NCBI GenBank assembly: GCA_021775005.1
Contig: JAJFIK010000013.1
Location: 1 to 64,000 of the forward strand
DNA: 64,000 bases
Source of the DNA: Rhodospirillales bacterium
GTDB lineage: Bacteria > Pseudomonadota > Alphaproteobacteria > JAJFIK01
Direction of reading: 5' to 3'
Shown: one piece after another, positions 1 to 64,000 of the stretch
How positions within the stretch are numbered: position 1 is the stretch's first letter
How the letters are laid out: every line of letters starts with the position of its first letter
Notes under the pieces: model-generated
What the model saw: only the letters and a program-made list of their open reading frames with translations
The model's database searches: none
Told to the model about the DNA's origin: nothing
Translations under genes and position numbers: made by a program

Positions 1-1167
1 GGCGCGCTGGGCTTTTCCACTTCGCGCACCGCCATCCACAAATCCAAAAGCGGCGTTCATGTGCCCGGCACCTATGCCGCCATGGACGAGGTCTTTGGCA
101 TTGGCAGCGCGTTGCGCGATGCAGGGGCGGGCGTGTTTCAAATGGCCATTGATCATCACGAGTCCGACAAAAACTTTGATTGGATCAAGCGCCTGGCCAA
201 AGAAACCGGCCGTCCGGTCCTCTTCAATCTGGTGCAGGCTGATCGCGCGCCAGACATCTGGAAGGGCATGCTCAAGCGACTTGAAGAAGCAGGGCGCGAA
301 GGCATCCCTGTTTACGGCCAAACCGCCGGTCGCCCGGTGGGGATATTGTTTAATTGGCGCGGCAGCGTGCATCCCTTTGTGCTCACCGAAACCTGGCAAG
401 CCATGAAGGGACTGCCGTGGGATGAGATGCTGCCGAAATTGCGCGATCCCGCTACCCGCGCAGCCATGTGCTCTGACGAAGTGATGCACTGGGATGACTT
501 TGTGGACCTCATCATGACCGGGCACCACAAAATGTTCCCCATTGGCGCGGCGCAGAATTATGAGCCAAGCCCGGAAAAATCCATCAAGGCCATGGCCGCA
601 GCCGCAGGGCAAAACCCCCGCGAGCTGATCTATGACGCGCTTATGGCTGACGACGGCGAGGGCGTGATTTATTTCCCGCTGTTCAATTACTCAAACGGCA
701 ATTTCGATGTGCTGCATGATCTCATCATGCATCCGCGCACGGGGCTATCGCTTTCAGATGGCGGCGCGCACTGCGGCACCATTGTGGATGCCTCCATGCC
801 CACCTTCATGCTGACGCACTGGACGCGGGATCGAAGCCGCGGGCCCCGCATTCCCCTTGAGCAGATGGTGCGCATGCAAACCGCCGACACGGCGCAGCTT
901 TTTGGCTTGCGAGATCGCGGGCTCATCGCGCCGGGCTATCGCGCGGATCTCAATTTGATGGATTATGACAAGCTCGCCCTTGGCCGCCCGCATCTGGTGT
1001 GGGACTTGCCCACCGGCGCCAAGCGTTATGTGCAAGGGGCGGAGGGCTATGTCTCCACCATTGTGCAGGGCGAGCCTATCTTTGAGAACGGCGAGGCCAC
1101 CGGTGCCTTGCCGGGCAAGCTGCTGCGCGGGCCGCAAGCGGCACCCATGGCACGCGCGGCGGAGTGA
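1..1167 (+). CDS. D-aminoacylase-like amidohydrolase, 5' end missing
   Basis: The frame is open from base 1 to the stop at 1167, so the gene begins before the window and about 388 residues are visible. The visible start GALGFSTSRT, the SDGGAHCGT stretch and the C-terminal GLIAPGYRADLNLMD segment are typical of the N-acyl-D-amino-acid deacylase branch of the metal-dependent amidohydrolases (amidohydrolase family 3). Such enzymes hydrolyse N-acyl-D-amino acids or similar amides in the cytoplasm; the real substrate cannot be read from sequence. The GTG at 61 lies inside the conserved barrel and is not a start. The gene converges with the toxin gene only a few bases downstream. Confidence 0.85.
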   Translation, partial: GALGFSTSRTAIHKSKSGVHVPGTYAAMDEVFGIGSALRDAGAGVFQMAIDHHESDKNFDWIKRLAKETGRPVLFNLVQADRAPDIWKGMLKRLEEAGREGIPVYGQTAGRPVGILFNWRGSVHPFVLTETWQAMKGLPWDEMLPKLRDPATRAAMCSDEVMHWDDFVDLIMTGHHKMFPIGAAQNYEPSPEKSIKAMAAAAGQNPRELIYDALMADDGEGVIYFPLFNYSNGNFDVLHDLIMHPRTGLSLSDGGAHCGTIVDASMPTFMLTHWTRDRSRGPRIPLEQMVRMQTADTAQLFGLRDRGLIAPGYRADLNLMDYDKLALGRPHLVWDLPTGAKRYVQGAEGYVSTIVQGEPIFENGEATGALPGKLLRGPQAAPMARAAE

Positions 1168-1173
1168 GGTCGA

Positions 1174-1578
1174 TCAAGGTGAATATTGTTCTATCTTGCC
1201 TTTTCCAGAAATTTTTGGCGCAAAGCAGTAAGGGGCCGGCGCGCTTACCTCAGCATGCTGAACAATCCGTGGCCACCACCTCACCAACTTCCATGCTTTA
1301 TCGTCAAATCCTAGATTACCCCAGCCTTTAGTCATCACGTATACTAAAAGACCACAATTCGCTATTGCCTCGCGTTCAATTGGATTCTTCTTGAACAAAT
1401 CACACGACAGGATTATCCAGTTTCCTTCTTTGGAAAGCGCGCTTATCCAATCCGGATCTTTGGCGTCATGTTTAAATTTGTCTACGTGTGCGACGATTGC
1501 GTGTTTGTCAGGGGCATATAATTGGTTGAGTGCTCGGGGAAGCCTCGGGCTCAAGTTAGCGTCGAAGATGAACCTCAT
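1174..1578 (-). CDS. DUF5615 PIN-like toxin of a toxin-antitoxin pair
   Basis: 134 residues starting MRFIFDANLSPRLPRAL, the hallmark N-terminus of DUF5615 PIN-like proteins (acidic DAN motif near the start, a second acidic patch in DPDWISALSKEG around residues 42-53, and CDLF in the middle). These are presumed ribonuclease toxins. The ATG overlaps the stop of the upstream antitoxin by four bases (ATGA), so the two are translationally coupled. The region looks more AT-rich than its neighbours, fitting horizontal acquisition. Toxin activity is inferred from the family and the gene pairing. Confidence 0.75.
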   Translation of the reverse strand: MRFIFDANLSPRLPRALNQLYAPDKHAIVAHVDKFKHDAKDPDWISALSKEGNWIILSCDLFKKNPIEREAIANCGLLVYVMTKGWGNLGFDDKAWKLVRWWPRIVQHAEVSAPAPYCFAPKISGKGKIEQYSP

Positions 1579-2270
1579 GCAGCTCTAAGGCTCTCTTCTT
1601 CAATTTTTTCGTATTTAAGCGCAGCGCGAACAAGCTTGGGCGATATTTCAAACCAAGCTGCCACACGTGAGACAGACTTCTCCACGAGAAATCCTTGTGC
1701 TAAAGCAGCCGTCGGAATACCCGCAGCAGCTATCGTCGGCTTCCCAAAGTTTCGTTCTGGGTCGATGACTACCGATCTACTCGGCCACATTGGATACCAG
1801 CGCTTAGCAAATACGTCGCCGAACTCGATACCCTTGTAGAGAGAATCTTCTACTATCGAGCGTATAGTGTAGTTGTTCCTGTTTAGGTCATAAAGTCGGC
1901 TTGAGCCTAGCTCTTCAATTTCGGAAAATATTCTAACTCCGTCGGTTCTGAATCGCTGAATCGAGAAAGCGTGATTGCTATTGAAATGTTCAGACGCGAG
2001 CCGTGCCGCTTGCCGAACAGCATACAGACTAACGCCCTTCTCGCGGAAGATTTTGATGAAGCGAACTTCCAGCAAATCAGCAAATGACAAGACGTCTTCG
2101 TCGATGTCGGCGAAGTCTCGGCGCCATACGGCATTCACAAAGTGTTGCTGCTTATCTCTCTTGTAACGATACCCGAACGCCCAATGGCGGACGTCACGGC
2201 TGCTCACTGCGGCTAACGATGCAACGTCAGAGACATTATATAGGCCTGTGCCAATAACTTTGTTGATCAC
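1575..2270 (-). CDS. DUF433-type antitoxin with MerR-like N-terminal domain
   Basis: 231 residues. The N-terminus (YNVSDVASLAAVSSRDVRHW) resembles a MerR-type helix-turn-helix, and the C-terminal part (VIDPERNFGKPTIAAAGIPT onward, about residues 165-222) is a DUF433 domain, a second small HTH fold common in antitoxins. DUF433 and DUF5615 genes typically sit together as a toxin-antitoxin module, as here. The protein probably represses its own promoter in the 200-base gap before the MacB-type permease gene and neutralises the downstream toxin. It is longer than the usual 70-100-residue DUF433 antitoxins because of the extra DNA-binding domain. Confidence 0.72.
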   Translation of the reverse strand: MINKVIGTGLYNVSDVASLAAVSSRDVRHWAFGYRYKRDKQQHFVNAVWRRDFADIDEDVLSFADLLEVRFIKIFREKGVSLYAVRQAARLASEHFNSNHAFSIQRFRTDGVRIFSEIEELGSSRLYDLNRNNYTIRSIVEDSLYKGIEFGDVFAKRWYPMWPSRSVVIDPERNFGKPTIAAAGIPTAALAQGFLVEKSVSRVAAWFEISPKLVRAALKYEKIEEESLRAA

Positions 2271-2471
2271 CTTGTACTCCCTCTAGGGCGCACCACCTTG
2301 ACCCCCAATGCCCAATTAGAGAATCACAATCTCCAACCTGTGGAAAGGGTGTTGATAATGGGTTGATTTTGCAGGGTAATTTGTCCCGACACACCGATCA
2401 GTGGCCTGTTCGGACTTAGAGGCGCAGAAGCTGCTTGGTGACCTATTGCAATCGCCGACTTAGGCTTCAGC

Positions 2472-3686
2472 CTATTCGTATCTCAGCGCCTCGATGGGGT
2501 CGAGGCGTGCGGCGCGGAACGCGGGGAAGAACCCGAACGCAATGCCGATAATGCCGGAGAACACCACGGCGATAATCACCGCTTCCTGGCTCACCAGAAA
2601 CGGAAAGCCCAGCGCGCCGGCGGCAAGGTATGAGACGCCCACGCCCACGGCCACGCCGATAATGCCGCCCATAATGGAGAGCAAGATCGCCTCCACCAGG
2701 AACTGAATCAGCACATCCATTTCCTGTGCGCCAATGGCGAGGCGAATGCCGATCTCCCGCGTGCGCTCGGTCACCGACACCAGCATGATGTTCATCACGC
2801 CAATGCCGCCAACCAAAAGACTGATACCCGCAATGGCGCTGACGAAAATGGTCATGATGCCGGTTACTTGGGCGATCTGCGCTTGCACTTCTTTAAGGTC
2901 TTGAATGAAGAAGTCGCTGTCTTGATCGTCGCGCACCCGGCGGCGCTCTCGCATCAGCTGCGTCACGCCTTCAATGGCATCTTCGCGCGCCTCGTCAGAG
3001 ACGGCATTCATAAAAACCAATGTGACATCGCGATTGCCCGCGAGCCGGCGCTGCACCATAGCAAGGGGCGCGACCATAAAGTCGTCCTGGTCGTTGCCAA
3101 AGGTGTCGGCGCCTTTTTCCTCAAGCAGCCCGATCACTTCGCAGTTCACTTCACTGTTCGCGCTGAGGCGAATTTCCGCCCCCACGGGGTCTTGCACCCC
3201 AAAGAGCTCCCGCCGCACGGTCTCGCCGATGACGCAAACCGGGCGGCCCGAGCGGAGCTCCCCTGCGGTAAAGGTGCGACCGCGCACAACATCAAGATTG
3301 CGAATGGCAAAATAGTCATTGGTGGTGCCGCGCACGCTTGAGCCATAATTCTCGTTGCCATTGACGGCCATCACCACCTGGGTGAGCACCGGGGCCACCA
3401 TCAACACGCTGGGCACTTGTTCGCGAATGGCGTCCACATCGTCTTCGGTAAACATTTGCACCAGGCGGTTGGCGCTGCCCTGGTTTTGATCGCCGGGCAC
3501 CAGGGCAAGCAGGTTGTTACCAAGCTCGGAGAGATCGTTTTGCACTTGCTGGGTAGCGCCGTTGCCTAAGGAGACAACAATGATCACCGCACCGACACCG
3601 ATAATAATGCCCAAGGTGGTGAGGATGGAGCGCATCAGATTGGCGCGTATTTCGCGCATGGCAATGAATACTGTTGAGAAAAACAT
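2472..3686 (-). CDS. MacB/FtsX-family ABC transporter permease
   Basis: 404 residues: a transmembrane helix near residues 20-42, a large periplasmic MacB_PCD-like domain, then three C-terminal helices (about 280-395) ending in the FtsX-type segment FPAFRAARLDPIEALRYE. It lacks a nucleotide-binding domain, which the upstream gene provides. The start overlaps the stop of that ATPase gene by one base (TAATG). With the adaptor further upstream it should form a MacAB-like tripartite pump or a periplasmic mechanotransmission system exporting a macrolide, peptide or lipid. The substrate is unknown, and no outer-membrane channel gene lies nearby. Confidence 0.9.
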   Translation of the reverse strand: MFFSTVFIAMREIRANLMRSILTTLGIIIGVGAVIIVVSLGNGATQQVQNDLSELGNNLLALVPGDQNQGSANRLVQMFTEDDVDAIREQVPSVLMVAPVLTQVVMAVNGNENYGSSVRGTTNDYFAIRNLDVVRGRTFTAGELRSGRPVCVIGETVRRELFGVQDPVGAEIRLSANSEVNCEVIGLLEEKGADTFGNDQDDFMVAPLAMVQRRLAGNRDVTLVFMNAVSDEAREDAIEGVTQLMRERRRVRDDQDSDFFIQDLKEVQAQIAQVTGIMTIFVSAIAGISLLVGGIGVMNIMLVSVTERTREIGIRLAIGAQEMDVLIQFLVEAILLSIMGGIIGVAVGVGVSYLAAGALGFPFLVSQEAVIIAVVFSGIIGIAFGFFPAFRAARLDPIEALRYE

Positions 3687-4405
3687 TAGCGGCTCCCTCC
3701 GCCAGAAAATGTATCAGACGTGATGTGGCCATCCTTGAACACGATCTGACGCTTGGCATAGCTCGCCATGTCTTCCTCGTGGGTGACGAGCAAAATGGTG
3801 ATGCCTTCTTCCTCGTTAAGGCGGCGCAAGAGCTGCATGATCTCGTGGCTGCGTTCAGAATCCAGATTGCCCGTGGGCTCATCGGCTAAAAGCAGCGCCG
3901 GCTCTGTAGCAATGGCCCGCGCAATGGCAACGCGCTGTTGCTGTCCGCCGGAAAGCTCAGATGATGAGTGATGCACCCGGTCAGAAAGCCCCACGGCATC
4001 AAGGGCGGCGAGCGCCGTCTTACGCCGTTTGCGGGCGGAGGTCCGGCGATAAACCATGGGCAGCTCAACATTGGAAAGTGCCGAGGTGCGCTTTAGCAAG
4101 TTGAAACCCTGAAACACAAAACCAAGGTAATGACGCCGAAGGAGCGCGCGCTGGTTTCGCGTCAGCGTGCCCACGTCCACACCGCGAAAAAAGTAATTGC
4201 CGCCGGTGGGGGCATCAAGGCAGCCCAGGATATTCATACTGGTGGATTTGCCCGAACCTGAGGAGCCCATCACCGCAACAAATTCGCCGTCATCAACGGT
4301 GAAGCTTACCCCGTCAAGGGCGCGCACTTCCGCTTCGCCCTCGCCGTAGAATTTTGAAACATTTGCGAACTCGATGAGACGCTGCTCATTACCAGTGACG
4401 GACAT
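3686..4405 (-). CDS. MacB-type ABC transporter ATP-binding protein
   Basis: 239 residues with all ABC ATPase motifs: Walker A GSSGSGKST, signature LSGGQQQRVAIARA, Walker B LLLADEPTGNLD and an H-loop in LLVTHEEDMA. The LADEPTGNLD form is characteristic of the MacB/LolD/FtsE subfamily. It is cytoplasmic and powers the FtsX-like permease translated directly after it. It starts 11 bases after the adaptor gene, forming a three-gene adaptor-ATPase-permease operon. Confidence 0.93.
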   Translation of the reverse strand: MSVTGNEQRLIEFANVSKFYGEGEAEVRALDGVSFTVDDGEFVAVMGSSGSGKSTSMNILGCLDAPTGGNYFFRGVDVGTLTRNQRALLRRHYLGFVFQGFNLLKRTSALSNVELPMVYRRTSARKRRKTALAALDAVGLSDRVHHSSSELSGGQQQRVAIARAIATEPALLLADEPTGNLDSERSHEIMQLLRRLNEEEGITILLVTHEEDMASYAKRQIVFKDGHITSDTFSGGGSR

Positions 4406-4416
4406 ACTGCCGCCCC

Positions 4417-5616
4417 CTATTGGTTGCGAACGATGTCGGTGATCACTTCCGCGCCGGCATCGGCCAAGCCGTCGAGCACCTGGGTCAAGCGGCCATCGCT
4501 GGCCCCCACCACGAGATCATAGGGCTGCGGTTCGCCATCTTCGCCTTGCATCCAAACCTGTCCGCGCTCTACGCCTTCGCTGTTTTCAGGGCGCTCCACA
4601 TCTTCAAGGTCCGGGGGGATGAAGCGCAGCGCGCCATTGGGAACAAGAACCGCGTTCTCAATAGTATCAACGGTGATATCCGCAGTGGCGGTCATGCCGG
4701 GCATAAGCGCCAGGTCAGGATTGTCTACCAGCAGCAACGCCTCATAGGACACCACGCCGGAAACTTCCCGTGGGGCGTTACGCACTTGCGCGATCACCGC
4801 GCTGAAGGTGCGGTTGGGATAGGCGTCCACAGTGAAGGTGGCTTGCTGTCCAGCGTTTACAACGCCGATGTCGGCTTCATCCACGTCCACCTGCAGTTCC
4901 ATGGAGCGCAAATCCTGCGCGATGGTGAAAAGGTGCGGAGTTTGAAAACTGGCGGCAACGGTTTGGCCGGGCTCGATCAAACGATCCAGCACAATGCCGT
5001 CGATAGGGGAGCGGATTTCCGCTTCCCCAAGGCGTGAGCGGGCGCTGTCCAGTGCGGCCTGGCTTTGCACCACGCCGGCTTCGGCGCGGGCGATGCTGGC
5101 GCGGGCGCGGGCATATGCCGCTTGCTGCGTTTCCAGCGCCTGGTTCGAGGCATTGCCCTGGTCCACAAGAGCGCGCACCCGGTCCCGCTGGCTGCGCACT
5201 TCCCGGGCGGTGGCATTGGCTTCGGCGAGGGACGCTTCAGCGGAGGCGAGCTGCGCTTCGGCCTGAACCACGACGGCCTGAAGTTCTTCGGTGTCGATAA
5301 GCGCCAGCAGCTGGCCAGCCGTGACCTCATCATTAAAGTCCACCAAGACCTCTTGCACGATGCCGGACACTTCCGCACCCACTTCCACCTGATTGGTGGG
5401 TTGAAGCTGGCCAGTGGCGGTTACTTCAATGACCAGCGTGCCGGTGGTAACCTCAGCGGTTTCATATTCGGTGGGCTTGGGCCCGCCGGAAAGGGCGCTG
5501 ACGCCGATAAATCCAACGACGCCTATGACCGCGACAATACCAGTCCAGAACTTCCAAGTTCTGCGCTTCTTGCCTGCTTTCAATTTTGCTGAAACGTCGC
5601 TTGCTGTGCCGTGCAT
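4417..5616 (-). CDS. MacA-like periplasmic adaptor (HlyD family)
   Basis: 399 residues. An N-terminal membrane anchor (about 22-42) is followed by a lipoyl/barrel-sandwich half (VEVGAEVSGIVQEV), an Ala/Gln/Glu/Arg-rich coiled-coil hairpin (about 110-190), the second lipoyl half (IRSPIDGIVLDRLIEPGQTV) and a beta-barrel domain. This is the usual layout of MacA-type membrane fusion proteins, which connect an inner-membrane ABC pump to a TolC-like channel. It is the first gene of the operon, so the promoter should lie just upstream of 5616. Confidence 0.9.
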   Translation of the reverse strand: MHGTASDVSAKLKAGKKRRTWKFWTGIVAVIGVVGFIGVSALSGGPKPTEYETAEVTTGTLVIEVTATGQLQPTNQVEVGAEVSGIVQEVLVDFNDEVTAGQLLALIDTEELQAVVVQAEAQLASAEASLAEANATAREVRSQRDRVRALVDQGNASNQALETQQAAYARARASIARAEAGVVQSQAALDSARSRLGEAEIRSPIDGIVLDRLIEPGQTVAASFQTPHLFTIAQDLRSMELQVDVDEADIGVVNAGQQATFTVDAYPNRTFSAVIAQVRNAPREVSGVVSYEALLLVDNPDLALMPGMTATADITVDTIENAVLVPNGALRFIPPDLEDVERPENSEGVERGQVWMQGEDGEPQPYDLVVGASDGRLTQVLDGLADAGAEVITDIVRNQ

Positions 5617-6114
5617 GATCCCAAAACCTCTAACCTGAATGCCGCGCCCTCATGGGCAGCGGCTACTCAATGTGATGATCCTCACAATATGGATGGATGC
5701 GCCCAAAACGTCTCTCAAAACGAGCGGACGCTTTTGTTGGGGGGTCTGAATCAGCCAAAAATTGGCTCTAGGTATAGGGATCTGCCGCATCGCGGCGCGT
5801 TAGTGTGGCAGAGTACCGCGATTGATGGGGAGCAATTTCACCAAATCGTTGCATTTTGAACGCTCATCAACGCCAGTATTGAGGCAGTTGAGAATGTCGA
5901 GGCAGCCTTGGAGTATGTCTTTATCCCAGGTTCACTCTCAACATCTACAGCTTCGCCTTCCAGTCTTTCGCCAAAGTCTCTATCGGCTTGCCAATAACAA
6001 AAAAAGCGTCGGCATGTTGGCCGTCACAGAGCGCAAATGCAATTCTGGCAATACCGTAGAGGCTTGACGAGCCCACCAAGCCGCTTGGGCCAACGGCATG
6101 CAATAATTCGCTGC
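5617..6114. other. Intergenic stretch between adaptor operon and pyrE
   Basis: About 500 bases without a convincing gene. It must hold the promoter of the minus-strand adaptor operon and the 3' untranslated region of pyrE. The only clear structure is a 24-base copy of the 3' end of oppC at 5772-5795. The short open frames here lack ribosome sites and recognisable protein features. Confidence 0.5.
5772..5795 (-). repeat. 24-bp direct repeat, copy of the oppC 3' end
   Basis: This stretch is identical over 24 bases to 6970-6993, the last codons of the OppC-type permease gene. Read on the minus strand it encodes RDAADPYT followed directly by a stop codon, just like the real gene, although the stop codon itself differs (TAG here, TGA in oppC). 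Similarity ends sharply on both sides. The two copies bracket pyrE. Confidence 0.85.
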
Positions 6115-6756
6115 TCAATTTTTTGGTATGAAATCCGATGCGGTGAAAATCGATCGAAGCTCAAGATCGTGCTCTGCCAGGTTTTCGACCGCACCGTCTT
6201 CACGGTCAACAAGGGCTAGAACGTACTTGACGACGGCCCCGTCTTCGCGAGCTGATTGGATTGCTTTTAATACTGAGCCACCAGTTGTCGTCACGTCGTC
6301 TATCATCACCACGTGTTTGCCGGCGAGGGTTTCGGCCTGCTTTAAACCTTCAACCAAAAGGCCGGTACCGTGGGATTTCCGTTGTTTTCGCACAAAAAAA
6401 GCAGAGATAGGCGTGGTACTTGCGGCGCTGATGGCACAGACGGTGGATACCAAAGGGACGGCCCCCATTTCTAAACCGCCAATGTAGTCAGGATGCAGCG
6501 CTTCAATCTCTTCAAACAACAGACGAGCACAAAGAATAGCCCCCAAAGGGTCCATCATTGTTGCCTTCATGTTGAAGTAGTAGGGGCTCTTTTTCCCAGA
6601 CGCCAACTCAAACAGTTCTTCGGGATTATACTTAAAGGAGTGCGCAGATATGATTTTTTGCAGCTCACTACGCGCCTCTTGAGTGCGGTCGCCCGACCGC
6701 TGGTGCGCTTCCGTAATCGGTTCAAACTTGGTCAAATCTTCCGCGTAGCTCATCAT
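6115..6756 (-). CDS. pyrE: Orotate phosphoribosyltransferase
   Basis: 213 residues with the PRPP-binding loop HVVMIDDVTTTGGS (about residues 148-161), FELASGKKSPYYFNMK near the start (orotate-binding region) and an RKQRKSHGTG flexible loop, all typical of PyrE. The enzyme joins orotate and PRPP to give OMP in pyrimidine synthesis in the cytoplasm. It is a single gene, not in an operon. The surrounding bases look more AT-rich than the neighbours, and the gene lies between two copies of a 24-bp repeat, suggesting it was inserted here. Two adjacent ATGs (6756 and 6753) could both serve as start. Confidence 0.93.
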   Translation of the reverse strand: MMSYAEDLTKFEPITEAHQRSGDRTQEARSELQKIISAHSFKYNPEELFELASGKKSPYYFNMKATMMDPLGAILCARLLFEEIEALHPDYIGGLEMGAVPLVSTVCAISAASTTPISAFFVRKQRKSHGTGLLVEGLKQAETLAGKHVVMIDDVTTTGGSVLKAIQSAREDGAVVKYVLALVDREDGAVENLAEHDLELRSIFTASDFIPKN

Positions 6757-6965
6757 GTCCCCGTTTATATTGCACCGCCCGCAGCAGCGATTCGCGCAAT
6801 CTCCATGATGCGGCCCTCATGTCAAGCGGTCAAACATTGACCAGCGCTGCGCCATAATCGCCCGAATTTGTGGCTCGCAGGGCTCACAAAGGAGAGCGTG
6901 GCCCAACAACTGACACCATTTTCACCATCCGGCAAGAGGTAAGGCATTGTTTTTATTAAGATTTA

Positions 6966-8102
6966 TCAAGTATAGGGATCTGCCGCATCGCGGAGGCCAT
7001 CGCCGAAGAAATTAAACGCCAAAATGGTCAGGATCACCGGCAGCATGGGCAGCAAAAGCCAGGGATAGAACTCCACCGCCGCAAGGTTCTGGGCCTCGTT
7101 CAAGAGCACCCCCCATGAGGTAATGGGCGAGCGCAAGCCCAGCCCGAGGAAGGAAAGCGCGGTTTCGCCCAAAATCATCGTCGGGATGGAAAGGGTCGCG
7201 CTGGCGATCAGATGGCTCATGAAGTTGGGTGCAAGATGGCGAAAGATGATGCGTCGCGGCGACGCGCCCATAAGCCGGGCGGAGGTGACGAAGTCTTCCT
7301 CGCGCAAGGCCAAAAATTTGGAGCGCACCGCGCGGGCGAGCCCGGGCCAATCCAGCAGCCCCAAAATGATGGTGATGCCGAAGTAAACCAATATGGGCGA
7401 CCAGCGGATAGGGATGGCGGCAGAGAGTGCCATCCACAACGGCAATTCCGGCAGGGACCGGATGAGCTCAATAAAGCGCTGCACAATGTTGTCGACCCAG
7501 CCGCCAAAATATCCCGCGACCCCGCCAATGATCAGCCCCAGCACAAAACTGATGGTGATGCCCACCAGGCCCACCGTCAGCGAAATGCGGGTGCCGTGAA
7601 CAATGCGGCTGAACATGTCACGGCCCAAGCGATCGGTGCCCATCAGGAACAATGTGCCGTCTTCATCGGGGCAGACAAAGTGGAAGCTGCCCGGCGCAAG
7701 ACCCCAAAACCGATAGCTCTCTCCCATGCAGAAAAACCGTAACGGGTCCGCTTCGCCTGTGGGCACATAGATGCGGCGGAACGTGTGCAGGTCGACGGTT
7801 TGCTCATAGGCTTTGGTATGCGGGCCAATGAAGCGGCCCTCATGCATAAAGTGAATGGCTTGCGGCGGTGCGTGAATAAAATCGGCGTGGCGTGTGCGCA
7901 CATCGTAAGGCGCAATTAACTCCGTAAACGGAATGCTGGCATAGAGCACAACAAGAATGAAGGCGGAGATTACCGCCAGCTTATGGCGCTTGAACTTGAG
8001 CCACATGAGCGCCAGGGATGACGCATCGGCGGGCAGAGCGCGGCCTGCATCACGCTCCGCATCAGGGCTAAACGGGGCAGGGTTGACGTAGTGCTCCGTC
8101 AT
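6966..8102 (-). CDS. OppC/DppC-type peptide ABC transporter permease
   Basis: 378 residues. An N-terminal helix (about 34-57) is followed by an unusually long periplasmic segment (about 60-155), MGTDRLGRDMFSRIVHGTRIS (the OppC family hallmark) and five further helices with the EAA loop. The end, FFGDGLRDAADPYT, is the conserved OppC C-terminus. The start overlaps the stop of the OppB gene by four bases. It forms the inner-membrane channel together with OppB for a peptide-like solute. The long loop before the DRLGRD motif recalls permeases of alphaproteobacterial peptide or sugar-peptide importers. Confidence 0.93.
   Translation of the reverse strand: MTEHYVNPAPFSPDAERDAGRALPADASSLALMWLKFKRHKLAVISAFILVVLYASIPFTELIAPYDVRTRHADFIHAPPQAIHFMHEGRFIGPHTKAYEQTVDLHTFRRIYVPTGEADPLRFFCMGESYRFWGLAPGSFHFVCPDEDGTLFLMGTDRLGRDMFSRIVHGTRISLTVGLVGITISFVLGLIIGGVAGYFGGWVDNIVQRFIELIRSLPELPLWMALSAAIPIRWSPILVYFGITIILGLLDWPGLARAVRSKFLALREEDFVTSARLMGASPRRIIFRHLAPNFMSHLIASATLSIPTMILGETALSFLGLGLRSPITSWGVLLNEAQNLAAVEFYPWLLLPMLPVILTILAFNFFGDGLRDAADPYT
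6970..6993 (-). repeat. 24-bp direct repeat at the intact oppC 3' end
   Basis: Partner of 5772-5795; it covers the codons for the last residues of the OppC permease. The segment between the two copies, about 1.2 kb, contains pyrE only. Confidence 0.85.
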
Positions 8103-9124
8103 GATGGCGCTTCTCCATCCATGCGGATACGCGGGTCAAGCCAGCCCAGCAGCAAGTCTGACACCAGCATGCCGAATAGAGTCAGCACAGCCACAAACAA
8201 CAGAATAAATCCGGAGAGATAGATGTCTTGGGTTTGCAAACTCGTCAGCAGCACCGGGCCAATGGTGGGCAGGTTCAAGACCAGCGAGACGATCACCGAG
8301 CCTGACACAAGCGAGGGCAGCAGGTTGCCGATGTCGGCGATGAACGGGTTTAGCGCCATGCGAAGCGGGTATTTGATCAGCGCGGCGGTCTCCCCCATGC
8401 CTTTGGCGCGGGCGGTAGTGACGTAAGGTTTCTGCAGCTCGTCGAGCAAGTTCGCACGTAAGCGGCGGATCATGGCGGCGGTCCCTGCTGTGCCAATGAC
8501 GATTACGGGCACCACCATGTGCTGCATGACAGAGAGAAATTTCGAGAGCGTCCACGGCTCGCCGAGATATTCCGGGGCCATCAATCCGCCAATGGAAACA
8601 CCGAACCAGCGATTAAAATAATAAAGAAGAATAAGTCCGAGCAAAAAGTTCGGTGTCGCAAGGCCCAAATATCCCAGGAAGGTAAAACCGTAGTCGCCGA
8701 CGCTATAGGGCCGGGTGGCGGAATAAACCCCGATGGGGAACGCCACAATGTAAATGAACACCACCGTGGCAAGGTTCAGCACCACGGTGAGCACAATTCC
8801 CTCGCCGACAATTTCCGACACCGGGCGTTCATAGGTAAATGACCAGCCCAGGTCCCCTTGCAGCAATCCGGAAAATCCCCGATTGCCCGGATACGCCCCG
8901 ACCCAGATTAGATAGCGCGTGAACAAAGGTTCATCGAGATCGTATTGTTCATAGAGCGCTTCAACGCGGGCGATGGCGGCATCTTCACCGCTGGCGCGCA
9001 TTTCATCAATACGGTTGGAAAGGATATCGCCTTCCGGCAGCTCAATGATCAGAAATATCAAAACGCTGACCGCGATCAATGTCGGGATCATCATCATGAT
9101 ACGTTCGATGGTAAAGCGCAGCAT
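8099..9124 (-). CDS. OppB/DppB-type peptide ABC transporter permease
   Basis: 341 residues with the classic OppB start MLRFTIERIMMMIPTLIAVS, a periplasmic domain containing YDLDEPLFTRYLIW and GDLGWSFTYERPV, and then the binding-protein-dependent permease domain with five predicted helices and the EAA-like loop (RAKGMGE). It lies 27 bases downstream of the binding-protein gene and is coupled to oppC. It is the second channel subunit of the importer. Confidence 0.93.
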   Translation of the reverse strand: MLRFTIERIMMMIPTLIAVSVLIFLIIELPEGDILSNRIDEMRASGEDAAIARVEALYEQYDLDEPLFTRYLIWVGAYPGNRGFSGLLQGDLGWSFTYERPVSEIVGEGIVLTVVLNLATVVFIYIVAFPIGVYSATRPYSVGDYGFTFLGYLGLATPNFLLGLILLYYFNRWFGVSIGGLMAPEYLGEPWTLSKFLSVMQHMVVPVIVIGTAGTAAMIRRLRANLLDELQKPYVTTARAKGMGETAALIKYPLRMALNPFIADIGNLLPSLVSGSVIVSLVLNLPTIGPVLLTSLQTQDIYLSGFILLFVAVLTLFGMLVSDLLLGWLDPRIRMDGEAPS

Positions 9125-9151
9125 TAACGAGCGTCCAACGGCCTTGGCTGA

Positions 9152-11065
9152 CTAGCGACGAGAAGCGTCGAGCCAGAATTGGTCTGGGCGATACATGCCA
9201 AAGTGGCCGCCCGGGTCCCAACTATAAACGCCTTGTTCGGGCACATTGTGCAAGTGATTGCTGACCACGATGGGCTGCAGCACTGAGGAAACGATGCCAA
9301 TGATAAATTGCTGCTCGGCGTGGATGGCGAGCATATCAAGCCATATCTGCTCGCGCTGGGCATCTGAATTTGATGATAGCCATTGATCATAGAGATCCAT
9401 CAGGGCCTGCGCCTCGGGCATATCAATGGGCTCCCCGGCTTCACCGCCGGTTTGATAGTACTGCCCCCACTTCGGCCAATTCAGCGTGTCTTGCCGCGTG
9501 GGTGCCAAATTGCCGGGGCTCATGGCCGGTGTCGCCACCCCATTATCCCAACCCGACCACACCGTCACGTGCGCTTCACCGGCATAGGTGCGATTGCGCA
9601 TGACTTCGCGGCTGGTGCTGCGAATGAGAAGGCGCACACCGACCTCGCTCCAGGTCTCCGATAGCAATTCCAGTAAGTCGATCTGCTGGGGGTCTTCGCC
9701 AGCGTTTTCCACAATAATCTCAAGCGGTCGCCCATCGGGCAGCAAGCGCACATTATTGGGCCCGCGGTCCGTCAGGCCAATCTCATCTAGCAAGCGGTTG
9801 GCGGCGTCAGGGGAATAGGTCGCGTATTGCCGGAAATAACTCTCGCGATAAAGCGGCGAGAGCGGCTGCAATGTGGCGTTGCCTTCAGCGGCCAGGCCAA
9901 AGAACAAAGACTGATTGATAATGCGCCGGTCGGTGGCGGCGGAAAGCGCGCGGCGGAACCGCACATCGCGAAACAGGTTACGCCAAACCGGGTCGTTGTG
10001 GTTGAGGTTTGGATAAAGGGCAAAATGCGCCGCCTTGCCGTCAGGCCAAAGATAGGTCTGGTAGCCGCTGCGTTCTTCCCCGCCGCGCAAGACGGTGACA
10101 TCGGAAAAGTTGAGCCCCCGTGATTGCAAATCCGCTTCGCCTGAATTCGCCATGGCGGGAACCAGACGGCCATCGGCGACGGTTTGCGCCACTTCATCGG
10201 CGTAAGGCAATTGTCGTCCGTTCTGATCGACGCGATGAAAAAACGGATTGCGTGCAAAGACAAACCGGCTGGTGGACCCCGGCGTGGTGTTCACCCATGG
10301 CTGCAGCGTCGGCAAATCCATATTGTCCATGTTGTAGAGATTGTCGAAGCGATTGTGCAACTGCGCCCAACCACTCACGTTGTTGGCGGTGACGGCTGCC
10401 GCAATCATAGCGGCATCGCCATAGGATTCGTGGAACTGCTTTAAGTAATGCGCCGGGGCGTAGATGTAGACCGGCCGCGCGCGCGCCAGGCTATCCAGAA
10501 AGCCGGGGTTCGGCGCGGCCCAAGTGTAGCGCACGGTCGTGTCGTCAAGCACTTCAAATTGAGGTGGCGCGCCTTGAACCAGCAGCTCAGCCGGCGGCCC
10601 TGCCGGCGAAAGCGCCGCGTTGTTGGCCACATCCTCCCACCAATAGCGGAAATCCTCGGCGGTAAACGGCGCGCCATCCGACCAGCGATGGCCGGGGCGT
10701 AAATGCAGAGTGAAGATGCGGCTTTCTTCCACGTCCACGGCGCGCAGCACATCAGGCGTAAGGGCGAGATCAGGGCCATAGCCCACTAGCCGCGCATAGC
10801 CGTAAACCGCCATCAGGCGGGTGTCGCGGGTGCGGGTAATCAGGGTGCGAATTTGTCCGCCGTGCTCGCCCGGTTGCAACTCACCCTCAAGGGTCACCAA
10901 CAAAGGCGTTGCGGGCAAGCGCTCTGCCACGGGCGGCAAAGCGCCGCTTTCAACGCGCGCCAGAAGCGAGGGGGTTTCAATATAGTTCTGATCGTCTTGG
11001 GCCGCAGCTGAAGCGCTCACGCCAAAAGTCAGGATCGCCGCCATAAGGCCGCATCGCCAATTCAT
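9152..11065 (-). CDS. Periplasmic peptide-binding protein (SBP_bac_5 family)
   Basis: 637 residues from the ATG at 11065, chosen because AAGGAAACAGG directly precedes it and because the protein then begins with a clean signal peptide (MNWRCGLMAAILTFGVSASAAAQ). An upstream extension to 11209 would bury that signal. The features LHLRPGHRWSDGAPFTAEDF and DVRFRRALSAATDRRIIN are diagnostic of the DppA/OppA class. The protein is longer than average, matching the subfamily with large ligands. It captures the solute for OppB/OppC. The gene lies 14 bases after the ATPase gene. Confidence 0.92.
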   Translation of the reverse strand: MNWRCGLMAAILTFGVSASAAAQDDQNYIETPSLLARVESGALPPVAERLPATPLLVTLEGELQPGEHGGQIRTLITRTRDTRLMAVYGYARLVGYGPDLALTPDVLRAVDVEESRIFTLHLRPGHRWSDGAPFTAEDFRYWWEDVANNAALSPAGPPAELLVQGAPPQFEVLDDTTVRYTWAAPNPGFLDSLARARPVYIYAPAHYLKQFHESYGDAAMIAAAVTANNVSGWAQLHNRFDNLYNMDNMDLPTLQPWVNTTPGSTSRFVFARNPFFHRVDQNGRQLPYADEVAQTVADGRLVPAMANSGEADLQSRGLNFSDVTVLRGGEERSGYQTYLWPDGKAAHFALYPNLNHNDPVWRNLFRDVRFRRALSAATDRRIINQSLFFGLAAEGNATLQPLSPLYRESYFRQYATYSPDAANRLLDEIGLTDRGPNNVRLLPDGRPLEIIVENAGEDPQQIDLLELLSETWSEVGVRLLIRSTSREVMRNRTYAGEAHVTVWSGWDNGVATPAMSPGNLAPTRQDTLNWPKWGQYYQTGGEAGEPIDMPEAQALMDLYDQWLSSNSDAQREQIWLDMLAIHAEQQFIIGIVSSVLQPIVVSNHLHNVPEQGVYSWDPGGHFGMYRPDQFWLDASRR

Positions 11066-11079
11066 CCTGTTTCCTTCCG

Positions 11080-12972
11080 TTACGCCGTAGCAGTCTCTGA
11101 TGTCGATTGTGATGCCGACCCAGTTGCAGGCTTTGCCACGAAATGCCCCGGCCCGCATTCTAACATGATACTCGGCGCGTCCCCAACAAGGCGAAACTCT
11201 TCCGGCCAAGCGGCGGGGTTGGACGCTCGCCCCGCCATGATCTTTCCCAAATCCAGCTTGTGGTTAACATCCGGCAAAGGGATCGCGTTCATCAGCGCGC
11301 GCGTATAGGGGTGCTGCGGGTTCTCAAACAAAGCCCGCTTGGGGCCGCGTTCCACAATGCGCCCTGCCGCCATCACCAGCACATCATCGGCAATATAATC
11401 CACCACCGCCAGATTATGGCTCACAAATAAATAAGTGAGCCCCAAGGCGGATTTAAGGTCTTTCAGCAAGTTCAGCACCTGCGCCTGCACCGAGACATCA
11501 AGGGCTGAGACGGGCTCATCAAGGATCAAGACATCCGGCTCTAACGCCAGCGCCCGCGCGATGCCAATGCGTTGGCGCTGTCCGCCTGAAAACGCATGGG
11601 GGTAGCGCCGGGCGCATTCCGGATCGAGGCCCACAAGATCGAGCAAATGCGCCACCCGTGTGCGGCGCTCCGCAAGGCCGCAAAGATCGTGCACTTCCAT
11701 CGGCTCTGAGAGTATTTCAAACACTGTCATGCGCGGATTAAGTGACGCCATGGGATCCTGAAAGATATATTGCACCTTGCGGCGAAAGCGATTGAGCAAG
11801 TCCCCTTTAAGCGCGCAGACATCATGCTGCACACCGTCATGGCACCAAAACACAGTGCCTTTGGTGGGGGCGAAGGCGCGCACAACGGCTTTTGCTGTTG
11901 TTGATTTGCCGGACCCGCTTTCGCCCACCAGCCCCAGGCATTCGCCGCGCGCCAAGGTGAAGCTCACATCATTAATGGCGGTGGTCCATTTTGTGGTGCT
12001 CGACAGAAAGCCTGATTTGCGTGCGGCGAATTGCTTGGATATGCCGCGCACCTCGAGCAAGGGATAAGTCTCATCCGCCGGGGTGGGGACAACTTCGTCG
12101 CCCCAGGTCTCAATGCGCGAGCTGATCTGCCGCAGCGGCGTCAGGCGTTCGCCCACTGCCATCCCCATACGCGGCACGGCCCCCATGAGCGCTTTGAGGT
12201 AATCGTGTCGCGGCGCGGTCATCAATTCCGAGGCTGCCCCCGCTTCCATCACCTGCCCGCGATAAAGCACCACAACTTCGTCAGCCACATTGGCGACCAC
12301 CCCCAGATCATGGGTGATGAACAAGACACCCATATTGAAGTCGCTCTGCAGATCCACAATCAGCTTTAGAATTTGCGCCTGGATGGTGACGTCGAGTGCG
12401 GTGGTGGGTTCATCAGCGATGAGCAATGCCGGTTCACACACAAGCGCCATGGCGATCACTGCGCGTTGGCGCATGCCGCCCGATAGCTCAAAAGGGTATT
12501 TGTCCAGCGCCGCATCAGGATCGGGAAAGCCGACCCGGGCAAGGATATCGCGGGCGCGGGCGCGCGCTTCGCTTTTGGGGCCATCCCCGTGCAGCATCCA
12601 GACCTCGCCAATTTGATCGGCAATGGTATGAAGTGGCGAAAGCGCGGTCATGGGTTCCTGGAAGATCATCGCCGCGCGGGCGCCGCGCAAGTTGCGAAAC
12701 ACCGGGCTGGTGGGGCTGATTTTTGCCAGATCAATGGCGGGCCCCTCGCCCTGGGGATCAGTAAAGTTGATGCCGCCGCCGCCGATTTTTGCCGCACGCG
12801 GCAAAATCCCCATCACCGCTTGGCAAAGCACGGACTTGCCTGAGCCGCTTTCCCCCACCAGTGCGACGGTTTTGCCGCGCGGGACGGAAAGACTTGCCCC
12901 GTCAAGCGCGCGGACGGTGCCGTGGGGCAGCTCAAAATCAACCACCAGGTCTTTAACGTTCAGGATTTCCAA
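11080..12972 (-). CDS. Fused double ATPase of peptide importer (DppD-DppF fusion)
   Basis: 630 residues with two complete ABC domains. Domain 1 has Walker A VGESGSGKSVLC, signature ELSGGMRQRAVIAMAL and Walker B LLIADEPTTALD. Domain 2 has VGESGSGKSTTAKAV, AFSGGQRQRIGIARAL and VLILDEPVSALD. Each is followed by the oligopeptide-transporter C-terminal extension. The layout is that of GsiA/YejF fused ATPases. It energises the OppB/OppC channel. The N-terminus overlaps the preceding hypothetical gene by 13 bases, suggesting coupling to that gene. Confidence 0.93.
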   Translation of the reverse strand: MEILNVKDLVVDFELPHGTVRALDGASLSVPRGKTVALVGESGSGKSVLCQAVMGILPRAAKIGGGGINFTDPQGEGPAIDLAKISPTSPVFRNLRGARAAMIFQEPMTALSPLHTIADQIGEVWMLHGDGPKSEARARARDILARVGFPDPDAALDKYPFELSGGMRQRAVIAMALVCEPALLIADEPTTALDVTIQAQILKLIVDLQSDFNMGVLFITHDLGVVANVADEVVVLYRGQVMEAGAASELMTAPRHDYLKALMGAVPRMGMAVGERLTPLRQISSRIETWGDEVVPTPADETYPLLEVRGISKQFAARKSGFLSSTTKWTTAINDVSFTLARGECLGLVGESGSGKSTTAKAVVRAFAPTKGTVFWCHDGVQHDVCALKGDLLNRFRRKVQYIFQDPMASLNPRMTVFEILSEPMEVHDLCGLAERRTRVAHLLDLVGLDPECARRYPHAFSGGQRQRIGIARALALEPDVLILDEPVSALDVSVQAQVLNLLKDLKSALGLTYLFVSHNLAVVDYIADDVLVMAAGRIVERGPKRALFENPQHPYTRALMNAIPLPDVNHKLDLGKIMAGRASNPAAWPEEFRLVGDAPSIMLECGPGHFVAKPATGSASQSTSETATA

Positions 12973-13544
12973 GGGCCATCCCCACGTGTCTCGATACCGA
13001 TGGATTCCATATTCGCCAATGATGCTTCATCGATCATGAGCTCAAGGGGGTCAGTGGCGGCCCACACGGCGGCGAGCACGGGGTGAAATCCTTCATGGCC
13101 CCCGTCGAACGTAATGGAGATGCGCTTTCCGTCGGCGCTTTCGCCATCAATTTTCGCCACCATGAGCTCAAGGTTTTTGGCCTCGCGTTTGCGATTGAAG
13201 TGACGGACTTTAAGCGCGCGCACCCCCGCCCAGGGCAAGCTGCGTTTCTGCAACAAGATCGCGCCGCTGGCGTCCAACGGGTTGTGCCAGCCCGCCGTTA
13301 TCCCCGTGTCATCAAGCTCCAGGCGCAGGCCGTGCCGCCACAGGGTGTTTGCTGTGTAGATCACAAACGCAATAAAGAGCGCCGTGAGGATCAACCAAAT
13401 GACGCTGCCGGGATTGGCCTGGCTCAAAATCCCGCCAATAACAGAAAGGCTGAAGACGCCGCGCGCATAATCCCAGATGATGGATTTGAACTGGGTGTGA
13501 AACGCGGCAGGCGCGGCATAAGGGCTATCGGTCATGGTAAGCAC
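12960..13544 (-). CDS. Membrane protein of unknown function, PH-like C-terminus
   Basis: 194 residues. Two hydrophobic segments lie at roughly 30-50 and 50-72 (VIWLILTALFIAFVIYTA), followed by a soluble beta-rich part with the sequence LRLELDDTGITAGWHNPL, reminiscent of bacterial PH-like domains. I do not recognise the family. The gene begins just after the glycosyltransferase gene and overlaps the transporter ATPase by 13 bases, so it is co-transcribed with both and bridges the glycosyltransferase and importer blocks. The second methionine (residue 4, MTDSP) is an equally possible start. Confidence 0.65.
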   Translation of the reverse strand: MLTMTDSPYAAPAAFHTQFKSIIWDYARGVFSLSVIGGILSQANPGSVIWLILTALFIAFVIYTANTLWRHGLRLELDDTGITAGWHNPLDASGAILLQKRSLPWAGVRALKVRHFNRKREAKNLELMVAKIDGESADGKRISITFDGGHEGFHPVLAAVWAATDPLELMIDEASLANMESIGIETRGDGPWKS

Positions 13545-13545
13545 C

Positions 13546-14649
13546 CTAGGAAGGGTCGCTGCCCCCGCGCAAGCCCTGCAAGATCACAGCCGTGTGGGCG
13601 GCGCCAGAAAGATCAAGCGGCCGCGCCTTTGGCAGCGTGCGGGCGCGGGCGGTGGCCTCTATCAGTGCCTCAGGCTCAAGTGAACCCGGTGTAACGCCGA
13701 GCCCTCGGGCCGCTGCACGGGTGGCACGGATACTCTGCTCAGTCTGGCCAGCCTCGGCATAGGGCACAAACACCGGCCGCGTTCCGGCGCTTAATACTTC
13801 CGCAAACGTATTGTAGCCCGCTTCTGAGATTGAGACCTCAGCACTTGCCAGCGCTCCAACGAACTTATCCGTATAGGGATGAATGGTAACATGAGAGCTC
13901 ACGGCATTGGGCGCGGCAATTCCTGGCGGCACGAAGATATCCCACGGGGATTTTGCGCTGGCGATACTTTCAGCGGCTTTGGCGGCGCTGAGCAAAAGCG
14001 CTTGCCCTGTGGGGCTGGACCCGGCCGAGACCACAACGCCGCGTTTTTCCTTCGTGGGAAGCGCCGGCGCAATATAGCCGGTGTAGTGTAGGCGTGCCTT
14101 GGCTGCAAAGGGCGCGGTCTCCTCAAGCTCTATGAAACTTGCATCGCCATGGACCAGTGCGGCGTCGAAGTGGGTTGCAAGCCACCCGGCCATCTCAGCC
14201 CTTTTCGCGGGCGCTTTAGGCTCCACAATGTCGCGCACTGACGACACGATCAGCGGCGGGGTCGGCAGCGCTTTCGCCGCCTCAATAAGCGCCAGAACCT
14301 CGCCGGCAAACTTTCGTCGCCCAAAGGGAAACAGCTCCACCATCACCACATCAGGGGCAGAGGACGCCAGGGCGGCAAGCAGCGCTTCCCGGCGCAAGGC
14401 CCAGAACGTCTCATCAGGGCTATCGCCATGCGCCGTCTGCAGGGCGGTGTATTCCGCATCTGCGGTCCCCAGCGCTGGAAGCTGATGCGCCGTAACCCCT
14501 TTGAGGTCGGCAAAAGCCAAACGCCCCCCCGGTCCCCCCGCCACTACGGTGACGCGCATAGGGGCCGCGGCGCAGGCCTCCGCAATGCGCGCCATGCGGC
14601 GTATGTGCCCGCGTCCAAACAAGTGCTGCACCCAGATGAAGAGATTCAT
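13546..14649 (-). CDS. MurG/GT28-like glycosyltransferase
   Basis: 367 residues from the ATG at 14649, which overlaps the stop of the histidine phosphatase by one base (TGATG). This start gives the expected N-terminus MNLFIWVQHLFGRGHIRRMA, where the glycine-rich turn sits after the first strand. The C-terminal half holds a GT28-type donor site (VVVSAGSSPTGQ and ISEAGYNTFAEVLSAGTRPVFVP). It resembles the protein encoded at 17484-18683. The substrate is unknown; a nucleotide-sugar donor is expected. It is the last glycosyltransferase of the operon. Confidence 0.78.
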   Translation of the reverse strand: MNLFIWVQHLFGRGHIRRMARIAEACAAAPMRVTVVAGGPGGRLAFADLKGVTAHQLPALGTADAEYTALQTAHGDSPDETFWALRREALLAALASSAPDVVMVELFPFGRRKFAGEVLALIEAAKALPTPPLIVSSVRDIVEPKAPAKRAEMAGWLATHFDAALVHGDASFIELEETAPFAAKARLHYTGYIAPALPTKEKRGVVVSAGSSPTGQALLLSAAKAAESIASAKSPWDIFVPPGIAAPNAVSSHVTIHPYTDKFVGALASAEVSISEAGYNTFAEVLSAGTRPVFVPYAEAGQTEQSIRATRAAARGLGVTPGSLEPEALIEATARARTLPKARPLDLSGAAHTAVILQGLRGGSDPS

Positions 14650-15227
14650 CAGCGCGCCTCCAGGGGAATGTTCAACGCCTCCACCTGCAGTCGTCCCCCG
14701 CGAAAGCGCAAAACTTGCAGCGCGGCCCAATCAATCTTGGCGGGGATTTTGCTGGTCATGTCCCAATCCAAAGCTTCCGCCAGGGCCGCGCGTATGACGC
14801 CTTTGTGGCTTACCGCGCCATAGGTGCCGTCTTCAAGGGATGCGGCCCAGCCGCGCACGCGGCGCAAAACCTCCGCAGGGCTTTCCCCGCCCTGGGGGCG
14901 AAAATCGAGCCCGCGCGCTTCATTGGCGGCCATGGCGCCGGGGTCAGCGGCGCGTATGGCGGCAAGGGTTTCGCCTTCCCAGTCCCCCCAGTGCATTTCA
15001 ATGAGCGCACCCGCGGACGTCGCGACAAGTTCGAGGGCGGCGGCGGTCTCCCGCGCGCGCGCCAGGGGGCTGGTGGCCCAGGGAATATCTTGAAGCCCAT
15101 CCGGCACCCGGCGCGCCTGAAGAAACGCTGTTGCTTCGGGCGCGAGCGAAATATCAGTATGACCCTGAATGCGCTTGTCGCGGTTCCATTTGGTTTCGCC
15201 GTGTCTGAGAAAGGCAATCAGGGTCAT
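14649..15227 (-). CDS. Histidine phosphatase family protein
   Basis: 192 residues beginning MTLIAFLRHGETKWN, with the catalytic RHG at residues 8-10 and a second histidine in AVSHKGVIRA. This is the phosphoglycerate mutase-like / alpha-ribazole phosphatase fold. Both ends overlap the neighbouring glycosyltransferases (four bases and one base), so it belongs to the same translation unit. By position it may dephosphorylate a sugar phosphate or lipid-linked intermediate of the glycan pathway, but this is inference. Confidence 0.87.
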   Translation of the reverse strand: MTLIAFLRHGETKWNRDKRIQGHTDISLAPEATAFLQARRVPDGLQDIPWATSPLARARETAAALELVATSAGALIEMHWGDWEGETLAAIRAADPGAMAANEARGLDFRPQGGESPAEVLRRVRGWAASLEDGTYGAVSHKGVIRAALAEALDWDMTSKIPAKIDWAALQVLRFRGGRLQVEALNIPLEAR

Positions 15228-16258
15228 GGGCGGGCCATGGTCAGCGCGCTTTGCAGGGCGCGGAGAAAATTAGATCTGGTGTGCATGGTCGCTGCGCGCG
15301 CGATGGCCGCCACTTTAAGCGCGGCCCATTCTGCGTCATCCCCAAGCAAACCACTGAGAGCGGGAGCAAAGTTTTCCGGCGTGGTCAGCCTTCCGCCCGC
15401 ACCGATGGCCGCGCGCGGGCCGGGCTCATCGAGCGCCACACATGGCAGCCCCGCCGCCTGCGCTTCGATATAGGACATGCCCAAGCCCTCCCGCGTTCCC
15501 GGCCACACATATGTTCCCGCTGCAGACAAAAGCGCAGCAAGCGCATCGCCGTGTTTCGCGCCTTTAAAGTCCACGCGGGTTTTGAGGGGCGCGAACGCCG
15601 TTTCCACCTCACCACGGGCGGGGCCGTCGCCGACAATGCTCAGGTGCCAGTCGCCAGCGACCTTACTCAGCGCATTGGCAAGAAATTGATAGCTCGCAAG
15701 TTTATCGCCCGCGCGCATCATCGCCACGGTGATCAAGTCACCCGGTTTGCCGGTACCAAGTTCTGCCCGCGGCAAGCGCGAGTAAAGCGGCAAGTCGATA
15801 AGCTTGGCCTGGTAGCCCGCTGCTTCCAGCGCCGGGCGATCTCGCGCCGAAAGCGTTAGCAGGGCATTGGCAGCGGCAATGGCGTGGGCAGAGGCCGCAA
15901 ATCCCGCCGCCCATGGCCCGTGCTCGCGTTTGGGAGAATGGGACGCCTCCGCGATGATATAAGGAATGCCCCGGGCGGCCAAGCGGGGGCCAATAAGATC
16001 AGGGGCCTTGTAGTAGCAATGATAGGTGAAAAACAAATCCACCTGACGACCGTGAAGCCGGGCGGCTTCATCGCTGCCGCGCACACCCAATTGATCAAGG
16101 TTTTGCGGTGCGGCGCTCCAGGATTTAAGCGGAGAGGCGAGGGTCACGTGATGGCCCAGCTCCTCAAGTCCCGACCAGAGCTCCCCCGCAATGGTGCGAT
16201 CGCCAGATGCGCCGCTCGCGCCGGGAGGTCGCATGGGAGCGTAGAACGAAACATTCAT
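15224..16258 (-). CDS. GT4-like glycosyltransferase
   Basis: 344 residues. The N-terminal part starts MNVSFYAPMRPPGASGASGDR, with the glycine-rich loop of GT-B enzymes. The C-terminal donor domain has LSIVGDGPARGEVE and the E-x7-E region in EGLGMSYIEAQAAGLPCVAL. It transfers a sugar from a nucleotide donor to an unknown acceptor in the cytoplasm. It overlaps both neighbours by four bases (ATGA). Confidence 0.82.
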   Translation of the reverse strand: MNVSFYAPMRPPGASGASGDRTIAGELWSGLEELGHHVTLASPLKSWSAAPQNLDQLGVRGSDEAARLHGRQVDLFFTYHCYYKAPDLIGPRLAARGIPYIIAEASHSPKREHGPWAAGFAASAHAIAAANALLTLSARDRPALEAAGYQAKLIDLPLYSRLPRAELGTGKPGDLITVAMMRAGDKLASYQFLANALSKVAGDWHLSIVGDGPARGEVETAFAPLKTRVDFKGAKHGDALAALLSAAGTYVWPGTREGLGMSYIEAQAAGLPCVALDEPGPRAAIGAGGRLTTPENFAPALSGLLGDDAEWAALKVAAIARAATMHTRSNFLRALQSALTMARP

Positions 16259-17487
16259 GAGCGGCCGCTCCCAAGGGCGGCGCGGAACAAGGCCGCTAAT
16301 TGATCCGCCCAGGGGCGACTATCAAAGGCGGCGCTCACATGGCCCGCCCCGGCCCGGCCAAGCTTGAGACGTTGGTCTTCATCTTTGGCAAGGGCGGTAA
16401 CGGCCCGCGCCATACCCCAACTGTCGCCGGGGCTGACTAAGATTCCAGTGGCGTCATGGCTGATGGCTTCGGGGATGGCGCCTGCATGGGTCGCAATGAC
16501 CGGCACCCCCATGGCCATCGCTTCCAGCAACACATTTGGCACCCCGTCGCGGTCGCCGTCAGTTTGATTTTGGCTGGCAAGCAGAAAGACATCCGCGCGG
16601 GCAAGCAACTCAACCACCTTTTCCTGACTTTGCGGGCCCTGCCAGGTGATCCGATCCGCAATCTTCAACGCTTTTGCTTGGTCTTGCAGCGCCGCGCGCA
16701 GCTCCCCGCCGCCGATGTGTTCAAACCTCCAATCCACCTCATCAGGAATGACCGCCAAGGCATCAAGCAAAGAGGCGTAGCCCTTTTTGGGAACCGCGCG
16801 CCCCACCGACACAAGGCGCAAGGGCGCGCCGCGGTGGCTGCCGCGCGCGGGCTTCGCAAACTTTGACAATTCGATACCGTGATACATCAGCGCCACGGGG
16901 CCAAAGCGCGGCGTTCCTAATACATTGAGATGATCCACGCCGCTCTTGGTACAAGTAACGCCAAACAAAGCATCATTGAGCTTTTCAGATTTCTCCCAAG
17001 CGGGAATAGTAAAAATATCTTTGGCATGGGCGGAAAAGCTCCAGGGCCGCCCGGACATCATTCCGGCATAGCGCGCCACCGACGAAGGCGTGTGCAGAAA
17101 CTGCGCATGAAAATGCGTGACGACGCTTGGGGCTTCAGCGGCAAGCACCATGGCTTGGCCAAAGCGGCGCACCCGGTTGCGTGTCTTGTCGCGGGCGAAG
17201 TCCTTGCGAAACAATTGCCACGCATCATCAAACCCCGGCAGGGCGCGGGCTTTTCGCGCCGCGTTCATCACCCGTGCGGGCTCATGGTGCAAATACTCCG
17301 GCAGATAGGATACGGGAGCCTTTATGACATCATGCACGGGATGATGCGTTTTATCTGTTGGGCGGCGCAAAGAATAAATCTCAATGGCGAACCCGCGCGC
17401 TTCCAGGTTGGCAATTTCCTGCGCTATGAATGATTCAGACAGCCGCGGGTAGCCCTTAAGGACAAAGCCAAGGCGCGCCGCCGTCAC
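16255..17487 (-). CDS. GT4-family glycosyltransferase
   Basis: 410 residues with N-terminal LGFVLKGYPRLSESFIAQEI, common in exopolysaccharide glycosyltransferases of the WcaL/AmsK type, and a C-terminal GT4 donor domain (LVSVGRAVPKKGY, VFLLASQNQTDGDRDGVPNV, EAMAMGVPVIATHAGAIPE). This is the retaining GT-B fold. It is translationally coupled on both sides. It probably adds a hexose to a polysaccharide or glycolipid. Confidence 0.87.
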   Translation of the reverse strand: MTAARLGFVLKGYPRLSESFIAQEIANLEARGFAIEIYSLRRPTDKTHHPVHDVIKAPVSYLPEYLHHEPARVMNAARKARALPGFDDAWQLFRKDFARDKTRNRVRRFGQAMVLAAEAPSVVTHFHAQFLHTPSSVARYAGMMSGRPWSFSAHAKDIFTIPAWEKSEKLNDALFGVTCTKSGVDHLNVLGTPRFGPVALMYHGIELSKFAKPARGSHRGAPLRLVSVGRAVPKKGYASLLDALAVIPDEVDWRFEHIGGGELRAALQDQAKALKIADRITWQGPQSQEKVVELLARADVFLLASQNQTDGDRDGVPNVLLEAMAMGVPVIATHAGAIPEAISHDATGILVSPGDSWGMARAVTALAKDEDQRLKLGRAGAGHVSAAFDSRPWADQLAALFRAALGSGRS

Positions 17488-18683
17488 ACCCGCCTCCGCG
17501 CACCGGGAATGTGCGGTGCGATCAGCTCCTGAATGACGGCGGTGCCCGTCATGGCGTTCGCGGGCAAGTGGACCGAGGGCGTGTTCTGATCTGGCAGCGC
17601 AGACAGTGCCGCCGCCATGTCATGCGGATTGCGCGCGCCGGTGCCAGCTTCTTCTGGATCAATCAGCATACGGATGAGACCCCTTTTTTCCGCCCCTTCC
17701 GCGCGGATCACTTGCTCGCGTCGGGGCTGCATGCGTGGCACCAGCAATGTCGGGCGGTCATGAGTGAGAATTTCGCAGAATGTATTGTAACCCCCCATGG
17801 CAACAATCCCGGCGGCCTTGGCAATAAAGTGTTCAATGCGGGCGTCAAAGACTATGGTTTCGATGTTACCGAGCTTGGCGGCGCGGGCTTCAAACCCCTC
17901 GCGAATGTCAGGGGGCAAAAACGGCCCATAGACAATAAGCGCCGGCAGCAAGCCCTCGCCGGCCTCTTCATAGGCGCTGAGCACCCAATCAATCAGTCCC
18001 GCGCCATCACCGCCGCCGCCTGGCGTGACCAGAAGATAGGGGTCTTTTGTCACCTCCGGCCATGTTTCGGGAAGGGTGTATTCAGGCAGAGGGCGGGGCA
18101 AAAACCCGGTATAAGTGATTTTATCGCGGGTGCCTTCCGGCAACGGTTGGCCTTGCAGGGGGTCCCATATTTCCTCAAGACCATAGGTCCAGATGTCGTC
18201 GTAAAGCGTCAGGGCGGAGAACGCGCCCTTGCGCAGCCATTCGGCCTTGAGAGCAGATTCCTCATCCAGCACATCGCGCAAGCCCAATATCAGCCGGGTA
18301 CCTTTGGCTCTCAGCATGGGCAAGGTCTTTTGCAATTCTCCGCGCAAGCCCAAGGGCTCTTTGTCCACAATCATCACGTCGGGGGCGAAGGCTTCGGCGG
18401 TGTGCTCCATAATCGAGGCCCGCAAGGCCATGGTCTGATCGAGCTCAATGTGCAGCCCCAGCGAGGTATAAGCCCCATTGCGCAGCTTGATGACGCCGGG
18501 AACGCGAACGAAATCCACCCGCGCCTTGAAGTCAAAATTGCCCACCAGGGGCGAGCCAGAGAGGATCAGAACCGAGAGACTGGAATATTCCTCCACCAGG
18601 GCATGGGCGATGGTCCGCGCCCGGCGCAAGTGGCCCAGCCCAAATGTATCGTGGCTGTAGATTAAAATACGCGCACCGGGCAT
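17484..18683 (-). CDS. MurG/GT28-like glycosyltransferase, first gene of operon
   Basis: 399 residues. The start at 18683 is preceded by GGAAGGAG with about six bases spacing and yields MPGARILIYSHDTFGLGHLR, a proper GT-B first strand and glycine turn; a start ten codons further upstream has no such site. The C-terminal donor site is GIVAMGGYNTFCEILTHDRP, typical for GT28-C enzymes. It is the promoter-proximal gene of a five-gene operon (glycosyltransferase, GT4, GT4, phosphatase, glycosyltransferase) running toward the peptide importer. It diverges from the ABC exporter, sharing a 99-base promoter region. Confidence 0.8.
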   Translation of the reverse strand: MPGARILIYSHDTFGLGHLRRARTIAHALVEEYSSLSVLILSGSPLVGNFDFKARVDFVRVPGVIKLRNGAYTSLGLHIELDQTMALRASIMEHTAEAFAPDVMIVDKEPLGLRGELQKTLPMLRAKGTRLILGLRDVLDEESALKAEWLRKGAFSALTLYDDIWTYGLEEIWDPLQGQPLPEGTRDKITYTGFLPRPLPEYTLPETWPEVTKDPYLLVTPGGGGDGAGLIDWVLSAYEEAGEGLLPALIVYGPFLPPDIREGFEARAAKLGNIETIVFDARIEHFIAKAAGIVAMGGYNTFCEILTHDRPTLLVPRMQPRREQVIRAEGAEKRGLIRMLIDPEEAGTGARNPHDMAAALSALPDQNTPSVHLPANAMTGTAVIQELIAPHIPGARRRV

Positions 18684-18782
18684 GGACGGCTCCTTCCTTC
18701 TCGACCGCGCCAAGGCTATTGTGCGTTCGGCTCTGAGTCACGGGGGACATTGGGCCAAGTGTGAGCGGTACGAAAGGCCGGG

Positions 18783-21512
18783 ATGGAACGCAATCTGTTC
18801 AAATATATCTGGCGCCACTCCAAGCGCGAGCAGATTGTGGTGCTGGTCATCGTGCTGGCCTCGCTGCCGTTCTATTTTGTCTCGCTTTCGCTCCCGGCCG
18901 CTATCGTCAACGGACCCATTGAAGGAACCTGGTTTCAGGAAGGTGTCAGCCGCCCGTTTTTGGAGATCTACTTGCCATTTTCGGAATGGTTTGGGGAGCG
19001 CATTCGCTTATTCGAGGGTTTCCAGCTAACGCGCGTAGAAATGCTCTTGGCGCTGTCCTTTTCCTATCTCGGACTGGTCTTTATCAACGGCCAATTCAAA
19101 TTTCAGGTGAACACCCTCAAAGGCCGCATGGGGGAGCGCATGTTGCGCCGGGTGCGCTTTGAACTTGTGGATCGGGTACTGCGGTTTCCGCCAAGCTATT
19201 TCCGCAAGCTTAAACCTGCCGAAGTGGCCAGCATGGTGAAGGACGAAGTGGAGCCCCTGGGCGGTTTCATTGGCGACGCCTTTGTGCTGCCCATGTTTCA
19301 AGGCGGCATCGCGCTGACGGCGCTTGTGTTCATCATGGTGCAAAACGTTTGGCTCGGCGCTGTGGCCGGCGCCGTGGTGCTGTTTCAAGCATTTATTATT
19401 CCAGTGTTGCGTCGACCCATATTGAAGTTGTCCAAAGAACGCCAGATCGCGGCGCGGGAAATGGCCGGCCGGGTGGGCGAGCTTGTGGACGGTGTCGACG
19501 AGGTGCGCATCAACGCCACCTCAAATTATGAACGCGCTGATATCTCAAATAGGTTGGGGCGGCTCTTCAGCATTCGCTATGAAATTTTTCGGCGCAAGTT
19601 CTTCGTCAAGTTCCTCAACAATTTTTTGGGCAAATTCACGCCGTTTATCTTCTACGCCGCGGGCGGTTACTTTGTCATCATTGGCCAGTTGGACATCGGT
19701 CAGTTGATTGCCGTCATCGCCGCCTATCCTGACTTGCCTGCGCCGGTAAAAATGATGATTGATTGGGATCAGCAGCGCCTTGATGTGCAAATCAAATATG
19801 ATCAGGTGGTGGATCACTTTGATCCCGACGACATGGTGCCCGCAGAAGCGCAACAGCCCGTGGGCGAGGTCTCTCATCTCCAAGGAGGTATTGTCGCCAC
19901 TAATGTCACGGTGATGGACGACACCGGCGCGCGGCTTTTACAAAACATTTCCTTCACCGTGGGCTTGGGTGAAACCCTGGCCATTGTCGGCCCGGCGGCA
20001 GGGGGGAAGGAGCATATTGGGCCCACGCTGGTACGGCTTTTTCCTCCAAGCGCCGGACACCTGGTGCTTGGGGGGCGCGATCTTTCCAGCTTGCCTGAAG
20101 GGGTCATCGGGCGCTGGGTCGGGTACTCCGGGCAAGACACCTACCTTTTCCCGGTCAGCCTGCGGGAAAACCTCACTTATGGCCTCAAGCACGAACCATT
20201 GACGCCGCCAGATGAATCGCCGCGCGATCAAGAAAGACGCGCATGGACGGCGGCAGAAACGCGCCGCGCCGGTAACGCAGAATATGATCTTGACGCGGAA
20301 TGGATCGATTATCACTCCATTGGTGTTGCGGGCGCGGCGGAATTGCGCAAACGCATGCTCGATGTGTTGCGCCATGTGGGCCTGCAAGACGATGTCTATG
20401 AAATGGGTCTGGCGGGATACATCTCCCCTGACACTCATCCCGAGCTTTGCACCAAGTTCATGTATGCGCGGCGGGTGTTTGGCGACCTCATCAAAAAACG
20501 CGGGCTTGCCCACCTGGTAGAGAGCTTTCACCCCGACAAGTACAATCGCAACGCTTCATTGGGGGAGAACTTGCTCTTCGGGCGTCCGTGCGGGCCCTTT
20601 TTAGGGGAAGGCGCGCTGGTTTCGCACCCGTATTTTCAAGAGACCTTGCACAAGGCGCAGATCGCCGACGCCATGGTGACCATGGGCTATGAAATTGCCA
20701 CGACCATGGTGGAACTATTCGCCGGGCTGCCCGCCGACCATCCGTTCTTTGATCAGTTCAGTTTCATCTCTGCCCTTGATCTGCCGGACTATAAGGGCCT
20801 GGTGAACCGCTATAGCAGCAACATCTCATGGGAAAGTGTTGATGATGACGACCGGGTAAAACTTCTTACCCTGGCGCTGCGCTATGAAGATGCGCGGCAC
20901 CGCTTGGGGCTGATCACACCGGACATCGCCGCGCAAGTGGTGCTGGCGCGCAAAACCTTTCGGCGCAATTTGCCGGACGCCTTGCAAGACGCGGTGCGGC
21001 TCTATGATCCTGAAAATTACAACGCGGCGAGCAGCATTTTGGATAATTTGCTCTTTGGCCGCATTGCCTATGGGGAGGCCAAAGCGCGTGACCGGGTGCT
21101 GGAGCTGCTCAGCGAATTGCTCGGTGAGCTGGAGCTGCATGAAGCGGTTTATGATGCGGGGCTCGACTTTAATGTGGGCCCCGGCGGCAAGCGCCTCGCC
21201 ACTCCCACGCGGCAACGCTTGGGTCTTGCGCGCGCTATCCTCAAGCGCCCGGATATTTTGGTTATCGATGCGGCGCTGGCGGTGCTCGACACCCCGACGC
21301 AGGAAAAGATCCTGCAAAGTGTCCTGGCATCGTCGGGCAGTCGGGCGGTGATCTGGGTGCTCGGGCGGCCTGAGCAAGCGGTGTTGTTTGACCGGGTGTT
21401 GGTGATTGATGGCGGCCGTGTTGTTGAGGAAGGCAAGGCGCAAGACTTGTTGGCGCGCAACGGGCCCTATGCGGCGCTTGCCAATCACAAGCCCCGGCAG
21501 GCAGCGGAGTAA
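18783..21512 (+). CDS. Divergent 909-residue ABC exporter with degenerate ATPase
   Basis: The N-terminal part (about 1-340) is a six-helix ABC exporter domain. The nucleotide-binding part starts near residue 370 but its motifs are altered. Walker A is GPAAGGK (403-409) followed by Glu where Ser/Thr should be. The LSGGQ signature is replaced by LATPT (805-809), followed by the normal RQRLGLARAI. Walker B reads LVID-A with the catalytic Glu changed to Ala at 830. The H-loop His is Gly861. Between Walker A and the signature lies a large insert in which the segment normally following the Q-loop recurs three times: ENLTYG (462), ENLLFG (595), DNLLFG (754). It probably binds nucleotide without normal hydrolysis. 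It diverges from the glycosyltransferase operon, and a cyclic-nucleotide-domain gene follows 10 bases later. Confidence 0.85.
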   Translation: MERNLFKYIWRHSKREQIVVLVIVLASLPFYFVSLSLPAAIVNGPIEGTWFQEGVSRPFLEIYLPFSEWFGERIRLFEGFQLTRVEMLLALSFSYLGLVFINGQFKFQVNTLKGRMGERMLRRVRFELVDRVLRFPPSYFRKLKPAEVASMVKDEVEPLGGFIGDAFVLPMFQGGIALTALVFIMVQNVWLGAVAGAVVLFQAFIIPVLRRPILKLSKERQIAAREMAGRVGELVDGVDEVRINATSNYERADISNRLGRLFSIRYEIFRRKFFVKFLNNFLGKFTPFIFYAAGGYFVIIGQLDIGQLIAVIAAYPDLPAPVKMMIDWDQQRLDVQIKYDQVVDHFDPDDMVPAEAQQPVGEVSHLQGGIVATNVTVMDDTGARLLQNISFTVGLGETLAIVGPAAGGKEHIGPTLVRLFPPSAGHLVLGGRDLSSLPEGVIGRWVGYSGQDTYLFPVSLRENLTYGLKHEPLTPPDESPRDQERRAWTAAETRRAGNAEYDLDAEWIDYHSIGVAGAAELRKRMLDVLRHVGLQDDVYEMGLAGYISPDTHPELCTKFMYARRVFGDLIKKRGLAHLVESFHPDKYNRNASLGENLLFGRPCGPFLGEGALVSHPYFQETLHKAQIADAMVTMGYEIATTMVELFAGLPADHPFFDQFSFISALDLPDYKGLVNRYSSNISWESVDDDDRVKLLTLALRYEDARHRLGLITPDIAAQVVLARKTFRRNLPDALQDAVRLYDPENYNAASSILDNLLFGRIAYGEAKARDRVLELLSELLGELELHEAVYDAGLDFNVGPGGKRLATPTRQRLGLARAILKRPDILVIDAALAVLDTPTQEKILQSVLASSGSRAVIWVLGRPEQAVLFDRVLVIDGGRVVEEGKAQDLLARNGPYAALANHKPRQAAE

Positions 21513-21522
21513 GGAGAGACCC

Positions 21523-21990
21523 ATGAGCCTTAGCGAAGAAGTCGAGCTGCTGCGCAAAGTTCCTATATTCTCCAATGTGGAATTGGCGAAGTTAAAGCTG
21601 CTGGCGTTCACCTCTGAGCGCGTGCGCTTTGATCCGGGCCAGGAAGTGTTCCACCAGGGCGATCCCGGCGACGCCGCTTTTGTGATTATCGAAGGCACGG
21701 CAGAAGTGGTCGCCGAAACCGACAACGGCCCCATTGTTCTTTTGGAGATGCAGCCCCACGCCTTTGTGGGGGAGATCGCCATCCTGTGTGATGTGCCGCG
21801 CACCGCCAGCGTGATCGCCAAAACCGAGCTGCATACTTTGCGTATCGAGAAAGAATTGTTCTTCCGTCTTGTGGAAGAATTCCCGCAAATGTCAGCGGAG
21901 ATCATGCGGGTGCTTGCCGAGCGTCTTGATCGCACAACGTCGGAATTGACCGCCGCGCGCAATCGCCTCCGCGAAGCGGGCATCGAGTAA
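21523..21990 (+). CDS. Cyclic-nucleotide-binding-domain protein without HTH
   Basis: 155 residues from the ATG at 21523, preceded by AAGGAGAGACCC. The fold is a single cNMP-binding barrel, with a phosphate-binding cassette FVGEIAILCDVPRTA at 81-95. No DNA-binding helix-turn-helix follows; the C-terminus is a short helix rich in Arg, Glu and Leu that could pair with a partner. It lies 10 bases downstream of the ABC exporter gene and is probably its regulatory partner. Whether it binds cAMP, cGMP or another ligand cannot be told. Confidence 0.87.
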   Translation: MSLSEEVELLRKVPIFSNVELAKLKLLAFTSERVRFDPGQEVFHQGDPGDAAFVIIEGTAEVVAETDNGPIVLLEMQPHAFVGEIAILCDVPRTASVIAKTELHTLRIEKELFFRLVEEFPQMSAEIMRVLAERLDRTTSELTAARNRLREAGIE

Positions 21991-22021
21991 AGCGGGTATT
22001 GAGTAATGATCGGAGATTGAG

Positions 22022-22489
22022 TTGGCTTTTGTAACCGTGACCCCGGAGCAGGCGGAGAGCTATCCGCCCAATGTGCAATCCATTTTGAAGCGCCCCTCTG
22101 GCCCCAGCGCCTTCCTTGGTCTTGAGATCCAAGAGGTAGACGTAGAAGGCGCCCGCGTGCGCGCGGTGTTCAATGCCACCGAGCAAGTTTGCAACAAATG
22201 GGGCGGTATTCATGGCGGCATGGTGGCGGCCATGCTGGATGATCTTATGTCCCTCGCCGTGGGGCTTTCCCTTGAATGGGGCGAGATCACACCCACCCTG
22301 GAAATGAAAACAAGTTTTATTGCCGCAGGGCGGCCCGGACGCCTGCAAGGCGAGGGCTGGGTGATTAAGCGAGGGCGCTCAGTTGCTTTCATCGAAGCCA
22401 ACCTTCACGATGGCGCGGGGGCGCTGATTGCCACCGCGTCCTCGACGGCGCGGATTGTGCAAACCAAGCCGGACAAAAAGCAGGGTTGA
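22022..22489 (+). CDS. PaaI-like hotdog thioesterase
   Basis: 155 residues. The start is a TTG at 22022 preceded by GGAG with six bases spacing; no in-frame ATG gives a full domain. The hotdog motif NKWGGIHGGMVAAMLDD (about 60-76) and TPTLEMKTSFIAAGRPG match the PaaI/4HBT thioesterase family, which cleaves acyl-CoA esters. The stop overlaps the ATG of the cation exchanger gene by one base. Confidence 0.85.
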   Translation: MAFVTVTPEQAESYPPNVQSILKRPSGPSAFLGLEIQEVDVEGARVRAVFNATEQVCNKWGGIHGGMVAAMLDDLMSLAVGLSLEWGEITPTLEMKTSFIAAGRPGRLQGEGWVIKRGRSVAFIEANLHDGAGALIATASSTARIVQTKPDKKQG

Positions 22490-23451
22490 TGGTCTATCTC
22501 ACACTTCTTGCAGGGCTGGTGGTGCTCGCCGTCGGCGGCGATATCTTGATCCGGGGGGCGGTATCTCTCGCCAAGGCGCTCAATCTTTCACCGCTGCTCA
22601 TTGGGCTGACGGTGGTGGCGTTTGGCACCTCCGCGCCGGAGCTTGTGGCGTCACTGCGCGCCGCGCAACTTGGCGCACCAGGAATTGTGATTGGCAATAT
22701 CCTTGGCTCAAACATTGCCAACATTTTGCTCATTCTGGGTATCGCGGCGCTCATTGCCCCCATGCAAGCGGACAAGCGCGGGTTCAAACGCGATGCCATC
22801 GCGCTTACGGCGTCGGCGCTGTTTTGTGCTGTTGCTGTTGTTATGGGCGTGGCGGATCGCATGTGGGGGGTGGTCGCCCTGGTGGCCCTCGTCACCTACA
22901 TCATTGTCGCTTATCGCACCGGCCACGGCTTTCCCGCAGGCGAAGGGGTGCTTGAAACCGAAGCCCGTTTTGCATCGAAGTTCTTTGGCTTGCGCGTGGC
23001 CTTGATCGTGGACAGCATGATCGCCTTTGCTGGCATGGTGATGCTGGCCCTTGGCGGCGATTTACTGGTGCGCTCGTCGGTGCAGATCGCCCGCGATCTT
23101 GGCCTCACTGAAACCTTCATCGGGCTCACTATTGTGGCATTGGGCACGTCCGCGCCGGAACTGGTGGTCTCCACCCTTGCGGCCTTGAAGCGGCAAACCG
23201 ATGTGGCCGTGGGTAATATTATCGGCTCGAACATTTTCAATGTGCTGGCGATCCTCGGCATCACCTCGGTAATCATCCCCATTCCCATAGATGGCGGTGT
23301 GGGCATGTTTGACATCTGGGTGATGTTGGCGGCGACGGCGCTTTTGGTGCGCGTGGCGGCGACAGACTACAAGATTGAGCGCACCGAAGGCATTGTGCTT
23401 TTAGCTGGCTATGCCGCCTATATCGCGATCAAGCTGATCTTTTTTCTCTAA
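22489..23451 (+). CDS. Calcium/sodium exchanger (YrbG-type CaCA family)
   Basis: 320 residues, about ten transmembrane helices in two inverted halves. Each half carries the alpha-repeat: VVAFGTSAPELVASL with GNILGSNIANILLILG in the first, and IVALGTSAPELVVSTLA with GNIIGSNIFNVLAILG in the second. It exchanges cations, probably Ca2+ against Na+ or H+, across the inner membrane. The ATG at 22489 overlaps the preceding stop (TGATG). Confidence 0.93.
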   Translation: MVYLTLLAGLVVLAVGGDILIRGAVSLAKALNLSPLLIGLTVVAFGTSAPELVASLRAAQLGAPGIVIGNILGSNIANILLILGIAALIAPMQADKRGFKRDAIALTASALFCAVAVVMGVADRMWGVVALVALVTYIIVAYRTGHGFPAGEGVLETEARFASKFFGLRVALIVDSMIAFAGMVMLALGGDLLVRSSVQIARDLGLTETFIGLTIVALGTSAPELVVSTLAALKRQTDVAVGNIIGSNIFNVLAILGITSVIIPIPIDGGVGMFDIWVMLAATALLVRVAATDYKIERTEGIVLLAGYAAYIAIKLIFFL

Positions 23452-23457
23452 GCGCGG

Positions 23458-23910
23458 TTAGTCCAAATTTAGAACCAATGGATCACTTGGGCGGGCAAAT
23501 CCTGCACGCTCATAAAATGAATAAGCCGGTTCGCTAGGCCAGACCACAAGAAGCTCAAGACGTTCAGACCGCGCCCAGTCGGTGATGAACTCTAATATCG
23601 CCTGCCCCGCCCCGGCATTGCGACACTCGGGCAGTACATAACAGTTTGTGAGATACCCCCATGCCGCCTCGTCGCGTCCCGGCGCGGGAACTTTCCACAC
23701 CTTACGAACCGACATGGCACCAATGGCGCTACCGCCTTCTTCAACAATGAAGTGAAACAAATCCTCATTGTGCAACGTGTTGCGCGCGAACTCTGCTGCG
23801 AAGGCAATGCGCCCCGCGTCATCTTTAGCGTCCTCGCATTGAAGTCGCCAACGAAGATCACCCAAGACAGCCCGGTCGTTCTCTGTGGCAAGGCGGCACA
23901 GAAATGACAT
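23458..23910 (-). CDS. GNAT-family N-acetyltransferase
   Basis: 150 residues with the GNAT pattern: AAWGYLTNCYVLPECRNAGAGQAILEFI (strands 4-5 and the acetyl-CoA loop, here R-N-A-G-A-G) and the C-terminal YSFYERAGF. The ATG overlaps the stop of xthA by one base, so it is translated after the nuclease. The acceptor substrate is unknown. Confidence 0.85.
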   Translation of the reverse strand: MSFLCRLATENDRAVLGDLRWRLQCEDAKDDAGRIAFAAEFARNTLHNEDLFHFIVEEGGSAIGAMSVRKVWKVPAPGRDEAAWGYLTNCYVLPECRNAGAGQAILEFITDWARSERLELLVVWPSEPAYSFYERAGFARPSDPLVLNLD

Positions 23911-24710
23911 TAGACCTTCAACTCCATGATCACCGGGGCGTGGTCGGAAGGTCGCTCCCAGCCGCGCACGTCTTTCAGCACACGGAGGTTCCTTGCCTTA
24001 CCGTCAAGGGCGGGCGTGACCCAGATGTGATCGAGCCGGCGGCCCTTATTGGCGGCGGCCCAATCTTTGGCCCGGTAAGACCACCAGGTGTAAATCTTTT
24101 CCGGTTCGGGAATTTGCACTCGCGCCACATCAATCCAGTTGTGAGATTTTTGCAAAAGCGCCAGGCGTTCCACTTCCACCGGCGTGTGGCTGACCACGCG
24201 CAAGAGCTGCTTGTGGTTCCACACGTCATGTTCCAGCGGCGCAATGTTGAGATCGCCCAGGAGCACCAGCTTGTTGGTCTTCTTTGTTTTGCGGCCCTTA
24301 AACCACGCCGTCATCTCGTCAAGAAAATCAAGCTTATGGGCGAACTTGTCATTGACCTTTGGGTCGGGTTCATCGCCGCCAGCGGGAACATAGAAGTTGT
24401 GTACCTCGGTGCCGTCGTTCAGCGTTACTGAAACATGGCGGCTGTCGCCCTTGCCGCAAAAGGCTTTGGCATGGGTTTTGGCAAACGGCACTTTTGATAC
24501 CGTGGCAACGCCGTGATAGCCCTTTTGCCCATTAATGGCGATGTGCTCATACCCGGCGGCGCGAAAGGCCTTTTCCGGAAACGCGCCGTCGGGGCATTTG
24601 GTTTCCTGCAGACACAAAATGTCCGGGCCAAATTCTTTGAGCATATTGGTCACGGTGTCGATGCGCAGGCGCACAGAGTTGATGTTCCAGGTGGCGATTT
24701 TTAGCGTCAT
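23910..24710 (-). CDS. xthA: Exodeoxyribonuclease III
   Basis: 266 residues from the ATG at 24710, giving the canonical start MTLKIATWNINSVRLR. The catalytic motifs of the EEP nuclease family are present: LCLQETK, GDLNIAP, LDHIWVTP and SDHAPV. The enzyme removes 3' blocks and cleaves apurinic sites in base-excision repair in the cytoplasm. The neighbourhood (lolA, ftsK) is the usual alphaproteobacterial one. Confidence 0.95.
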   Translation of the reverse strand: MTLKIATWNINSVRLRIDTVTNMLKEFGPDILCLQETKCPDGAFPEKAFRAAGYEHIAINGQKGYHGVATVSKVPFAKTHAKAFCGKGDSRHVSVTLNDGTEVHNFYVPAGGDEPDPKVNDKFAHKLDFLDEMTAWFKGRKTKKTNKLVLLGDLNIAPLEHDVWNHKQLLRVVSHTPVEVERLALLQKSHNWIDVARVQIPEPEKIYTWWSYRAKDWAAANKGRRLDHIWVTPALDGKARNLRVLKDVRGWERPSDHAPVIMELKV

Positions 24711-24804
24711 GGGATTTTGGAAACTCACTTGATGGCAGGCGGTGATACGAAGCAAATGGTTTGTATGATTCTGTTTAGCTCCGTTTAGATGTGTTTAGGG
24801 GCGC

Positions 24805-25509
24805 CTAGAAAATATTCAGCGTCAGCCCCGCCACGCCAATGGGCCAGCGCCCCAGGGTGAAGAGCTTATAGCGGTGGGTGAAGGGGTGGTTATCCTCCCC
24901 CGCCAGAAGCACCAACATGGCCGCGTGGGTGGCCTGTATCCCCGCGCCAACAGCAGCAGTCAGCACTTCTTGATCATGAAAATCAGAGATCCGCCCCATC
25001 TCATCAGCAGCAGCGCGGATCTGCGGCGCGACAGTAGAGGTGGTGTAATGCTGCACGACCTCAAATTCTTCCTCTGACAGGGTCTCAAGCGCGCTGAACG
25101 TAAGCGCGGCGCGCAAGCCTTCTTCGGCGGCCCAGCCCTCGCTATCCCAATCAAGGCTGGTGGCGGCTGCGGCGGCATCTTCCCAGGACCCAAGCCGCGC
25201 TGCCTCGGCGTCCACAAAGCCCAGGCCATCAAGATAGGCGCGGGCGGCGGCCTTTTCCTCGGCCCCCAAAACATCCCCCAGACGCACAAACCATGAGGTG
25301 CGACCAGCCGCGCCGGCGAACTCGCGGATCAGCGCTAAGGCAGGCTGACGTTCAACCAGCTCCTCAATGGCGGCCTCAACCGCTGCCTCATTGGCGCTGT
25401 CATCAGCGGCGTCGAAGTCATCGTCGGGGAAGCCATTTTGCATCGGCGGGGTCCATTTGGGCGGCGGGCGGAAGGGCCAGCTTTTAGCGGCTCCCACCGG
25501 CGGCGTCAC
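24805..25509 (-). CDS. Conserved hypothetical protein
   Basis: Up to 234 residues: a proline-rich start, a strongly acidic stretch (FPDDDFDAADDSANEAAVEA), then an Ala/Glu-rich, mainly helical body with SWFVRLGDVLGAEEKAAARAYL and a C-terminal segment ending GRWPIGVAGLTLNIF. I do not recognise the family. The GTG at 25509 is poorly spaced from its purine stretch. The ATG at 25443 (MQNGFPDDDF) is an alternative that would remove 22 residues. Codon use fits a real gene. Confidence 0.6.
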   Translation of the reverse strand: MTPPVGAAKSWPFRPPPKWTPPMQNGFPDDDFDAADDSANEAAVEAAIEELVERQPALALIREFAGAAGRTSWFVRLGDVLGAEEKAAARAYLDGLGFVDAEAARLGSWEDAAAAATSLDWDSEGWAAEEGLRAALTFSALETLSEEEFEVVQHYTTSTVAPQIRAAADEMGRISDFHDQEVLTAAVGAGIQATHAAMLVLLAGEDNHPFTHRYKLFTLGRWPIGVAGLTLNIF

Positions 25510-25635
25510 CCTCTTCCGTCGGGGGTCGCCTAGAAGAGTGGGGCTTCTCGTGATTGGTGTACGGCCAAGCAGCTAGATTTGGTTGAATCAGCTTGACTGT
25601 GGCCATGGAGAGGCCTCTGGAAATGTGGGGGTTCC

Positions 25636-25673
25636 CATAAAAATGGCGCCCGGCTTAGGGCAAACCGGGCGCC
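25636..25673 (-). terminator. Rho-independent terminator
   Basis: A nine-base-pair perfect GC stem (25645-25653 with 25665-25673) with an 11-base loop; on the minus strand it is followed by ATTTTTA. No protein gene ends just before it, which suggests a non-coding transcript. Confidence 0.7.
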
Positions 25674-26070
25674 GAAATGCGCGACTTAGCGCGATGCACC
25701 GGGAGGGGATGTTCCGGCACTTCGCCTGACGACCTATCGGAACTGCAAGCGGGGGGGCAACGCGGATCCAATAGTCAGTGCCGTCGGGCAACAAATGAAG
25801 CTTATGAAATTCACGCGCCCAGATCAAGAGAAATCGTAAGGTTTCTGCGGGGTACAAGGTTGCCCACGGGCGGCAAATGAGGGCCAGATGCGCGTGCCGC
25901 GTGTCCCTTTTGCAGCCCAAAGGGCTGTGCCTCAAGCGCCACAAGTGTGTTATCAAATGGTTAATGGCGGCGGGTGAATGTTCACGTTTTCGGCTGTTTT
26001 ACGCCAAATGAGTGATTCGCGGAGGCGTCCCTTATTTGAGCAAACCACCTGTGACTAAAGCGCAACGCTG

Positions 26071-26109
26071 TAAATAAAAAAGTAAGGCCCGGTTCTGCGC
26101 CTCGGGCCT
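26071..26109 (-). terminator. Rho-independent terminator after the small membrane peptide gene
   Basis: The stem AGGCCCG/CGGGCCT (26085-26091 with 26103-26109) is followed on the minus strand by a T-rich tract (ACTTTTTTATTTA). It is about 105 bases downstream of the stop of the 30-residue open frame. Confidence 0.75.
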
Positions 26110-26215
26110 CAATTCTCGTTATACGAGTAAATTAAATTTTTCGTAACACTTTTTTGGCGGCGGTTTTGAGCCGAATGCGCTGGCCCTTGCTGCCCAAAGT
26201 GGACGACCTGGCGGC

Positions 26216-26308
26216 TTATGCCAGGCCGTTTTGCATGCCGCTATACAAAATGGCAACAAAGCCCAACGCTGCGGCGCTGTAGCAGAATGTGATGATTGTG
26301 TTTCTCAT
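26216..26308 (-). CDS. 30-residue single-pass membrane peptide
   Basis: The ATG at 26308 is preceded by CGGGAGAGCGAC, a good ribosome site with five bases spacing. The peptide MRNTIITFCYSAAALGFVAI plus ten further residues has one hydrophobic span (about 5-24) and a short polar tail. A perfect CRP-type palindrome lies 81 bases upstream and a strong terminator downstream, so it looks like a complete transcription unit. I do not recognise it. Size and regulation recall the tiny subunits of respiratory oxidases (CydX/CcoQ-like), but no oxidase gene is nearby. Confidence 0.6.
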   Translation of the reverse strand: MRNTIITFCYSAAALGFVAILYSGMQNGLA

Positions 26309-26388
26309 GTCGCTCTCCCGAAGCATGTGAGGCTGGGCCCCGTTTCTCGCGGGCCTCGCTGCCCACACTGGAGAGATGGGAAAGGCGG

Positions 26389-26404
26389 TGTGATCTACAT
26401 CACA
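26389..26404. promoter_or_regulatory. CRP/FNR-family operator
   Basis: The sequence TGTGATCTACATCACA matches the TGTGA-N6-TCACA consensus with both half sites perfect, and also GTGAT-N4-ATCAC, close to an FNR-type site. It lies 81 bases upstream of the ATG of the small membrane peptide, a usual distance for class I activation or for an activator overlapping a -40 position in a longer leader. It could also face lolA, but lolA is transcribed in the same direction and ends before this point. Confidence 0.65.
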
Positions 26405-26475
26405 AAATGAAGGGGCGAATTTGTTCCCGCCGGGTGCATCCATATGAGCGGCAGGAAACGGTGAGTTATCCCCGC

Positions 26476-27111
26476 TCAGTCGAACATGTCGCGGCGGTCG
26501 ATATCATAGTCGGTGAAGCGAAATAGATCCCTTGAAAGGGTATCAACCTCGAGCACGTCTTGCAGCGCAACGGTGGTGCGGTGCCCTTGCGCATCGACGA
26601 TGACCCACTGGCGCAATTCTAAGCCGGGGTCGGAGAAAATCAGCGTCAGCTCCCCTTGGGCAAGGCCGTTATCCTCGCTGGCAACAATGCGCAATTGCCC
26701 TGGCAGGCGCTCTACGGCAGTAACATTGGCGTCGGAGGTGAGATCCACATCGGCGCGCAAAAGGACCCGCAAGGGCGTCACGCCAATGGGATACTGGCTG
26801 GTGGTCTCAAGCTCTGAATTATCGATGCCAACGAAATAGCCGTCGGAAATAAATGTGAGCGGAATGGGCGGGTCATATTCAAAGCGCAGCCGTGTGCGTT
26901 CCGCCATATAGAAGGTGCCCTCGGCATAGCCGCCGCCAGTGTCAGAGATTTGCACAAATCGGCCGGTGAGAAAGCCAAGCCCGTTGAGGTATTGATTGAC
27001 CCGCTGAAGATCATCAAGGTCCTCAGCGGAAAACGCGCCTTGCGCATTTGCCCCGCCTGCCAAACTCAACGCCAGCACTGCCGCGCTCGCAAATCTAAGC
27101 ACCCATTTCAC
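26476..27111 (-). CDS. lolA: Outer-membrane lipoprotein carrier LolA
   Basis: 211 residues with a signal peptide (MKWVLRFASAAVLALSLAGG, cleavage after GANAQ). The mature part has LTGRFVQISDTGGGYAEGTF and the RTRLRFEYDPPIPLTFISDG pattern of LolA/DUF2092-like carriers. It shuttles lipoproteins across the periplasm from LolCDE to the outer membrane. Its position next to ftsK is the conserved alphaproteobacterial context. The two genes are separated by about 90 bases. Confidence 0.9.
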   Translation of the reverse strand: MKWVLRFASAAVLALSLAGGANAQGAFSAEDLDDLQRVNQYLNGLGFLTGRFVQISDTGGGYAEGTFYMAERTRLRFEYDPPIPLTFISDGYFVGIDNSELETTSQYPIGVTPLRVLLRADVDLTSDANVTAVERLPGQLRIVASEDNGLAQGELTLIFSDPGLELRQWVIVDAQGHRTTVALQDVLEVDTLSRDLFRFTDYDIDRRDMFD

Positions 27112-27199
27112 GATTGCTGTCCTTCAAGCCCGCGCACCCCGCGCATACTGCTGGCGCGCACCATGGCCGCGAAGTGAGGCGAAATCTAGCCCACCCGGC

Positions 27200-29593
27200 C
27201 TAGTATTCACTGTGATCGTTGACGAGGACTTCACGTTTTCCGGCGTGATTGGCTTGAGAGATCACCCCTTCTTCTTCCATTCGCTCCACAATCCGCGCGG
27301 CGCGGTTGTAGCCGATTTGCAATTTGCGCTGGATATAGCTGGTGGAAGCTTTGCGATCCCGCGCCACAATCTGCACCGCTTGGTCATAAAGCTCATCGCC
27401 GCCGCTTTCACCACCGCCAAAGACCCCCAAGGGATCATCGCCCGGTTCAGGGTCGCGGGTCACGTCGTCTACGTAAGTCGGGCGACCTTGTTTCTTGAGC
27501 GCCTTGACCACTTTTTCCACTTCTTCGTCGGAAACAAACGGCCCGTGCACGCGGCGGATGCGTCCCCCGCCGGCCATATAGAGCATGTCACCTTGGCCCA
27601 GCAGTTGCTCGGCCCCCTGCTCACCCAGCACAGTGCGGCTGTCGATCTTTGAGGTGACCTGGAACGACACCCGGGTTGGGAAGTTTGCCTTGATGGTGCC
27701 GGTGATGACATCCACCGACGGGCGCTGTGTCGCCGTGATCAAGTGAATGCCCGCGGCCCGCGCCATTTGCGCCAGGCGCTGCACGGCCCCTTCAATGTCT
27801 TTGCCCGCCACCATCATCAGGTCAGCCATCTCATCAATGACCACGACCATGAACGGCATCGGCTCAAGCGGAATACTTTCAGTTTCATAAACCGGCTCGC
27901 CGGTTTCTTTGTCAAAGCCTGTCTGCACCGTGCGCTTCAGTTCTTCGCCGGTCTCGATCGCTTCTGAAATGCGATCGTTAAAGCCCTGCATGTTGCGCAC
28001 ACCCAACTTGGACATATGGCGATAGCGATCTTCCATCTCTCGCACCACCCACTTAAGCGCCACAACGGCCTTTTTGGGGTCGGTCACCACCGGCGTCAGC
28101 AAATGCGGGATGCCGTCATAAACCGACAGCTCGAGCATTTTCGGGTCGATCAAAATCAATTTGCAGCGGTCCGGCGGCAGGCGGTACAGCAATGACAAGA
28201 TCATAGTGTTGATGGCGACAGACTTACCCGAGCCCGTTGTTCCCGCGATAAGCAGATGCGGCATGGTGGTGAGGTCGGCAATCACCGGCTCCCCGCCAAT
28301 TCCTTTGCCGAGTGCTACCGCCAAACGCGACGCCGTGCTCTCATAAGCCGAGGTGGACAAAAGCTCGCGCAAGGAAACCATCTCACGATGAACATTGGGG
28401 AGCTCGATACCAATGACGCTCTTGCCCGGCACCACAGCAACCCGTGCAGAAATGGCACTCATGGAGCGGGCAATATCATCTGCAAGGCCGATGATGCGCG
28501 TGGCCTTGATGCCCGCGGCGGGCTCCAGCTCATAAAGGGTCACAACCGGACCGGGGCGCACGTTGGTAATCTCGCCCTTGATGCCATAGTCGTTCAGCAC
28601 GGATTCAAGGAGGCGCGCGTTTTGTTGCAACTGCTCGTCAGTGACATCCGTGCCGACGGTGGCCGGTGCTTTATCGAGCAAATTAAGCGACGGCAATTTG
28701 TAGTTTTCGCCCACCAGATCAAGCATGGGCTGGGCTTCGTCGCGAACGCGCTTGCCCTCTCGTACTTTGCGCCGTGATCGCGTCACAGTCGCGCGGGCCG
28801 CGCGGGCAGGGCGCGCAACCGGTACGTCGTCCAGATCAAATGCTTCAGGGATCACCCGCCGAGAGGACGCGCGCGCACTTGCGGGTTCTTCTCGGGCTTG
28901 CCGCCGCTCTGCCATGTGGCCAAGTTGATCGGCAACCCATTCATAGGCAAACCATCCGGCATCCATCAGGCCGCGACCTAAATCTGAGACATCCGCGCGC
29001 CGTAGCCCCATGGCAAAGCTAAGAAGAAATACACTCGCAAGGCCGATGATCACGCCGATCATGCCAATCCAAAAAGCGCTGAAAGCAAATCCTGCGAACC
29101 CGGCAAGAGATTGCAATCCGCCTAAAAGGCCTAGGCCTACAATTCCGCCAAGGTTTGTGGCCAGTGTTGTGGGCGCTTCGAACGGCAGAGTTGTTGTGGC
29201 AAAGGACAGCATCAAGGTGCCGAACGCCCAAGCACCAACACGAAGCCAGATGAACGGCAGTTCTGATTTTGTGAAGGCCAGCCAACCCCATACAAACAAC
29301 GGCGCGACAAGGCCAATGCCCCCAAGGCCAATGTTTTGCCAAACAAGGTCAGCGAAGATTGCGCCGGGCAACCCCAAAAGGTTTTCAACGGTCCCGCTGC
29401 CGGTACTGTTAAAGCTCGGGTCGGTGGGGGCATATGTTACGAGCGCAAGCACGCCTGCAAATGCTGACAGCACAAGAATTGTACCAACAGCTTCCAACAA
29501 GCGGTTTGTCATGAACCGGCGCACGATGCCGACAAGGTCGACGCGGGGGCGTCTGCGTCTCGTCATGGAATCCCTTTCTCCAAAGAGCATCAT
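27200..29593 (-). CDS. ftsK: DNA translocase FtsK
   Basis: 797 residues if started at the ATG at 29593, which follows GAGGTGA with seven bases spacing; a start at 29566 (MTRRRRPRVD) is also possible. Four N-terminal membrane helices anchor it at the septum. The motor has LPSLNLLDKAP, Walker A AGTTGSGKSVAIN, Walker B PFMVVVIDEMADLMM and SRTVLGEQGAEQLLG. The C-terminal gamma domain (STSYIQRKLQIGYNRAARIV) reads KOPS-like sites. It clears the chromosome terminus during division and activates XerCD. The start lies eight bases after the aminotransferase stop. Confidence 0.96.
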   Translation of the reverse strand: MMLFGERDSMTRRRRPRVDLVGIVRRFMTNRLLEAVGTILVLSAFAGVLALVTYAPTDPSFNSTGSGTVENLLGLPGAIFADLVWQNIGLGGIGLVAPLFVWGWLAFTKSELPFIWLRVGAWAFGTLMLSFATTTLPFEAPTTLATNLGGIVGLGLLGGLQSLAGFAGFAFSAFWIGMIGVIIGLASVFLLSFAMGLRRADVSDLGRGLMDAGWFAYEWVADQLGHMAERRQAREEPASARASSRRVIPEAFDLDDVPVARPARAARATVTRSRRKVREGKRVRDEAQPMLDLVGENYKLPSLNLLDKAPATVGTDVTDEQLQQNARLLESVLNDYGIKGEITNVRPGPVVTLYELEPAAGIKATRIIGLADDIARSMSAISARVAVVPGKSVIGIELPNVHREMVSLRELLSTSAYESTASRLAVALGKGIGGEPVIADLTTMPHLLIAGTTGSGKSVAINTMILSLLYRLPPDRCKLILIDPKMLELSVYDGIPHLLTPVVTDPKKAVVALKWVVREMEDRYRHMSKLGVRNMQGFNDRISEAIETGEELKRTVQTGFDKETGEPVYETESIPLEPMPFMVVVIDEMADLMMVAGKDIEGAVQRLAQMARAAGIHLITATQRPSVDVITGTIKANFPTRVSFQVTSKIDSRTVLGEQGAEQLLGQGDMLYMAGGGRIRRVHGPFVSDEEVEKVVKALKKQGRPTYVDDVTRDPEPGDDPLGVFGGGESGGDELYDQAVQIVARDRKASTSYIQRKLQIGYNRAARIVERMEEEGVISQANHAGKREVLVNDHSEY

Positions 29594-29600
29594 AGCACGT

Positions 29601-30869
29601 TCACCTCGCCTTTGTGAAAACAGATGGATCAAGTGACGTTAGTCGCAGAAGGGCGTCTTCGGTCGTAGCCATGTCATGCACCATGGCTATGCGGATATAA
29701 TCCGTACCCGGATTGCCGCTTTCGGTCTCCCGCGCCAAATATTGTCCCGGCAATACCCGCAGGCCCGCCAAATCCCAAAGGGCCTGGGCCGCGCGCGCGC
29801 CATTGACGCCCCACTCAATTTGGCTGTTGAGCCACAGAAACATGCCGCCACCGGGTTTACGCCAGCCAAAGCGGTTGCCCAGCTTGGCTTCGGCATGGGT
29901 GAATTTCTCGGCGTAAAGCGCGCGGTTGGCGATGACGTGGGTCTCATCGCGATAGGCAGCTGCCCCCGCCGCGCAAACCGGCAGGGGCACCGGCGCCCCG
30001 CCCAGACTACGCAACTTCCACATGCGCGCGATCAGGTCCGGGTCGCCGGCGATAAAGCCGCAGCGCAGTCCGGCCAAGTTGGAGCGTTTGGAAAGAGAAT
30101 TGAACACCAGCAGGTTTGTGAAGTCGCCCCCTGCGGCCTCAAGCACACCGGTAGGCGGGGCGTCATAATAGAGTTCCGAATAGCATTCGTCTGCCAGGAG
30201 CACCGCATTATGGGTGCGGCAAAGCTCAAGCAGTTTTGACCAATAAGCGCGGTCCGCTGCGGCCCCTTGGGGGTTGGCGGGGGAGCACATGAAAACCACG
30301 GCAATACGATCCCAGGTCTCTTGGCTAAGGGCTGCAAGGTCAGGCAGGTGGCCGGTTTCTGCAGTGGCATTCCAGAAAAGGGCCTCAGCCCCCGCTGCCG
30401 CCGCACCGGCGGCGTAGCATTGGTAAAACGGATTGGGGATGGCCACAATCGGCTGTTTTCGGCCCTTTTCAAGGGGGCAAAGGGCCATGCAGCTGTTGAA
30501 AAGAGCCTCTCGCGTGCCGTTCACAACCACCACATTGGCGTCGGGGTCGAGGGCACGGGCCCCCAGATCATAGCGCCACCCTAGCCAATCGGCGATGGCA
30601 GCGCGCAGGTCATCGCTCCCGCCCGGTGGTGGATAGCGACCATAATCGGCTGAATTCTCCGCCAAAACGTCGGTTACGAAGGGCGGAAAGGGATGCCGGG
30701 GCTCCCCGATGGTCATATCAATCGCCGCCATGGCGGCGGGGCGCCCGTCGAGGAGCGCGCGCAGGCGCACAAATGCCGACGCCGGTAGCGCCGCAAATCG
30801 GTCATTTACCTTGGATGCGCGGGGGTTATCGGTCACGAGTGCTGCCGCTTTGGTTAAAGGATGTGCCAT
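29601..30869 (-). CDS. Class I/II PLP-dependent aminotransferase (DapC-like)
   Basis: 422 residues. The PLP lysine sits in SLSKRSNLAGLRCGF, and the fold markers PSYPPPGG-like GRYPPPGGSDDLRAAI, VFMCSPANPQG and VLLADECYSELYY are present. This is the subfamily often annotated as N-succinyldiaminopimelate aminotransferase, which in Alphaproteobacteria sits just upstream of ftsK. It would make LL-DAP precursors for lysine and peptidoglycan. The assignment to the DAP pathway rests on subfamily resemblance only. Confidence 0.87.
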   Translation of the reverse strand: MAHPLTKAAALVTDNPRASKVNDRFAALPASAFVRLRALLDGRPAAMAAIDMTIGEPRHPFPPFVTDVLAENSADYGRYPPPGGSDDLRAAIADWLGWRYDLGARALDPDANVVVVNGTREALFNSCMALCPLEKGRKQPIVAIPNPFYQCYAAGAAAAGAEALFWNATAETGHLPDLAALSQETWDRIAVVFMCSPANPQGAAADRAYWSKLLELCRTHNAVLLADECYSELYYDAPPTGVLEAAGGDFTNLLVFNSLSKRSNLAGLRCGFIAGDPDLIARMWKLRSLGGAPVPLPVCAAGAAAYRDETHVIANRALYAEKFTHAEAKLGNRFGWRKPGGGMFLWLNSQIEWGVNGARAAQALWDLAGLRVLPGQYLARETESGNPGTDYIRIAMVHDMATTEDALLRLTSLDPSVFTKAR

Positions 30870-30978
30870 CCTGGGCAGCGAACCTTAATGCTTCCTGACC
30901 AAAGCTCTAACGTGCCTGAGTTTACTTTTTGTTAAACAAAAGAGGCGATTACAAGGTGTTCTTCAAGTGAGAGTATTA

Positions 30979-31017
30979 ACGGCCCAGGCGGCGTAACTGC
31001 CCGGGCCGTGCGTTTTT
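30979..31017 (-). terminator. Probable hairpin terminator after amtB
   Basis: A ten-base stem with one A-C mismatch (30979-30988 against 30999-31008) lies between amtB and the aminotransferase gene, both on the minus strand. The obvious T run (GCGTTTTT) is on the plus strand, and on the minus strand only TTAATACT follows, so termination there is uncertain. Confidence 0.4.
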
Positions 31018-31031
31018 CAGAGAGCCTGAAT

Positions 31032-32390
31032 TTAGCTCCGGACAAACTCTGGATAGGCTTCAAGCCCCAATTCTGAGTAATCCAGGCCATCAAGCTCATC
31101 CTCGGCGCTCACTCTGATGCCGAAGGTATATTTCATCGCCCCCCAAACCAGTGCGCTTGAGGCGCAAACAAAGCCGCCAATGGCCAAAATCCCGACAATT
31201 TGGCCCAGGAACGTAGGATCGCCTGAGCCAAACGTGCCGTGGTTGGTGAGGGGGACCGCTAAGGTGCCCCAGATCCCGGCGCCCAAATGAACCGGGATGG
31301 CGCCCACCACATCATCAATTTTGAGCCGGTCCAGCAGCGGCACCAGAAGCACCACCAAAAGCCCGCCCACGCCGCCGATCAAGGCCGCCATGGGGATAGA
31401 GGGTGTGAGCGGTTCAGCGGTAATGGAGACGAGCCCCGCCAAGGCGCCATTGAGCGCCATAGTCAGATCGACTTTGCCGTAGAGCAATTGGGTGGCGACA
31501 ATGGCGGCGACAACCCCTGCGGCCGCGCCCATATTGGTGTTGATGAAAATGGTGGAGACATCCACTGCGTTGCCTGCGGTCCCCAGTGCCAATTGGGAGC
31601 CGCCATTAAAGCCAAACCAACCGAGCCACAAAATGAAAGTGCCCAGAGTCGCCAGCGGCAGCGATGATCCGGGCATGGGATTGACCCGGCCGCGCGCATC
31701 GTACTTGCCGTTGCGCGCGCCTAGGAACAGCGCACCCATAAGCGCGGCCCACCCGCCCACAGAATGCACCAGCGTTGAGCCGGCAAAATCAGAAAAGCCA
31801 AAATTGGCATCAAGCCAACCGCCGCCCCATTCCCAGGCCCCTTGGATGGGATAGATCACGCCGGTGAGCACCACCACAAACAACAAGAACGGCCACAGCT
31901 TCATGCGTTCCGCCAGGGTGCCCGAAACAATGGAGGCGGTGGTGGCGCAGAACACCATCTGGAAAAACCAGTCCGAACCTGAAGCGTAACTGCCGCTCTC
32001 AAATTCGCCGCTGGCCAGCATCGGGTCGCTGGCGGACCACATGGCGATGACGCCAAAGATGCCGCCCTCGGCAACGCCATACATAAGATTGTAACCCATG
32101 ACCCAAAACATCAGTCCGGCGATGGCATAGAGGGAAATGTTCTTGAGGCAAATGGTGGCGGCGTTTTTGGAGCGCACCATGCCTGCCTCAAGCATGCAGA
32201 ACCCGGCGGCCATGAACATCACCACCATGCCGGTGAGCAAAAACAGCAGCGAGTTGAAAACGTATTCGGTCTCGCCGCTCACTTCCGCCAAGGCCGGTGT
32301 GGGCAGAACCGTGACGGCCAGCGCGCCGACCCCGATAAGTGAAAAGCGCGAAGCGGCTCTAGCGCCGTTGATCCCCCCAAACACGTTCAT
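31032..32390 (-). CDS. amtB: Ammonium transporter
   Basis: 452 residues. The N-terminus has a signal-like helix, followed by eleven transmembrane helices. Conserved features are FMAAGFCMLEAGMVRSKN, the first pore histidine in STLVHSVGGWAAL and the second in IPVHLGAGIWGTLAVPL. It conducts NH3/NH4+ across the inner membrane. In many Alphaproteobacteria glnK is adjacent, but no glnK is visible here. The ATG follows GGGAGAGCGCCGGG. Confidence 0.95.
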   Translation of the reverse strand: MNVFGGINGARAASRFSLIGVGALAVTVLPTPALAEVSGETEYVFNSLLFLLTGMVVMFMAAGFCMLEAGMVRSKNAATICLKNISLYAIAGLMFWVMGYNLMYGVAEGGIFGVIAMWSASDPMLASGEFESGSYASGSDWFFQMVFCATTASIVSGTLAERMKLWPFLLFVVVLTGVIYPIQGAWEWGGGWLDANFGFSDFAGSTLVHSVGGWAALMGALFLGARNGKYDARGRVNPMPGSSLPLATLGTFILWLGWFGFNGGSQLALGTAGNAVDVSTIFINTNMGAAAGVVAAIVATQLLYGKVDLTMALNGALAGLVSITAEPLTPSIPMAALIGGVGGLLVVLLVPLLDRLKIDDVVGAIPVHLGAGIWGTLAVPLTNHGTFGSGDPTFLGQIVGILAIGGFVCASSALVWGAMKYTFGIRVSAEDELDGLDYSELGLEAYPEFVRS

Positions 32391-32572
32391 CCCGGCGCTC
32401 TCCCTTATTGCTCAATACAGAAATGAAAGCGCGCAGGCGCACCCCCGTTTGTAAGGGTCGTTTCAAGCTTTGTGCCGCAATGAAAACGGGATAAAATCCT
32501 TAGAACTCAGCCGTTTTTTGGGGGGAGGTTTGTAGCGACGTGCCTAGAGAATGGGCGCGGCGTTGAAGCTGC

Positions 32573-33940
32573 CTAAGAAATGGGCAGGGCGGTTTTTGGC
32601 AAGTGCACTTCTAAAGCCGCGGCCATCGCGAAGAGCTTTGCCTCATCTCCGGCCCGCGCCATCAACATCAGCCCCACGGGCATGGGGTGGCTGCCCTTGG
32701 CAGGCAGTGCCATGCCGCAGGGCAAAGTGATGGCGCAAAGGCCAAGAAAATTGGCAATACGCGTAAAGCGCAGCGCCCGCGCATTTTCATAGGCATAGCC
32801 GTCTTGGGTCTCTAGGCGTGACAGACGCGGCGCGACCCCCGGTGTTGTGGGGCTGACAACGGCGTCAAACCCGGCGCTGCGGCTAAGAAACTTTTGCCCT
32901 AAGGCTGTGAACTTGGTGTTTGCACCAGCAACGGCGGCGGCGTTGAGTTTACGCCCGGAGCGCAATCGCTCGCGCACATTGTCATAGACCGCATCGGGGC
33001 TGCCCTCGATGGCATCGCCCCATTCCGCCCACCCTTCCGCGGCGGTGGGCAGTACGCCTTCATCAAGGGCGGTTTGGACCGCGTTCCATTCCGGTAGCGC
33101 GTCTTGATGAACCGTGACCCCTTGCCGAGCCAAAAGCGCCAGCGCTTCTTGCACCGTGTCGACGACGGCGGGGGCGAGATCCATTTCCATATCCATGGGC
33201 CACAGCAAATGCAGGCGCTTTAAGTCCATGGCGGGTGGTTGGCTTTGGGAGCTGCGCGACATAAGGGCCCAAAGCGCCCATGCATCGGCGACATTTCGCG
33301 CCAGGGGACCAACCGTATCGCGGCTGCGGCTGAGCGGCATTATCCCGTTGAGCGGCACCGTCCCCATCCCAGGCTTAAAGCCCACAAGATTTTGCCATGC
33401 GGCCGGTATGCGAACTGAGCCCGCGGTGTCCGTGCCGACAGCGAGCGGTGTTAACCCGCGGGCAACCGCATCGGCGGGGCCGGCGGATGATCCCCCTGGC
33501 GCGCGCGCCACATCGGGGTCGAAGGGATTGCGCGGCGAGCCCATGGTGGGATTAAAGCCAAGCCCGGAGAAGGCAAATTCAGTAAGTGCGGTTTTCCCCA
33601 ATGTGACGCCGCCAGCTCGCACCACGCGGGCAAGAACTGCGGCGTCCTTGGACGCGGTGCGATGCTGAAACAGCTTTGAGCCATTTGTGGTGGCCCCGCC
33701 AATGGCGTCGATATTGTCCTTCCAAGCAATGGGAACGCCATCAAGGGCGGAGCGCCGCAAGCCCCGCCGGGCCCGGTCATGGGCCGCAATGGCCTCTGAC
33801 AAGGCCCGGTCCGCCAAAAGCGCGTAAAAGGTTTTGCCGTGGGGGTCGCGCGCTGAGACGCGATCAAGCGCCGCTTCGGTCAACAGTACCGGATCAATTG
33901 AGCCATTTTCAATTCCCGCGCCCAAAGCCAGCGCGGACAT
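32573..33940 (-). CDS. Amidase-signature hydrolase
   Basis: 455 residues from the ATG at 33940, which aligns the N-terminus (MSALALGAGIENGSIDPVLL) with known amidases. A longer reading to 34333 runs through the divergent monooxygenase gene and is unlikely. The Ser-cisSer-Lys triad is visible: Lys in IAWKDNID, Ser in PGGSSAGPADA and Ser in DTAGSVRIPA. It hydrolyses amide bonds of unknown substrates; it may also be a GatA relative, but no gatB or gatC is near. It diverges from the UbiH-like gene. Confidence 0.87.
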   Translation of the reverse strand: MSALALGAGIENGSIDPVLLTEAALDRVSARDPHGKTFYALLADRALSEAIAAHDRARRGLRRSALDGVPIAWKDNIDAIGGATTNGSKLFQHRTASKDAAVLARVVRAGGVTLGKTALTEFAFSGLGFNPTMGSPRNPFDPDVARAPGGSSAGPADAVARGLTPLAVGTDTAGSVRIPAAWQNLVGFKPGMGTVPLNGIMPLSRSRDTVGPLARNVADAWALWALMSRSSQSQPPAMDLKRLHLLWPMDMEMDLAPAVVDTVQEALALLARQGVTVHQDALPEWNAVQTALDEGVLPTAAEGWAEWGDAIEGSPDAVYDNVRERLRSGRKLNAAAVAGANTKFTALGQKFLSRSAGFDAVVSPTTPGVAPRLSRLETQDGYAYENARALRFTRIANFLGLCAITLPCGMALPAKGSHPMPVGLMLMARAGDEAKLFAMAAALEVHLPKTALPIS

Positions 33941-34034
33941 TGACGGCCATTTGCTTGGCAGTTTCAAAACAAACAACTCCCCCGCGACGATGAGCGCGCT
34001 GGACATTTGGGGCCGGGCGCTGGAGGTTTCTACC

Positions 34035-35312
34035 ATGACAAATGCCCCAGACCAGAACCAGATGAAAACCGAGGCGCTTATCGTTGGCGGCGGCCTTGTG
34101 GGTCTGACGTTGGCCCTGGCCCTGGCCAAGGGCGGGCTCAAAAGCGTTGTCATCGATATGCTTGACCCAGCCCAGGTCACCGATGCCGGGTTCGATGGCC
34201 GCGTCTCGGCAATCGCCTTTGCCAATTGTCGTATGTTTCGCGTGCTGGGTATTTGGGAGCGGCTTGCAAGCAAGGCGCAACCGATCAATGACATTGTGGT
34301 GTCTGACAGCCGCGGCCCCAGGGCCACGGGCAAGGGCGGGGCGTCACCGTTTTTTCTTCATTTCGACCATAAAGAAATTGGCAATGAGCCCCTTGGGCAT
34401 CTGATTGAGAACCGCCACATCCGCATTGCGCAACAAGCAGCCGTTGAAGCCGAGCCGCTTATCACACTCATCGCGCCGCAAACCGTTCCCCATGTGGACT
34501 TTGCCGATGATGGTGTGACGGCAACTCTTGGTGATGGCAGCATAGTGCAAGCGGCGGTCTGTTATGCCTGCGATGGGCGCGGCTCACGAACGCGCGACGC
34601 TCAAGGCATCAAAACCATTTCATGGGGCTACAATCAAACTGGCATTGTCACCACGGTTGAGCACGAGCGTCCTCATGACGGCGTGGCGCAGGAATACTTC
34701 ATGCCGGTGGGACCGTTTGCTATTTTGCCCATGACCGGCAATCGATCGTCGCTGGTGTGGACAGAACCTACGGACCTGGCGCCTGCCTTCATGGCGCTGG
34801 ATGATGCAGCGTTTGCAGAGGAAGTTGCCAATCGCTTTGGTGATTTTCTCGGGCAGACCAAGCCTGTAGGTCCGCGCTGGTCTTATCCATTGACGCTTCA
34901 GCTCGCGCGCGAATATGTCCGGCCGCGCCTGGCGCTGGTTGGTGATGCAGCCCACGGCATTCATCCCATTGCCGGGCAGGGGCTTAACCTGGGGCTCCGC
35001 GATGTGGCGGTGCTGGCGGAAATCGCCACTGATACCGCGCGGGTGGGCCTTGATATTGGCAACATCCAATCGCTCAAGACCTATGAGCGCTGGCGGCGCT
35101 TTGACAATGTGGCACTGGCGGCAGGCACCGATGTGCTGACGAAATTGTTTTCCAATGACATCGCGCCGGTGCGCCTTGCGCGCGACATTGGCCTGGGCAT
35201 CGTCAATGAAATCCCGCCCCTGCGCCGCTTGTTCATGCGCCATGCAGGGGGCGGGCTCGCCCTCGGCGGCGAGAAAAACCTACCCAGACTTTTACGCGGT
35301 GAAGTGCTTTAG
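34035..35312 (+). CDS. UbiH/UbiF-family FAD monooxygenase
   Basis: 425 residues from the ATG at 34035, preceded by CTGGAGG with eight bases spacing. The N-terminal FAD-binding motif is IVGGGLVGLTLALALAKGG, the DG motif lies in VCYACDGRGSRTR, and the FAD motif GD is in LALVGDAAHGIHPIAGQGLN. These are typical of ubiquinone-ring hydroxylases. It likely hydroxylates the ring of a ubiquinone precursor at the membrane. Which position (UbiH, UbiF, UbiL) cannot be decided. Confidence 0.9.
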   Translation: MTNAPDQNQMKTEALIVGGGLVGLTLALALAKGGLKSVVIDMLDPAQVTDAGFDGRVSAIAFANCRMFRVLGIWERLASKAQPINDIVVSDSRGPRATGKGGASPFFLHFDHKEIGNEPLGHLIENRHIRIAQQAAVEAEPLITLIAPQTVPHVDFADDGVTATLGDGSIVQAAVCYACDGRGSRTRDAQGIKTISWGYNQTGIVTTVEHERPHDGVAQEYFMPVGPFAILPMTGNRSSLVWTEPTDLAPAFMALDDAAFAEEVANRFGDFLGQTKPVGPRWSYPLTLQLAREYVRPRLALVGDAAHGIHPIAGQGLNLGLRDVAVLAEIATDTARVGLDIGNIQSLKTYERWRRFDNVALAAGTDVLTKLFSNDIAPVRLARDIGLGIVNEIPPLRRLFMRHAGGGLALGGEKNLPRLLRGEVL

Positions 35313-35380
35313 GTTGCCTGAATATTCTATTGCAAGTTAAACTACGTGAGAGGTACACCCTTTTCTCACCGATAACCAAA

Positions 35381-36106
35381 ATGAAGACCATGGTTACACG
35401 CGAACACATCATCGATGAAATCAAGCGCGTCGCGGCGGAGAATGGTGGGAAGTCACCCGGTCGTAAACTTTTTGAGAACACAACAGGAATTCGTGAGGGT
35501 GAATGGTTTGGGGTCTTCTGGCCGCGATGGAGCGATGCGTTGGCCGCAGCGGGCCTAAAGCCAAATAAGAAAAGTGCCAAACTGTCGACCCAGCTTGTCC
35601 TTGAAGAGTTTGCCAGAATAGTTAAGCACTTAGGCAAGATACCAACTAATCCTGAAATTCGGATGTATGCACGTGAGCACGAACTTCAAATAGGGCACGA
35701 AGCTTTCTCAAAACATTTCGGGAGCAAGGGTGGGTTGTTAAAGGCTTTCGCCGAGTGGGTTCGCTCCCGGCCCGAGATGAGTGATTTGGCCGTTCTGCTT
35801 CCTGAGGTATCTCCTGACAAAATGAGTGACGATAAACCGCCTTTCATTTCTGAAGGGTTGGTTTACCTATTGAAGTCGGGCGAGCACTACAAGGTCGGAC
35901 GAAGCGACCAACTTGAAAAGAGAGTAAAGCAGATAAGTGTATCGCTCCCCGAAGAGGTTAGTCTTGTTCATTCAATTCGAACGGATGATCCGCCCGGGAT
36001 AGAAGCCTATTGGCACCGCCGATTTGCCGAACAAAGAGCGAATGGTGAATGGTTTAAACTTTCTATTTCAGATGTTCGAGCCTTCAAGCGACGGAAGTTT
36101 CAATAG
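35381..36106 (+). CDS. GIY-YIG/T5orf172-like protein with homing-endonuclease-associated repeats
   Basis: 241 residues. The N-terminal half contains two repeats of the homing-endonuclease-associated type (EIKRVAAENGGKSPGRKLFE and EFARIVKHLGKIPTNPEIRM, each about 50 residues). The C-terminal part, GLVYLLKSGEHYKVGRSDQL through to FAEQRANGEWFKL, matches the Mug113/T5orf172 branch of GIY-YIG-like domains: the YxVG core and an Arg are present. The gene appears AT-richer than its neighbours and stands alone between ubiH and the Trm112-like gene, suggesting transfer. It may be a solitary nuclease; activity is unproven. The ATG at 35381 is the first plausible start, 35390 the second. Confidence 0.7.
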   Translation: MKTMVTREHIIDEIKRVAAENGGKSPGRKLFENTTGIREGEWFGVFWPRWSDALAAAGLKPNKKSAKLSTQLVLEEFARIVKHLGKIPTNPEIRMYAREHELQIGHEAFSKHFGSKGGLLKAFAEWVRSRPEMSDLAVLLPEVSPDKMSDDKPPFISEGLVYLLKSGEHYKVGRSDQLEKRVKQISVSLPEEVSLVHSIRTDDPPGIEAYWHRRFAEQRANGEWFKLSISDVRAFKRRKFQ

Positions 36107-36178
36107 TGGATTTTTGTTATCACGATAGTCTGCGCCCCGGCGTGGAGAGGGATAGGGGGTATACGGATTAGCGGCGAC

Positions 36179-36382
36179 TTAACTTGTTTCGCTGTCGCTC
36201 AGCTCGCGGGCTTCGCCGGGCAGCATAATGGGAATGCCGTCGCGAATGGGATAGGCGAGCCCCGCCGCTTTTGAGATCAACTCTTGTTTTTCTCGGTCAT
36301 AGGTCAGCGTCGCGCGGGTGACCGGGCAGACCAATATTTCCAAGAGCTTGGGATCAACGTCGGTATTTGTGGCGGCGGACAT
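36179..36382 (-). CDS. Trm112-family (YcaR-like) small protein
   Basis: 67 residues with the family core [20 protein letters not shown] followed by [13 protein letters not shown]. The alphaproteobacterial members have only one of the zinc cysteines (CPVT instead of CPxC), as here. Proteins of this family bind and activate methyltransferases. It lies 32 bases downstream of the LON-domain gene and belongs to the same operon. Confidence 0.85.
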
Positions 36383-36414
36383 TTGGCAATCCTGTTTCAG
36401 AGTTTATGGCGCGA

Positions 36415-37080
36415 TTACTGCAGCGGGCGGTTCGGTTCTCCGGTGTCATCGGCAATAGCCATTTCCACCAGGCTGGTGAGCATATCGCTTCTGTCAGCCA
36501 ATGTCGCCGCTTCCATGAGCGCCTGTTTTTCGCGGGCATTGAACGGGCAAATGGCCGCCAGAGAGTTAATCAACGCTTCCGCCGGTGCGGCCGCGAGCCC
36601 GGCCCAATCTGCCTTGTGACCGAAGCGGCTGAAGTACACTCTTAATGAGGCCAGCAGGTGCTCGCGATCCACACGATCTTCCTCGGCGCTTGGTTCAAGA
36701 TCAGCCTCAAAGGGGCGCCAATCCGGTTTCACTTGGCGATAGGCCAAAGTGACCGGCAACTCACGCACAACGACAAAGCGTGACACCCCAAGAAGCGTCA
36801 AGAGATAGCGTCCATCACCGGTTTCGGAATACTGCACGATGCGGCCAACACAGCCAACATCGTAGAGCGCGGGGTTGGCGCCGTCACCTTCCTCGCGCGG
36901 TTGGATCATCCCTATCAGTCTTGATCCAGCAAGGGCGTCATCAACCATGGCAAGATAGCGCGGCTCAAAAATATTCAGCGGCAATCGGGTGCGCGGCAAA
37001 AGCAGTGCGCCGGGAAGCGGAAACACGGCCAATAGGGGCGGTAAATTATGTGCGGCATAGGATGAGCCGGGGCCGACCAT
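36415..37080 (-). CDS. LON-type substrate-binding domain protein
   Basis: 221 residues. The N-terminal LON domain is clear in VFPLPGALLLPRTRLPLNIFEPRY and RLIGMIQP, without any protease or ATPase domain. Function of these stand-alone LON domains is uncertain; they may be regulators or adaptors of proteolysis. It is five bases downstream of the thioredoxin gene, in the conserved CnoX / LON / Trm112 order of Alphaproteobacteria. Confidence 0.9.
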   Translation of the reverse strand: MVGPGSSYAAHNLPPLLAVFPLPGALLLPRTRLPLNIFEPRYLAMVDDALAGSRLIGMIQPREEGDGANPALYDVGCVGRIVQYSETGDGRYLLTLLGVSRFVVVRELPVTLAYRQVKPDWRPFEADLEPSAEEDRVDREHLLASLRVYFSRFGHKADWAGLAAAPAEALINSLAAICPFNAREKQALMEAATLADRSDMLTSLVEMAIADDTGEPNRPLQ

Positions 37081-37085
37081 GGGTC

Positions 37086-38039
37086 TTACGAGAACAGGAT
37101 CGACGAAAGCTGCCGCCGTCCGCTTAAGGTAAATTCGTCTTTCGCACCCCAGACCTCAAAGAATGTCACAAGCTGTTTGCGCGCCGCCTCGTCGTTCCAG
37201 GTCCGATCCATACGGACGATCTCCAAGAGCGCTTCAAGGGCGCCTTCCTGATCACCCTCAGCGCCGAGCGCCAACGCCAGATCAAACCGCGCCTGATGGT
37301 CTTTGGGATTGGCGTCGACTTTTGTCCGCAACGCATCAAGCTCTGATGAATCAACTGCGTTGGCGGCCAGCTCAAGCGCCGCGCGCACGGCTATAACCTC
37401 CGCATCGCTGCTTGCTTCTGGGCCTACAAGATCAAGGGTTTGGCTGGCGCGCTCTGCATCGCCAGATTTAAGATAGAGCTGCGCCAAGCCCACCAGCGCT
37501 TTGGTGTGGGTGCCGTCTTGTTGCAGCACGGCGCCATAGATCTGCGCCGCAGCGGATAGATCGCCTTGCTCAATCGCGTTTGCTGCTGCTGCCATGGCCT
37601 CATCAATTTGTGCCGCCATGTCCACTTCAGCTGGCGCCGCGCCGCCAAGACGGGCGATAAATTCTTTCACCTGGCTTTCAGATTGCGCGCCAACAAAGCC
37701 GTCCACAGGTTGGCCGTCTTTGAACGCAAAGACGGCGGGAATGGACTGAAGCGGCATGCCGGCTTGCGTGAGCTGCTGCGCCAGCATTTTGTTTTCGTCG
37801 ATATTGACCTTCACCAGTTTGACCGCCCCGCCCGCCTCGGTGACGGCTTTTTCCAACACCGGCGTCAGGGTTTTGCAGGGGCCGCACCACGGGGCCCAGA
37901 AGTCAACGATGACCGGGACCGTTTGGGAGGCCTCGAGCACATCAACGGCAAAGCTCTGGCCATCGGCATCTTTGATGAGGTCTTGTGGGGCACTCGCTCC
38001 ATTTGTCGGGGCGGCACCATCGCCCATGCCTGATAACAT
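37086..38039 (-). CDS. CnoX-like thioredoxin with TPR region
   Basis: 317 residues. The thioredoxin domain (about 20-125) has the redox motif WCGPC with Cys52 and Cys55, followed by a helical tetratricopeptide-like part with ALVGLAQLYLKSGDAERASQ. This is the layout of YbbN/CnoX, which protects unfolded proteins from oxidation and passes them to GroEL. The WCGPC motif is intact here, unlike the SXXC of E. coli CnoX, so it should be a true oxidoreductase. First gene of the CnoX / LON / Trm112 operon. Confidence 0.92.
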   Translation of the reverse strand: MLSGMGDGAAPTNGASAPQDLIKDADGQSFAVDVLEASQTVPVIVDFWAPWCGPCKTLTPVLEKAVTEAGGAVKLVKVNIDENKMLAQQLTQAGMPLQSIPAVFAFKDGQPVDGFVGAQSESQVKEFIARLGGAAPAEVDMAAQIDEAMAAAANAIEQGDLSAAAQIYGAVLQQDGTHTKALVGLAQLYLKSGDAERASQTLDLVGPEASSDAEVIAVRAALELAANAVDSSELDALRTKVDANPKDHQARFDLALALGAEGDQEGALEALLEIVRMDRTWNDEAARKQLVTFFEVWGAKDEFTLSGRRQLSSILFS

Positions 38040-38238
38040 CTTGTGGGGTCTCCTTATTCCTTGAGCCCTGACATATGGCTTTGGGGCCCCAAAGGGAAGG
38101 GGCGACTGGGTCGCAAGGCGCGCAAGGTCGGCTCCAAAGGGCAGAAACCATGGCCGCCAAATCCCCTTGCAATCAAAAAGGCTTTAGGCAATAAGTAGCG
38201 CCCTTCGCGGGAGGGCCCAGGCCTTCCCTACCCAGGAT

Positions 38239-38313
38239 GCGGGCGTAGCTCAGGGGTAGAGCACAACCTTGCCAAGGTTGGGGTCGTGAGTTCGAATCTC
38301 ATCGCCCGCTCCA
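38239..38313 (+). tRNA. tRNA-Gly (anticodon GCC)
   Basis: 75 nt including an encoded CCA. The seven-pair acceptor GCGGGCG/CGCCCGC, D arm GCTC...GAGC, anticodon loop TTGCCAA (anticodon GCC), T arm GTGAG/CTCAT around TTCGAAT are all present. A strong terminator follows at once. The 3' third of the gene is repeated at 38431 and, with changes, at 48508, marking it as an integration target. Confidence 0.96.
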
Positions 38314-38314
38314 A
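38295..38314 (+). repeat. att-like repeat copy 1 (tRNA-Gly 3' end)
   Basis: Twenty bases from the T loop through the CCA and one further base; identical to 38431-38450 and 18 of 20 identical to 48508-48527. This is the copy inside the intact tRNA. Confidence 0.8.
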
Positions 38315-38320
38315 ACAAAT

Positions 38321-38342
38321 GGCGGCCAGTGGCCGCCTTTTT
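38321..38342 (+). terminator. Rho-independent terminator of tRNA-Gly
   Basis: Perfect stem GGCGGCC/GGCCGCC with an AGT loop followed by TTTTT, eight bases after the CCA end. Confidence 0.85.
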
Positions 38343-38426
38343 GTTTGGAAGGGTGCTGGTGGGTTCGAACTTATGTTCGACGGCAAGCGCCGACAGGCGC
38401 GCAGACGCGGCGCAGGCGGCACGCCA

Positions 38427-38485
38427 AGCCAATCTCATCGCCCGCTCCAATAAACAAGCCGCCGCCGGGCGGCTTTTTTGTTGGA
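38427..38485 (+). repeat. 59-bp direct repeat, left end of the island
   Basis: Contains the duplicated tRNA-Gly 3' end and its own GC-rich terminator. It aligns without gaps to 48504-48562 with five mismatches in 59 bases. Both copies share the hairpin and T-run exactly, which is more than a shared terminator alone would explain. Confidence 0.85.
38456..38479 (+). terminator. Terminator inside the left repeat
   Basis: Eight-pair stem AAGCCGCC/GGCGGCTT with a GCCG loop, then a run of T. The same element occurs at the right repeat. Confidence 0.8.
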
Positions 38486-38555
38486 GGAGCGCTGGCCGAT
38501 AAGAGCTCAGGTTCGACGGTAAGCCGCGAACAGCTGCGCGGCATAATCTGCGCCC

Positions 38556-38586
38556 TTGACCTTCCCCCAACTGGAAGCTGTAGAGA
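38556..38586 (+). promoter_or_regulatory. CueR/MerR-type metal-responsive promoter
   Basis: A -35 box TTGACC (38556-38561), a 19-base spacer, and -10-like TAGAGA (38581-38586). The spacer region holds the inverted repeat ACCTTCC-N7-GGAAGCT (38559-38579), which with the -35 reproduces the CueR operator of copper-efflux promoters (consensus ACCTTCC-N7-GGAAGGT) with one mismatch. The 19-bp spacer is the signature of MerR-family activated promoters. It drives the small Met/His protein gene and the cus genes. No MerR-family gene is visible in the island. Confidence 0.75.
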
Positions 38587-38714
38587 ATCATGGAAAGATA
38601 AGTTACGATTAGTTTTTGCGGGGTCGCGCTCGATTGTATAGCGCGGGCCAAACCAAGACTTAACGTCTTTGTGGTTGGATCAGATCCAGTTTTGGTTCCG
38701 GTTGAAAGTTGGGG

Positions 38715-39086
38715 ATGGCAAGAGCGTTTAACTTTTTGACTTTGTTCTTGATGGTCGCAATGGCTTCCGCGACGGTCTATTGGTGTATGCCGTCCGCCTC
38801 TATGGCCGCTACCGATCAGGCGATGTCGTCGCATGCCATGGCTATGGTGGATCACTGCGGAGACAAGCAGGATGGTTCTGTTGGATCCTGTGACTATCAA
38901 TGGGCCCTCGTTAGGGACAAGCCTGAAGCGCAGGGCTCGATCAATTCTCGAATTGACATTGTCGCGCCCCCCCCATGGCATCTTGAAACCCCGACGGCTC
39001 ATCCGCCTCTGGTCGACGTCCTCTTGCCACCACCCAATTTGCGATCATTGACGCCGGTGGCTCTCTTTACTCAGCTTCGAATCTAG
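38715..39086 (+). CDS. Small exported Met/His-containing protein of the copper island
   Basis: 123 residues from the ATG at 38715. The N-terminus is a signal peptide (FNFLTLFLMVAMASATVYWC). The mature part has clustered metal-ligand residues (AMSSHAMAMVDHCGDKQDG, then SCDY) and a proline-rich tail. It lies directly behind the CueR-type promoter and before cusC, the place where small periplasmic metal-binding proteins are usual. No family recognised. The ribosome site (GTTGGGG) is moderate. Confidence 0.5.
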   Translation: MARAFNFLTLFLMVAMASATVYWCMPSASMAATDQAMSSHAMAMVDHCGDKQDGSVGSCDYQWALVRDKPEAQGSINSRIDIVAPPPWHLETPTAHPPLVDVLLPPPNLRSLTPVALFTQLRI

Positions 39087-39158
39087 GACTCTCCTGAATC
39101 TCACACGCGCGGGCAGCTGCCGTGCGCGCATTTTTTGCTGAGAATTCGGAGTAGAGCT

Positions 39159-40439
39159 GTGACTTCTAACAGACAGAATATTGTGCTGCGCTCATGCAAG
39201 TGGGTATTGGCAGCTTTTATCGGGCTGACGATAGGCGCACCTAACGCGATCGCCAGCGAGCCTCTCACATTGGATGAAGCGGTTGCGCTCAGTCTGAATG
39301 CGGGCGACCCCAGTGTGGTGCAGTTTCATGAGATGGCGGAAGCGGAGCAAGAACGGGCGATCGCCGCCGGTCAGTTGGCCGATCCGCAAATCCAGTTTCG
39401 CGCCGCCAATGTACCGACGGACGACTTTCGTTTGGATCGTGAGCCCATGACCCAACTGCAAGTGGGGGTGCGGCAATCTCTTCCCAGGGGTGATACTCTT
39501 CGGTTGCAGCGAAGGCGTCATGAAACGCAGTCTGAAGGTGCGGTTGCTCAAGGGGACTGGGTGACGGCACAACGAGCTTTTGACACGCGCACAGCTTGGC
39601 TCGAAGCATACTACGTCCGCGGCGCGCAGGAGGTGGTTCTTGACAGTCAGGACGCCATGCGCGAGTTCATTGAAATTGCGACAACAATTTACTCTACCGG
39701 CCGCAGCGCGAGTCAAGATGTTCTGCGCGCCGAGTTGGAGCTGAGTGCACTTGAAGAGCGCGCCATTGATCTGGAAGGCAGTGAGACGCTCTATCGGGCA
39801 GATTTGGAGCGATTAATCGGTTATGAAGCAGCGATGAGGCCGTTGAGCTTGGAGCTCCCGACATTGCCGCCACCGCTGCCGGTGATCGCCATACGAGATC
39901 GATTGCCTTCGCATCCCTCTGTTCAGATTTTTGACGCCAATGTTGACGTTGGCGAGATCGACATTGGCATTGCCGAAGAAGCCTACCGCCCCGCTTGGGG
40001 TGTTGAGGCGATGTACGGCAACCGCGCGGGCGATCGCTCTGACTTTGCCAGCATCGGTATTGTGATGGACCTGCCGATTTTTACCGGTCAGCGTCAGGAC
40101 CGTCGGCTCTCTGCCGCTCGCCGCGACCGCGAGGCAGCTCGGTTACGGCGCGCGGCCCACTTACGTGACCTGGAACAGGACTTGAACAGAACATATGCGG
40201 CATGGCGGCGCGACTCTGAAAGAGCGGCCCTCTATGAGCGTAGCGTCGTGCCTCAGGCGCGGGCGACGTCGCAGGCTGTTGTCGATGCTTACAGGAACGA
40301 CGTCTCAGACTTTCCTGAACTCATTCGTGCGCGCCTTGCCGAACTGGACGCTGAGCTCGCGCTTCTTCGCCTTCAAGTTGATATGCGGCGGGCAAAGGCA
40401 CGACTGACATATCTGGGGGGTGAAGACGATGGTTCGTAG
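39159..40439 (+). CDS. cusC: CusC-like outer-membrane efflux channel
   Basis: 426 residues from the GTG at 39159, chosen because GGAGTAGAGCT precedes it. A signal peptide (VLAAFIGLTIGAPNAIAS) is followed by two TolC-type repeats: LTLDEAVALSLNAGDPSV, IYSTGRSASQDVLRAELEL, and in the second half AYRNDVSDFPELIRARLAEL. It forms the outer-membrane duct of a metal RND pump. The stop overlaps the start region of cusB by about 11 bases. Confidence 0.87.
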   Translation: MTSNRQNIVLRSCKWVLAAFIGLTIGAPNAIASEPLTLDEAVALSLNAGDPSVVQFHEMAEAEQERAIAAGQLADPQIQFRAANVPTDDFRLDREPMTQLQVGVRQSLPRGDTLRLQRRRHETQSEGAVAQGDWVTAQRAFDTRTAWLEAYYVRGAQEVVLDSQDAMREFIEIATTIYSTGRSASQDVLRAELELSALEERAIDLEGSETLYRADLERLIGYEAAMRPLSLELPTLPPPLPVIAIRDRLPSHPSVQIFDANVDVGEIDIGIAEEAYRPAWGVEAMYGNRAGDRSDFASIGIVMDLPIFTGQRQDRRLSAARRDREAARLRRAAHLRDLEQDLNRTYAAWRRDSERAALYERSVVPQARATSQAVVDAYRNDVSDFPELIRARLAELDAELALLRLQVDMRRAKARLTYLGGEDDGS

Positions 40440-42003
40440 TCAGCAGATAATTATTGGCCTGGCCGTGGCTGCCGGATTGGCAGGCGGCTATATTGCGGCA
40501 CAGTTTTTAAGTAGTGGCGGCGATCCGGACATGACGAGTGCGGAACAAGATATCCTTTATTGGGTCGCGCCGATGGATCCCAATTTCCGAAGCGATGGCC
40601 CCGGCACCTCGCCCATGGGAATGGAACTCATCCCGGTTTATGCAGATGGCGCTGAAAGTGCCGGTGCCGAGCCGTCCTTACGCATCTCGCCAGCGGTTGT
40701 TAACAATATTGGCGTTCGCACCGGAACGGTCGAGCGCCGCACGATGCATGCGCTTGTTCGCACAGTGGGCAATGTTCAGCCGAACGAGGAACTAACCAAC
40801 CACCTCCACGTGCGGGCCTCCGGGTGGATCGAAAATCTGGCAGTGCGCTCGGCGGGTGAAGAAGTGTCGGCCGGTGACTTGCTCTTTCAATATTACGCGC
40901 CCGAGCTTGTAAACGCCCAGGCTGAATATATTCAATCCCTCAGTTCGGGGCGGGCGGAGTTCATCTCCGCATCGCGCGCGCGGCTTCAGGCGCTGGGGAT
41001 GAGCGATGATCAGATTGCGGAAGTAAGGCAAGCGCGCCGCGTCCAGCAACTGGTTGATATTCGCGCACCGCAGGACGGCGTCGTCATTGCGTTGAACGTT
41101 GGCGAAGGCATGTATGTGCAACCGGGCATGACGCTTATGTCTCTTGCCGACTTAAGTTCGGTTTGGGTGCTTGTGGATGTTTTCGAAAACGATGCGCCGC
41201 GCATGCTTACCGGCCTAAGGGCGGAAATGCGCTTGCCATTTGTTCCTGGCCGCGTGTGGGACGGGCAAGTGGATTACGTCTATCCCACCATAGACCCGGT
41301 CAGCCGCACGTTGCGGATACGGATTGCCTTTGACGATGCGGACGGGGCATTGATGCCCAATATGTATGGCGACATAGAAGTTCACGGCCAGTCTCTTGAG
41401 AATGTTCTCACCATACCCACCGAAGCCTTGATCCGCTCCAGCGAGGGGGACCGGGTTGTCCTGGCATTGGGCGAGGGGCGCTTTCGGCCCGCGCGCGTCA
41501 TCGCGGGGATTGAGGCAGAGGGCTTCGTTGAAATTCTTGGGGGTCTCAACGAGGGCGAGGCCATTGTCACCTCTGGACAATTCCTGATCGATTCCGAAGC
41601 CAGCTTGGATGCCAGCCTTCTCAGGTTAACGTCTGAGGGCTCCAGCGGGGGCGGAATGGATATGGCCGATCCCCCTGCCGGCACAAGTGAAATGGACGAT
41701 GCCATGGCGGCGGAGGCTCCGATGGAAAGCACCGCAGCCATCACGGCGCGCGGTACAATCGTCAATGTCATGGCGGGCCACGGCATGATCCGCCTGACCC
41801 ACGAACCCATCCCGGCTTTGGGGTGGCCGGTCATGACCATGGATTTTGACTATGCGGGTATGGCACCCCTGACCCCCTTTGATGCGGGGACAGAGGTTAT
41901 TTTCACGCTCGGGTACGAAGCGCCTTCAGGCGGCGGCACTCCTGTGCCTGTGATTACCTCTATCGAACCGGCAACCGCAGGTGATCGGCGGGCCGACCAA
42001 TGA
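40429..42003 (+). CDS. cusB: CusB-CusF fusion: adaptor with C-terminal metallochaperone domain
   Basis: 524 residues from the ATG at 40429. After a membrane anchor comes a metal-binding segment YWVAPMDPNFRSDGPGTSPM resembling the CusB YWYDPMYPN type, then the barrel-sandwich and hairpin domains of an HlyD adaptor. Residues about 440-520 form a CusF domain: His458, Trp466, Met469 and Met471 keep exactly the spacing (8, 3, 2) of E. coli CusF His36, Trp44, Met47, Met49. It links CusA to CusC and delivers Cu(I)/Ag(I) from its own chaperone domain. Confidence 0.92.
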   Translation: MVRSQQIIIGLAVAAGLAGGYIAAQFLSSGGDPDMTSAEQDILYWVAPMDPNFRSDGPGTSPMGMELIPVYADGAESAGAEPSLRISPAVVNNIGVRTGTVERRTMHALVRTVGNVQPNEELTNHLHVRASGWIENLAVRSAGEEVSAGDLLFQYYAPELVNAQAEYIQSLSSGRAEFISASRARLQALGMSDDQIAEVRQARRVQQLVDIRAPQDGVVIALNVGEGMYVQPGMTLMSLADLSSVWVLVDVFENDAPRMLTGLRAEMRLPFVPGRVWDGQVDYVYPTIDPVSRTLRIRIAFDDADGALMPNMYGDIEVHGQSLENVLTIPTEALIRSSEGDRVVLALGEGRFRPARVIAGIEAEGFVEILGGLNEGEAIVTSGQFLIDSEASLDASLLRLTSEGSSGGGMDMADPPAGTSEMDDAMAAEAPMESTAAITARGTIVNVMAGHGMIRLTHEPIPALGWPVMTMDFDYAGMAPLTPFDAGTEVIFTLGYEAPSGGGTPVPVITSIEPATAGDRRADQ

Positions 42004-45000
42004 TTCCAAATATTATTCACTGGTCCATTGCCAATCGCGTTTTGGTTCTCATTCTCGCGACCATGCTGGCAGCGTGGGGCTGGATTTCACTCCGGGATAC
42101 GCCGCTGGATGCGATCCCTGATCTTTCTGATGTTCAGGTCATCATCAAGACCACCTATCCGGGCCAAGCGCCGCAGGTGATCGAGGATCAGGTTACTTAT
42201 CCCCTGACCACAGCCATGCTGGCTGTCCCCGGTGCGGTAAACGTGCGGGGCTATTCGTTCTTCAACGATTCCTACGTCTACGTCATATTTGAAGACGGGA
42301 CGGATCTATACTGGGCGCGCAGCCGGGTCTTGGAATACCTAAACCAGGTGTCCGATGACTTACCGGAAGGTGCCCAGCCATCCCTTGGCCCTGATGCGAC
42401 GGGCGTGGGCTGGGTCTATCAGTACGCGTTAATTGATCGCACGGGAGCGCATGATCTTTCGCAGTTGCGCTCTATTCAAGACTGGTTTCTTCAATACGAA
42501 CTTCAGACCATCGAAGGCGTTTCCGAGGTCGCGACCATCGGCGGTATGGAGCGTCAGTATCAGGTCATTGTAGATCCCAACCGCCTGCGGGCCTATGGAA
42601 TCACACTTGGCCGCGTCCGCGAAGCCATTCAGCGCGGCAACTCCGAAACCGGAGGCCGCGTTATCGAGTTAGCCGAAGCGGAATACATGATCCGCGCCTC
42701 CGGTTACGTGGACTCCATTGAAGACCTGGAACTCATTCCTCTGGCACATACCGAAACCGGAACGCCGATTCTGTTGCGCGATATAGCGGAGATCCGGACA
42801 GGACCGGAACTTCGGCGCGGGGTTGGTGAGCTTAACGGTGAAGGCGAAGCTGTCGGCGGCGTTGTTATTATGCGGTTTGGTGAGAACGCTCTTGCTGTGA
42901 TTGAGCGCGTGAAAGAACGACTTCACGAGCTCGAAGAAAGTCTGCCCGAGGGCGTGGAGATCATCACAACCTATGACCGTTCGGGGCTTATTGAGCGCGC
43001 TATCGAGACCCTTCAAGAAAAGCTCTTCGAAGAATTCATTATCGTGGTCATCGTCTGCGCACTCTTCCTGTTCCACATGCGCTCGGCGCTGGTTGTTGTG
43101 TTGAGCCTACCCTTGGGGGTGCTCGTGGCGTTCATCGTCATGAACATGCAAGGCATCAACGCCAACATCATGTCCCTCGGCGGAATTGCCATTGCCGTCG
43201 GTGCCATGGTGGACGCCTCCATTGTCATGATCGAAAACGTGCACAAACATGCCGAACGCCAACCGCTGACCAAGGAGAACAGGTGGGAGGTCGTTGGTAA
43301 GGCGGCCTCGGAGGTTGGCGCGCCACTGTTTTTCTCCCTGCTCATTATTACGTTCAGCTTTGTGCCGATCTTTGCTCTGGAAGCGCAGGAAGGGCGGCTC
43401 TTTCATCCTCTGGCCTATACTAAGACCTATGCCATGGCGGCGGCTTCGGCATTGTCGATCACCATTGTTCCAGTTTTGATGGGGTATTTTATCAGGGGGC
43501 GGATTACTCCCGAACACAAGAACCCCATCAACAGGATGCTGATCGCAGGCTACAGGCCGTTCATCAATCTCGCGCTGGCGCGCCCTGTGGCCGCCGTTGT
43601 CGTTGCGGCCCTGCTCATCGCAACCGCTGCGGTACCGCTTGCTCGTATCGGCGGGGAGTTTATGCCTGATCTTGACGAAGGGGACCTGCTCTACATGCCA
43701 AGTGCCTTTCCCGGTATTTCTGCGGCAAAAGCAGCAGAAATTTTGCAGCAGACAAACCAGCTCATACTCAGCGTTCCAGAGGTTCTTACCACCTACGGTA
43801 AAGCCGGTCGGGCGGATACGGCGACCGACCCTGCCCCGCTCACCATGATTGAGACAACCATCCAGCTTCGCCCGCAGGATGAATGGCGCCCCGGCGTAAC
43901 AATGGACAGCATTCGAGCCGAGCTCAATGCCCTGGTGCAGGTGCCAAGCCTCACCAATGTCTGGATCATGCCTATTCGCAATCGCATCGACATGCTGGCA
44001 ACGGGGATCAAAACCCCCGTGGGCATTAAGGTCGCGGGTCCTGATCTCGAAGTTATTGGCGCGATTGGCGAGCAGATTGAAGTTTTGTTGACGAATGTGC
44101 GTGGCACGGCGTCTGTTTATGCGGAACGGGTCACCGGCGGGCGGTTTATTGACGTGGATATTAATCGCCTTGAAGCGGCGCGCTTTGGTCTGAACATCGC
44201 GGATGTGCAAGATGTTGTGCGAACGGCCATTGGCGGCATGACCGTCTCGGAGAGTATTGAAGGGCTCGAACGCTATCCCATCAATATCCGCTACCCGCGG
44301 GAATATCGCGATTCCCTGGAGCGATTGCGTGAGCTTCCTATTCTGACACCAGCGGGAGCCGAAATCCCTCTGGGCCGTGTTGCCGAGATCACTGTGTCCG
44401 AAGGGCCAGGTGTGATCCGCAGTGAAAACGCGCGGCTCAATGGGTGGATCTATGTGGACATCGCGGATCGTGACATTGGCTCTTATGTGGCCGAGGCAAG
44501 AGCCATTGTGGAAGACGGCATTGATCTGCCGGCCGGTTATTCACTCAGCTGGTCAGGTCAATATGAATATATGGAACGTGCCCAAGCGAGGCTTGCGGTC
44601 GTTGTGCCGTTCACGCTGGTTATCATTTTGGTTTTGTTGTTCCTGAACTTCCGTAATTTCATTTCGGTCTTCATCATTATGGGAACGCTTCCCTTCGCGC
44701 TCACAGGCGGGCTCTGGCTCATCTACACTCTTGGCTACAATATGTCCGTTGCCGTTGGTGTGGGCTTCATCGCGCTGGCAGGGGTGGCCATCGAAATTGG
44801 CGTCTTGATGATCGTCTATCTTGATCAGGCACTGAACCGGAAGCGCGAAGAGTTTACGGAAGACGGGCGGATGATGACGGTCGGCGATCTCAGGGACGCT
44901 GTGATTTCAGGGGCGCTTATGCGCGTGCGGCCCATCATGATGACGGTTGCGGTGATCATTGCAGGCCTCCTGCCCATTATGCTGGGCAGTGGCACAGGTT

Positions 45001-45125
45001 CTGAGGTTATGCGCCGGATTGCCGCACCCATGGTGGGCGGAATGGTCAGCGCGACGTTGTTGACGCTTGTGGTGATCCCTGCGGTCTACCTCATATGGAA
45101 GCGGCAATCACTGACCTCTTCCTAG
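42000..45125 (+). CDS. cusA: CusA-type heavy-metal RND pump for Cu(I)/Ag(I)
   Basis: 1041 residues, twelve helices with two large periplasmic loops. The start overlaps the cusB stop (ATGA). The methionine triad is complete: Met566, Met616 and Met665, spaced 50 and 49 residues, the same spacing as E. coli CusA Met573, Met623, Met672. Flanking sequences GEFMPDLDEGDLLYMPSAF and PLTMIETTIQLRP are typical. This points to monovalent copper or silver export rather than zinc or cobalt. Confidence 0.95.
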   Translation: MIPNIIHWSIANRVLVLILATMLAAWGWISLRDTPLDAIPDLSDVQVIIKTTYPGQAPQVIEDQVTYPLTTAMLAVPGAVNVRGYSFFNDSYVYVIFEDGTDLYWARSRVLEYLNQVSDDLPEGAQPSLGPDATGVGWVYQYALIDRTGAHDLSQLRSIQDWFLQYELQTIEGVSEVATIGGMERQYQVIVDPNRLRAYGITLGRVREAIQRGNSETGGRVIELAEAEYMIRASGYVDSIEDLELIPLAHTETGTPILLRDIAEIRTGPELRRGVGELNGEGEAVGGVVIMRFGENALAVIERVKERLHELEESLPEGVEIITTYDRSGLIERAIETLQEKLFEEFIIVVIVCALFLFHMRSALVVVLSLPLGVLVAFIVMNMQGINANIMSLGGIAIAVGAMVDASIVMIENVHKHAERQPLTKENRWEVVGKAASEVGAPLFFSLLIITFSFVPIFALEAQEGRLFHPLAYTKTYAMAAASALSITIVPVLMGYFIRGRITPEHKNPINRMLIAGYRPFINLALARPVAAVVVAALLIATAAVPLARIGGEFMPDLDEGDLLYMPSAFPGISAAKAAEILQQTNQLILSVPEVLTTYGKAGRADTATDPAPLTMIETTIQLRPQDEWRPGVTMDSIRAELNALVQVPSLTNVWIMPIRNRIDMLATGIKTPVGIKVAGPDLEVIGAIGEQIEVLLTNVRGTASVYAERVTGGRFIDVDINRLEAARFGLNIADVQDVVRTAIGGMTVSESIEGLERYPINIRYPREYRDSLERLRELPILTPAGAEIPLGRVAEITVSEGPGVIRSENARLNGWIYVDIADRDIGSYVAEARAIVEDGIDLPAGYSLSWSGQYEYMERAQARLAVVVPFTLVIILVLLFLNFRNFISVFIIMGTLPFALTGGLWLIYTLGYNMSVAVGVGFIALAGVAIEIGVLMIVYLDQALNRKREEFTEDGRMMTVGDLRDAVISGALMRVRPIMMTVAVIIAGLLPIMLGSGTGSEVMRRIAAPMVGGMVSATLLTLVVIPAVYLIWKRQSLTSS

Positions 45126-45237
45126 AAGGCCGTATCATGACGACGGCGCAGGCAAGGGTGTTTCAATCCGGCCTCTAAGGCAGGGCTTGGCATTGAGGCC
45201 TGACTCACCTGCTAATTGTTAGGCGTCAGACAGTCAG

Positions 45238-45425
45238 TCGGCAACGACTACGCGACTGACCAGCTCTCCAAAAGGTTGCGGCCCAATGTCGCAGAGTAAG
45301 TGAGCAATGGACCAGCTTGATGTAATCCTGTCGGCAACGCCTACGCTGACTGACCGGCTCCCCAAAAGGTTGCGGCCCAACGTCGCAGAATTGGATGAGC
45401 AATGGACCAGCTTGATGTAATCCTG
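45238..45425 (+). repeat. Two tandem copies of a ~94-bp sequence, remnant of a coding end
   Basis: Copy 1 (45238-45330, 93 bp) and copy 2 (45331-45425, 95 bp) are nearly identical apart from small indels. Crossing into copy 2 an open frame 45307-45420 encodes a 37-residue peptide, MDQLDVILSATPTLTDRL plus nineteen more residues. In copy 1 the same frame is broken by two single-base deletions. This looks like the duplicated 3' end of a lost gene. The region 45126-45556 holds no other gene. Confidence 0.7.
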
Positions 45426-45556
45426 CTTCAATACAGTTCAACGCTTGGATGGTTCCAGCCGAACGTTGAGGGATGCAGGACTTATAGAGGTGAGCGAAGA
45501 TCTAATGGTCCCGACGATGGTCGGATCAATTTTGTTTTAGGTAGCATACCAACGCG

Positions 45557-45994
45557 GTGAGAATTCTTTTGACAAACCGGCGTCACACATTTGGCAAATT
45601 GCGGAAGTCAGCGCATCGCACCTTTGCGGTTGCGAGAGTAACGCTGCTTGCGTTTGGAATTGCAGCCTTGACGGTTTTCGATGCTTCCGCGCGCGCGAAC
45701 CACGATGACCCCTTTGACAGCCACCACCTTCAAGCAACAAGCGCTGAGGATAGTCATCATACGGAACATGGCGATCATGATCATGGGGCGTTGCCTAGCG
45801 ATGACAAAGCGTCAGAGCCAGCGGCTGACCAACTTTGTTGCGAAGATATTGGAATTTGCTCAGCCGGGTTCATCCTGCCCTCACGTGATTTCTCCTCCTT
45901 TTCATTGCAGAGCAGCGGCTACGGCCGGCCAAGCGATTCCGCCCACTGGCTTAGTCACCTGGGTCGGCCTGACGCTCCCCCTCCCCGAAGTTAA
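45557..45994 (+). CDS. His-rich small secreted protein of the copper island
   Basis: 145 residues (GTG at 45557; a TTG at 45569 with GGTGAG upstream is an alternative). A hydrophobic signal (VTLLAFGIAALTVFDASARA) precedes a histidine-rich stretch (NHDDPFDSHH, HHTEHGDHDHG) and a double cysteine DQLCCEDIGIC. Such small His-rich proteins accompany Czc/Cus efflux genes (CzcI- or DUF2946-like) and are thought to buffer metal in the periplasm. The assignment to a named family is not certain. Confidence 0.55.
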   Translation: MRILLTNRRHTFGKLRKSAHRTFAVARVTLLAFGIAALTVFDASARANHDDPFDSHHLQATSAEDSHHTEHGDHDHGALPSDDKASEPAADQLCCEDIGICSAGFILPSRDFSSFSLQSSGYGRPSDSAHWLSHLGRPDAPPPRS

Positions 45995-46253
45995 AACTAG
46001 CTGAGGACGCCACGGGCGTCGTCACGGGGGCAGTGTGTCTGCGCTCCTCCAAATCTGGCAGAGGTTTTAGGCTTCGGGAGAAATCCAATGAGTGTGATCA
46101 GTACGAGCGTTGTGCCCCTGCTTGCGCAGGGCGTAAACGGGTTCGCATTGGCGGGGCCGCGATCAATCAGAGCTCACAATGCAATGAATGTGGTCCCGCT
46201 TTGCTGCGTAGTAGCAGGGCGGTCGTCAATCCATGACAACAAAGGGGTGAACT

Positions 46254-47561
46254 ATGTCTAGTTCAAAATTGAAAATTGGGGTGGTAAGCGCAATGGCCTT
46301 GGCCGTTTCGCTTTCCTGGTATCTTCCCGCGTATGCGGAAGGTAGCGATGCCGTCCTAGAGCGGATGGAACAACTTGAGGCAGAACTGCAAGCGTTAAGA
46401 GAGCAAGTCAATCAAAACGCGGAGACCGCGGAAGACGCTCAGCAAACCGCAAACAACGTGGATGCGGATGTAAATGGCGGCGATACCACATGGCATATCG
46501 CCGGTTATGCCCATGCGGGCGCAATCGTCTCGGATGGTGACACAGAGGACAGTTTTCTCTTTGGCGGTTTTAACCCGGCATTTCACTTCCAGTATCGCGA
46601 TCTGGTGATGTTTGAAGGGGAAGTCGAGATCACACAGACGGACAATGAGACTAATGTTGAGCTTGAAAATGCCCAAATTAATCTCCTGCTCCACGACAAC
46701 GTGACCATTGCCGCTGGCAAGTTCTACTCGCCGGTTGGGCAGTTCCAGGAACGGCTTCACCCGGCGTGGATCAATCGCCTTCCCGACGCCCCGGCTGGTT
46801 TTGGCCATGGCGGGATTCAACCCCTGACCGATGTTGGTGTCATGGCGCGCGGCGGGGCACGCATTAGTAACGACATGCGGGTCAACTATTCGGTCGCTGT
46901 GGGCAACGGCCCGCGGCTTGGTCATGGGGGCGTTGAGCTGGAAGGATTTGCATCGGACGACAACGGCAATAAGTCGGTGTCGGGCCGGTTGGGGTTCTTC
47001 CCCTTTCCCGAACTAGAGGTTGGCGGTTCATTCATGACAGCGGAGCTGATTGGCCCTGAGGACCATGAAACCGAATCCCTGACCGATATCGACTTCGATC
47101 TCTGGGGTGCTGACTTTGCCTATGTGCGAGGTCCGTGGCGGTTCCGCGGCGAGTATTTGACCGCCGAGGCGACCGGATTTCCCGCTGAGGAAGACGACCA
47201 TGGGCCGGAAGCCGCCTTCATAAGAGCCGCCGCCGAAGGTGACGATGACCACGGTGAAGAGGCGTCCCTTGCCGAAAATACCGAATGGACGGCCTGGTAC
47301 GTGGAGCTGGCATTCCGCATGTCCGGCCTGACTGAGCACTCGTTTGTTCGAAACTTCGAACCGGTTGTCCGTTACGGCGAATACGAAGTCACCGGTGACC
47401 ATGAGGCTGAAGAGCAATCAGAAGATCGCTTCAATGTCGGCCTCAATTACTGGTTTTCCCCGTCAATCGTTTTGAAGGGGTCGGTGGAATGGCGCGACTT
47501 TCCCAGCGACGAGATCGAGGACGAAACCCGGACTCTGTTCCAACTGGCCTATGGCTTCTAA
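46254..47561 (+). CDS. OprP-like outer-membrane porin
   Basis: 435 residues: signal peptide (AMALAVSLSWYLPAYA), a short coiled coil (AVLERMEQLEAELQALREQV), then amphipathic beta strands ending in a terminal Phe (LFQLAYGF), the signature of outer-membrane barrels. The motif AGKFYSPVGQFQERLHPAWI is typical of the porin O/P-like family. Loops contain several DHE/HGPE/DDHGEE clusters that could bind metal. Ribosome site not obvious. It is followed by two cytochrome c genes in the same orientation, probably an operon. Confidence 0.83.
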   Translation: MSSSKLKIGVVSAMALAVSLSWYLPAYAEGSDAVLERMEQLEAELQALREQVNQNAETAEDAQQTANNVDADVNGGDTTWHIAGYAHAGAIVSDGDTEDSFLFGGFNPAFHFQYRDLVMFEGEVEITQTDNETNVELENAQINLLLHDNVTIAAGKFYSPVGQFQERLHPAWINRLPDAPAGFGHGGIQPLTDVGVMARGGARISNDMRVNYSVAVGNGPRLGHGGVELEGFASDDNGNKSVSGRLGFFPFPELEVGGSFMTAELIGPEDHETESLTDIDFDLWGADFAYVRGPWRFRGEYLTAEATGFPAEEDDHGPEAAFIRAAAEGDDDHGEEASLAENTEWTAWYVELAFRMSGLTEHSFVRNFEPVVRYGEYEVTGDHEAEEQSEDRFNVGLNYWFSPSIVLKGSVEWRDFPSDEIEDETRTLFQLAYGF

Positions 47562-47576
47562 GAGGAGGATGAAGAG

Positions 47577-47873
47577 ATGAGATATGCAATTGTAATCACA
47601 GCAACCCTGTTGGCGACCTTGGGCCTGATGGCACCATCACTATCAGTTGCTCAAGACACTGAGGCGGAGGCGGCCGCTTCAAACCCAATGGAAATAGCGA
47701 GAGGCGCGCAGGCCTGGAGCCGGGAGTGTGGCCGCTGCCACAATATCCGGCCGCCATCTGAGCTTTCAGACGAGGAATGGCGCGTCTCGGTGGCGCATAT
47801 GCGCGTTCGCGGCAACATCCCTGCCGACGAAGCCCGCGCAATTGTTGCCTTCTTGCAAGCAAGCAACAACTAG
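47577..47873 (+). CDS. Small monohaem cytochrome c
   Basis: 98 residues with a signal peptide and one haem site CGRCH (51-55), and a DEEWRVSVAHMRVRGNIPAD segment carrying the probable Met ligand. It resembles small quinohaemoprotein-type cytochromes of the SoxX/diheme helper class. It starts 15 bases after the porin gene; the ribosome site GAGGATGAAGAG is clear. Function in the periplasm, electron transfer of unknown direction. Confidence 0.85.
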   Translation: MRYAIVITATLLATLGLMAPSLSVAQDTEAEAAASNPMEIARGAQAWSRECGRCHNIRPPSELSDEEWRVSVAHMRVRGNIPADEARAIVAFLQASNN

Positions 47874-47890
47874 GAGTGAGTGAAAGGAAA

Positions 47891-48241
47891 ATGATCATGA
47901 CTACGCGTAAAGTACTGCTCGCGGGGGCCGCGAGTCTCTTGTTGGGTATGCCCATGGTGTCCACGGCGGCCTTCGCCCAGGACGTCGACAGCGGTAGAAC
48001 CGTTTTTGAGGGAACTTGCGTTGCCTGCCATGGCGACAACGGGCGCGGGGCCTTTGAAGGGGTCCCCAATCTGGCGAGCCGCCTGTCGAAGAGCGACGAT
48101 GAATTGTTCACGAACATTTCTGAAGGCTTCGAAAGCCCGGGTTCGATCATGGCAATGCCGGCAAATGGCGGCAATCCAGATCTGACCGAGCAGCAGGTCC
48201 GCGATGTGATCGCCTATATTCGGCAAGCCTTTGGTGAATAG
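47891..48241 (+). CDS. Class I cytochrome c
   Basis: 116 residues with a signal peptide (VLLAGAASLLLGMPMVSTAA, cleavage after AFAQ), haem motif CVACH (43-47) and the axial Met in IMAMPANGG, followed by the C-terminal helix RDVIAYIRQAF. Two ATGs (47891, 47897) are possible; the second is better spaced from AAAGGA. With the preceding cytochrome it forms a possible electron-transfer pair carried by the copper island. Confidence 0.88.
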   Translation: MIMTTRKVLLAGAASLLLGMPMVSTAAFAQDVDSGRTVFEGTCVACHGDNGRGAFEGVPNLASRLSKSDDELFTNISEGFESPGSIMAMPANGGNPDLTEQQVRDVIAYIRQAFGE

Positions 48242-48503
48242 CGTATCAATGCTGTTGACTGCCGAAAGTTTGTGAAAGCGGACGGCGTTATCAACCGACG
48301 TCAAATGCTCCCCGGTTGGGCATTTGGCGTCGATCGTCTCTCCCTGCCAGCTATGTACTCATGGCTTCGGCCGCAATGATCGGGCTGAGCAGGGCGCGCA
48401 AACTATGCGGTCGTTTGGTTTTCCGCATCCCTCCCTCCCGCCTCTCGACTTAAAATTCAGGGCAGCAATGGGCCGTGCTAAATGGATGTGAAAGCATCGG
48501 CCT

Positions 48504-48562
48504 AGCCAATCTCCTCGCCCGCTCCCATATTGAAGCCGCCGCCGGGCGGCTTTTTTGTTGGA
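48504..48562 (+). repeat. 59-bp direct repeat, right end of the island
   Basis: Aligns to 38427-38485 with 54 of 59 bases identical. It holds the altered tRNA-Gly tail (48508-48527) and the same terminator. It lies 260 bases after the last cytochrome gene; the 422-base gap 48242-48663 contains no other clear feature. Confidence 0.85.
48533..48556 (+). terminator. Terminator inside the right repeat
   Basis: Same eight-pair stem AAGCCGCC/GGCGGCTT plus T run as in the left repeat. It could end the porin/cytochrome transcript. Confidence 0.78.
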
Positions 48563-48663
48563 TGAATGGCTGAGGCGTTCAACTCCTTTCAACATGCAGT
48601 TACAAACGGGCATAATATGGTCCATGAGGTTACGATAGGTATCTCAGCGCGGAGACAGCGATT

Positions 48664-49323
48664 GTGGAAGAACCTAAAAAATCAAAAAGGTCAGTGCGGC
48701 AAAGAGCCGACCAAATTAAGCCGTTTCGCTGCAAAAATCTGATTGCCGTAATTGAAGACCCGAATAGTGTCTTTAATACCGGTTCCGTCATTCGGAATGT
48801 GAACGCCCTAGGTGTCGAAAAGGTCTATGTTGTTGATCCCCGTCGCGCCCTTGCCGATAATTGGGAGGAGCTGCGCGAAAGGGCAAAGCTTTCTAAGGCT
48901 TCGGTTTCGGCAGTCAAATGGACATTTGTGAAACGATTTGACAGCACTGAGGAATGCCTCGCTCATCTCGAGAAGAACGGGTTTGTTTCCGTTGTGACCT
49001 CGCCCCATGTCAAAGGCAAAGAGAATGCTTTCCTTCACGAAGTCGACTTCACAAAGCACGCCAAACTTGCGGTTTGGTTTGGCACAGAATCCAAAGGCAT
49101 TTCTGAACTTGCTGTCGACCGTAGCGAGATGTGCGTGAGTGTTCCGATGTTCGGAATGATCGAGAGTCTTAACCTTGGAACAAGCTCTGGAATTGTTCTG
49201 TATGAGGTGACCAAGCAAAGGCGTGAGTACCAAAGCAAGTACAGCAAGCGCAAAAAAAGAGGCGAGCGATCAACACCGCTTCCGGTAGTGATCCAACATG
49301 GTGAAGATAGCGATGTCGACTAA
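48664..49323 (+). CDS. SpoU/TrmH-family RNA 2'-O-methyltransferase
   Basis: 219 residues starting at GTG 48664, with a preceding GGAG. SPOUT motifs: NVFNTGSVIRN-like DPNSVFNTGSVIRNVNALG (motif 1), LAVWFGTESKGIS (motif 2) and SVPMFGMIESLNLGTSSGIV (motif 3). It methylates ribose on tRNA or rRNA; the C-terminal basic tail (KYSKRKKRGER) is RNA-binding-like. It stands just outside the right repeat and looks more AT-rich than hemN downstream, so it may be acquired too. Confidence 0.88.
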   Translation: MEEPKKSKRSVRQRADQIKPFRCKNLIAVIEDPNSVFNTGSVIRNVNALGVEKVYVVDPRRALADNWEELRERAKLSKASVSAVKWTFVKRFDSTEECLAHLEKNGFVSVVTSPHVKGKENAFLHEVDFTKHAKLAVWFGTESKGISELAVDRSEMCVSVPMFGMIESLNLGTSSGIVLYEVTKQRREYQSKYSKRKKRGERSTPLPVVIQHGEDSDVD

Positions 49324-49351
49324 GGGCGGCTTTTTCTTTGCCCAAAGCAAA

Positions 49352-50692
49352 TCACACAGATTTTGAGTGTACTGCCGGCGTGCCGTTTTCCAGGTGCGCG
49401 TCAAAGCGTGCGGCTACAATCCGGGCCAGCAGGCGATAGCGCTCAGGAATGCGAATGACGTTCTGGTCTTCGCGCACCACCTCGTCCGCCACCAGATCGG
49501 CCAAATCAGCACGGGGGAATTGGCCTTTGTGCAAATGGGCGATGGCGGCCCGGTCAACGCGCAGATCGCACATAAGCTTTTCGATAATGTCCGCGCGCAG
49601 GCGGTCTTCCGGCGAAAGCGCGATGCCCCGCGCCGTTGCGAGATGCCCCGCATCTATAGCCCGCGCCCACACAGGGGTGCTGGCAGCGTTCTGCACAAAG
49701 CCTTGGGGGAACTTGCCGATGGCTGACGCCCCAAACCCAATAAGGTAGTCGGCCTGATCGGTGGTGTAGCCTTGAAAGTTGCGGCGCAACTGGCCGCCCT
49801 GCATCTGCTGCGCCATGGCGTCATCTTTGCGCGCATAGTGATCTATGCCGATGGCTTCGAACTCAGCTACGGCCAAAGCGTCCGCGATTGCCATGGCTTG
49901 CGCCGTGCGCGCAAGGGGGCCGGGAAGCTCCGCCTGCTGGATCATCTTCTGGTGCGGCCTCATATGGGGCACATGAGCATAGCCAAACACCGACAATCGG
50001 TCAGGACGAAGGCGCAGGGCCGCTTGAACGGTCTGGCGACAGGTTTCCTCCGTTTGGCCGGGCAGGCCATAAAGAAGATCAAGGCTAAGGGCCTCGATGC
50101 CTGCCGCGCGCAGGTTGGTTGCGCAGGCCGCGACGGTTTCAAAGCTTTGAATGCGATTGATTTTGCCCTGCACATGGGCATCGAAAGTCTGCACACCAAG
50201 ACTTGCACGGTTAAAGCCGAGGTCAAAAAGGTGGTTGGCAAGCGCGGCGCTGCAATGGCGCGGATCAACTTCAATGGCAATCTCAGCATCCGGCGCAATA
50301 GTGAATTTTGCGCGCAGCTCTTCCATGATGTCGCCAAGTTTTTCCGGGCGAGCAAGAGTTGGCGTGCCGCCGCCGAAATGCACATGGGCGATACGCGGGC
50401 GGCCCGTTGTGAGAGCCGCCACGTGGTGAATTTCTTTGAGCAGCGTGTCCACATAGGCATCCACCGGCGCATCGCGGCGCGTCGCGCGAGTGGAGCAGCC
50501 GCAGTACCAACACATCTCACGGCAGTAGGGTATGTGAATATAGATCGAACCCGTCAGGTCCGGGCCAATGCCCCCAAGCCAACGCGCGTAAGCGCCTGGG
50601 TCAATCCCGTCATGGAAATGTGGCGCGGTGGGATAGCTGGTGTAGCGCGGCGTGTTCTGGGCGGCGTATTTGAGAATAACCGGATCAGCCAT
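49352..50692 (-). CDS. hemN: Oxygen-independent coproporphyrinogen III dehydrogenase
   Basis: 446 residues from the ATG at 50692, preceded by GGAGCCTTGGCC. The radical-SAM cluster motif is CREMCWYCGC with Cys57, 61, 64 and the extra Cys66, the CxxxCxxCxC pattern of true HemN rather than HemW. YTSYPTAPHF at the N-terminus is the HemN-specific trip wire. It decarboxylates coproporphyrinogen III to protoporphyrinogen IX under low oxygen in haem synthesis. No FNR box was seen right upstream. Confidence 0.96.
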   Translation of the reverse strand: MADPVILKYAAQNTPRYTSYPTAPHFHDGIDPGAYARWLGGIGPDLTGSIYIHIPYCREMCWYCGCSTRATRRDAPVDAYVDTLLKEIHHVAALTTGRPRIAHVHFGGGTPTLARPEKLGDIMEELRAKFTIAPDAEIAIEVDPRHCSAALANHLFDLGFNRASLGVQTFDAHVQGKINRIQSFETVAACATNLRAAGIEALSLDLLYGLPGQTEETCRQTVQAALRLRPDRLSVFGYAHVPHMRPHQKMIQQAELPGPLARTAQAMAIADALAVAEFEAIGIDHYARKDDAMAQQMQGGQLRRNFQGYTTDQADYLIGFGASAIGKFPQGFVQNAASTPVWARAIDAGHLATARGIALSPEDRLRADIIEKLMCDLRVDRAAIAHLHKGQFPRADLADLVADEVVREDQNVIRIPERYRLLARIVAARFDAHLENGTPAVHSKSV

Positions 50693-50870
50693 GGCCAAGG
50701 CTCCAATGTTTGCGGACCTATGACCTGAAATGTAGCAAATCCAGCGCGCGGCAGAAGGTGACACGCAGCCGCATGGCCTTCCGGTGGCCCCCGACCGCAA
50801 TGCTTTCCACATAGGTATCCTTGACTTTGCCTTTAATCAGAACAATGGTTCTGAAAACAGGAGATGCGCC

Positions 50871-51947
50871 ATGACCCCCACCCCTTTGAAGATCATTTCT
50901 AGCCTCTTTGTCGCGGCCCTGCTGGCCAGCTGCAGCCCGGCAGACGACAGTACCGAAACACCTGAGGACGCTTTGGCATCAAACCAACTCGAGGTGGCCG
51001 CCGTTGAGCCGGCACCGGACCCGGTTGTTGAACCCGCGCCCGAAAGCGAGGCCCTGATGATTTCCCCTGAGTTTCCGTTCGAGAAACATTTCGTCACCGT
51101 CAATGGTGCGCGCATGGCTTATGTGGATGAAGGGACGGGGCCCGTGGTGCTCTTCCTTCACGGCAATCCCACGTCGTCCTATCTTTGGCGCAACATCATT
51201 CCTTATGTGACGGACGGTCACCGCGCCATTGCGGTGGACCTCATCGGCATGGGGGAGTCCGACCAGCCGGATCTCGACTACCGTTTTAATACCCATGCGG
51301 ATTATCTGGATGGTTTCATCGCCGCTCTCGGTCTTGAAGACATCACGCTGGTGATCCACGACTGGGGCTCCGCGCTCGGCATGCGCTATGCGCGGCTTAA
51401 CCCCGGCAACGTGCGCGCCATGGCGTTCATGGAAGCCATCGTGCCCCCGGCCATGCCGGCGCCAAGCTATGAAGCCATGGGGGAACAGATTGGCGACATG
51501 TTCCGCGACCTTCGCACCTCCGGTGTAGGCGAAGAAATGGTGCTCGAAAATAATTTCTTTGTCGAAGTGGTGCTGCCGCAGCTTGGCGTGGCGCGGGGGC
51601 TTACCGAAGCGGAAATGGTTTACTATCGCGCGCCTTATCCAACACCTGAAAGCCGCCTCCCCACATTGCAATGGCCGCGGGAAGTGCCTATCGGCGGCGA
51701 ACCTGCGGACACAACGGCGGAGGTGGTTGCCAATGGTGCGTGGCTGATGGCGTCAAAGCTGCCGAAACTTTATTTCCATGCTGAACCCGGCGCCATCAAT
51801 CCGCCAGAGGTCGCGGCCTACTTTGCGGCAAACCTCAGCAACATCGAAGTGGTGAACATCGGCCCCGGCGCGCATTTTGTGCAGGAAGACAACCCCCATG
51901 GCATCGGCGTAGCACTGGCAGACTGGCTCATGCGGCTGCCGGAATAG
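50871..51947 (+). CDS. Haloalkane dehalogenase with lipoprotein signal
   Basis: 358 residues from the ATG at 50871, preceded by AGGAGATGCGCC. A lipobox (LLASC) follows the signal helix, then a low-complexity Pro/Glu/Ala linker. The catalytic domain follows DhaA/LinB closely: halide-binding Asn99 in HGNPTSSYLWRN, nucleophile Asp164 with Trp165 in VIHDWGSALG, acid Glu188 in FMEAIVPP, base His335 in AHFVQEDNPHG. All five expected residues are present; the Asp-Glu spacing of 24 equals DhaA. A surface-anchored dehalogenase is unusual, since known enzymes are cytoplasmic or periplasmic. Activity on haloalkanes is inferred. Confidence 0.87.
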   Translation: MTPTPLKIISSLFVAALLASCSPADDSTETPEDALASNQLEVAAVEPAPDPVVEPAPESEALMISPEFPFEKHFVTVNGARMAYVDEGTGPVVLFLHGNPTSSYLWRNIIPYVTDGHRAIAVDLIGMGESDQPDLDYRFNTHADYLDGFIAALGLEDITLVIHDWGSALGMRYARLNPGNVRAMAFMEAIVPPAMPAPSYEAMGEQIGDMFRDLRTSGVGEEMVLENNFFVEVVLPQLGVARGLTEAEMVYYRAPYPTPESRLPTLQWPREVPIGGEPADTTAEVVANGAWLMASKLPKLYFHAEPGAINPPEVAAYFAANLSNIEVVNIGPGAHFVQEDNPHGIGVALADWLMRLPE

Positions 51948-51955
51948 GCGAGGCC

Positions 51956-52147
51956 CTAAAACGTGAACGCTGCCGTGGTATGCACCACCAGTTTGCCGGA
52001 ACCTTCAAAGGTGATGAAGATCTCGCCATAGGCGGTTGATTTGCCTTTGCGTAAAACTTTTGCCTCGATGATTATATCCTCGCCAATGGCGGGGCGCAGA
52101 AACTGATTGTTCTGGCTCACCGTGCCGCTCCAAGTATTGCCAACTTG
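51956..52147 (-). pseudogene. C-terminal fragment of a PaaI-like hotdog thioesterase
   Basis: The minus frame before the stop at 51956 reads TWSGTVSQNNQFLRPAIGED, then IIIEAKVLRKGKSTAYGEIF and a TTAAFTF end, the last strands of a 4HBT/PaaI thioesterase. The frame is closed by a stop at 52145-52147, and no HGG-containing N-terminal half is found in any frame upstream. The 103-residue frame 52005-52316 in another register is not hotdog-like. The gene was truncated by deletion or frameshift. Confidence 0.6.
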
Positions 52148-52410
52148 ATATCACGCTAATGCATCCTCCGGCATCCACCGAAAAATGGGCTCCGACGTGC
52201 AAAGCCTTAGTAACGCTTAGCAATTTCATGATGTAACCCACCGTCTCTTTTTGCATCAAACCATCAACTGCGCCTGCGCGCCTTAGCGCATGCAACGCGG
52301 TACATTCATTACCCATCCCGCTTGGGGTTGGGGTGCGCGGGGGGCAGCTTCAGGTTGACAGAGATCAGTCCCCACATCACGAACAATGGCCTGTCTAAAT
52401 GGAGGGACGC

Positions 52411-53268
52411 ATGGCTTGTAATCACGATGACGAACATGATCATGAATTAAGCGGCGAAGTTGTTGAGGGCCGTCGGGGTTTTCTAAAAATGGGTGCAGCG
52501 GCCGCGGCAGCCGGTGTAGCGGCCGCTAGTGGTGCCACGTTGGGGGCAACCGGTGCTGCCGCGCAGGAATCGCCTTATGCCGATCCCGAAACACCTGCGC
52601 TACCTCAAACTGATGTTGACGTATCGCTCGCCAACACAGCGCTTGTTGTCACCGATCCGCAGATCGATTTCCTCTCGCCGGATGGCGTCACCTGGGGCGT
52701 CGTGGGGGAAAGCGTGACGGAGCACAATACCGTTGCCAATATTGGGCGTCTTTTTGCAGCGGCCAAAGGGCGCGGCATGACGGTGGCGATCTCACCGCAC
52801 TATTACTACCCCACAGATCACGGCTGGAAATTTGCCGGACCGTTGGAAGTGTTGATGCATAGCATCGGCATGTTTGATCGCGCTGGGTCTTTGTCACTTG
52901 ATGGATTTGAAAATTCCGGCGCTGATTTTATGCCGGAGTATCGCGACTACATCAATGATGGACAAACCATCATCGCAAGTCCGCATAAGATATATGGGCC
53001 GGAGACCAACGATCTATCATTGCAGTTACGCAAGAACGGCATTGACAAAGTCATCCTCGCGGGCATGTCGGCCAACCTATGCACCCAGGCGCACCTCTAT
53101 GCGTTGTTGGAGCAAGGTTATGAAGTGGCTGTGGTGCGCGATGCAACGGCGGCAGCGAAATTGCCTGAAGGTGATGGCTACCTCGCCGCGATCACGAACT
53201 TCCGCTATGTCGCCAATGGCCTTTGGACCACGGACGAGGCTGTCGAACGGATCAACGCGGCAAGCTAA
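52411..53268 (+). CDS. Tat-exported isochorismatase-family cysteine hydrolase
   Basis: 285 residues from the ATG at 52411, preceded by GGAGGGACGC. A His/Asp-rich start (ACNHDDEHDHELSG) precedes a Tat signal with RRGFLKMG (Arg21, Arg22) and a long hydrophobic Ala-rich core. The catalytic triad of the isochorismatase fold is visible: Asp82 in VTDPQIDFL, Lys193 in SPHKIYGP, Cys224 in SANLCTQAH. It hydrolyses an amide or ester of unknown identity in the periplasm. Confidence 0.85.
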   Translation: MACNHDDEHDHELSGEVVEGRRGFLKMGAAAAAAGVAAASGATLGATGAAAQESPYADPETPALPQTDVDVSLANTALVVTDPQIDFLSPDGVTWGVVGESVTEHNTVANIGRLFAAAKGRGMTVAISPHYYYPTDHGWKFAGPLEVLMHSIGMFDRAGSLSLDGFENSGADFMPEYRDYINDGQTIIASPHKIYGPETNDLSLQLRKNGIDKVILAGMSANLCTQAHLYALLEQGYEVAVVRDATAAAKLPEGDGYLAAITNFRYVANGLWTTDEAVERINAAS

Positions 53269-53283
53269 ATAAATCTGATTATG

Positions 53284-53317
53284 AATGGCTCAGTCAATTC
53301 TTGGCTGGGTCATTTTT
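53284..53317 (+). terminator. Terminator after the cysteine hydrolase gene
   Basis: A ten-pair stem with two G-T wobbles (53284-53293 and 53305-53314) followed by TTT. It overlaps the last codons of the convergent anti-sigma-like gene. Confidence 0.55.
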
Positions 53318-53642
53318 ATAGGCCGCCACTTTTCATGGAGACCCAGCGCGCGGCCAAAGCCATGACACCCAATAGGACCAGTGTTGTGGCGATTGTAGAG
53401 ATCGGCGCATTGAGTGCGCTCGTCACCTCGCCAACGTCTGTGACCACGGTTTCGATGGCAGGCCATAACACAGCAAGGACAAGGGCGAGCAACGTCGCCG
53501 CTGCTGCCCGGGATAAAAGGGTAAGCACAAATCGCCGCTGCACCACACGCGCCATCACGTCAAACCGAAAGGCGGGATCAACAGGGGGAAGCCCGCTGTT
53601 TTCCGCATCAAACATTTGCTGCAGATCATCGGTCATTGGCAT
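53316..53642 (-). CDS. Putative anti-sigma factor, membrane protein
   Basis: 108 residues: a short cytoplasmic N-terminus (MPMTDDLQQMFDAENSGLPP) and two transmembrane helices (about 40-65 and 80-100). It overlaps the ECF sigma gene upstream by 17 bases. The context is that of an anti-sigma factor that holds the sigma at the membrane. No zinc-binding ZAS motif (HxxxCxxC) is visible, so it is an atypical anti-sigma or an accessory protein. Confidence 0.65.
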   Translation of the reverse strand: MPMTDDLQQMFDAENSGLPPVDPAFRFDVMARVVQRRFVLTLLSRAAAATLLALVLAVLWPAIETVVTDVGEVTSALNAPISTIATTLVLLGVMALAARWVSMKSGGL

Positions 53643-54186
53643 CTGATCCTTCCTGTGCCGTTAGGCCCAGTATCTCCTGCAATCGCAATCGGCCACGTGA
53701 GACATGAGACTTTAGCGTGCCCAGCGGCATTTTCAAAGCGGCCGCCGCTTCAGGATGCGTGAGCCCCGCACCAAGACAAAGCGCCACAGCGGCGCACTGA
53801 TCGCTTGAGAGTTGGTTGAGCGCCTGGTTGAGTGCAAGGGTTTTGTCCGGGCTCCCAATGTGCTCATTGGGCTGCGTCTCCGCCCAAGCCGTATCGCGCG
53901 CCTTGGACCGCATCGCGCTTCGGCCCGCGCCCTTCGCCTTGCGCCAGGCGATGCCCATAAGCCAGGGGCGAAACCCGTCAGCAGAGTTCAAAAACCGCAA
54001 TGACGTCCAGGCGGCAAGAAAAGTTTCTTGTGCCAAATCATCAACTTCGCTGCGCACGGGGCACACGCGGGCGAGAAATCCGCGCAACGCATGCTGATGG
54101 CGATCAACAAGGGTTGCAAAGGCGGCGTCCGATCCGCGCTTTGCCCGCACCACCAATGCCTCGTCCGTCAGCCCCCCTGACCCCAT
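53626..54186 (-). CDS. ECF-type RNA polymerase sigma factor
   Basis: 186 residues. Region 2 is in RHQHALRGFLARVCPVRSEV and DDLAQETFLAAWTSLRFL; region 4 is in LSSDQCAAVALCLGAGLTHP plus the HTH EAAAALKMPLGTLKSHVSRG. It directs RNA polymerase to a small regulon. It follows a membrane protein gene by six bases and overlaps the putative anti-sigma gene, a typical sigma/anti-sigma operon. Confidence 0.9.
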   Translation of the reverse strand: MGSGGLTDEALVVRAKRGSDAAFATLVDRHQHALRGFLARVCPVRSEVDDLAQETFLAAWTSLRFLNSADGFRPWLMGIAWRKAKGAGRSAMRSKARDTAWAETQPNEHIGSPDKTLALNQALNQLSSDQCAAVALCLGAGLTHPEAAAALKMPLGTLKSHVSRGRLRLQEILGLTAQEGSDANDR

Positions 54187-54192
54187 GGGCGC

Positions 54193-54597
54193 CTAGGATC
54201 TTTTCTTGAATATGGCGTTGCCCAAAAACGCAACAGCCAGAACGCCCATAATCAACGCGACAAAATAACCCTCGTCGCCCAAGTCAATCATTCCCGAATA
54301 GCCCGAATACGCAAACACCGCGGCCAAGCCGGTAAACAATATGACCAGAAATGCGCCGCCTCCGCCGCGCCTGCCATAGTGCGTATCGTCTTCAGACTCG
54401 CTGCTTTCGGCGCTTTGCTCCAGCGCCGCGATCAGATGCGCGGGGGGCTCATTGCCGCTTGCCGCATAGCTCTTGAGCAGATCAAGGGTGGCCTTGTGGC
54501 GCTGTAATTTCATCCAGCTGCTCCAGCCAGCCGCGATAAACATGGCGAGGGGGAATACCAGCCACCAATAGGAGAACCAGAAGTTTGAGAATTCCAT
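54193..54597 (-). CDS. Membrane protein of unknown function upstream of the ECF sigma
   Basis: 134 residues from the ATG at 54597, preceded by GAGGCAGCTCG. One transmembrane helix near the start (FWFSYWWLVFPLAMFIAAGW), a cytoplasmic middle part with LKSYAASGNEPPAHLIAALE, then two C-terminal helices. It is conserved in layout with proteins found beside ECF sigma genes, but I cannot name the family. First gene of the operon. Confidence 0.65.
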   Translation of the reverse strand: MEFSNFWFSYWWLVFPLAMFIAAGWSSWMKLQRHKATLDLLKSYAASGNEPPAHLIAALEQSAESSESEDDTHYGRRGGGGAFLVILFTGLAAVFAYSGYSGMIDLGDEGYFVALIMGVLAVAFLGNAIFKKRS

Positions 54598-54771
54598 CGA
54601 GCTGCCTCTTTCATCTATGCGCGAGTTGTTTCGCGCTTCTATCACCTAGTTGCCGCCGGTGGCGGGAATGGATGCAGGGCGGGGCCGCAGCGATGCTAGC
54701 ACAGGCAATCCCATTGCGGGCTGTTGCGGTAGCCCCCTCATTGGTCTTCAATCGGATCAGGAGGAAAGCCT

Positions 54772-55641
54772 ATGCTTACAGATATTGACCGGGTGCTGAT
54801 CGCCAGCCCTGACGCAGAAGATACTGCCGCCCGCTGGCGCGCTCTTTTGGGGGCCGAAGATGTGGCGCGGGATACGCTTTCAACCATGGCCGCCAAACGC
54901 ATCATCTTGCGCGCGGGGGACTCAGACATCGAAATTCTTGAGCCCGATGGCGCTGGGGTTGTCGCCGACGAGCTGGCGCGCCGGGGCCGGGCGCATCTCT
55001 TTGCCGCGGGAGCATCTTCGCCGGATATTGATGATGTCGTGCGCACCGCCGCGGCAGCCGGCGCGCTGGTGGAAGATGCCGACGGGCGCCGCTACATTAC
55101 CGTCACCATTGAAGGCGCACCCATTCGGTTTGTCATCTCCCAAGCTACAGAACGCAAGCCAGCCGGTGACGTTAATTTTCTCTATGAGGCAACCATACTG
55201 GCGGCAAACCAGGCTGCGGCAGTGGACCAACTGACCGATGTGTTTGGTCTTGATCCCGCAAGTTTTCAAACCATCACATCTGAGAAGTTTGGCTATACCG
55301 GCGTTTTGACATTGTTTGAAGCCGGGCGGTTACACCGTTTTGAAGTTATCACGCCCACGGACATGGCCAAGACCATGGGCCGGTTCTATGGGCGGGAAGG
55401 GGCGTGCTTTTATATGTGCTTTGCCGATAGCTCTAAAATGTACGACATTGAACAACGCGCCCTGGACCGGAGTGATGGTCACACCAGTGATCGGCCAGAT
55501 GGACGGGGCGAAGACCAATCACCGGATCAACTCTGGCTTCATCCGCCTGCCCTTGGCGGCATGATGTTGGGCCTGTCGCGACCCACCATGGCGTGGACGT
55601 GGTCCGGATTTCCCGAACGAGTAGAGGCTTTCACACCATGA
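54772..55641 (+). CDS. Glyoxalase/VOC-like protein
   Basis: 289 residues after a good ribosome site (GGAGGAAAGCCT). The N-terminal part MLTDIDRVLIASPDAEDTAA matches the glyoxalase-like domain (Glyoxalase_3 type), with a second VOC-like module from about residue 130. The substrate is unknown. Its stop overlaps the start of the enoyl-CoA hydratase (ATGA), so the two probably act in one pathway. Confidence 0.8.
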   Translation: MLTDIDRVLIASPDAEDTAARWRALLGAEDVARDTLSTMAAKRIILRAGDSDIEILEPDGAGVVADELARRGRAHLFAAGASSPDIDDVVRTAAAAGALVEDADGRRYITVTIEGAPIRFVISQATERKPAGDVNFLYEATILAANQAAAVDQLTDVFGLDPASFQTITSEKFGYTGVLTLFEAGRLHRFEVITPTDMAKTMGRFYGREGACFYMCFADSSKMYDIEQRALDRSDGHTSDRPDGRGEDQSPDQLWLHPPALGGMMLGLSRPTMAWTWSGFPERVEAFTP

Positions 55642-56414
55642 GCGACGATGTGCTGCTGATTGAAACGCAAGGGAAGGTTCGCACCTTGACCTTCAATCGC
55701 CCGGACAAACTCAATGCCTTCAATGATGCGCTTTATGACGCGGTGCGCGATGCACTTGTGGTGGCAAACGATGACCCCCGCATTGCTGTTGTCATTCTTA
55801 CCGGTGCGGGGCGGGCTTATTGCGCCGGCATGGATTTGGGCGACATGGATAATCGCCCGGCCTACGCGGAAGGGGAGCGTCACGGCTTCACTCCGTTCAT
55901 GGAATCGCTGGAGGTTTTTTCCAAACCGCTGATAGCCGCTGTTAATGGCGTCGGGGTGGGCATTGGCCTCACCATGCTGCCTTACTGCGATACAGTGGTG
56001 ATCGACGAGAAAGCCAGATTGCGTGCGCCCTTTGTGGCGCTGGGGGTGACGGCCGAAGCCGCAAGCACCTATCTTTTGCCGCACACTATCGGATGGGCGA
56101 ATACCGCCGATGTTCTTTTTACTGCAAGATTTATCAGCGCGGAAAACGCCGTTGAGATCGGCCTTGCGCGGGAGGTAGCACCAAACGGTTCTGCGTTGGC
56201 GCGGGCGCAAGAAATGGCAGCCGAAATTGCAGCGAACCCCGTAGAGTCTCTCAAAGCCACCAAAGGTCTTTTGATTCAGGCGCGCATTGATGCGGTGCGG
56301 GCGGCGCGAGAGCGGGAAGGGCCGGTGTTTGCGGCCCTGGAAGGCCAACCCGCCAACAAAGAAGCGCTGGCCGCATTTAAGGGAAAGCGCAAGCCAGACT
56401 TCTCAAAGCTTTAA
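55638..56414 (+). CDS. Enoyl-CoA hydratase/isomerase family protein
   Basis: 258 residues from the ATG at 55638. Crotonase signature: LNAFNDALYDAV, the oxyanion-hole loops ILTGAGRAYCAGMDLGDM and NGVGVGIGLTMLPYCDTV. In the usual Glu positions the sequence has Ala and Ala/Ser, so it may be an isomerase or another crotonase activity rather than a hydratase. It follows the VOC gene by an ATGA overlap. Confidence 0.88.
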   Translation: MSDDVLLIETQGKVRTLTFNRPDKLNAFNDALYDAVRDALVVANDDPRIAVVILTGAGRAYCAGMDLGDMDNRPAYAEGERHGFTPFMESLEVFSKPLIAAVNGVGVGIGLTMLPYCDTVVIDEKARLRAPFVALGVTAEAASTYLLPHTIGWANTADVLFTARFISAENAVEIGLAREVAPNGSALARAQEMAAEIAANPVESLKATKGLLIQARIDAVRAAREREGPVFAALEGQPANKEALAAFKGKRKPDFSKL

Positions 56415-56432
56415 GCGCTGGGCGACATCACC

Positions 56433-57119
56433 ATGAGCCTCACACCTGAAGATCAATTGGATGCCGCCCTTGAGGTGCTGGATTGCCTCCGTGTACTCAA
56501 GAAAAGCGAAAGCGATCTTTTTAAAGAAGCGGTGCAGGGCCAGAAATTTATTCAGTGGCAGCACTATCCGTCAGCGAAGGACGTCATTGATCCTGTATCC
56601 CACAGCCAATATTTTTTCCATGCGCACGCGCCGGAACGCCCCGAGTGGGAGGACTTCGGGCACTTCCATACATTCTTGCGGAGGTCGGGATTTAGCGAGG
56701 ACGAAAGCGTTATGAAAGACGCCATGGCCGGTGTTGCCAAAAAAGACATCTGCCTGATGACACACTTCATTGCCATATCGCTTGATGAACACGCCGTGCC
56801 GGTGCGGCTTTTTACGACCAATCGTTGGATCACGCAGGAGATGTGGCGGCCAGCTGAGGTCTTGATTGCCAAATTGGATGAATTTGAAATCGATCTGTCA
56901 AAGCCGTCATGGCCACTTAATCGATGGATCAGCGCCATGATGGTTCTATATCATTCAGAGATCGAACAGCTTCTTCGCGAACGGGACGAGGCAATTGTGC
57001 AGTGGCGCGATGCCAACCCTGATCGCAACGTCTATGACGCCCGCGAACTGGCGGTCCCGTCGGCTCTGGATATTGATATCAACGCCAAGTTTAGCGAAGT
57101 GCGGGCGGTAATATCCTGA
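56433..57119 (+). CDS. Conserved hypothetical protein (DUF6969-like)
   Basis: 228 residues. Distinctive block: HYPSAKDVIDPVSHSQYFFH and PEWEDFGHFHTFLRR, with repeated His and Asp/Glu that could form a metal site. I believe this is the DUF6969-type family, but the name is from memory. It follows the hydratase gene by 18 bases and shares a bidirectional terminator with the convergent Cys-rich gene. Confidence 0.7.
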   Translation: MSLTPEDQLDAALEVLDCLRVLKKSESDLFKEAVQGQKFIQWQHYPSAKDVIDPVSHSQYFFHAHAPERPEWEDFGHFHTFLRRSGFSEDESVMKDAMAGVAKKDICLMTHFIAISLDEHAVPVRLFTTNRWITQEMWRPAEVLIAKLDEFEIDLSKPSWPLNRWISAMMVLYHSEIEQLLRERDEAIVQWRDANPDRNVYDARELAVPSALDIDINAKFSEVRAVIS

Positions 57120-57130
57120 CGCGCGCACAC

Positions 57131-57162
57131 AAAAGCCGGCGCGGACATCCGCACCGGCTTTG
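57131..57162. terminator. Bidirectional terminator
   Basis: A 14-pair stem with one mismatch and a two-base loop (57132-57145 with 57148-57161); T-rich flanks on both sides. It serves the convergent genes at 56433-57119 and 57186-57539. Confidence 0.8.
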
Positions 57163-57185
57163 TCGAAACTAAAACGGTCTACAGC

Positions 57186-57539
57186 TTAATGACCACCGCA
57201 AGGCGTGCCGCCACAGTCACCTGCATGGGACCCGCCGCAACCACCGGCATGGGACCCACCACATGGTGACCCACCGCAGGCCGCCCCGCCACAATCACCT
57301 GCATGGGATCCACCGCAAGCAGACCCGCCGCAATCACCCGCGTGAGATCCACTGCACCCGCCGCAAGCCGCTCCGCCACATGATGCTGAGCAAGATCCTG
57401 AACAGCCTGAACAGCCGGTCTTTACAATTCCAGCAGGTGCTTCTGCTGCCGCATGAGGCGCCAACACCGCGCCCGCCGTTATCGCGGCGACCGCCGCCGC
57501 TGAGCCAAGAATGGCCAATGATTTTTGATACCTGCGCAT
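57186..57539 (-). CDS. Secreted Cys/Gly/His tandem-repeat protein
   Basis: 117 residues from the ATG at 57539, with an excellent ribosome site (AAGGAGG, seven bases). The first 45 residues are a signal peptide (LAILGSAAAVAAITAGAVLA, cleavage about AAAEA). The rest is a low-complexity array: CSGCSGSCSASCGGAACGGC, then about five units of the type GSHAGDCGGSACG. Cys, Gly and His dominate. It has no recognised family. A metal-binding buffer or a precursor of a modified peptide is possible; no MNIO (DUF692), radical-SAM or YcaO maturase gene lies within reach. Confidence 0.75.
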   Translation of the reverse strand: MRRYQKSLAILGSAAAVAAITAGAVLAPHAAAEAPAGIVKTGCSGCSGSCSASCGGAACGGCSGSHAGDCGGSACGGSHAGDCGGAACGGSPCGGSHAGGCGGSHAGDCGGTPCGGH

Positions 57540-57696
57540 ACTGCGCCCTCCTTCTCTCCCGTTAAATCGCACAAAGCCCAGCCCCTATCGAATTTGGACT
57601 TTGGCGAATGGCCTTGGATGATTGAGCAAGGTGAAGGTTACGCGCGGGCGTAGTACTGCCGCAGCAAGTTCTGGATATGCCAGACGTCTCAAAGCT

Positions 57697-58335
57697 TCAG
57701 ATGGGCTTTTTGGCCACAAGAAATATCGAACCGCCTTTGCCCGGGGCCCAGTCCTTTTCGATGCTGAATCCTGCGCGGCGCATGGCATCCCGCACCTCAT
57801 CCTGACTGAGATAAGCGATAAAAGGCGCTTTGCCGACCAGCTGCATAATCGGAATGATGAGGCGAAAGAAGCTGAATGACCCGCCAAGGCAGCCAGTGCT
57901 GGTAACAAAGACGCCGCCGGGTTTCAGCAAGTCAAAGGATTTGGCAATTGCCGCTTCCCAGTTCGGCAGAAGATGAAGAATGTTAAGTCCCAATACAGCG
58001 TCGAATGACCCAGCGGCCTGACTTAGATCATCGAGGCGGGTTTGCTCAAACGTAATGTTTTGAATGTTTGCTGCTTCCGCTTTGCCCCGCGCAATATTGA
58101 TCATTTCCCCGGAGATATCCGTGGCCAGGATGTGTTTGACAAAGGGTGCGTGGGCAATCGCCGTTGAGCCTGTGCCGCAACCGAACTCCAACACCATGCT
58201 CTCCGGTGTGAAATGCTCCTGCGTGATCTCAAGCTTGCGCTGGTAGACTTCTTCGTCCGCCACGGGGCGGGCCGCGTATTTCTCTGCGACTTTGTCCCAG
58301 AACGTTGCGGAGGCTGCGGCGGGTGATGCGGTCAT
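57697..58335 (-). CDS. SAM-dependent class I methyltransferase
   Basis: 212 residues from the ATG at 58335 (TTGGAGCATCAAAA before it). SAM-binding motif I is VLEFGCGTGSTAIAHA, the acidic motif II region is ILATDISGEMINIARG. A hydrophobic pair of helices near the C-terminus (FSFFRLIIPIMQLV) suggests a membrane-near or lipid substrate. It follows the desaturase gene, so a lipid-related role is plausible. Confidence 0.82.
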   Translation of the reverse strand: MTASPAAASATFWDKVAEKYAARPVADEEVYQRKLEITQEHFTPESMVLEFGCGTGSTAIAHAPFVKHILATDISGEMINIARGKAEAANIQNITFEQTRLDDLSQAAGSFDAVLGLNILHLLPNWEAAIAKSFDLLKPGGVFVTSTGCLGGSFSFFRLIIPIMQLVGKAPFIAYLSQDEVRDAMRRAGFSIEKDWAPGKGGSIFLVAKKPI

Positions 58336-58479
58336 TTTTGATGCTCCAAGATTTGCGGGATAGGCCGGTGACATAGGCACGATAGCGCGCCGCACAAGAG
58401 GTTCCTCGTTAGAAACGGCATAAACAGCGCGCCCGGCAGAGATCGCTGAAGACCTCCGCACTCGGCACATGGACTATCC

Positions 58480-59403
58480 CTATTCTGCTTCAACCGGCAC
58501 AGGCAGAAACTGAGGCGCGATAGCGTAATCTTTTGCCAAACCCAACTTCTGGAACACCAAAAGCATGGTGCCGTTGTAATCAAAAATCCGGTTGAAGAAT
58601 CCCTTCTTCGGCAAATGCAAAATGCTGCGCGGGAAATCATGATGGTGATCATGAAAGGCTTCGCCGCCCGTCAACAGCGCCATGGCCCAGGTCGCCCACT
58701 TGGGGAGCTTGCGGTGACCAAAAACATTTATGCCCAGCACCGTGGCGTGGAATTGGACCCCGCGCGCAATAATGGCTGAGGCATGCAGAATAAACGTCAG
58801 CACTAGCGAGCCGCCCAATGCCCAGACGATCAAGTAAATCGCGGCCGGGATGATGAGATGCATCACAATGGACAGCAAATTGTAGTGCCGATCAGCAAAG
58901 CGCGCCGCAGGGATAACGTCGAGCCATTTCGGCGCCGGTCGCGCCATATCTTCCGCATCGCGCCATAGGATCCAGCCAAACCATGCCCAAAAGGTGCCTT
59001 CGCTGGGATTGTGTGGATCGCCGGGCTCATCTGCATGGCGGTGATGTTGCGAATGGAAATTGACCCAATCCGTCAATTTGCCCTGCATCGCCAGGATGCA
59101 ATTTGCCATGACAAATATCTGCGCGGGGATTTTCAGCTCGCCGGCGCGGTGCTGCCAAACCCGGTGCAATCCGCCAATGCCTTGGTTGCACATGAACAAC
59201 GTCAGTAATGCCGTGCCAAGCCCCACCGGTAGGTGCCACCAGCGAAGATGAACCCCGCTAAAGGCAAGGCCGACGACCAATGCGATGACCAACGCCAATA
59301 TGCCCAGCGAGGGATAGATGACGGCCGAAAACATGCTGGCCCAGCTGATATTACCAAAAGATCTGTCGATCACTTCTGAGCGCGGTTGGATGGCTGAGGT
59401 CAT
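58480..59403 (-). CDS. Acyl-CoA/acyl-lipid delta-9-type fatty acid desaturase
   Basis: 307 residues, four hydrophobic segments, three His boxes: HRVWQH (80-85), HSQHHRH (117-123) and FHDHHH near residue 250. These bind the diiron centre of membrane desaturases. It introduces a cis double bond into membrane acyl chains. The preceding 500 bases up to the peptidase start contain its promoter. Confidence 0.9.
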   Translation of the reverse strand: MTSAIQPRSEVIDRSFGNISWASMFSAVIYPSLGILALVIALVVGLAFSGVHLRWWHLPVGLGTALLTLFMCNQGIGGLHRVWQHRAGELKIPAQIFVMANCILAMQGKLTDWVNFHSQHHRHADEPGDPHNPSEGTFWAWFGWILWRDAEDMARPAPKWLDVIPAARFADRHYNLLSIVMHLIIPAAIYLIVWALGGSLVLTFILHASAIIARGVQFHATVLGINVFGHRKLPKWATWAMALLTGGEAFHDHHHDFPRSILHLPKKGFFNRIFDYNGTMLLVFQKLGLAKDYAIAPQFLPVPVEAE

Positions 59404-59900
59404 GTGTTTTCGATCCTTGTTTGAATTAGGTGCCGCAAGACTACCGCGTGCTGCCCGAAACGGGAAACGGGCGAGATGTCGCGGCGGGTGTTGGCGTCTT
59501 AGCTATGCCGCCGGTCGCAATTGGCAAGGCGTCAATGGCGCCGTCACCGACTGCGGCTCACGCCCCAAAATTACCCGCAAATGCCCTGGCAGTTGCCCAC
59601 CTGAATGGGGTCAATGAGATAGGCTTGGGCGGTGGGGACGCCCCCAAAAGCGTAAGGGCAGCCGCCAGGGCAATTGAAAATATGGCCCGCTTTACAAGAT
59701 TTGCTCCCTAGGTATCTAGCCCCTGCCATCTGTCCCCTATACATAGGCCCCCAAACGACCTGTCCCGGGGGGGCGATGTCACGCCTGTGTTATCTGACCT
59801 CGAATTGACTTTGCGGCACCCCGCCCAAGTGAGTAGGCTCCGCCGCGAGTTTTGCGCAGGGAGGGCCTGCGTCCCGCATGACAATTCTCAGGGGGTTAAA
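59404..59900. other. Intergenic divergent promoter region
   Basis: About 500 bases between the minus-strand desaturase and the plus-strand M3 peptidase. A few short frames occur (one of 93 codons at 59430) but have neither a ribosome site nor protein-like features. No repeat or RNA gene was recognised. Confidence 0.5.
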
Positions 59901-61904
59901 ATGATTGGCTTTGAATTAGACCTGCTCGGCGGCCTGAAACGGCTTGGCCTGGTGTTGCTTTTGGGTGTGGCGCTGCCATTGGCGGCGTGTTCCGACCAGA
60001 GCGGTGACAACACGGACGCCGCAGCCACTGCCAGCAATGATGATGGCGAAGTTGCCGCGGTAGACGATGGCTCTGGCAACGGCATGGACGAAGCAGATAC
60101 CACGCCTGCTCACGAACAAATCTCTTGGGATCTGACGGATATTTTTGAGGATCGCGCGGCATGGGATGAATCGCGCCTATGGGTGCTGGCGCAAATACCG
60201 CGCATGCAATCCTATCAGGGGCGCCTTGGCGAAAGCGCTGAAGTTCTTCTTGAAGCGCTCAACACCTCAACTGAAGTGCAGCAAGTCGGCGTCTATGTAT
60301 CCGTCTATGCGGGCATGACCTCTGATCAAGACCAACGCATTTCTGAAAATCAGGAAATGCGCGGTCTGTCGCAACAGATGTTTAGTGAGCTGGGACAAGC
60401 CACCGCATGGGCGACGCCAGAAATTCTTGCCATTGGCGAAGATCGCATCATGGAATTTGTCGCCAGCGATCCCGAAGCTTTTGAGCGCCATCTCTTTGGC
60501 CTTGAGAATATTCTTCGCAATGCGCCGCACACATTGTCTGACGAAGGTGAGCGGATCATGGCGGCGGCAGGGATTGTTACGGGACAGCCCTTCCAATCTT
60601 ATTCGCTCTTGGTGAATTCTGACATTGAGTGGCCAACAATTACGCTTTCTGATGGCCGCGAGGTATATCTCAACTCTCAGGGCTATTCGCTTCACCGCGC
60701 CAATCAGAACCGCGATGATCGCATCGCCGTGTTCAACACCTATTGGTCTGCTTGGGAAAACTACCAGGCCAGCATTGGGCAAATCCTCAACAGCCACATC
60801 CAAAGCCAGGTCTTTGTGGCGCGGGCGCGCAATTTTGACAACGTGCTGGCCATGAACCTCGATGCGGACGACTTGCCGCCGATTGTCTATGAAACCCTTG
60901 TGGCGCAAGTGAATGAGAATTTGCCGCTGTTCCAGCGATACCTGGGATTGCGCGCGCGCATCCTGGGGGTCGACGATATGGGTTATCACGACATTTATCC
61001 CACGGCGGTGGAACTTGAAGGCCGTACTTTTGGCATCGATGAAAGCCGCGATCTTTTAATCGAAGCGACGGCACCCCTTGGCGATGACTATGTTTCTCGC
61101 CTTGAGTTTGGCACCAGCCAACAGTGGCAACATGTTTACCCACAACAGGGCAAGCGCTCTGGCGCATATATGAACCCAGGCGCTTACGGCATCCACCCCT
61201 ATGTGCTGCTCAATCACAATGATGATTATGAGAGCTTTGGCACCTATGCCCACGAATGGGGCCACGCGCTGCACACGATGTATTCGCAAGAAGCGCAGCC
61301 TTGGGAAAATGCGTTCTATTCCACCTTCATTGCGGAAACCGCAGCCATAGTGAACCAGGTGGCGTCGGAAAACTTCTTGATCGACAATGCGCAATCTGAC
61401 GAAGAACGGCTTTTCTATATTGACCGTGTGTTGGAACAATATCGCGGTACCATGTTCCGACAGACTATGTTTGCTGAAGCCGAACATGCCTTCTACACCG
61501 AAGTCGAAGAAGGTCGGCCCCTCACCGGCGACCGGCTGTCAGAGATTTATCTGGAGATTGTGCGTCGGTACCATGGCCATGACGCTGGTGTGTTGAACGT
61601 TGCGGATGAGATTGGCATGGAGTGGGCCTACATCCCCCACTTCTATTTCAACTATTATGTCTTCCAATATGCCACCAGCCAGGTGCAGTCCGATTACTTT
61701 GCAGCGCAAATTCTTTCCGGCGCGGACGGCGCGGTTGAAAACTTCCTTGATGTCATGCGGGCGGGCAGCTCCGATCACCCCTACAACATCGTCTCCGACG
61801 CGGGGCTCGATATGGCCACGGCAGCGGCCTATGAGCCGACCTGGACCCGCATGGAGCGGATGCTGGACGAATATGAAGCGCTGTTGGACCGGCTGGGATA
61901 CTAA
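59901..61904 (+). CDS. M3-family oligoendopeptidase, lipoprotein
   Basis: 667 residues from the ATG at 59901, preceded by CAGGGGG. The signal ends with a lipobox (PLAAC), followed by an Asp/Ala/Ser-rich linker. The zinc motif HEWGH sits at 451-455 and the third ligand region at ETAAIV about 30 residues later. The N-terminal WDLTDIFEDRAAWDESR is the PepF-type start. It cleaves medium-sized oligopeptides outside the inner membrane. A paralogue follows directly downstream; the two are highly similar across the C-terminal half. Confidence 0.92.
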   Translation: MIGFELDLLGGLKRLGLVLLLGVALPLAACSDQSGDNTDAAATASNDDGEVAAVDDGSGNGMDEADTTPAHEQISWDLTDIFEDRAAWDESRLWVLAQIPRMQSYQGRLGESAEVLLEALNTSTEVQQVGVYVSVYAGMTSDQDQRISENQEMRGLSQQMFSELGQATAWATPEILAIGEDRIMEFVASDPEAFERHLFGLENILRNAPHTLSDEGERIMAAAGIVTGQPFQSYSLLVNSDIEWPTITLSDGREVYLNSQGYSLHRANQNRDDRIAVFNTYWSAWENYQASIGQILNSHIQSQVFVARARNFDNVLAMNLDADDLPPIVYETLVAQVNENLPLFQRYLGLRARILGVDDMGYHDIYPTAVELEGRTFGIDESRDLLIEATAPLGDDYVSRLEFGTSQQWQHVYPQQGKRSGAYMNPGAYGIHPYVLLNHNDDYESFGTYAHEWGHALHTMYSQEAQPWENAFYSTFIAETAAIVNQVASENFLIDNAQSDEERLFYIDRVLEQYRGTMFRQTMFAEAEHAFYTEVEEGRPLTGDRLSEIYLEIVRRYHGHDAGVLNVADEIGMEWAYIPHFYFNYYVFQYATSQVQSDYFAAQILSGADGAVENFLDVMRAGSSDHPYNIVSDAGLDMATAAAYEPTWTRMERMLDEYEALLDRLGY

Positions 61905-61929
61905 TTTCCCAAGGCAGCAAATGAATTTT

Positions 61930-61961
61930 GGGCGTGGGGGCTACGGCCTCAGCGCCCTTTT
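61930..61961 (+). terminator. Probable terminator between the two peptidase genes
   Basis: A GC-rich imperfect hairpin GGGCGTGGGGGC/GCCTCAGCGCCC with a TACG loop, followed by TTTT. It suggests that the second peptidase has its own promoter. Confidence 0.5.
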
Positions 61962-62112
61962 CACGTGGCCGTGAGGCTCACGCACGCGCATGTGAGTGCC
62001 GCCCCATTGCGATGATCCCCTCACCAAGGTACCAACCACCTGATTTTCCGCTGATCTCTTTGCCTGAGGGGCGGCGGGTTTTGCTTTTGAGGGGGCACTA
62101 GGAGACATGACC

Positions 62113-64000
62113 ATGTTTGATGCTATGCGCGATCCTCGCGCACTTGCGCTCGCGGCGCTATTGGCGTTGCCACTATCGGCGACATTGCCTGGAGCAGCTT
62201 ATGCGGTTGATGCCGTGGAAGCTGAAGAAGAACGCGAGCAGATTCCGTGGGATCTAACAGATCTTTATGAGAGCAACGAAGCTTGGGACGCGAGCCGGCA
62301 AAATGTGCTGAACCGTCTGCCGGAACTTGAAGCCTATCAAGGACGCTTGAGTGAAGGTCCAGAGGTTTTGTTGGAAGCCATGGAGCTTTCCAGTGAATTA
62401 TTGCAGGAAACCTTCCGCGCATACGTCTACCCAAATCTGTTGTTTGATGAAGATCAAAACAACAGCGACGCTTCTGGTATGACCCAGCAAGCCAATGATC
62501 TCTATTCTGCGTTCCAAAGCGCGACGGCATGGTCGAGCCCGGAAATACTTGCCATGGGCGAAGCGGCGATTAACGAATTTATCGCCACCAACCCAGAAGC
62601 CTTTGAACGCTTCCGCTTGAGCCTGATGAATATTGTGCGCAACGAGCCCTACATTCTGTCTCCCGAAGGCGAGCGCATTATGGCGGCGGCGGGCATTCTT
62701 GATGGTCAACCCAGCCAGACTTATGGCTTGCTTTTAAACGCTGATATCACCTGGCCCACTATTACGCTTTCTGACGGGGAAGAGATCTATCTCAACCAGT
62801 CAGGCTATTCCTTTAATCGAGCTAGTCAGAACCGCGACGACCGTATTGCGGTTTTCGATACGTTCTGGGCTGCCATGGAGCAGTACGAAGCATCCGTCGG
62901 ACAAATCCTGAACCATCACATTCAGAACCAGGTTTTTGTGTCGCGCGCACGCGGCTACGACAACACGCTTCAAATGAACCTGTTCAGCTCAAACATTCCT
63001 GAAGACGTGTACACCACGCTTGTGGAGCAAGTGAACGACATGCTGCCGCTCTACCATCGCTATCTCGCGCTGCGGGCACGGCTTTTGGGCGTTGATGATC
63101 TGGGCTACCACGACAGCTATCCAGAAGCGCTTGAGCTTGATCGGATTTTTGACATCTACGACAGCCGCGCCACCCTGATCGAAGCAGCAGTACCCCTTGG
63201 TGAGGATTTCGTTGAGCGTCTTGATTGGGCGACCGGCCAAGGTTGGGAGCACGTTTATCCCGAAGACGGCAAAGAGACCGGGGCCTACCAGTGGGGCGTC
63301 TATGGCACGCACCCGTATATCCTCCTGAACCACCAGGATGATTACGAGTCCATGACCACTTATGCTCATGAGTGGGGCCATGGCATGCACACCTTGCTTG
63401 CCGAGGAAGCCAACCCGTTTGAGACCGCGGACTACGATACATTTATTGCGGAAGTGGCGTCAATCTCTCACGAGGTTCTGCTCGAAGAGCATGTCCTCGC
63501 CAACACGGAATCTGATGAAGAGCTGCTTTACTACATCGACCGCATTCTTGGCGGCTATCGCGGCACGTTGTTCCGCCAAACTATGTTTGCCGAAGCTGAA
63601 CATGCATTCTATCGCGAAGTGGAAGAAGGTCGCCCGCTGACCGGCGCGCGACTTTCTGAAATCTATCTTGAAATTGTGCGCCGCTATCACGGCCACGACG
63701 ACGGCGTGATGAATGTTGCTGACCAAATCAAGATGGAATGGGCCTACATCCCGCACTTCTATCGCAACTACTATGTGTTCCAGTACTCCACCAGTCAGGT
63801 GCAGTCTGATTACTTTATGGGCCGGGTGCTTTCCGGCGAAGAAGGTGCGGTGGAAAACTTCCTCAACGTGCTTTCTTCCGGTGGTAACAATTACCCCAAT
63901 GAGATCGTTCTCAATGCGGGCCTCGACATGTCAGATGCCGCCGCCTACGGACCCACACGGGATCGCATGACGCGGTTACTTGATCGCTATGAGGAACTTC
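62113..64000 (+). CDS. M3-family oligoendopeptidase, secreted, 3' end missing
   Basis: The frame is open to the end of the window (about 629 residues seen). The ATG at 62113 is eight bases after AGGAG, better spaced than the ATG at 62107. A Sec signal peptide (LALAALLALPLSATLPGAAY) is followed by IPWDLTDLYESNEAWDASRQ. HEWGH lies at 419-423, and the following segment (FRQTMFAEAEHAFYREVEEG) is nearly the same as in the first copy. It lacks the lipobox of its partner, so it should be free in the periplasm. Confidence 0.92.
   Translation, partial: MFDAMRDPRALALAALLALPLSATLPGAAYAVDAVEAEEEREQIPWDLTDLYESNEAWDASRQNVLNRLPELEAYQGRLSEGPEVLLEAMELSSELLQETFRAYVYPNLLFDEDQNNSDASGMTQQANDLYSAFQSATAWSSPEILAMGEAAINEFIATNPEAFERFRLSLMNIVRNEPYILSPEGERIMAAAGILDGQPSQTYGLLLNADITWPTITLSDGEEIYLNQSGYSFNRASQNRDDRIAVFDTFWAAMEQYEASVGQILNHHIQNQVFVSRARGYDNTLQMNLFSSNIPEDVYTTLVEQVNDMLPLYHRYLALRARLLGVDDLGYHDSYPEALELDRIFDIYDSRATLIEAAVPLGEDFVERLDWATGQGWEHVYPEDGKETGAYQWGVYGTHPYILLNHQDDYESMTTYAHEWGHGMHTLLAEEANPFETADYDTFIAEVASISHEVLLEEHVLANTESDEELLYYIDRILGGYRGTLFRQTMFAEAEHAFYREVEEGRPLTGARLSEIYLEIVRRYHGHDDGVMNVADQIKMEWAYIPHFYRNYYVFQYSTSQVQSDYFMGRVLSGEEGAVENFLNVLSSGGNNYPNEIVLNAGLDMSDAAAYGPTRDRMTRLLDRYEEL

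Follow-up and report, generated by a model that had tools for sequence, protein, structure and literature searches.

ABC-exporter-like membrane domains that work without ATP-driven pumping are found in SbmA/BacA (SLiPT), which is entirely without a nucleotide-binding domain (NBD), and in CFTR, which is ATP-gated and has one intact site. The protein family described here differs from both, as it keeps a degenerate NBD and carries a new insert. Its transmembrane domain (TMD) and split NBD are similar, in sequence and in fold, to those of the type IV ABC exporters (MsbA TIGR02203, TmrAB, Atm1, PglK), from which it is set apart by the lack of a complete catalytic set in all 137 aligned members and by an extra insert of about 337 amino acids. 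The best NCBIfam score, 170.5 bits, was obtained with MsbA TIGR02203 and lies far below the 602-bit cut-off, so that the protein does not classify as this flippase. A cNMP-type domain is likewise attached, as a regulator, to the ABC exporters HetC and NHLM/PCAT. Since the domain of HetC binds ppGpp (PMC10986499), the coupling of such a domain to an exporter is plausible and its ligand should not be assumed to be a cyclic nucleotide. In HetC this domain is N-terminal, a peptidase is present and the catalytic residue of the ATPase is essential, whereas the present family has a dead ATPase and carries the domain at the C-terminus or as a separate protein.

We analysed a stretch of 64,000 nucleotides from a Rhodospirillales bacterium (contig JAJFIK010000013.1), hereafter the window. 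The genes and protein regions of interest on its plus strand are the following.

18783-21512, plus strand: 909-residue ABC-exporter-like protein with a degenerate ATPase (intact open reading frame; PF00664 at residues 69-312, PF00005 at 386-494; 137 relatives aligned)
18783-19817, plus strand: transmembrane domain, residues 1-345, of the type IV exporter kind (Pfam ABC_membrane, AF2 model, invariant columns)
19890-20183, plus strand: N-terminal half of the NBD, residues 370-467, with the degenerate Walker A (GGKE) and the post-Q-loop module 1
20184-21194, plus strand: conserved insert, residues 468-804, holding modules 2 and 3 (AF2 model; no Pfam or PDB fold match)
20517-20582, plus strand: module 2, VESFHPDKYNRNASLGENLLFG, residues 579-600 (Asn596 in 137/137; hhalign to modules 3 and 1)
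20994-21059, plus strand: module 3, VRLYDPENYNAASSILDNLLFG, residues 738-759 (Asn755 and Gly759 in 137/137; hhalign to module 1)
21195-21485, plus strand: C-terminal half of the NBD, with degenerate signature (LATPT), Walker B (DA) and H-loop (G), from the family alignment
21523-21990, plus strand: 155-residue stand-alone cNMP-binding-domain protein with no DNA-binding domain (PF00027 only, E 1.4e-20)

The translated reading frame starts with ATG and runs through 909 codons with zero internal stops. Both PF00664 and PF00005 scored over their cut-offs, in the TMD-then-NBD order of a type IV ABC exporter, and a second NBD stretch is present near the C-terminus. The full-length AF2 model (pLDDT 79) gave Foldseek matches to the type IV exporters TmrAB, Atm1 and MsbA, and an E-x-E-P-x-G-G motif at residues 155-161 of the TMD is invariant in the family. 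The Walker A of the window protein reads 403-GPAAGGKE-410, with Lys409 retained and Glu410 instead of Ser/Thr; the signature, from residue 805, is LATPT in place of the canonical LSGGQ; Walker B is Asp829-Ala830, with the Asp retained; and Gly861 occupies the position of the H-loop His. The combination of GK(S/T), LSGGQ, D-E and H-loop His that marks an ATP-hydrolysing exporter is thus absent. The first-pass annotation of the window had read all four motifs correctly. Its statement that every motif is degenerate holds in so far as no intact site is left, but goes too far for the Q-loop Gln451 and the D-loop Asp836, which are retained together with the Walker A Lys and the Walker B Asp.

Of 40 other genomes from the class, 10 encode full-length, stop-free relatives (29-70% identity); in one relative of the same genus the ABC gene is split across two contigs. 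Relatives are also present in Kiloniella, Mesorhizobium, Microvirga and MAGs and, when 385 genomes were sampled across the class, 131 gave family matches, a few of them TMD-only or partial. At the level of the phylum, in a search whose listing gives no count of the genomes sampled from other classes, matches to the insert were confined to the same class. The earlier proposal of an uncharacterised alphaproteobacterial family agrees with this spread across the class.

The loss of a complete ATPase site extends to the whole family. LSGGQ was present in none of the 137 aligned members. The Walker A Lys is retained in 57 members and occurs together with Ser/Thr in only 4; similarly, the Walker B Glu is retained in 47, and Asp and Glu occur together in 4. 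The Q-loop Gln was found in 18 members and the H-loop His in 22, the H-loop column being the least certain of the alignment. The maximum was five of the seven canonical catalytic positions per member, and 39 members have none. Removal of redundancy (89 members) gave the same pattern of loss, and in 57 of these 89 a basic-acidic pair (K/R-E/D) replaces the GK(S/T) of Walker A. Control exporters from related genomes exhibit the usual motifs intact. The loss of an intact catalytic site seen in the first reading holds family-wide, with 0/137 members complete, and no homologue with intact GKST, LSGGQ and DE motifs was found among the 137. A few members are near-complete, L143 with GK-T, LSGAQ, D-E and H, and L116 with GK-S plus D-E, so that ATP may still be bound to some extent, or be hydrolysed in some lineages.

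The family is under purifying selection. In 12 pairs compared over four regions, dN/dS was below 0.5 in 47 of the 48 comparisons, the sole exception coming from a very close pair with hardly any synonymous change, and in most pairs the TMD gave the lowest value of the four regions. Taken with the catalytic loss, these low ratios indicate that the family is under constraint but its catalytic residues are not. A decaying gene or a sequencing artefact, which the missing catalytic residues of one draft assembly of 97 contigs could have suggested, is refuted by 137 members from many families with the same organisation and the same degeneration, by the low dN/dS and by the invariant Asn of the modules described below; we give this explanation practically no credence.

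The protein might still be an ABC transporter, with weak ATP binding or paired with a canonical half-exporter, as in heterodimers with one degenerate site. Lys409 and Asp829 are retained in the window protein, 45 of the 89 non-redundant members have the Walker A Lys and 42 of the 89 a Ser at signature position 2, and other half-exporters exist in the genomes. However, the face carrying Walker A, Walker B and the H-loop and the face carrying the signature are both degenerate in the window protein, so neither composite site would be complete with any partner. No conserved second exporter half appeared among the compared gene neighbours, and a TMD-only form occupies the same locus in one genome, G323. 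We therefore regard an ATP-dependent transporter of this kind as quite unlikely.

The distance from the Q-loop to the signature, 45 residues in one canonical exporter, is enlarged here by the insert of about 337 residues, and the insert measures 303-409 residues in all 89 non-redundant members. Together with the NBD it holds three copies of an E/D-N-L-x-x-G motif, at E462-N463 in module 1 (residues 448-467, post-Q-loop), at E595-N596 in module 2 and at D754-N755 in module 3, in exact agreement with the positions 462, 595 and 754 first assigned; the Asn of each module is invariant (137/137). In profile-profile comparison with hhalign, modules 2 and 3 scored 69.6, modules 1 and 3 32.0 and modules 1 and 2 29.8, all above the maximum of 17.7 obtained for the control windows (n = 47). 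Modules 2 and 3 can be aligned over about 83 residues with 25% identity. The insert thus has a repeat structure, in which the repeated unit consists only of the segment from the Q-loop to ENLxxG, i.e. the helical-subdomain segment, and the next helix. The modules had been expected to fold as repeated NBD halves, which is not what we found: the repeats are limited to this Q-loop/helical-subdomain segment and belong to a single helical insert.

Modelled alone with AF2, from an alignment without two rows from plasmid records, the insert is predicted to form a single compact, mostly helical body (pLDDT 94.9, pTM 0.88). Searches with the insert gave nothing in Pfam at E<=1, and Foldseek matched no PDB structure (best E 0.3, TM about 0.1); a PDB sequence search yielded only a marginal hit, to Ste6 (E 0.038), in the NBD-like end of the insert. 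These results speak against a known domain. Judged against the PDB, the insert appears as a confidently modelled domain for which no solved relative was found.

The cNMP gene begins 10 bases after the ABC gene on the same strand, and this arrangement is general. Among the 136 loci with room for a downstream gene, a cNMP homologue lies directly downstream on the same strand in 114. In 6 of the remaining 22 the cNMP domain is found in a longer frame overlapping or following the ABC gene, and in 11 it is fused to the C-terminus of the ABC protein; a twelfth fusion (L012) is too close to a contig end to enter the 136-locus count. The fused members fall in two groups of the TMD tree. For L104, L133 and L166 (genomes G088, G157 and G224) the cNMP orthologue adjoins the GT28 gene on another contig, which rules out a true absence, and in G282 (L107) it is located elsewhere in the genome. 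Only for L130, in genome G109, was no cNMP gene found, the single such case among the 136 loci. Adjacency and the 12 fusions together sustain the functional tie between the two proteins that the first reading had drawn.

In the partner alignment the residues of the binding cassette are kept (Gly83 in 115/115, Glu84 in 112/115 and Arg93 in 115/115), and the 155-residue partner, with PF00027 and the Gly-Glu...Arg phosphate-binding cassette, qualifies as a CNB-domain protein. The S. meliloti partner is annotated as a Crp/Fnr regulator; that class has a C-terminal helix-turn-helix, and the partner, with PF00027 only and 12 fusions to a membrane protein, does not belong to it. In some fused members of one clade the binding cassette is apparently altered. 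A nucleotide-sensing role for the NBD itself, as earlier suggested, finds no support, sensing being better placed in the cNMP partner.

Class III cyclases (PF00211) co-occur with the ABC family: 130 of the 131 family genomes encode them, against 118 of the 254 remaining genomes. Genome size and clade are partial confounders of this enrichment. The only family genome without PF00211 is G109, a 100%-complete draft, which is also the one without the cNMP gene. Cyclase genes were also seen near the rhizobial copies of the locus.

The ABC gene is divergent from an operon on the minus strand, with the following features.

17484-18680, minus strand: divergent GT28-like glycosyltransferase (weak Glyco_tran_28_C; co-occurrence with the ABC family)
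16255-17487, minus strand: GT4 glycosyltransferase, EpsE/WcaL-like (PF00534, 2.3e-33; synteny)
15224-16258, minus strand: GT4 glycosyltransferase (PF13692; synteny)
14649-15227, minus strand: histidine phosphatase, branch 1 (PF00300, 8e-40)
13546-14652, minus strand: second GT28-C-like glycosyltransferase (PF04101, 5.9e-8; synteny)
6966-13544, minus strand: continuation of the operon as a whole (Pfam; importer orthologues in the S. meliloti locus), made up of the next four lines
12960-13544, minus strand: small protein with no Pfam match
11080-12972, minus strand: Opp-type double ATPase (Pfam)
9152-11128, minus strand: SBP_bac_5 protein, start uncertain (Pfam)
8099-9124 and 6966-8102, minus strand: two permeases (Pfam)

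The GT28-like and GT4 genes of this operon accompany the ABC gene in nearly all loci that reach far enough. At the genome level, the ABC family is present in 131 genomes and the GT28 of the divergent operon in 126, with both in 124 and only one of the pair in 7 and 2, respectively; the co-occurrence of GT28 in 124 of the 131 family genomes upholds the proposed tie to the glycan operon. The histidine phosphatase gene is kept in a same-genus locus, in Kiloniella and in one other MAG. In the genus of the window a thioesterase gene and a Na/Ca-exchanger gene follow.

A syntenic block of orthologues is found on pSymB of S. meliloti, with 45% identity for the ABC protein, 55% for the cNMP protein, 51% for GT28 and 48% for GT4, and 47-62% for the four genes of the Opp-type importer. 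The block comes after the deacetylase, aminotransferase and sulfotransferase genes listed as smb21247-21249 (PMC5498481), and therefore fits the region smb21252-smb21271. This cluster is that of a surface polysaccharide, as yet uncharacterised, which bears the provisional name PPP, for phazolicin-protecting polysaccharide; nine of its genes were reported necessary for the polysaccharide, and smb21252 and smb21265 mutants showed greater phazolicin sensitivity (PMC10128002). Seven of those nine genes are up-regulated under Myxococcus attack (PMC10315480). By its orthologous gene set and synteny the window locus is of the PPP type, the smb numbers being assigned by gene order. We found no literature naming the genes smb21266-smb21270, nor any naming the S. 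meliloti ABC or cNMP gene itself, and these two genes are accordingly assigned to PPP by position and homology. The published work treated the PPP cluster as a whole by Tn-seq, and we found in it no description of the ATPase loss, the insert or the cNMP partner; the window operon differs from the S. meliloti cluster in having the histidine phosphatase.

In G323, a 360-residue protein ending right after the TMD is encoded divergently from the same four-glycosyltransferase operon, with about 230 bases to the next gene. Neither the family NBD or insert (the other matches being short NBD or TMD stretches from ordinary ABC proteins) nor any PF00027 protein was found elsewhere in this single draft genome, which is 91% complete, and no further TMD-only locus was found in 4 genomes of its order. 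The window protein, with its degenerate NBD halves, is not an NBD-less transporter of the SLiPT type (SbmA/BacA); the relative in G323 was the single case at this locus seen to be without an NBD. This one genome suggests that the NBD and insert and the cNMP partner go together. The survival of the TMD alone and its lowest dN/dS suggest, in turn, that the essential function resides in the membrane part. Two of the supports used here, the TMD-only case of G323 and the double loss of cyclase and cNMP gene in G109, each come from a single draft genome.

The ABC protein could instead transport nothing and act on the glycosyltransferases, either as their scaffold in the membrane or as an allosteric regulator, the cNMP protein tuning glycan synthesis through it. 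The loss of the ATPase, the strict co-occurrence with glycosyltransferases and a conserved insert predicted to be a large helical platform would all suit such a role. It sits less well with the TMD, which in most pairs has the lowest dN/dS among the four regions and which in G323 persists by itself, and we hold it to be rather unlikely.

Our preferred reading, whose chances as a whole we judge evenly balanced, is that the ABC-fold protein is an ATP-independent, cNMP-regulated component of glycan translocation or assembly and, with it, a constant part of a surface-glycan pathway in alphaproteobacteria. Because no examined member has a complete ATPase site, the surface glycan is probably moved or assembled under signal control and not by ATP power. 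The protein would be a membrane protein of type IV ABC-exporter fold with an NBD devoid of ATPase function. The neighbouring GT28 and GT4 enzymes would produce a glycolipid or lipid-linked glycan, for which the TMD would provide the path or the site of assembly; the glycan would cross the inner membrane, or the assembly site be held, without ATP hydrolysis. The adjacent or fused cNMP protein would dock on the dead NBD and the triplicated helical insert, which would also serve as a lever, and cAMP or cGMP produced by class III cyclases would open or close the glycan path. Substrate, direction, energy source, bound nucleotide and gating are here inferred. A bolder form, in which an ABC-exporter fold uses cyclic-nucleotide gating instead of ATP power, with a triplicated helical subdomain, of a fold not solved before, as the link between a separate cAMP/cGMP sensor and a glycan-translocating TMD, would be a new mode of transport, and we advance it as a tentative possibility.

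Records of Mesorhizobium, Phyllobacterium and S. meliloti currently annotate these proteins as 'ABC transporter ATP-binding protein'; should no member hydrolyse ATP, this label would be wrong for a large family. The family would offer a test case for exporter-fold function without ATP, and it would suggest a specific task that some of the numerous nucleotidyl cyclases in these bacteria may have. It would also put a name to a likely membrane component, and to the regulator of that component, for a polysaccharide that is poorly defined and influences how sensitive rhizobia are to antimicrobial peptides.

Downstream of the cNMP gene, which encodes a stand-alone PF00027 protein, lies a gene pair that occupies this place in same-genus relatives only:

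22022-23451, (+) strand: thioesterase (4HBT) and Na/Ca-exchanger genes

Among the genomes carrying the ABC protein family, G109 (locus L130) is the only one without a PF00211 class III nucleotidyl cyclase. The usual position of the cNMP gene in this locus is taken by a gene that, by eye, is glycerophosphodiesterase-like. In the genomes G154 and G330 (L108-L111), the fused ABC-cNMP type of protein is present in 2 or 3 copies per genome, some of which exhibit altered residues in the cNMP cassette (LIGDLA..., PRQL).

Stand-alone relatives made of the TMD only, without NBD, were observed at L118 and L119, in surroundings unrelated to the glycan locus, L118 adjoining an ORF judged by eye to be multicopper-oxidase-like; more distant ones, at L120-L122, are likewise unconnected with that locus. 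A subgroup made up of L107 (G282) and further f70-family genomes retains the insert and the dead NBD; in L107 the N-terminal membrane domain is strongly diverged.

The glycosyltransferase operon contains a small protein gene and runs on into four importer genes:

12960-13544, (-) strand: 194-aa protein
6966-12972, (-) strand: Opp/Dpp-type importer (double ATPase, SBP_bac_5, two permeases)

The 194-aa protein has no Pfam match; one same-genus relative (L021) presents a counterpart at 48% identity, and small ORFs at a comparable position in L023 and L024 are at most candidate homologues. The importer is of peptide type and is found within a surface-glycan locus. Orthologues of its four genes are held in the S. 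meliloti PPP (phazolicin-protecting polysaccharide) block.
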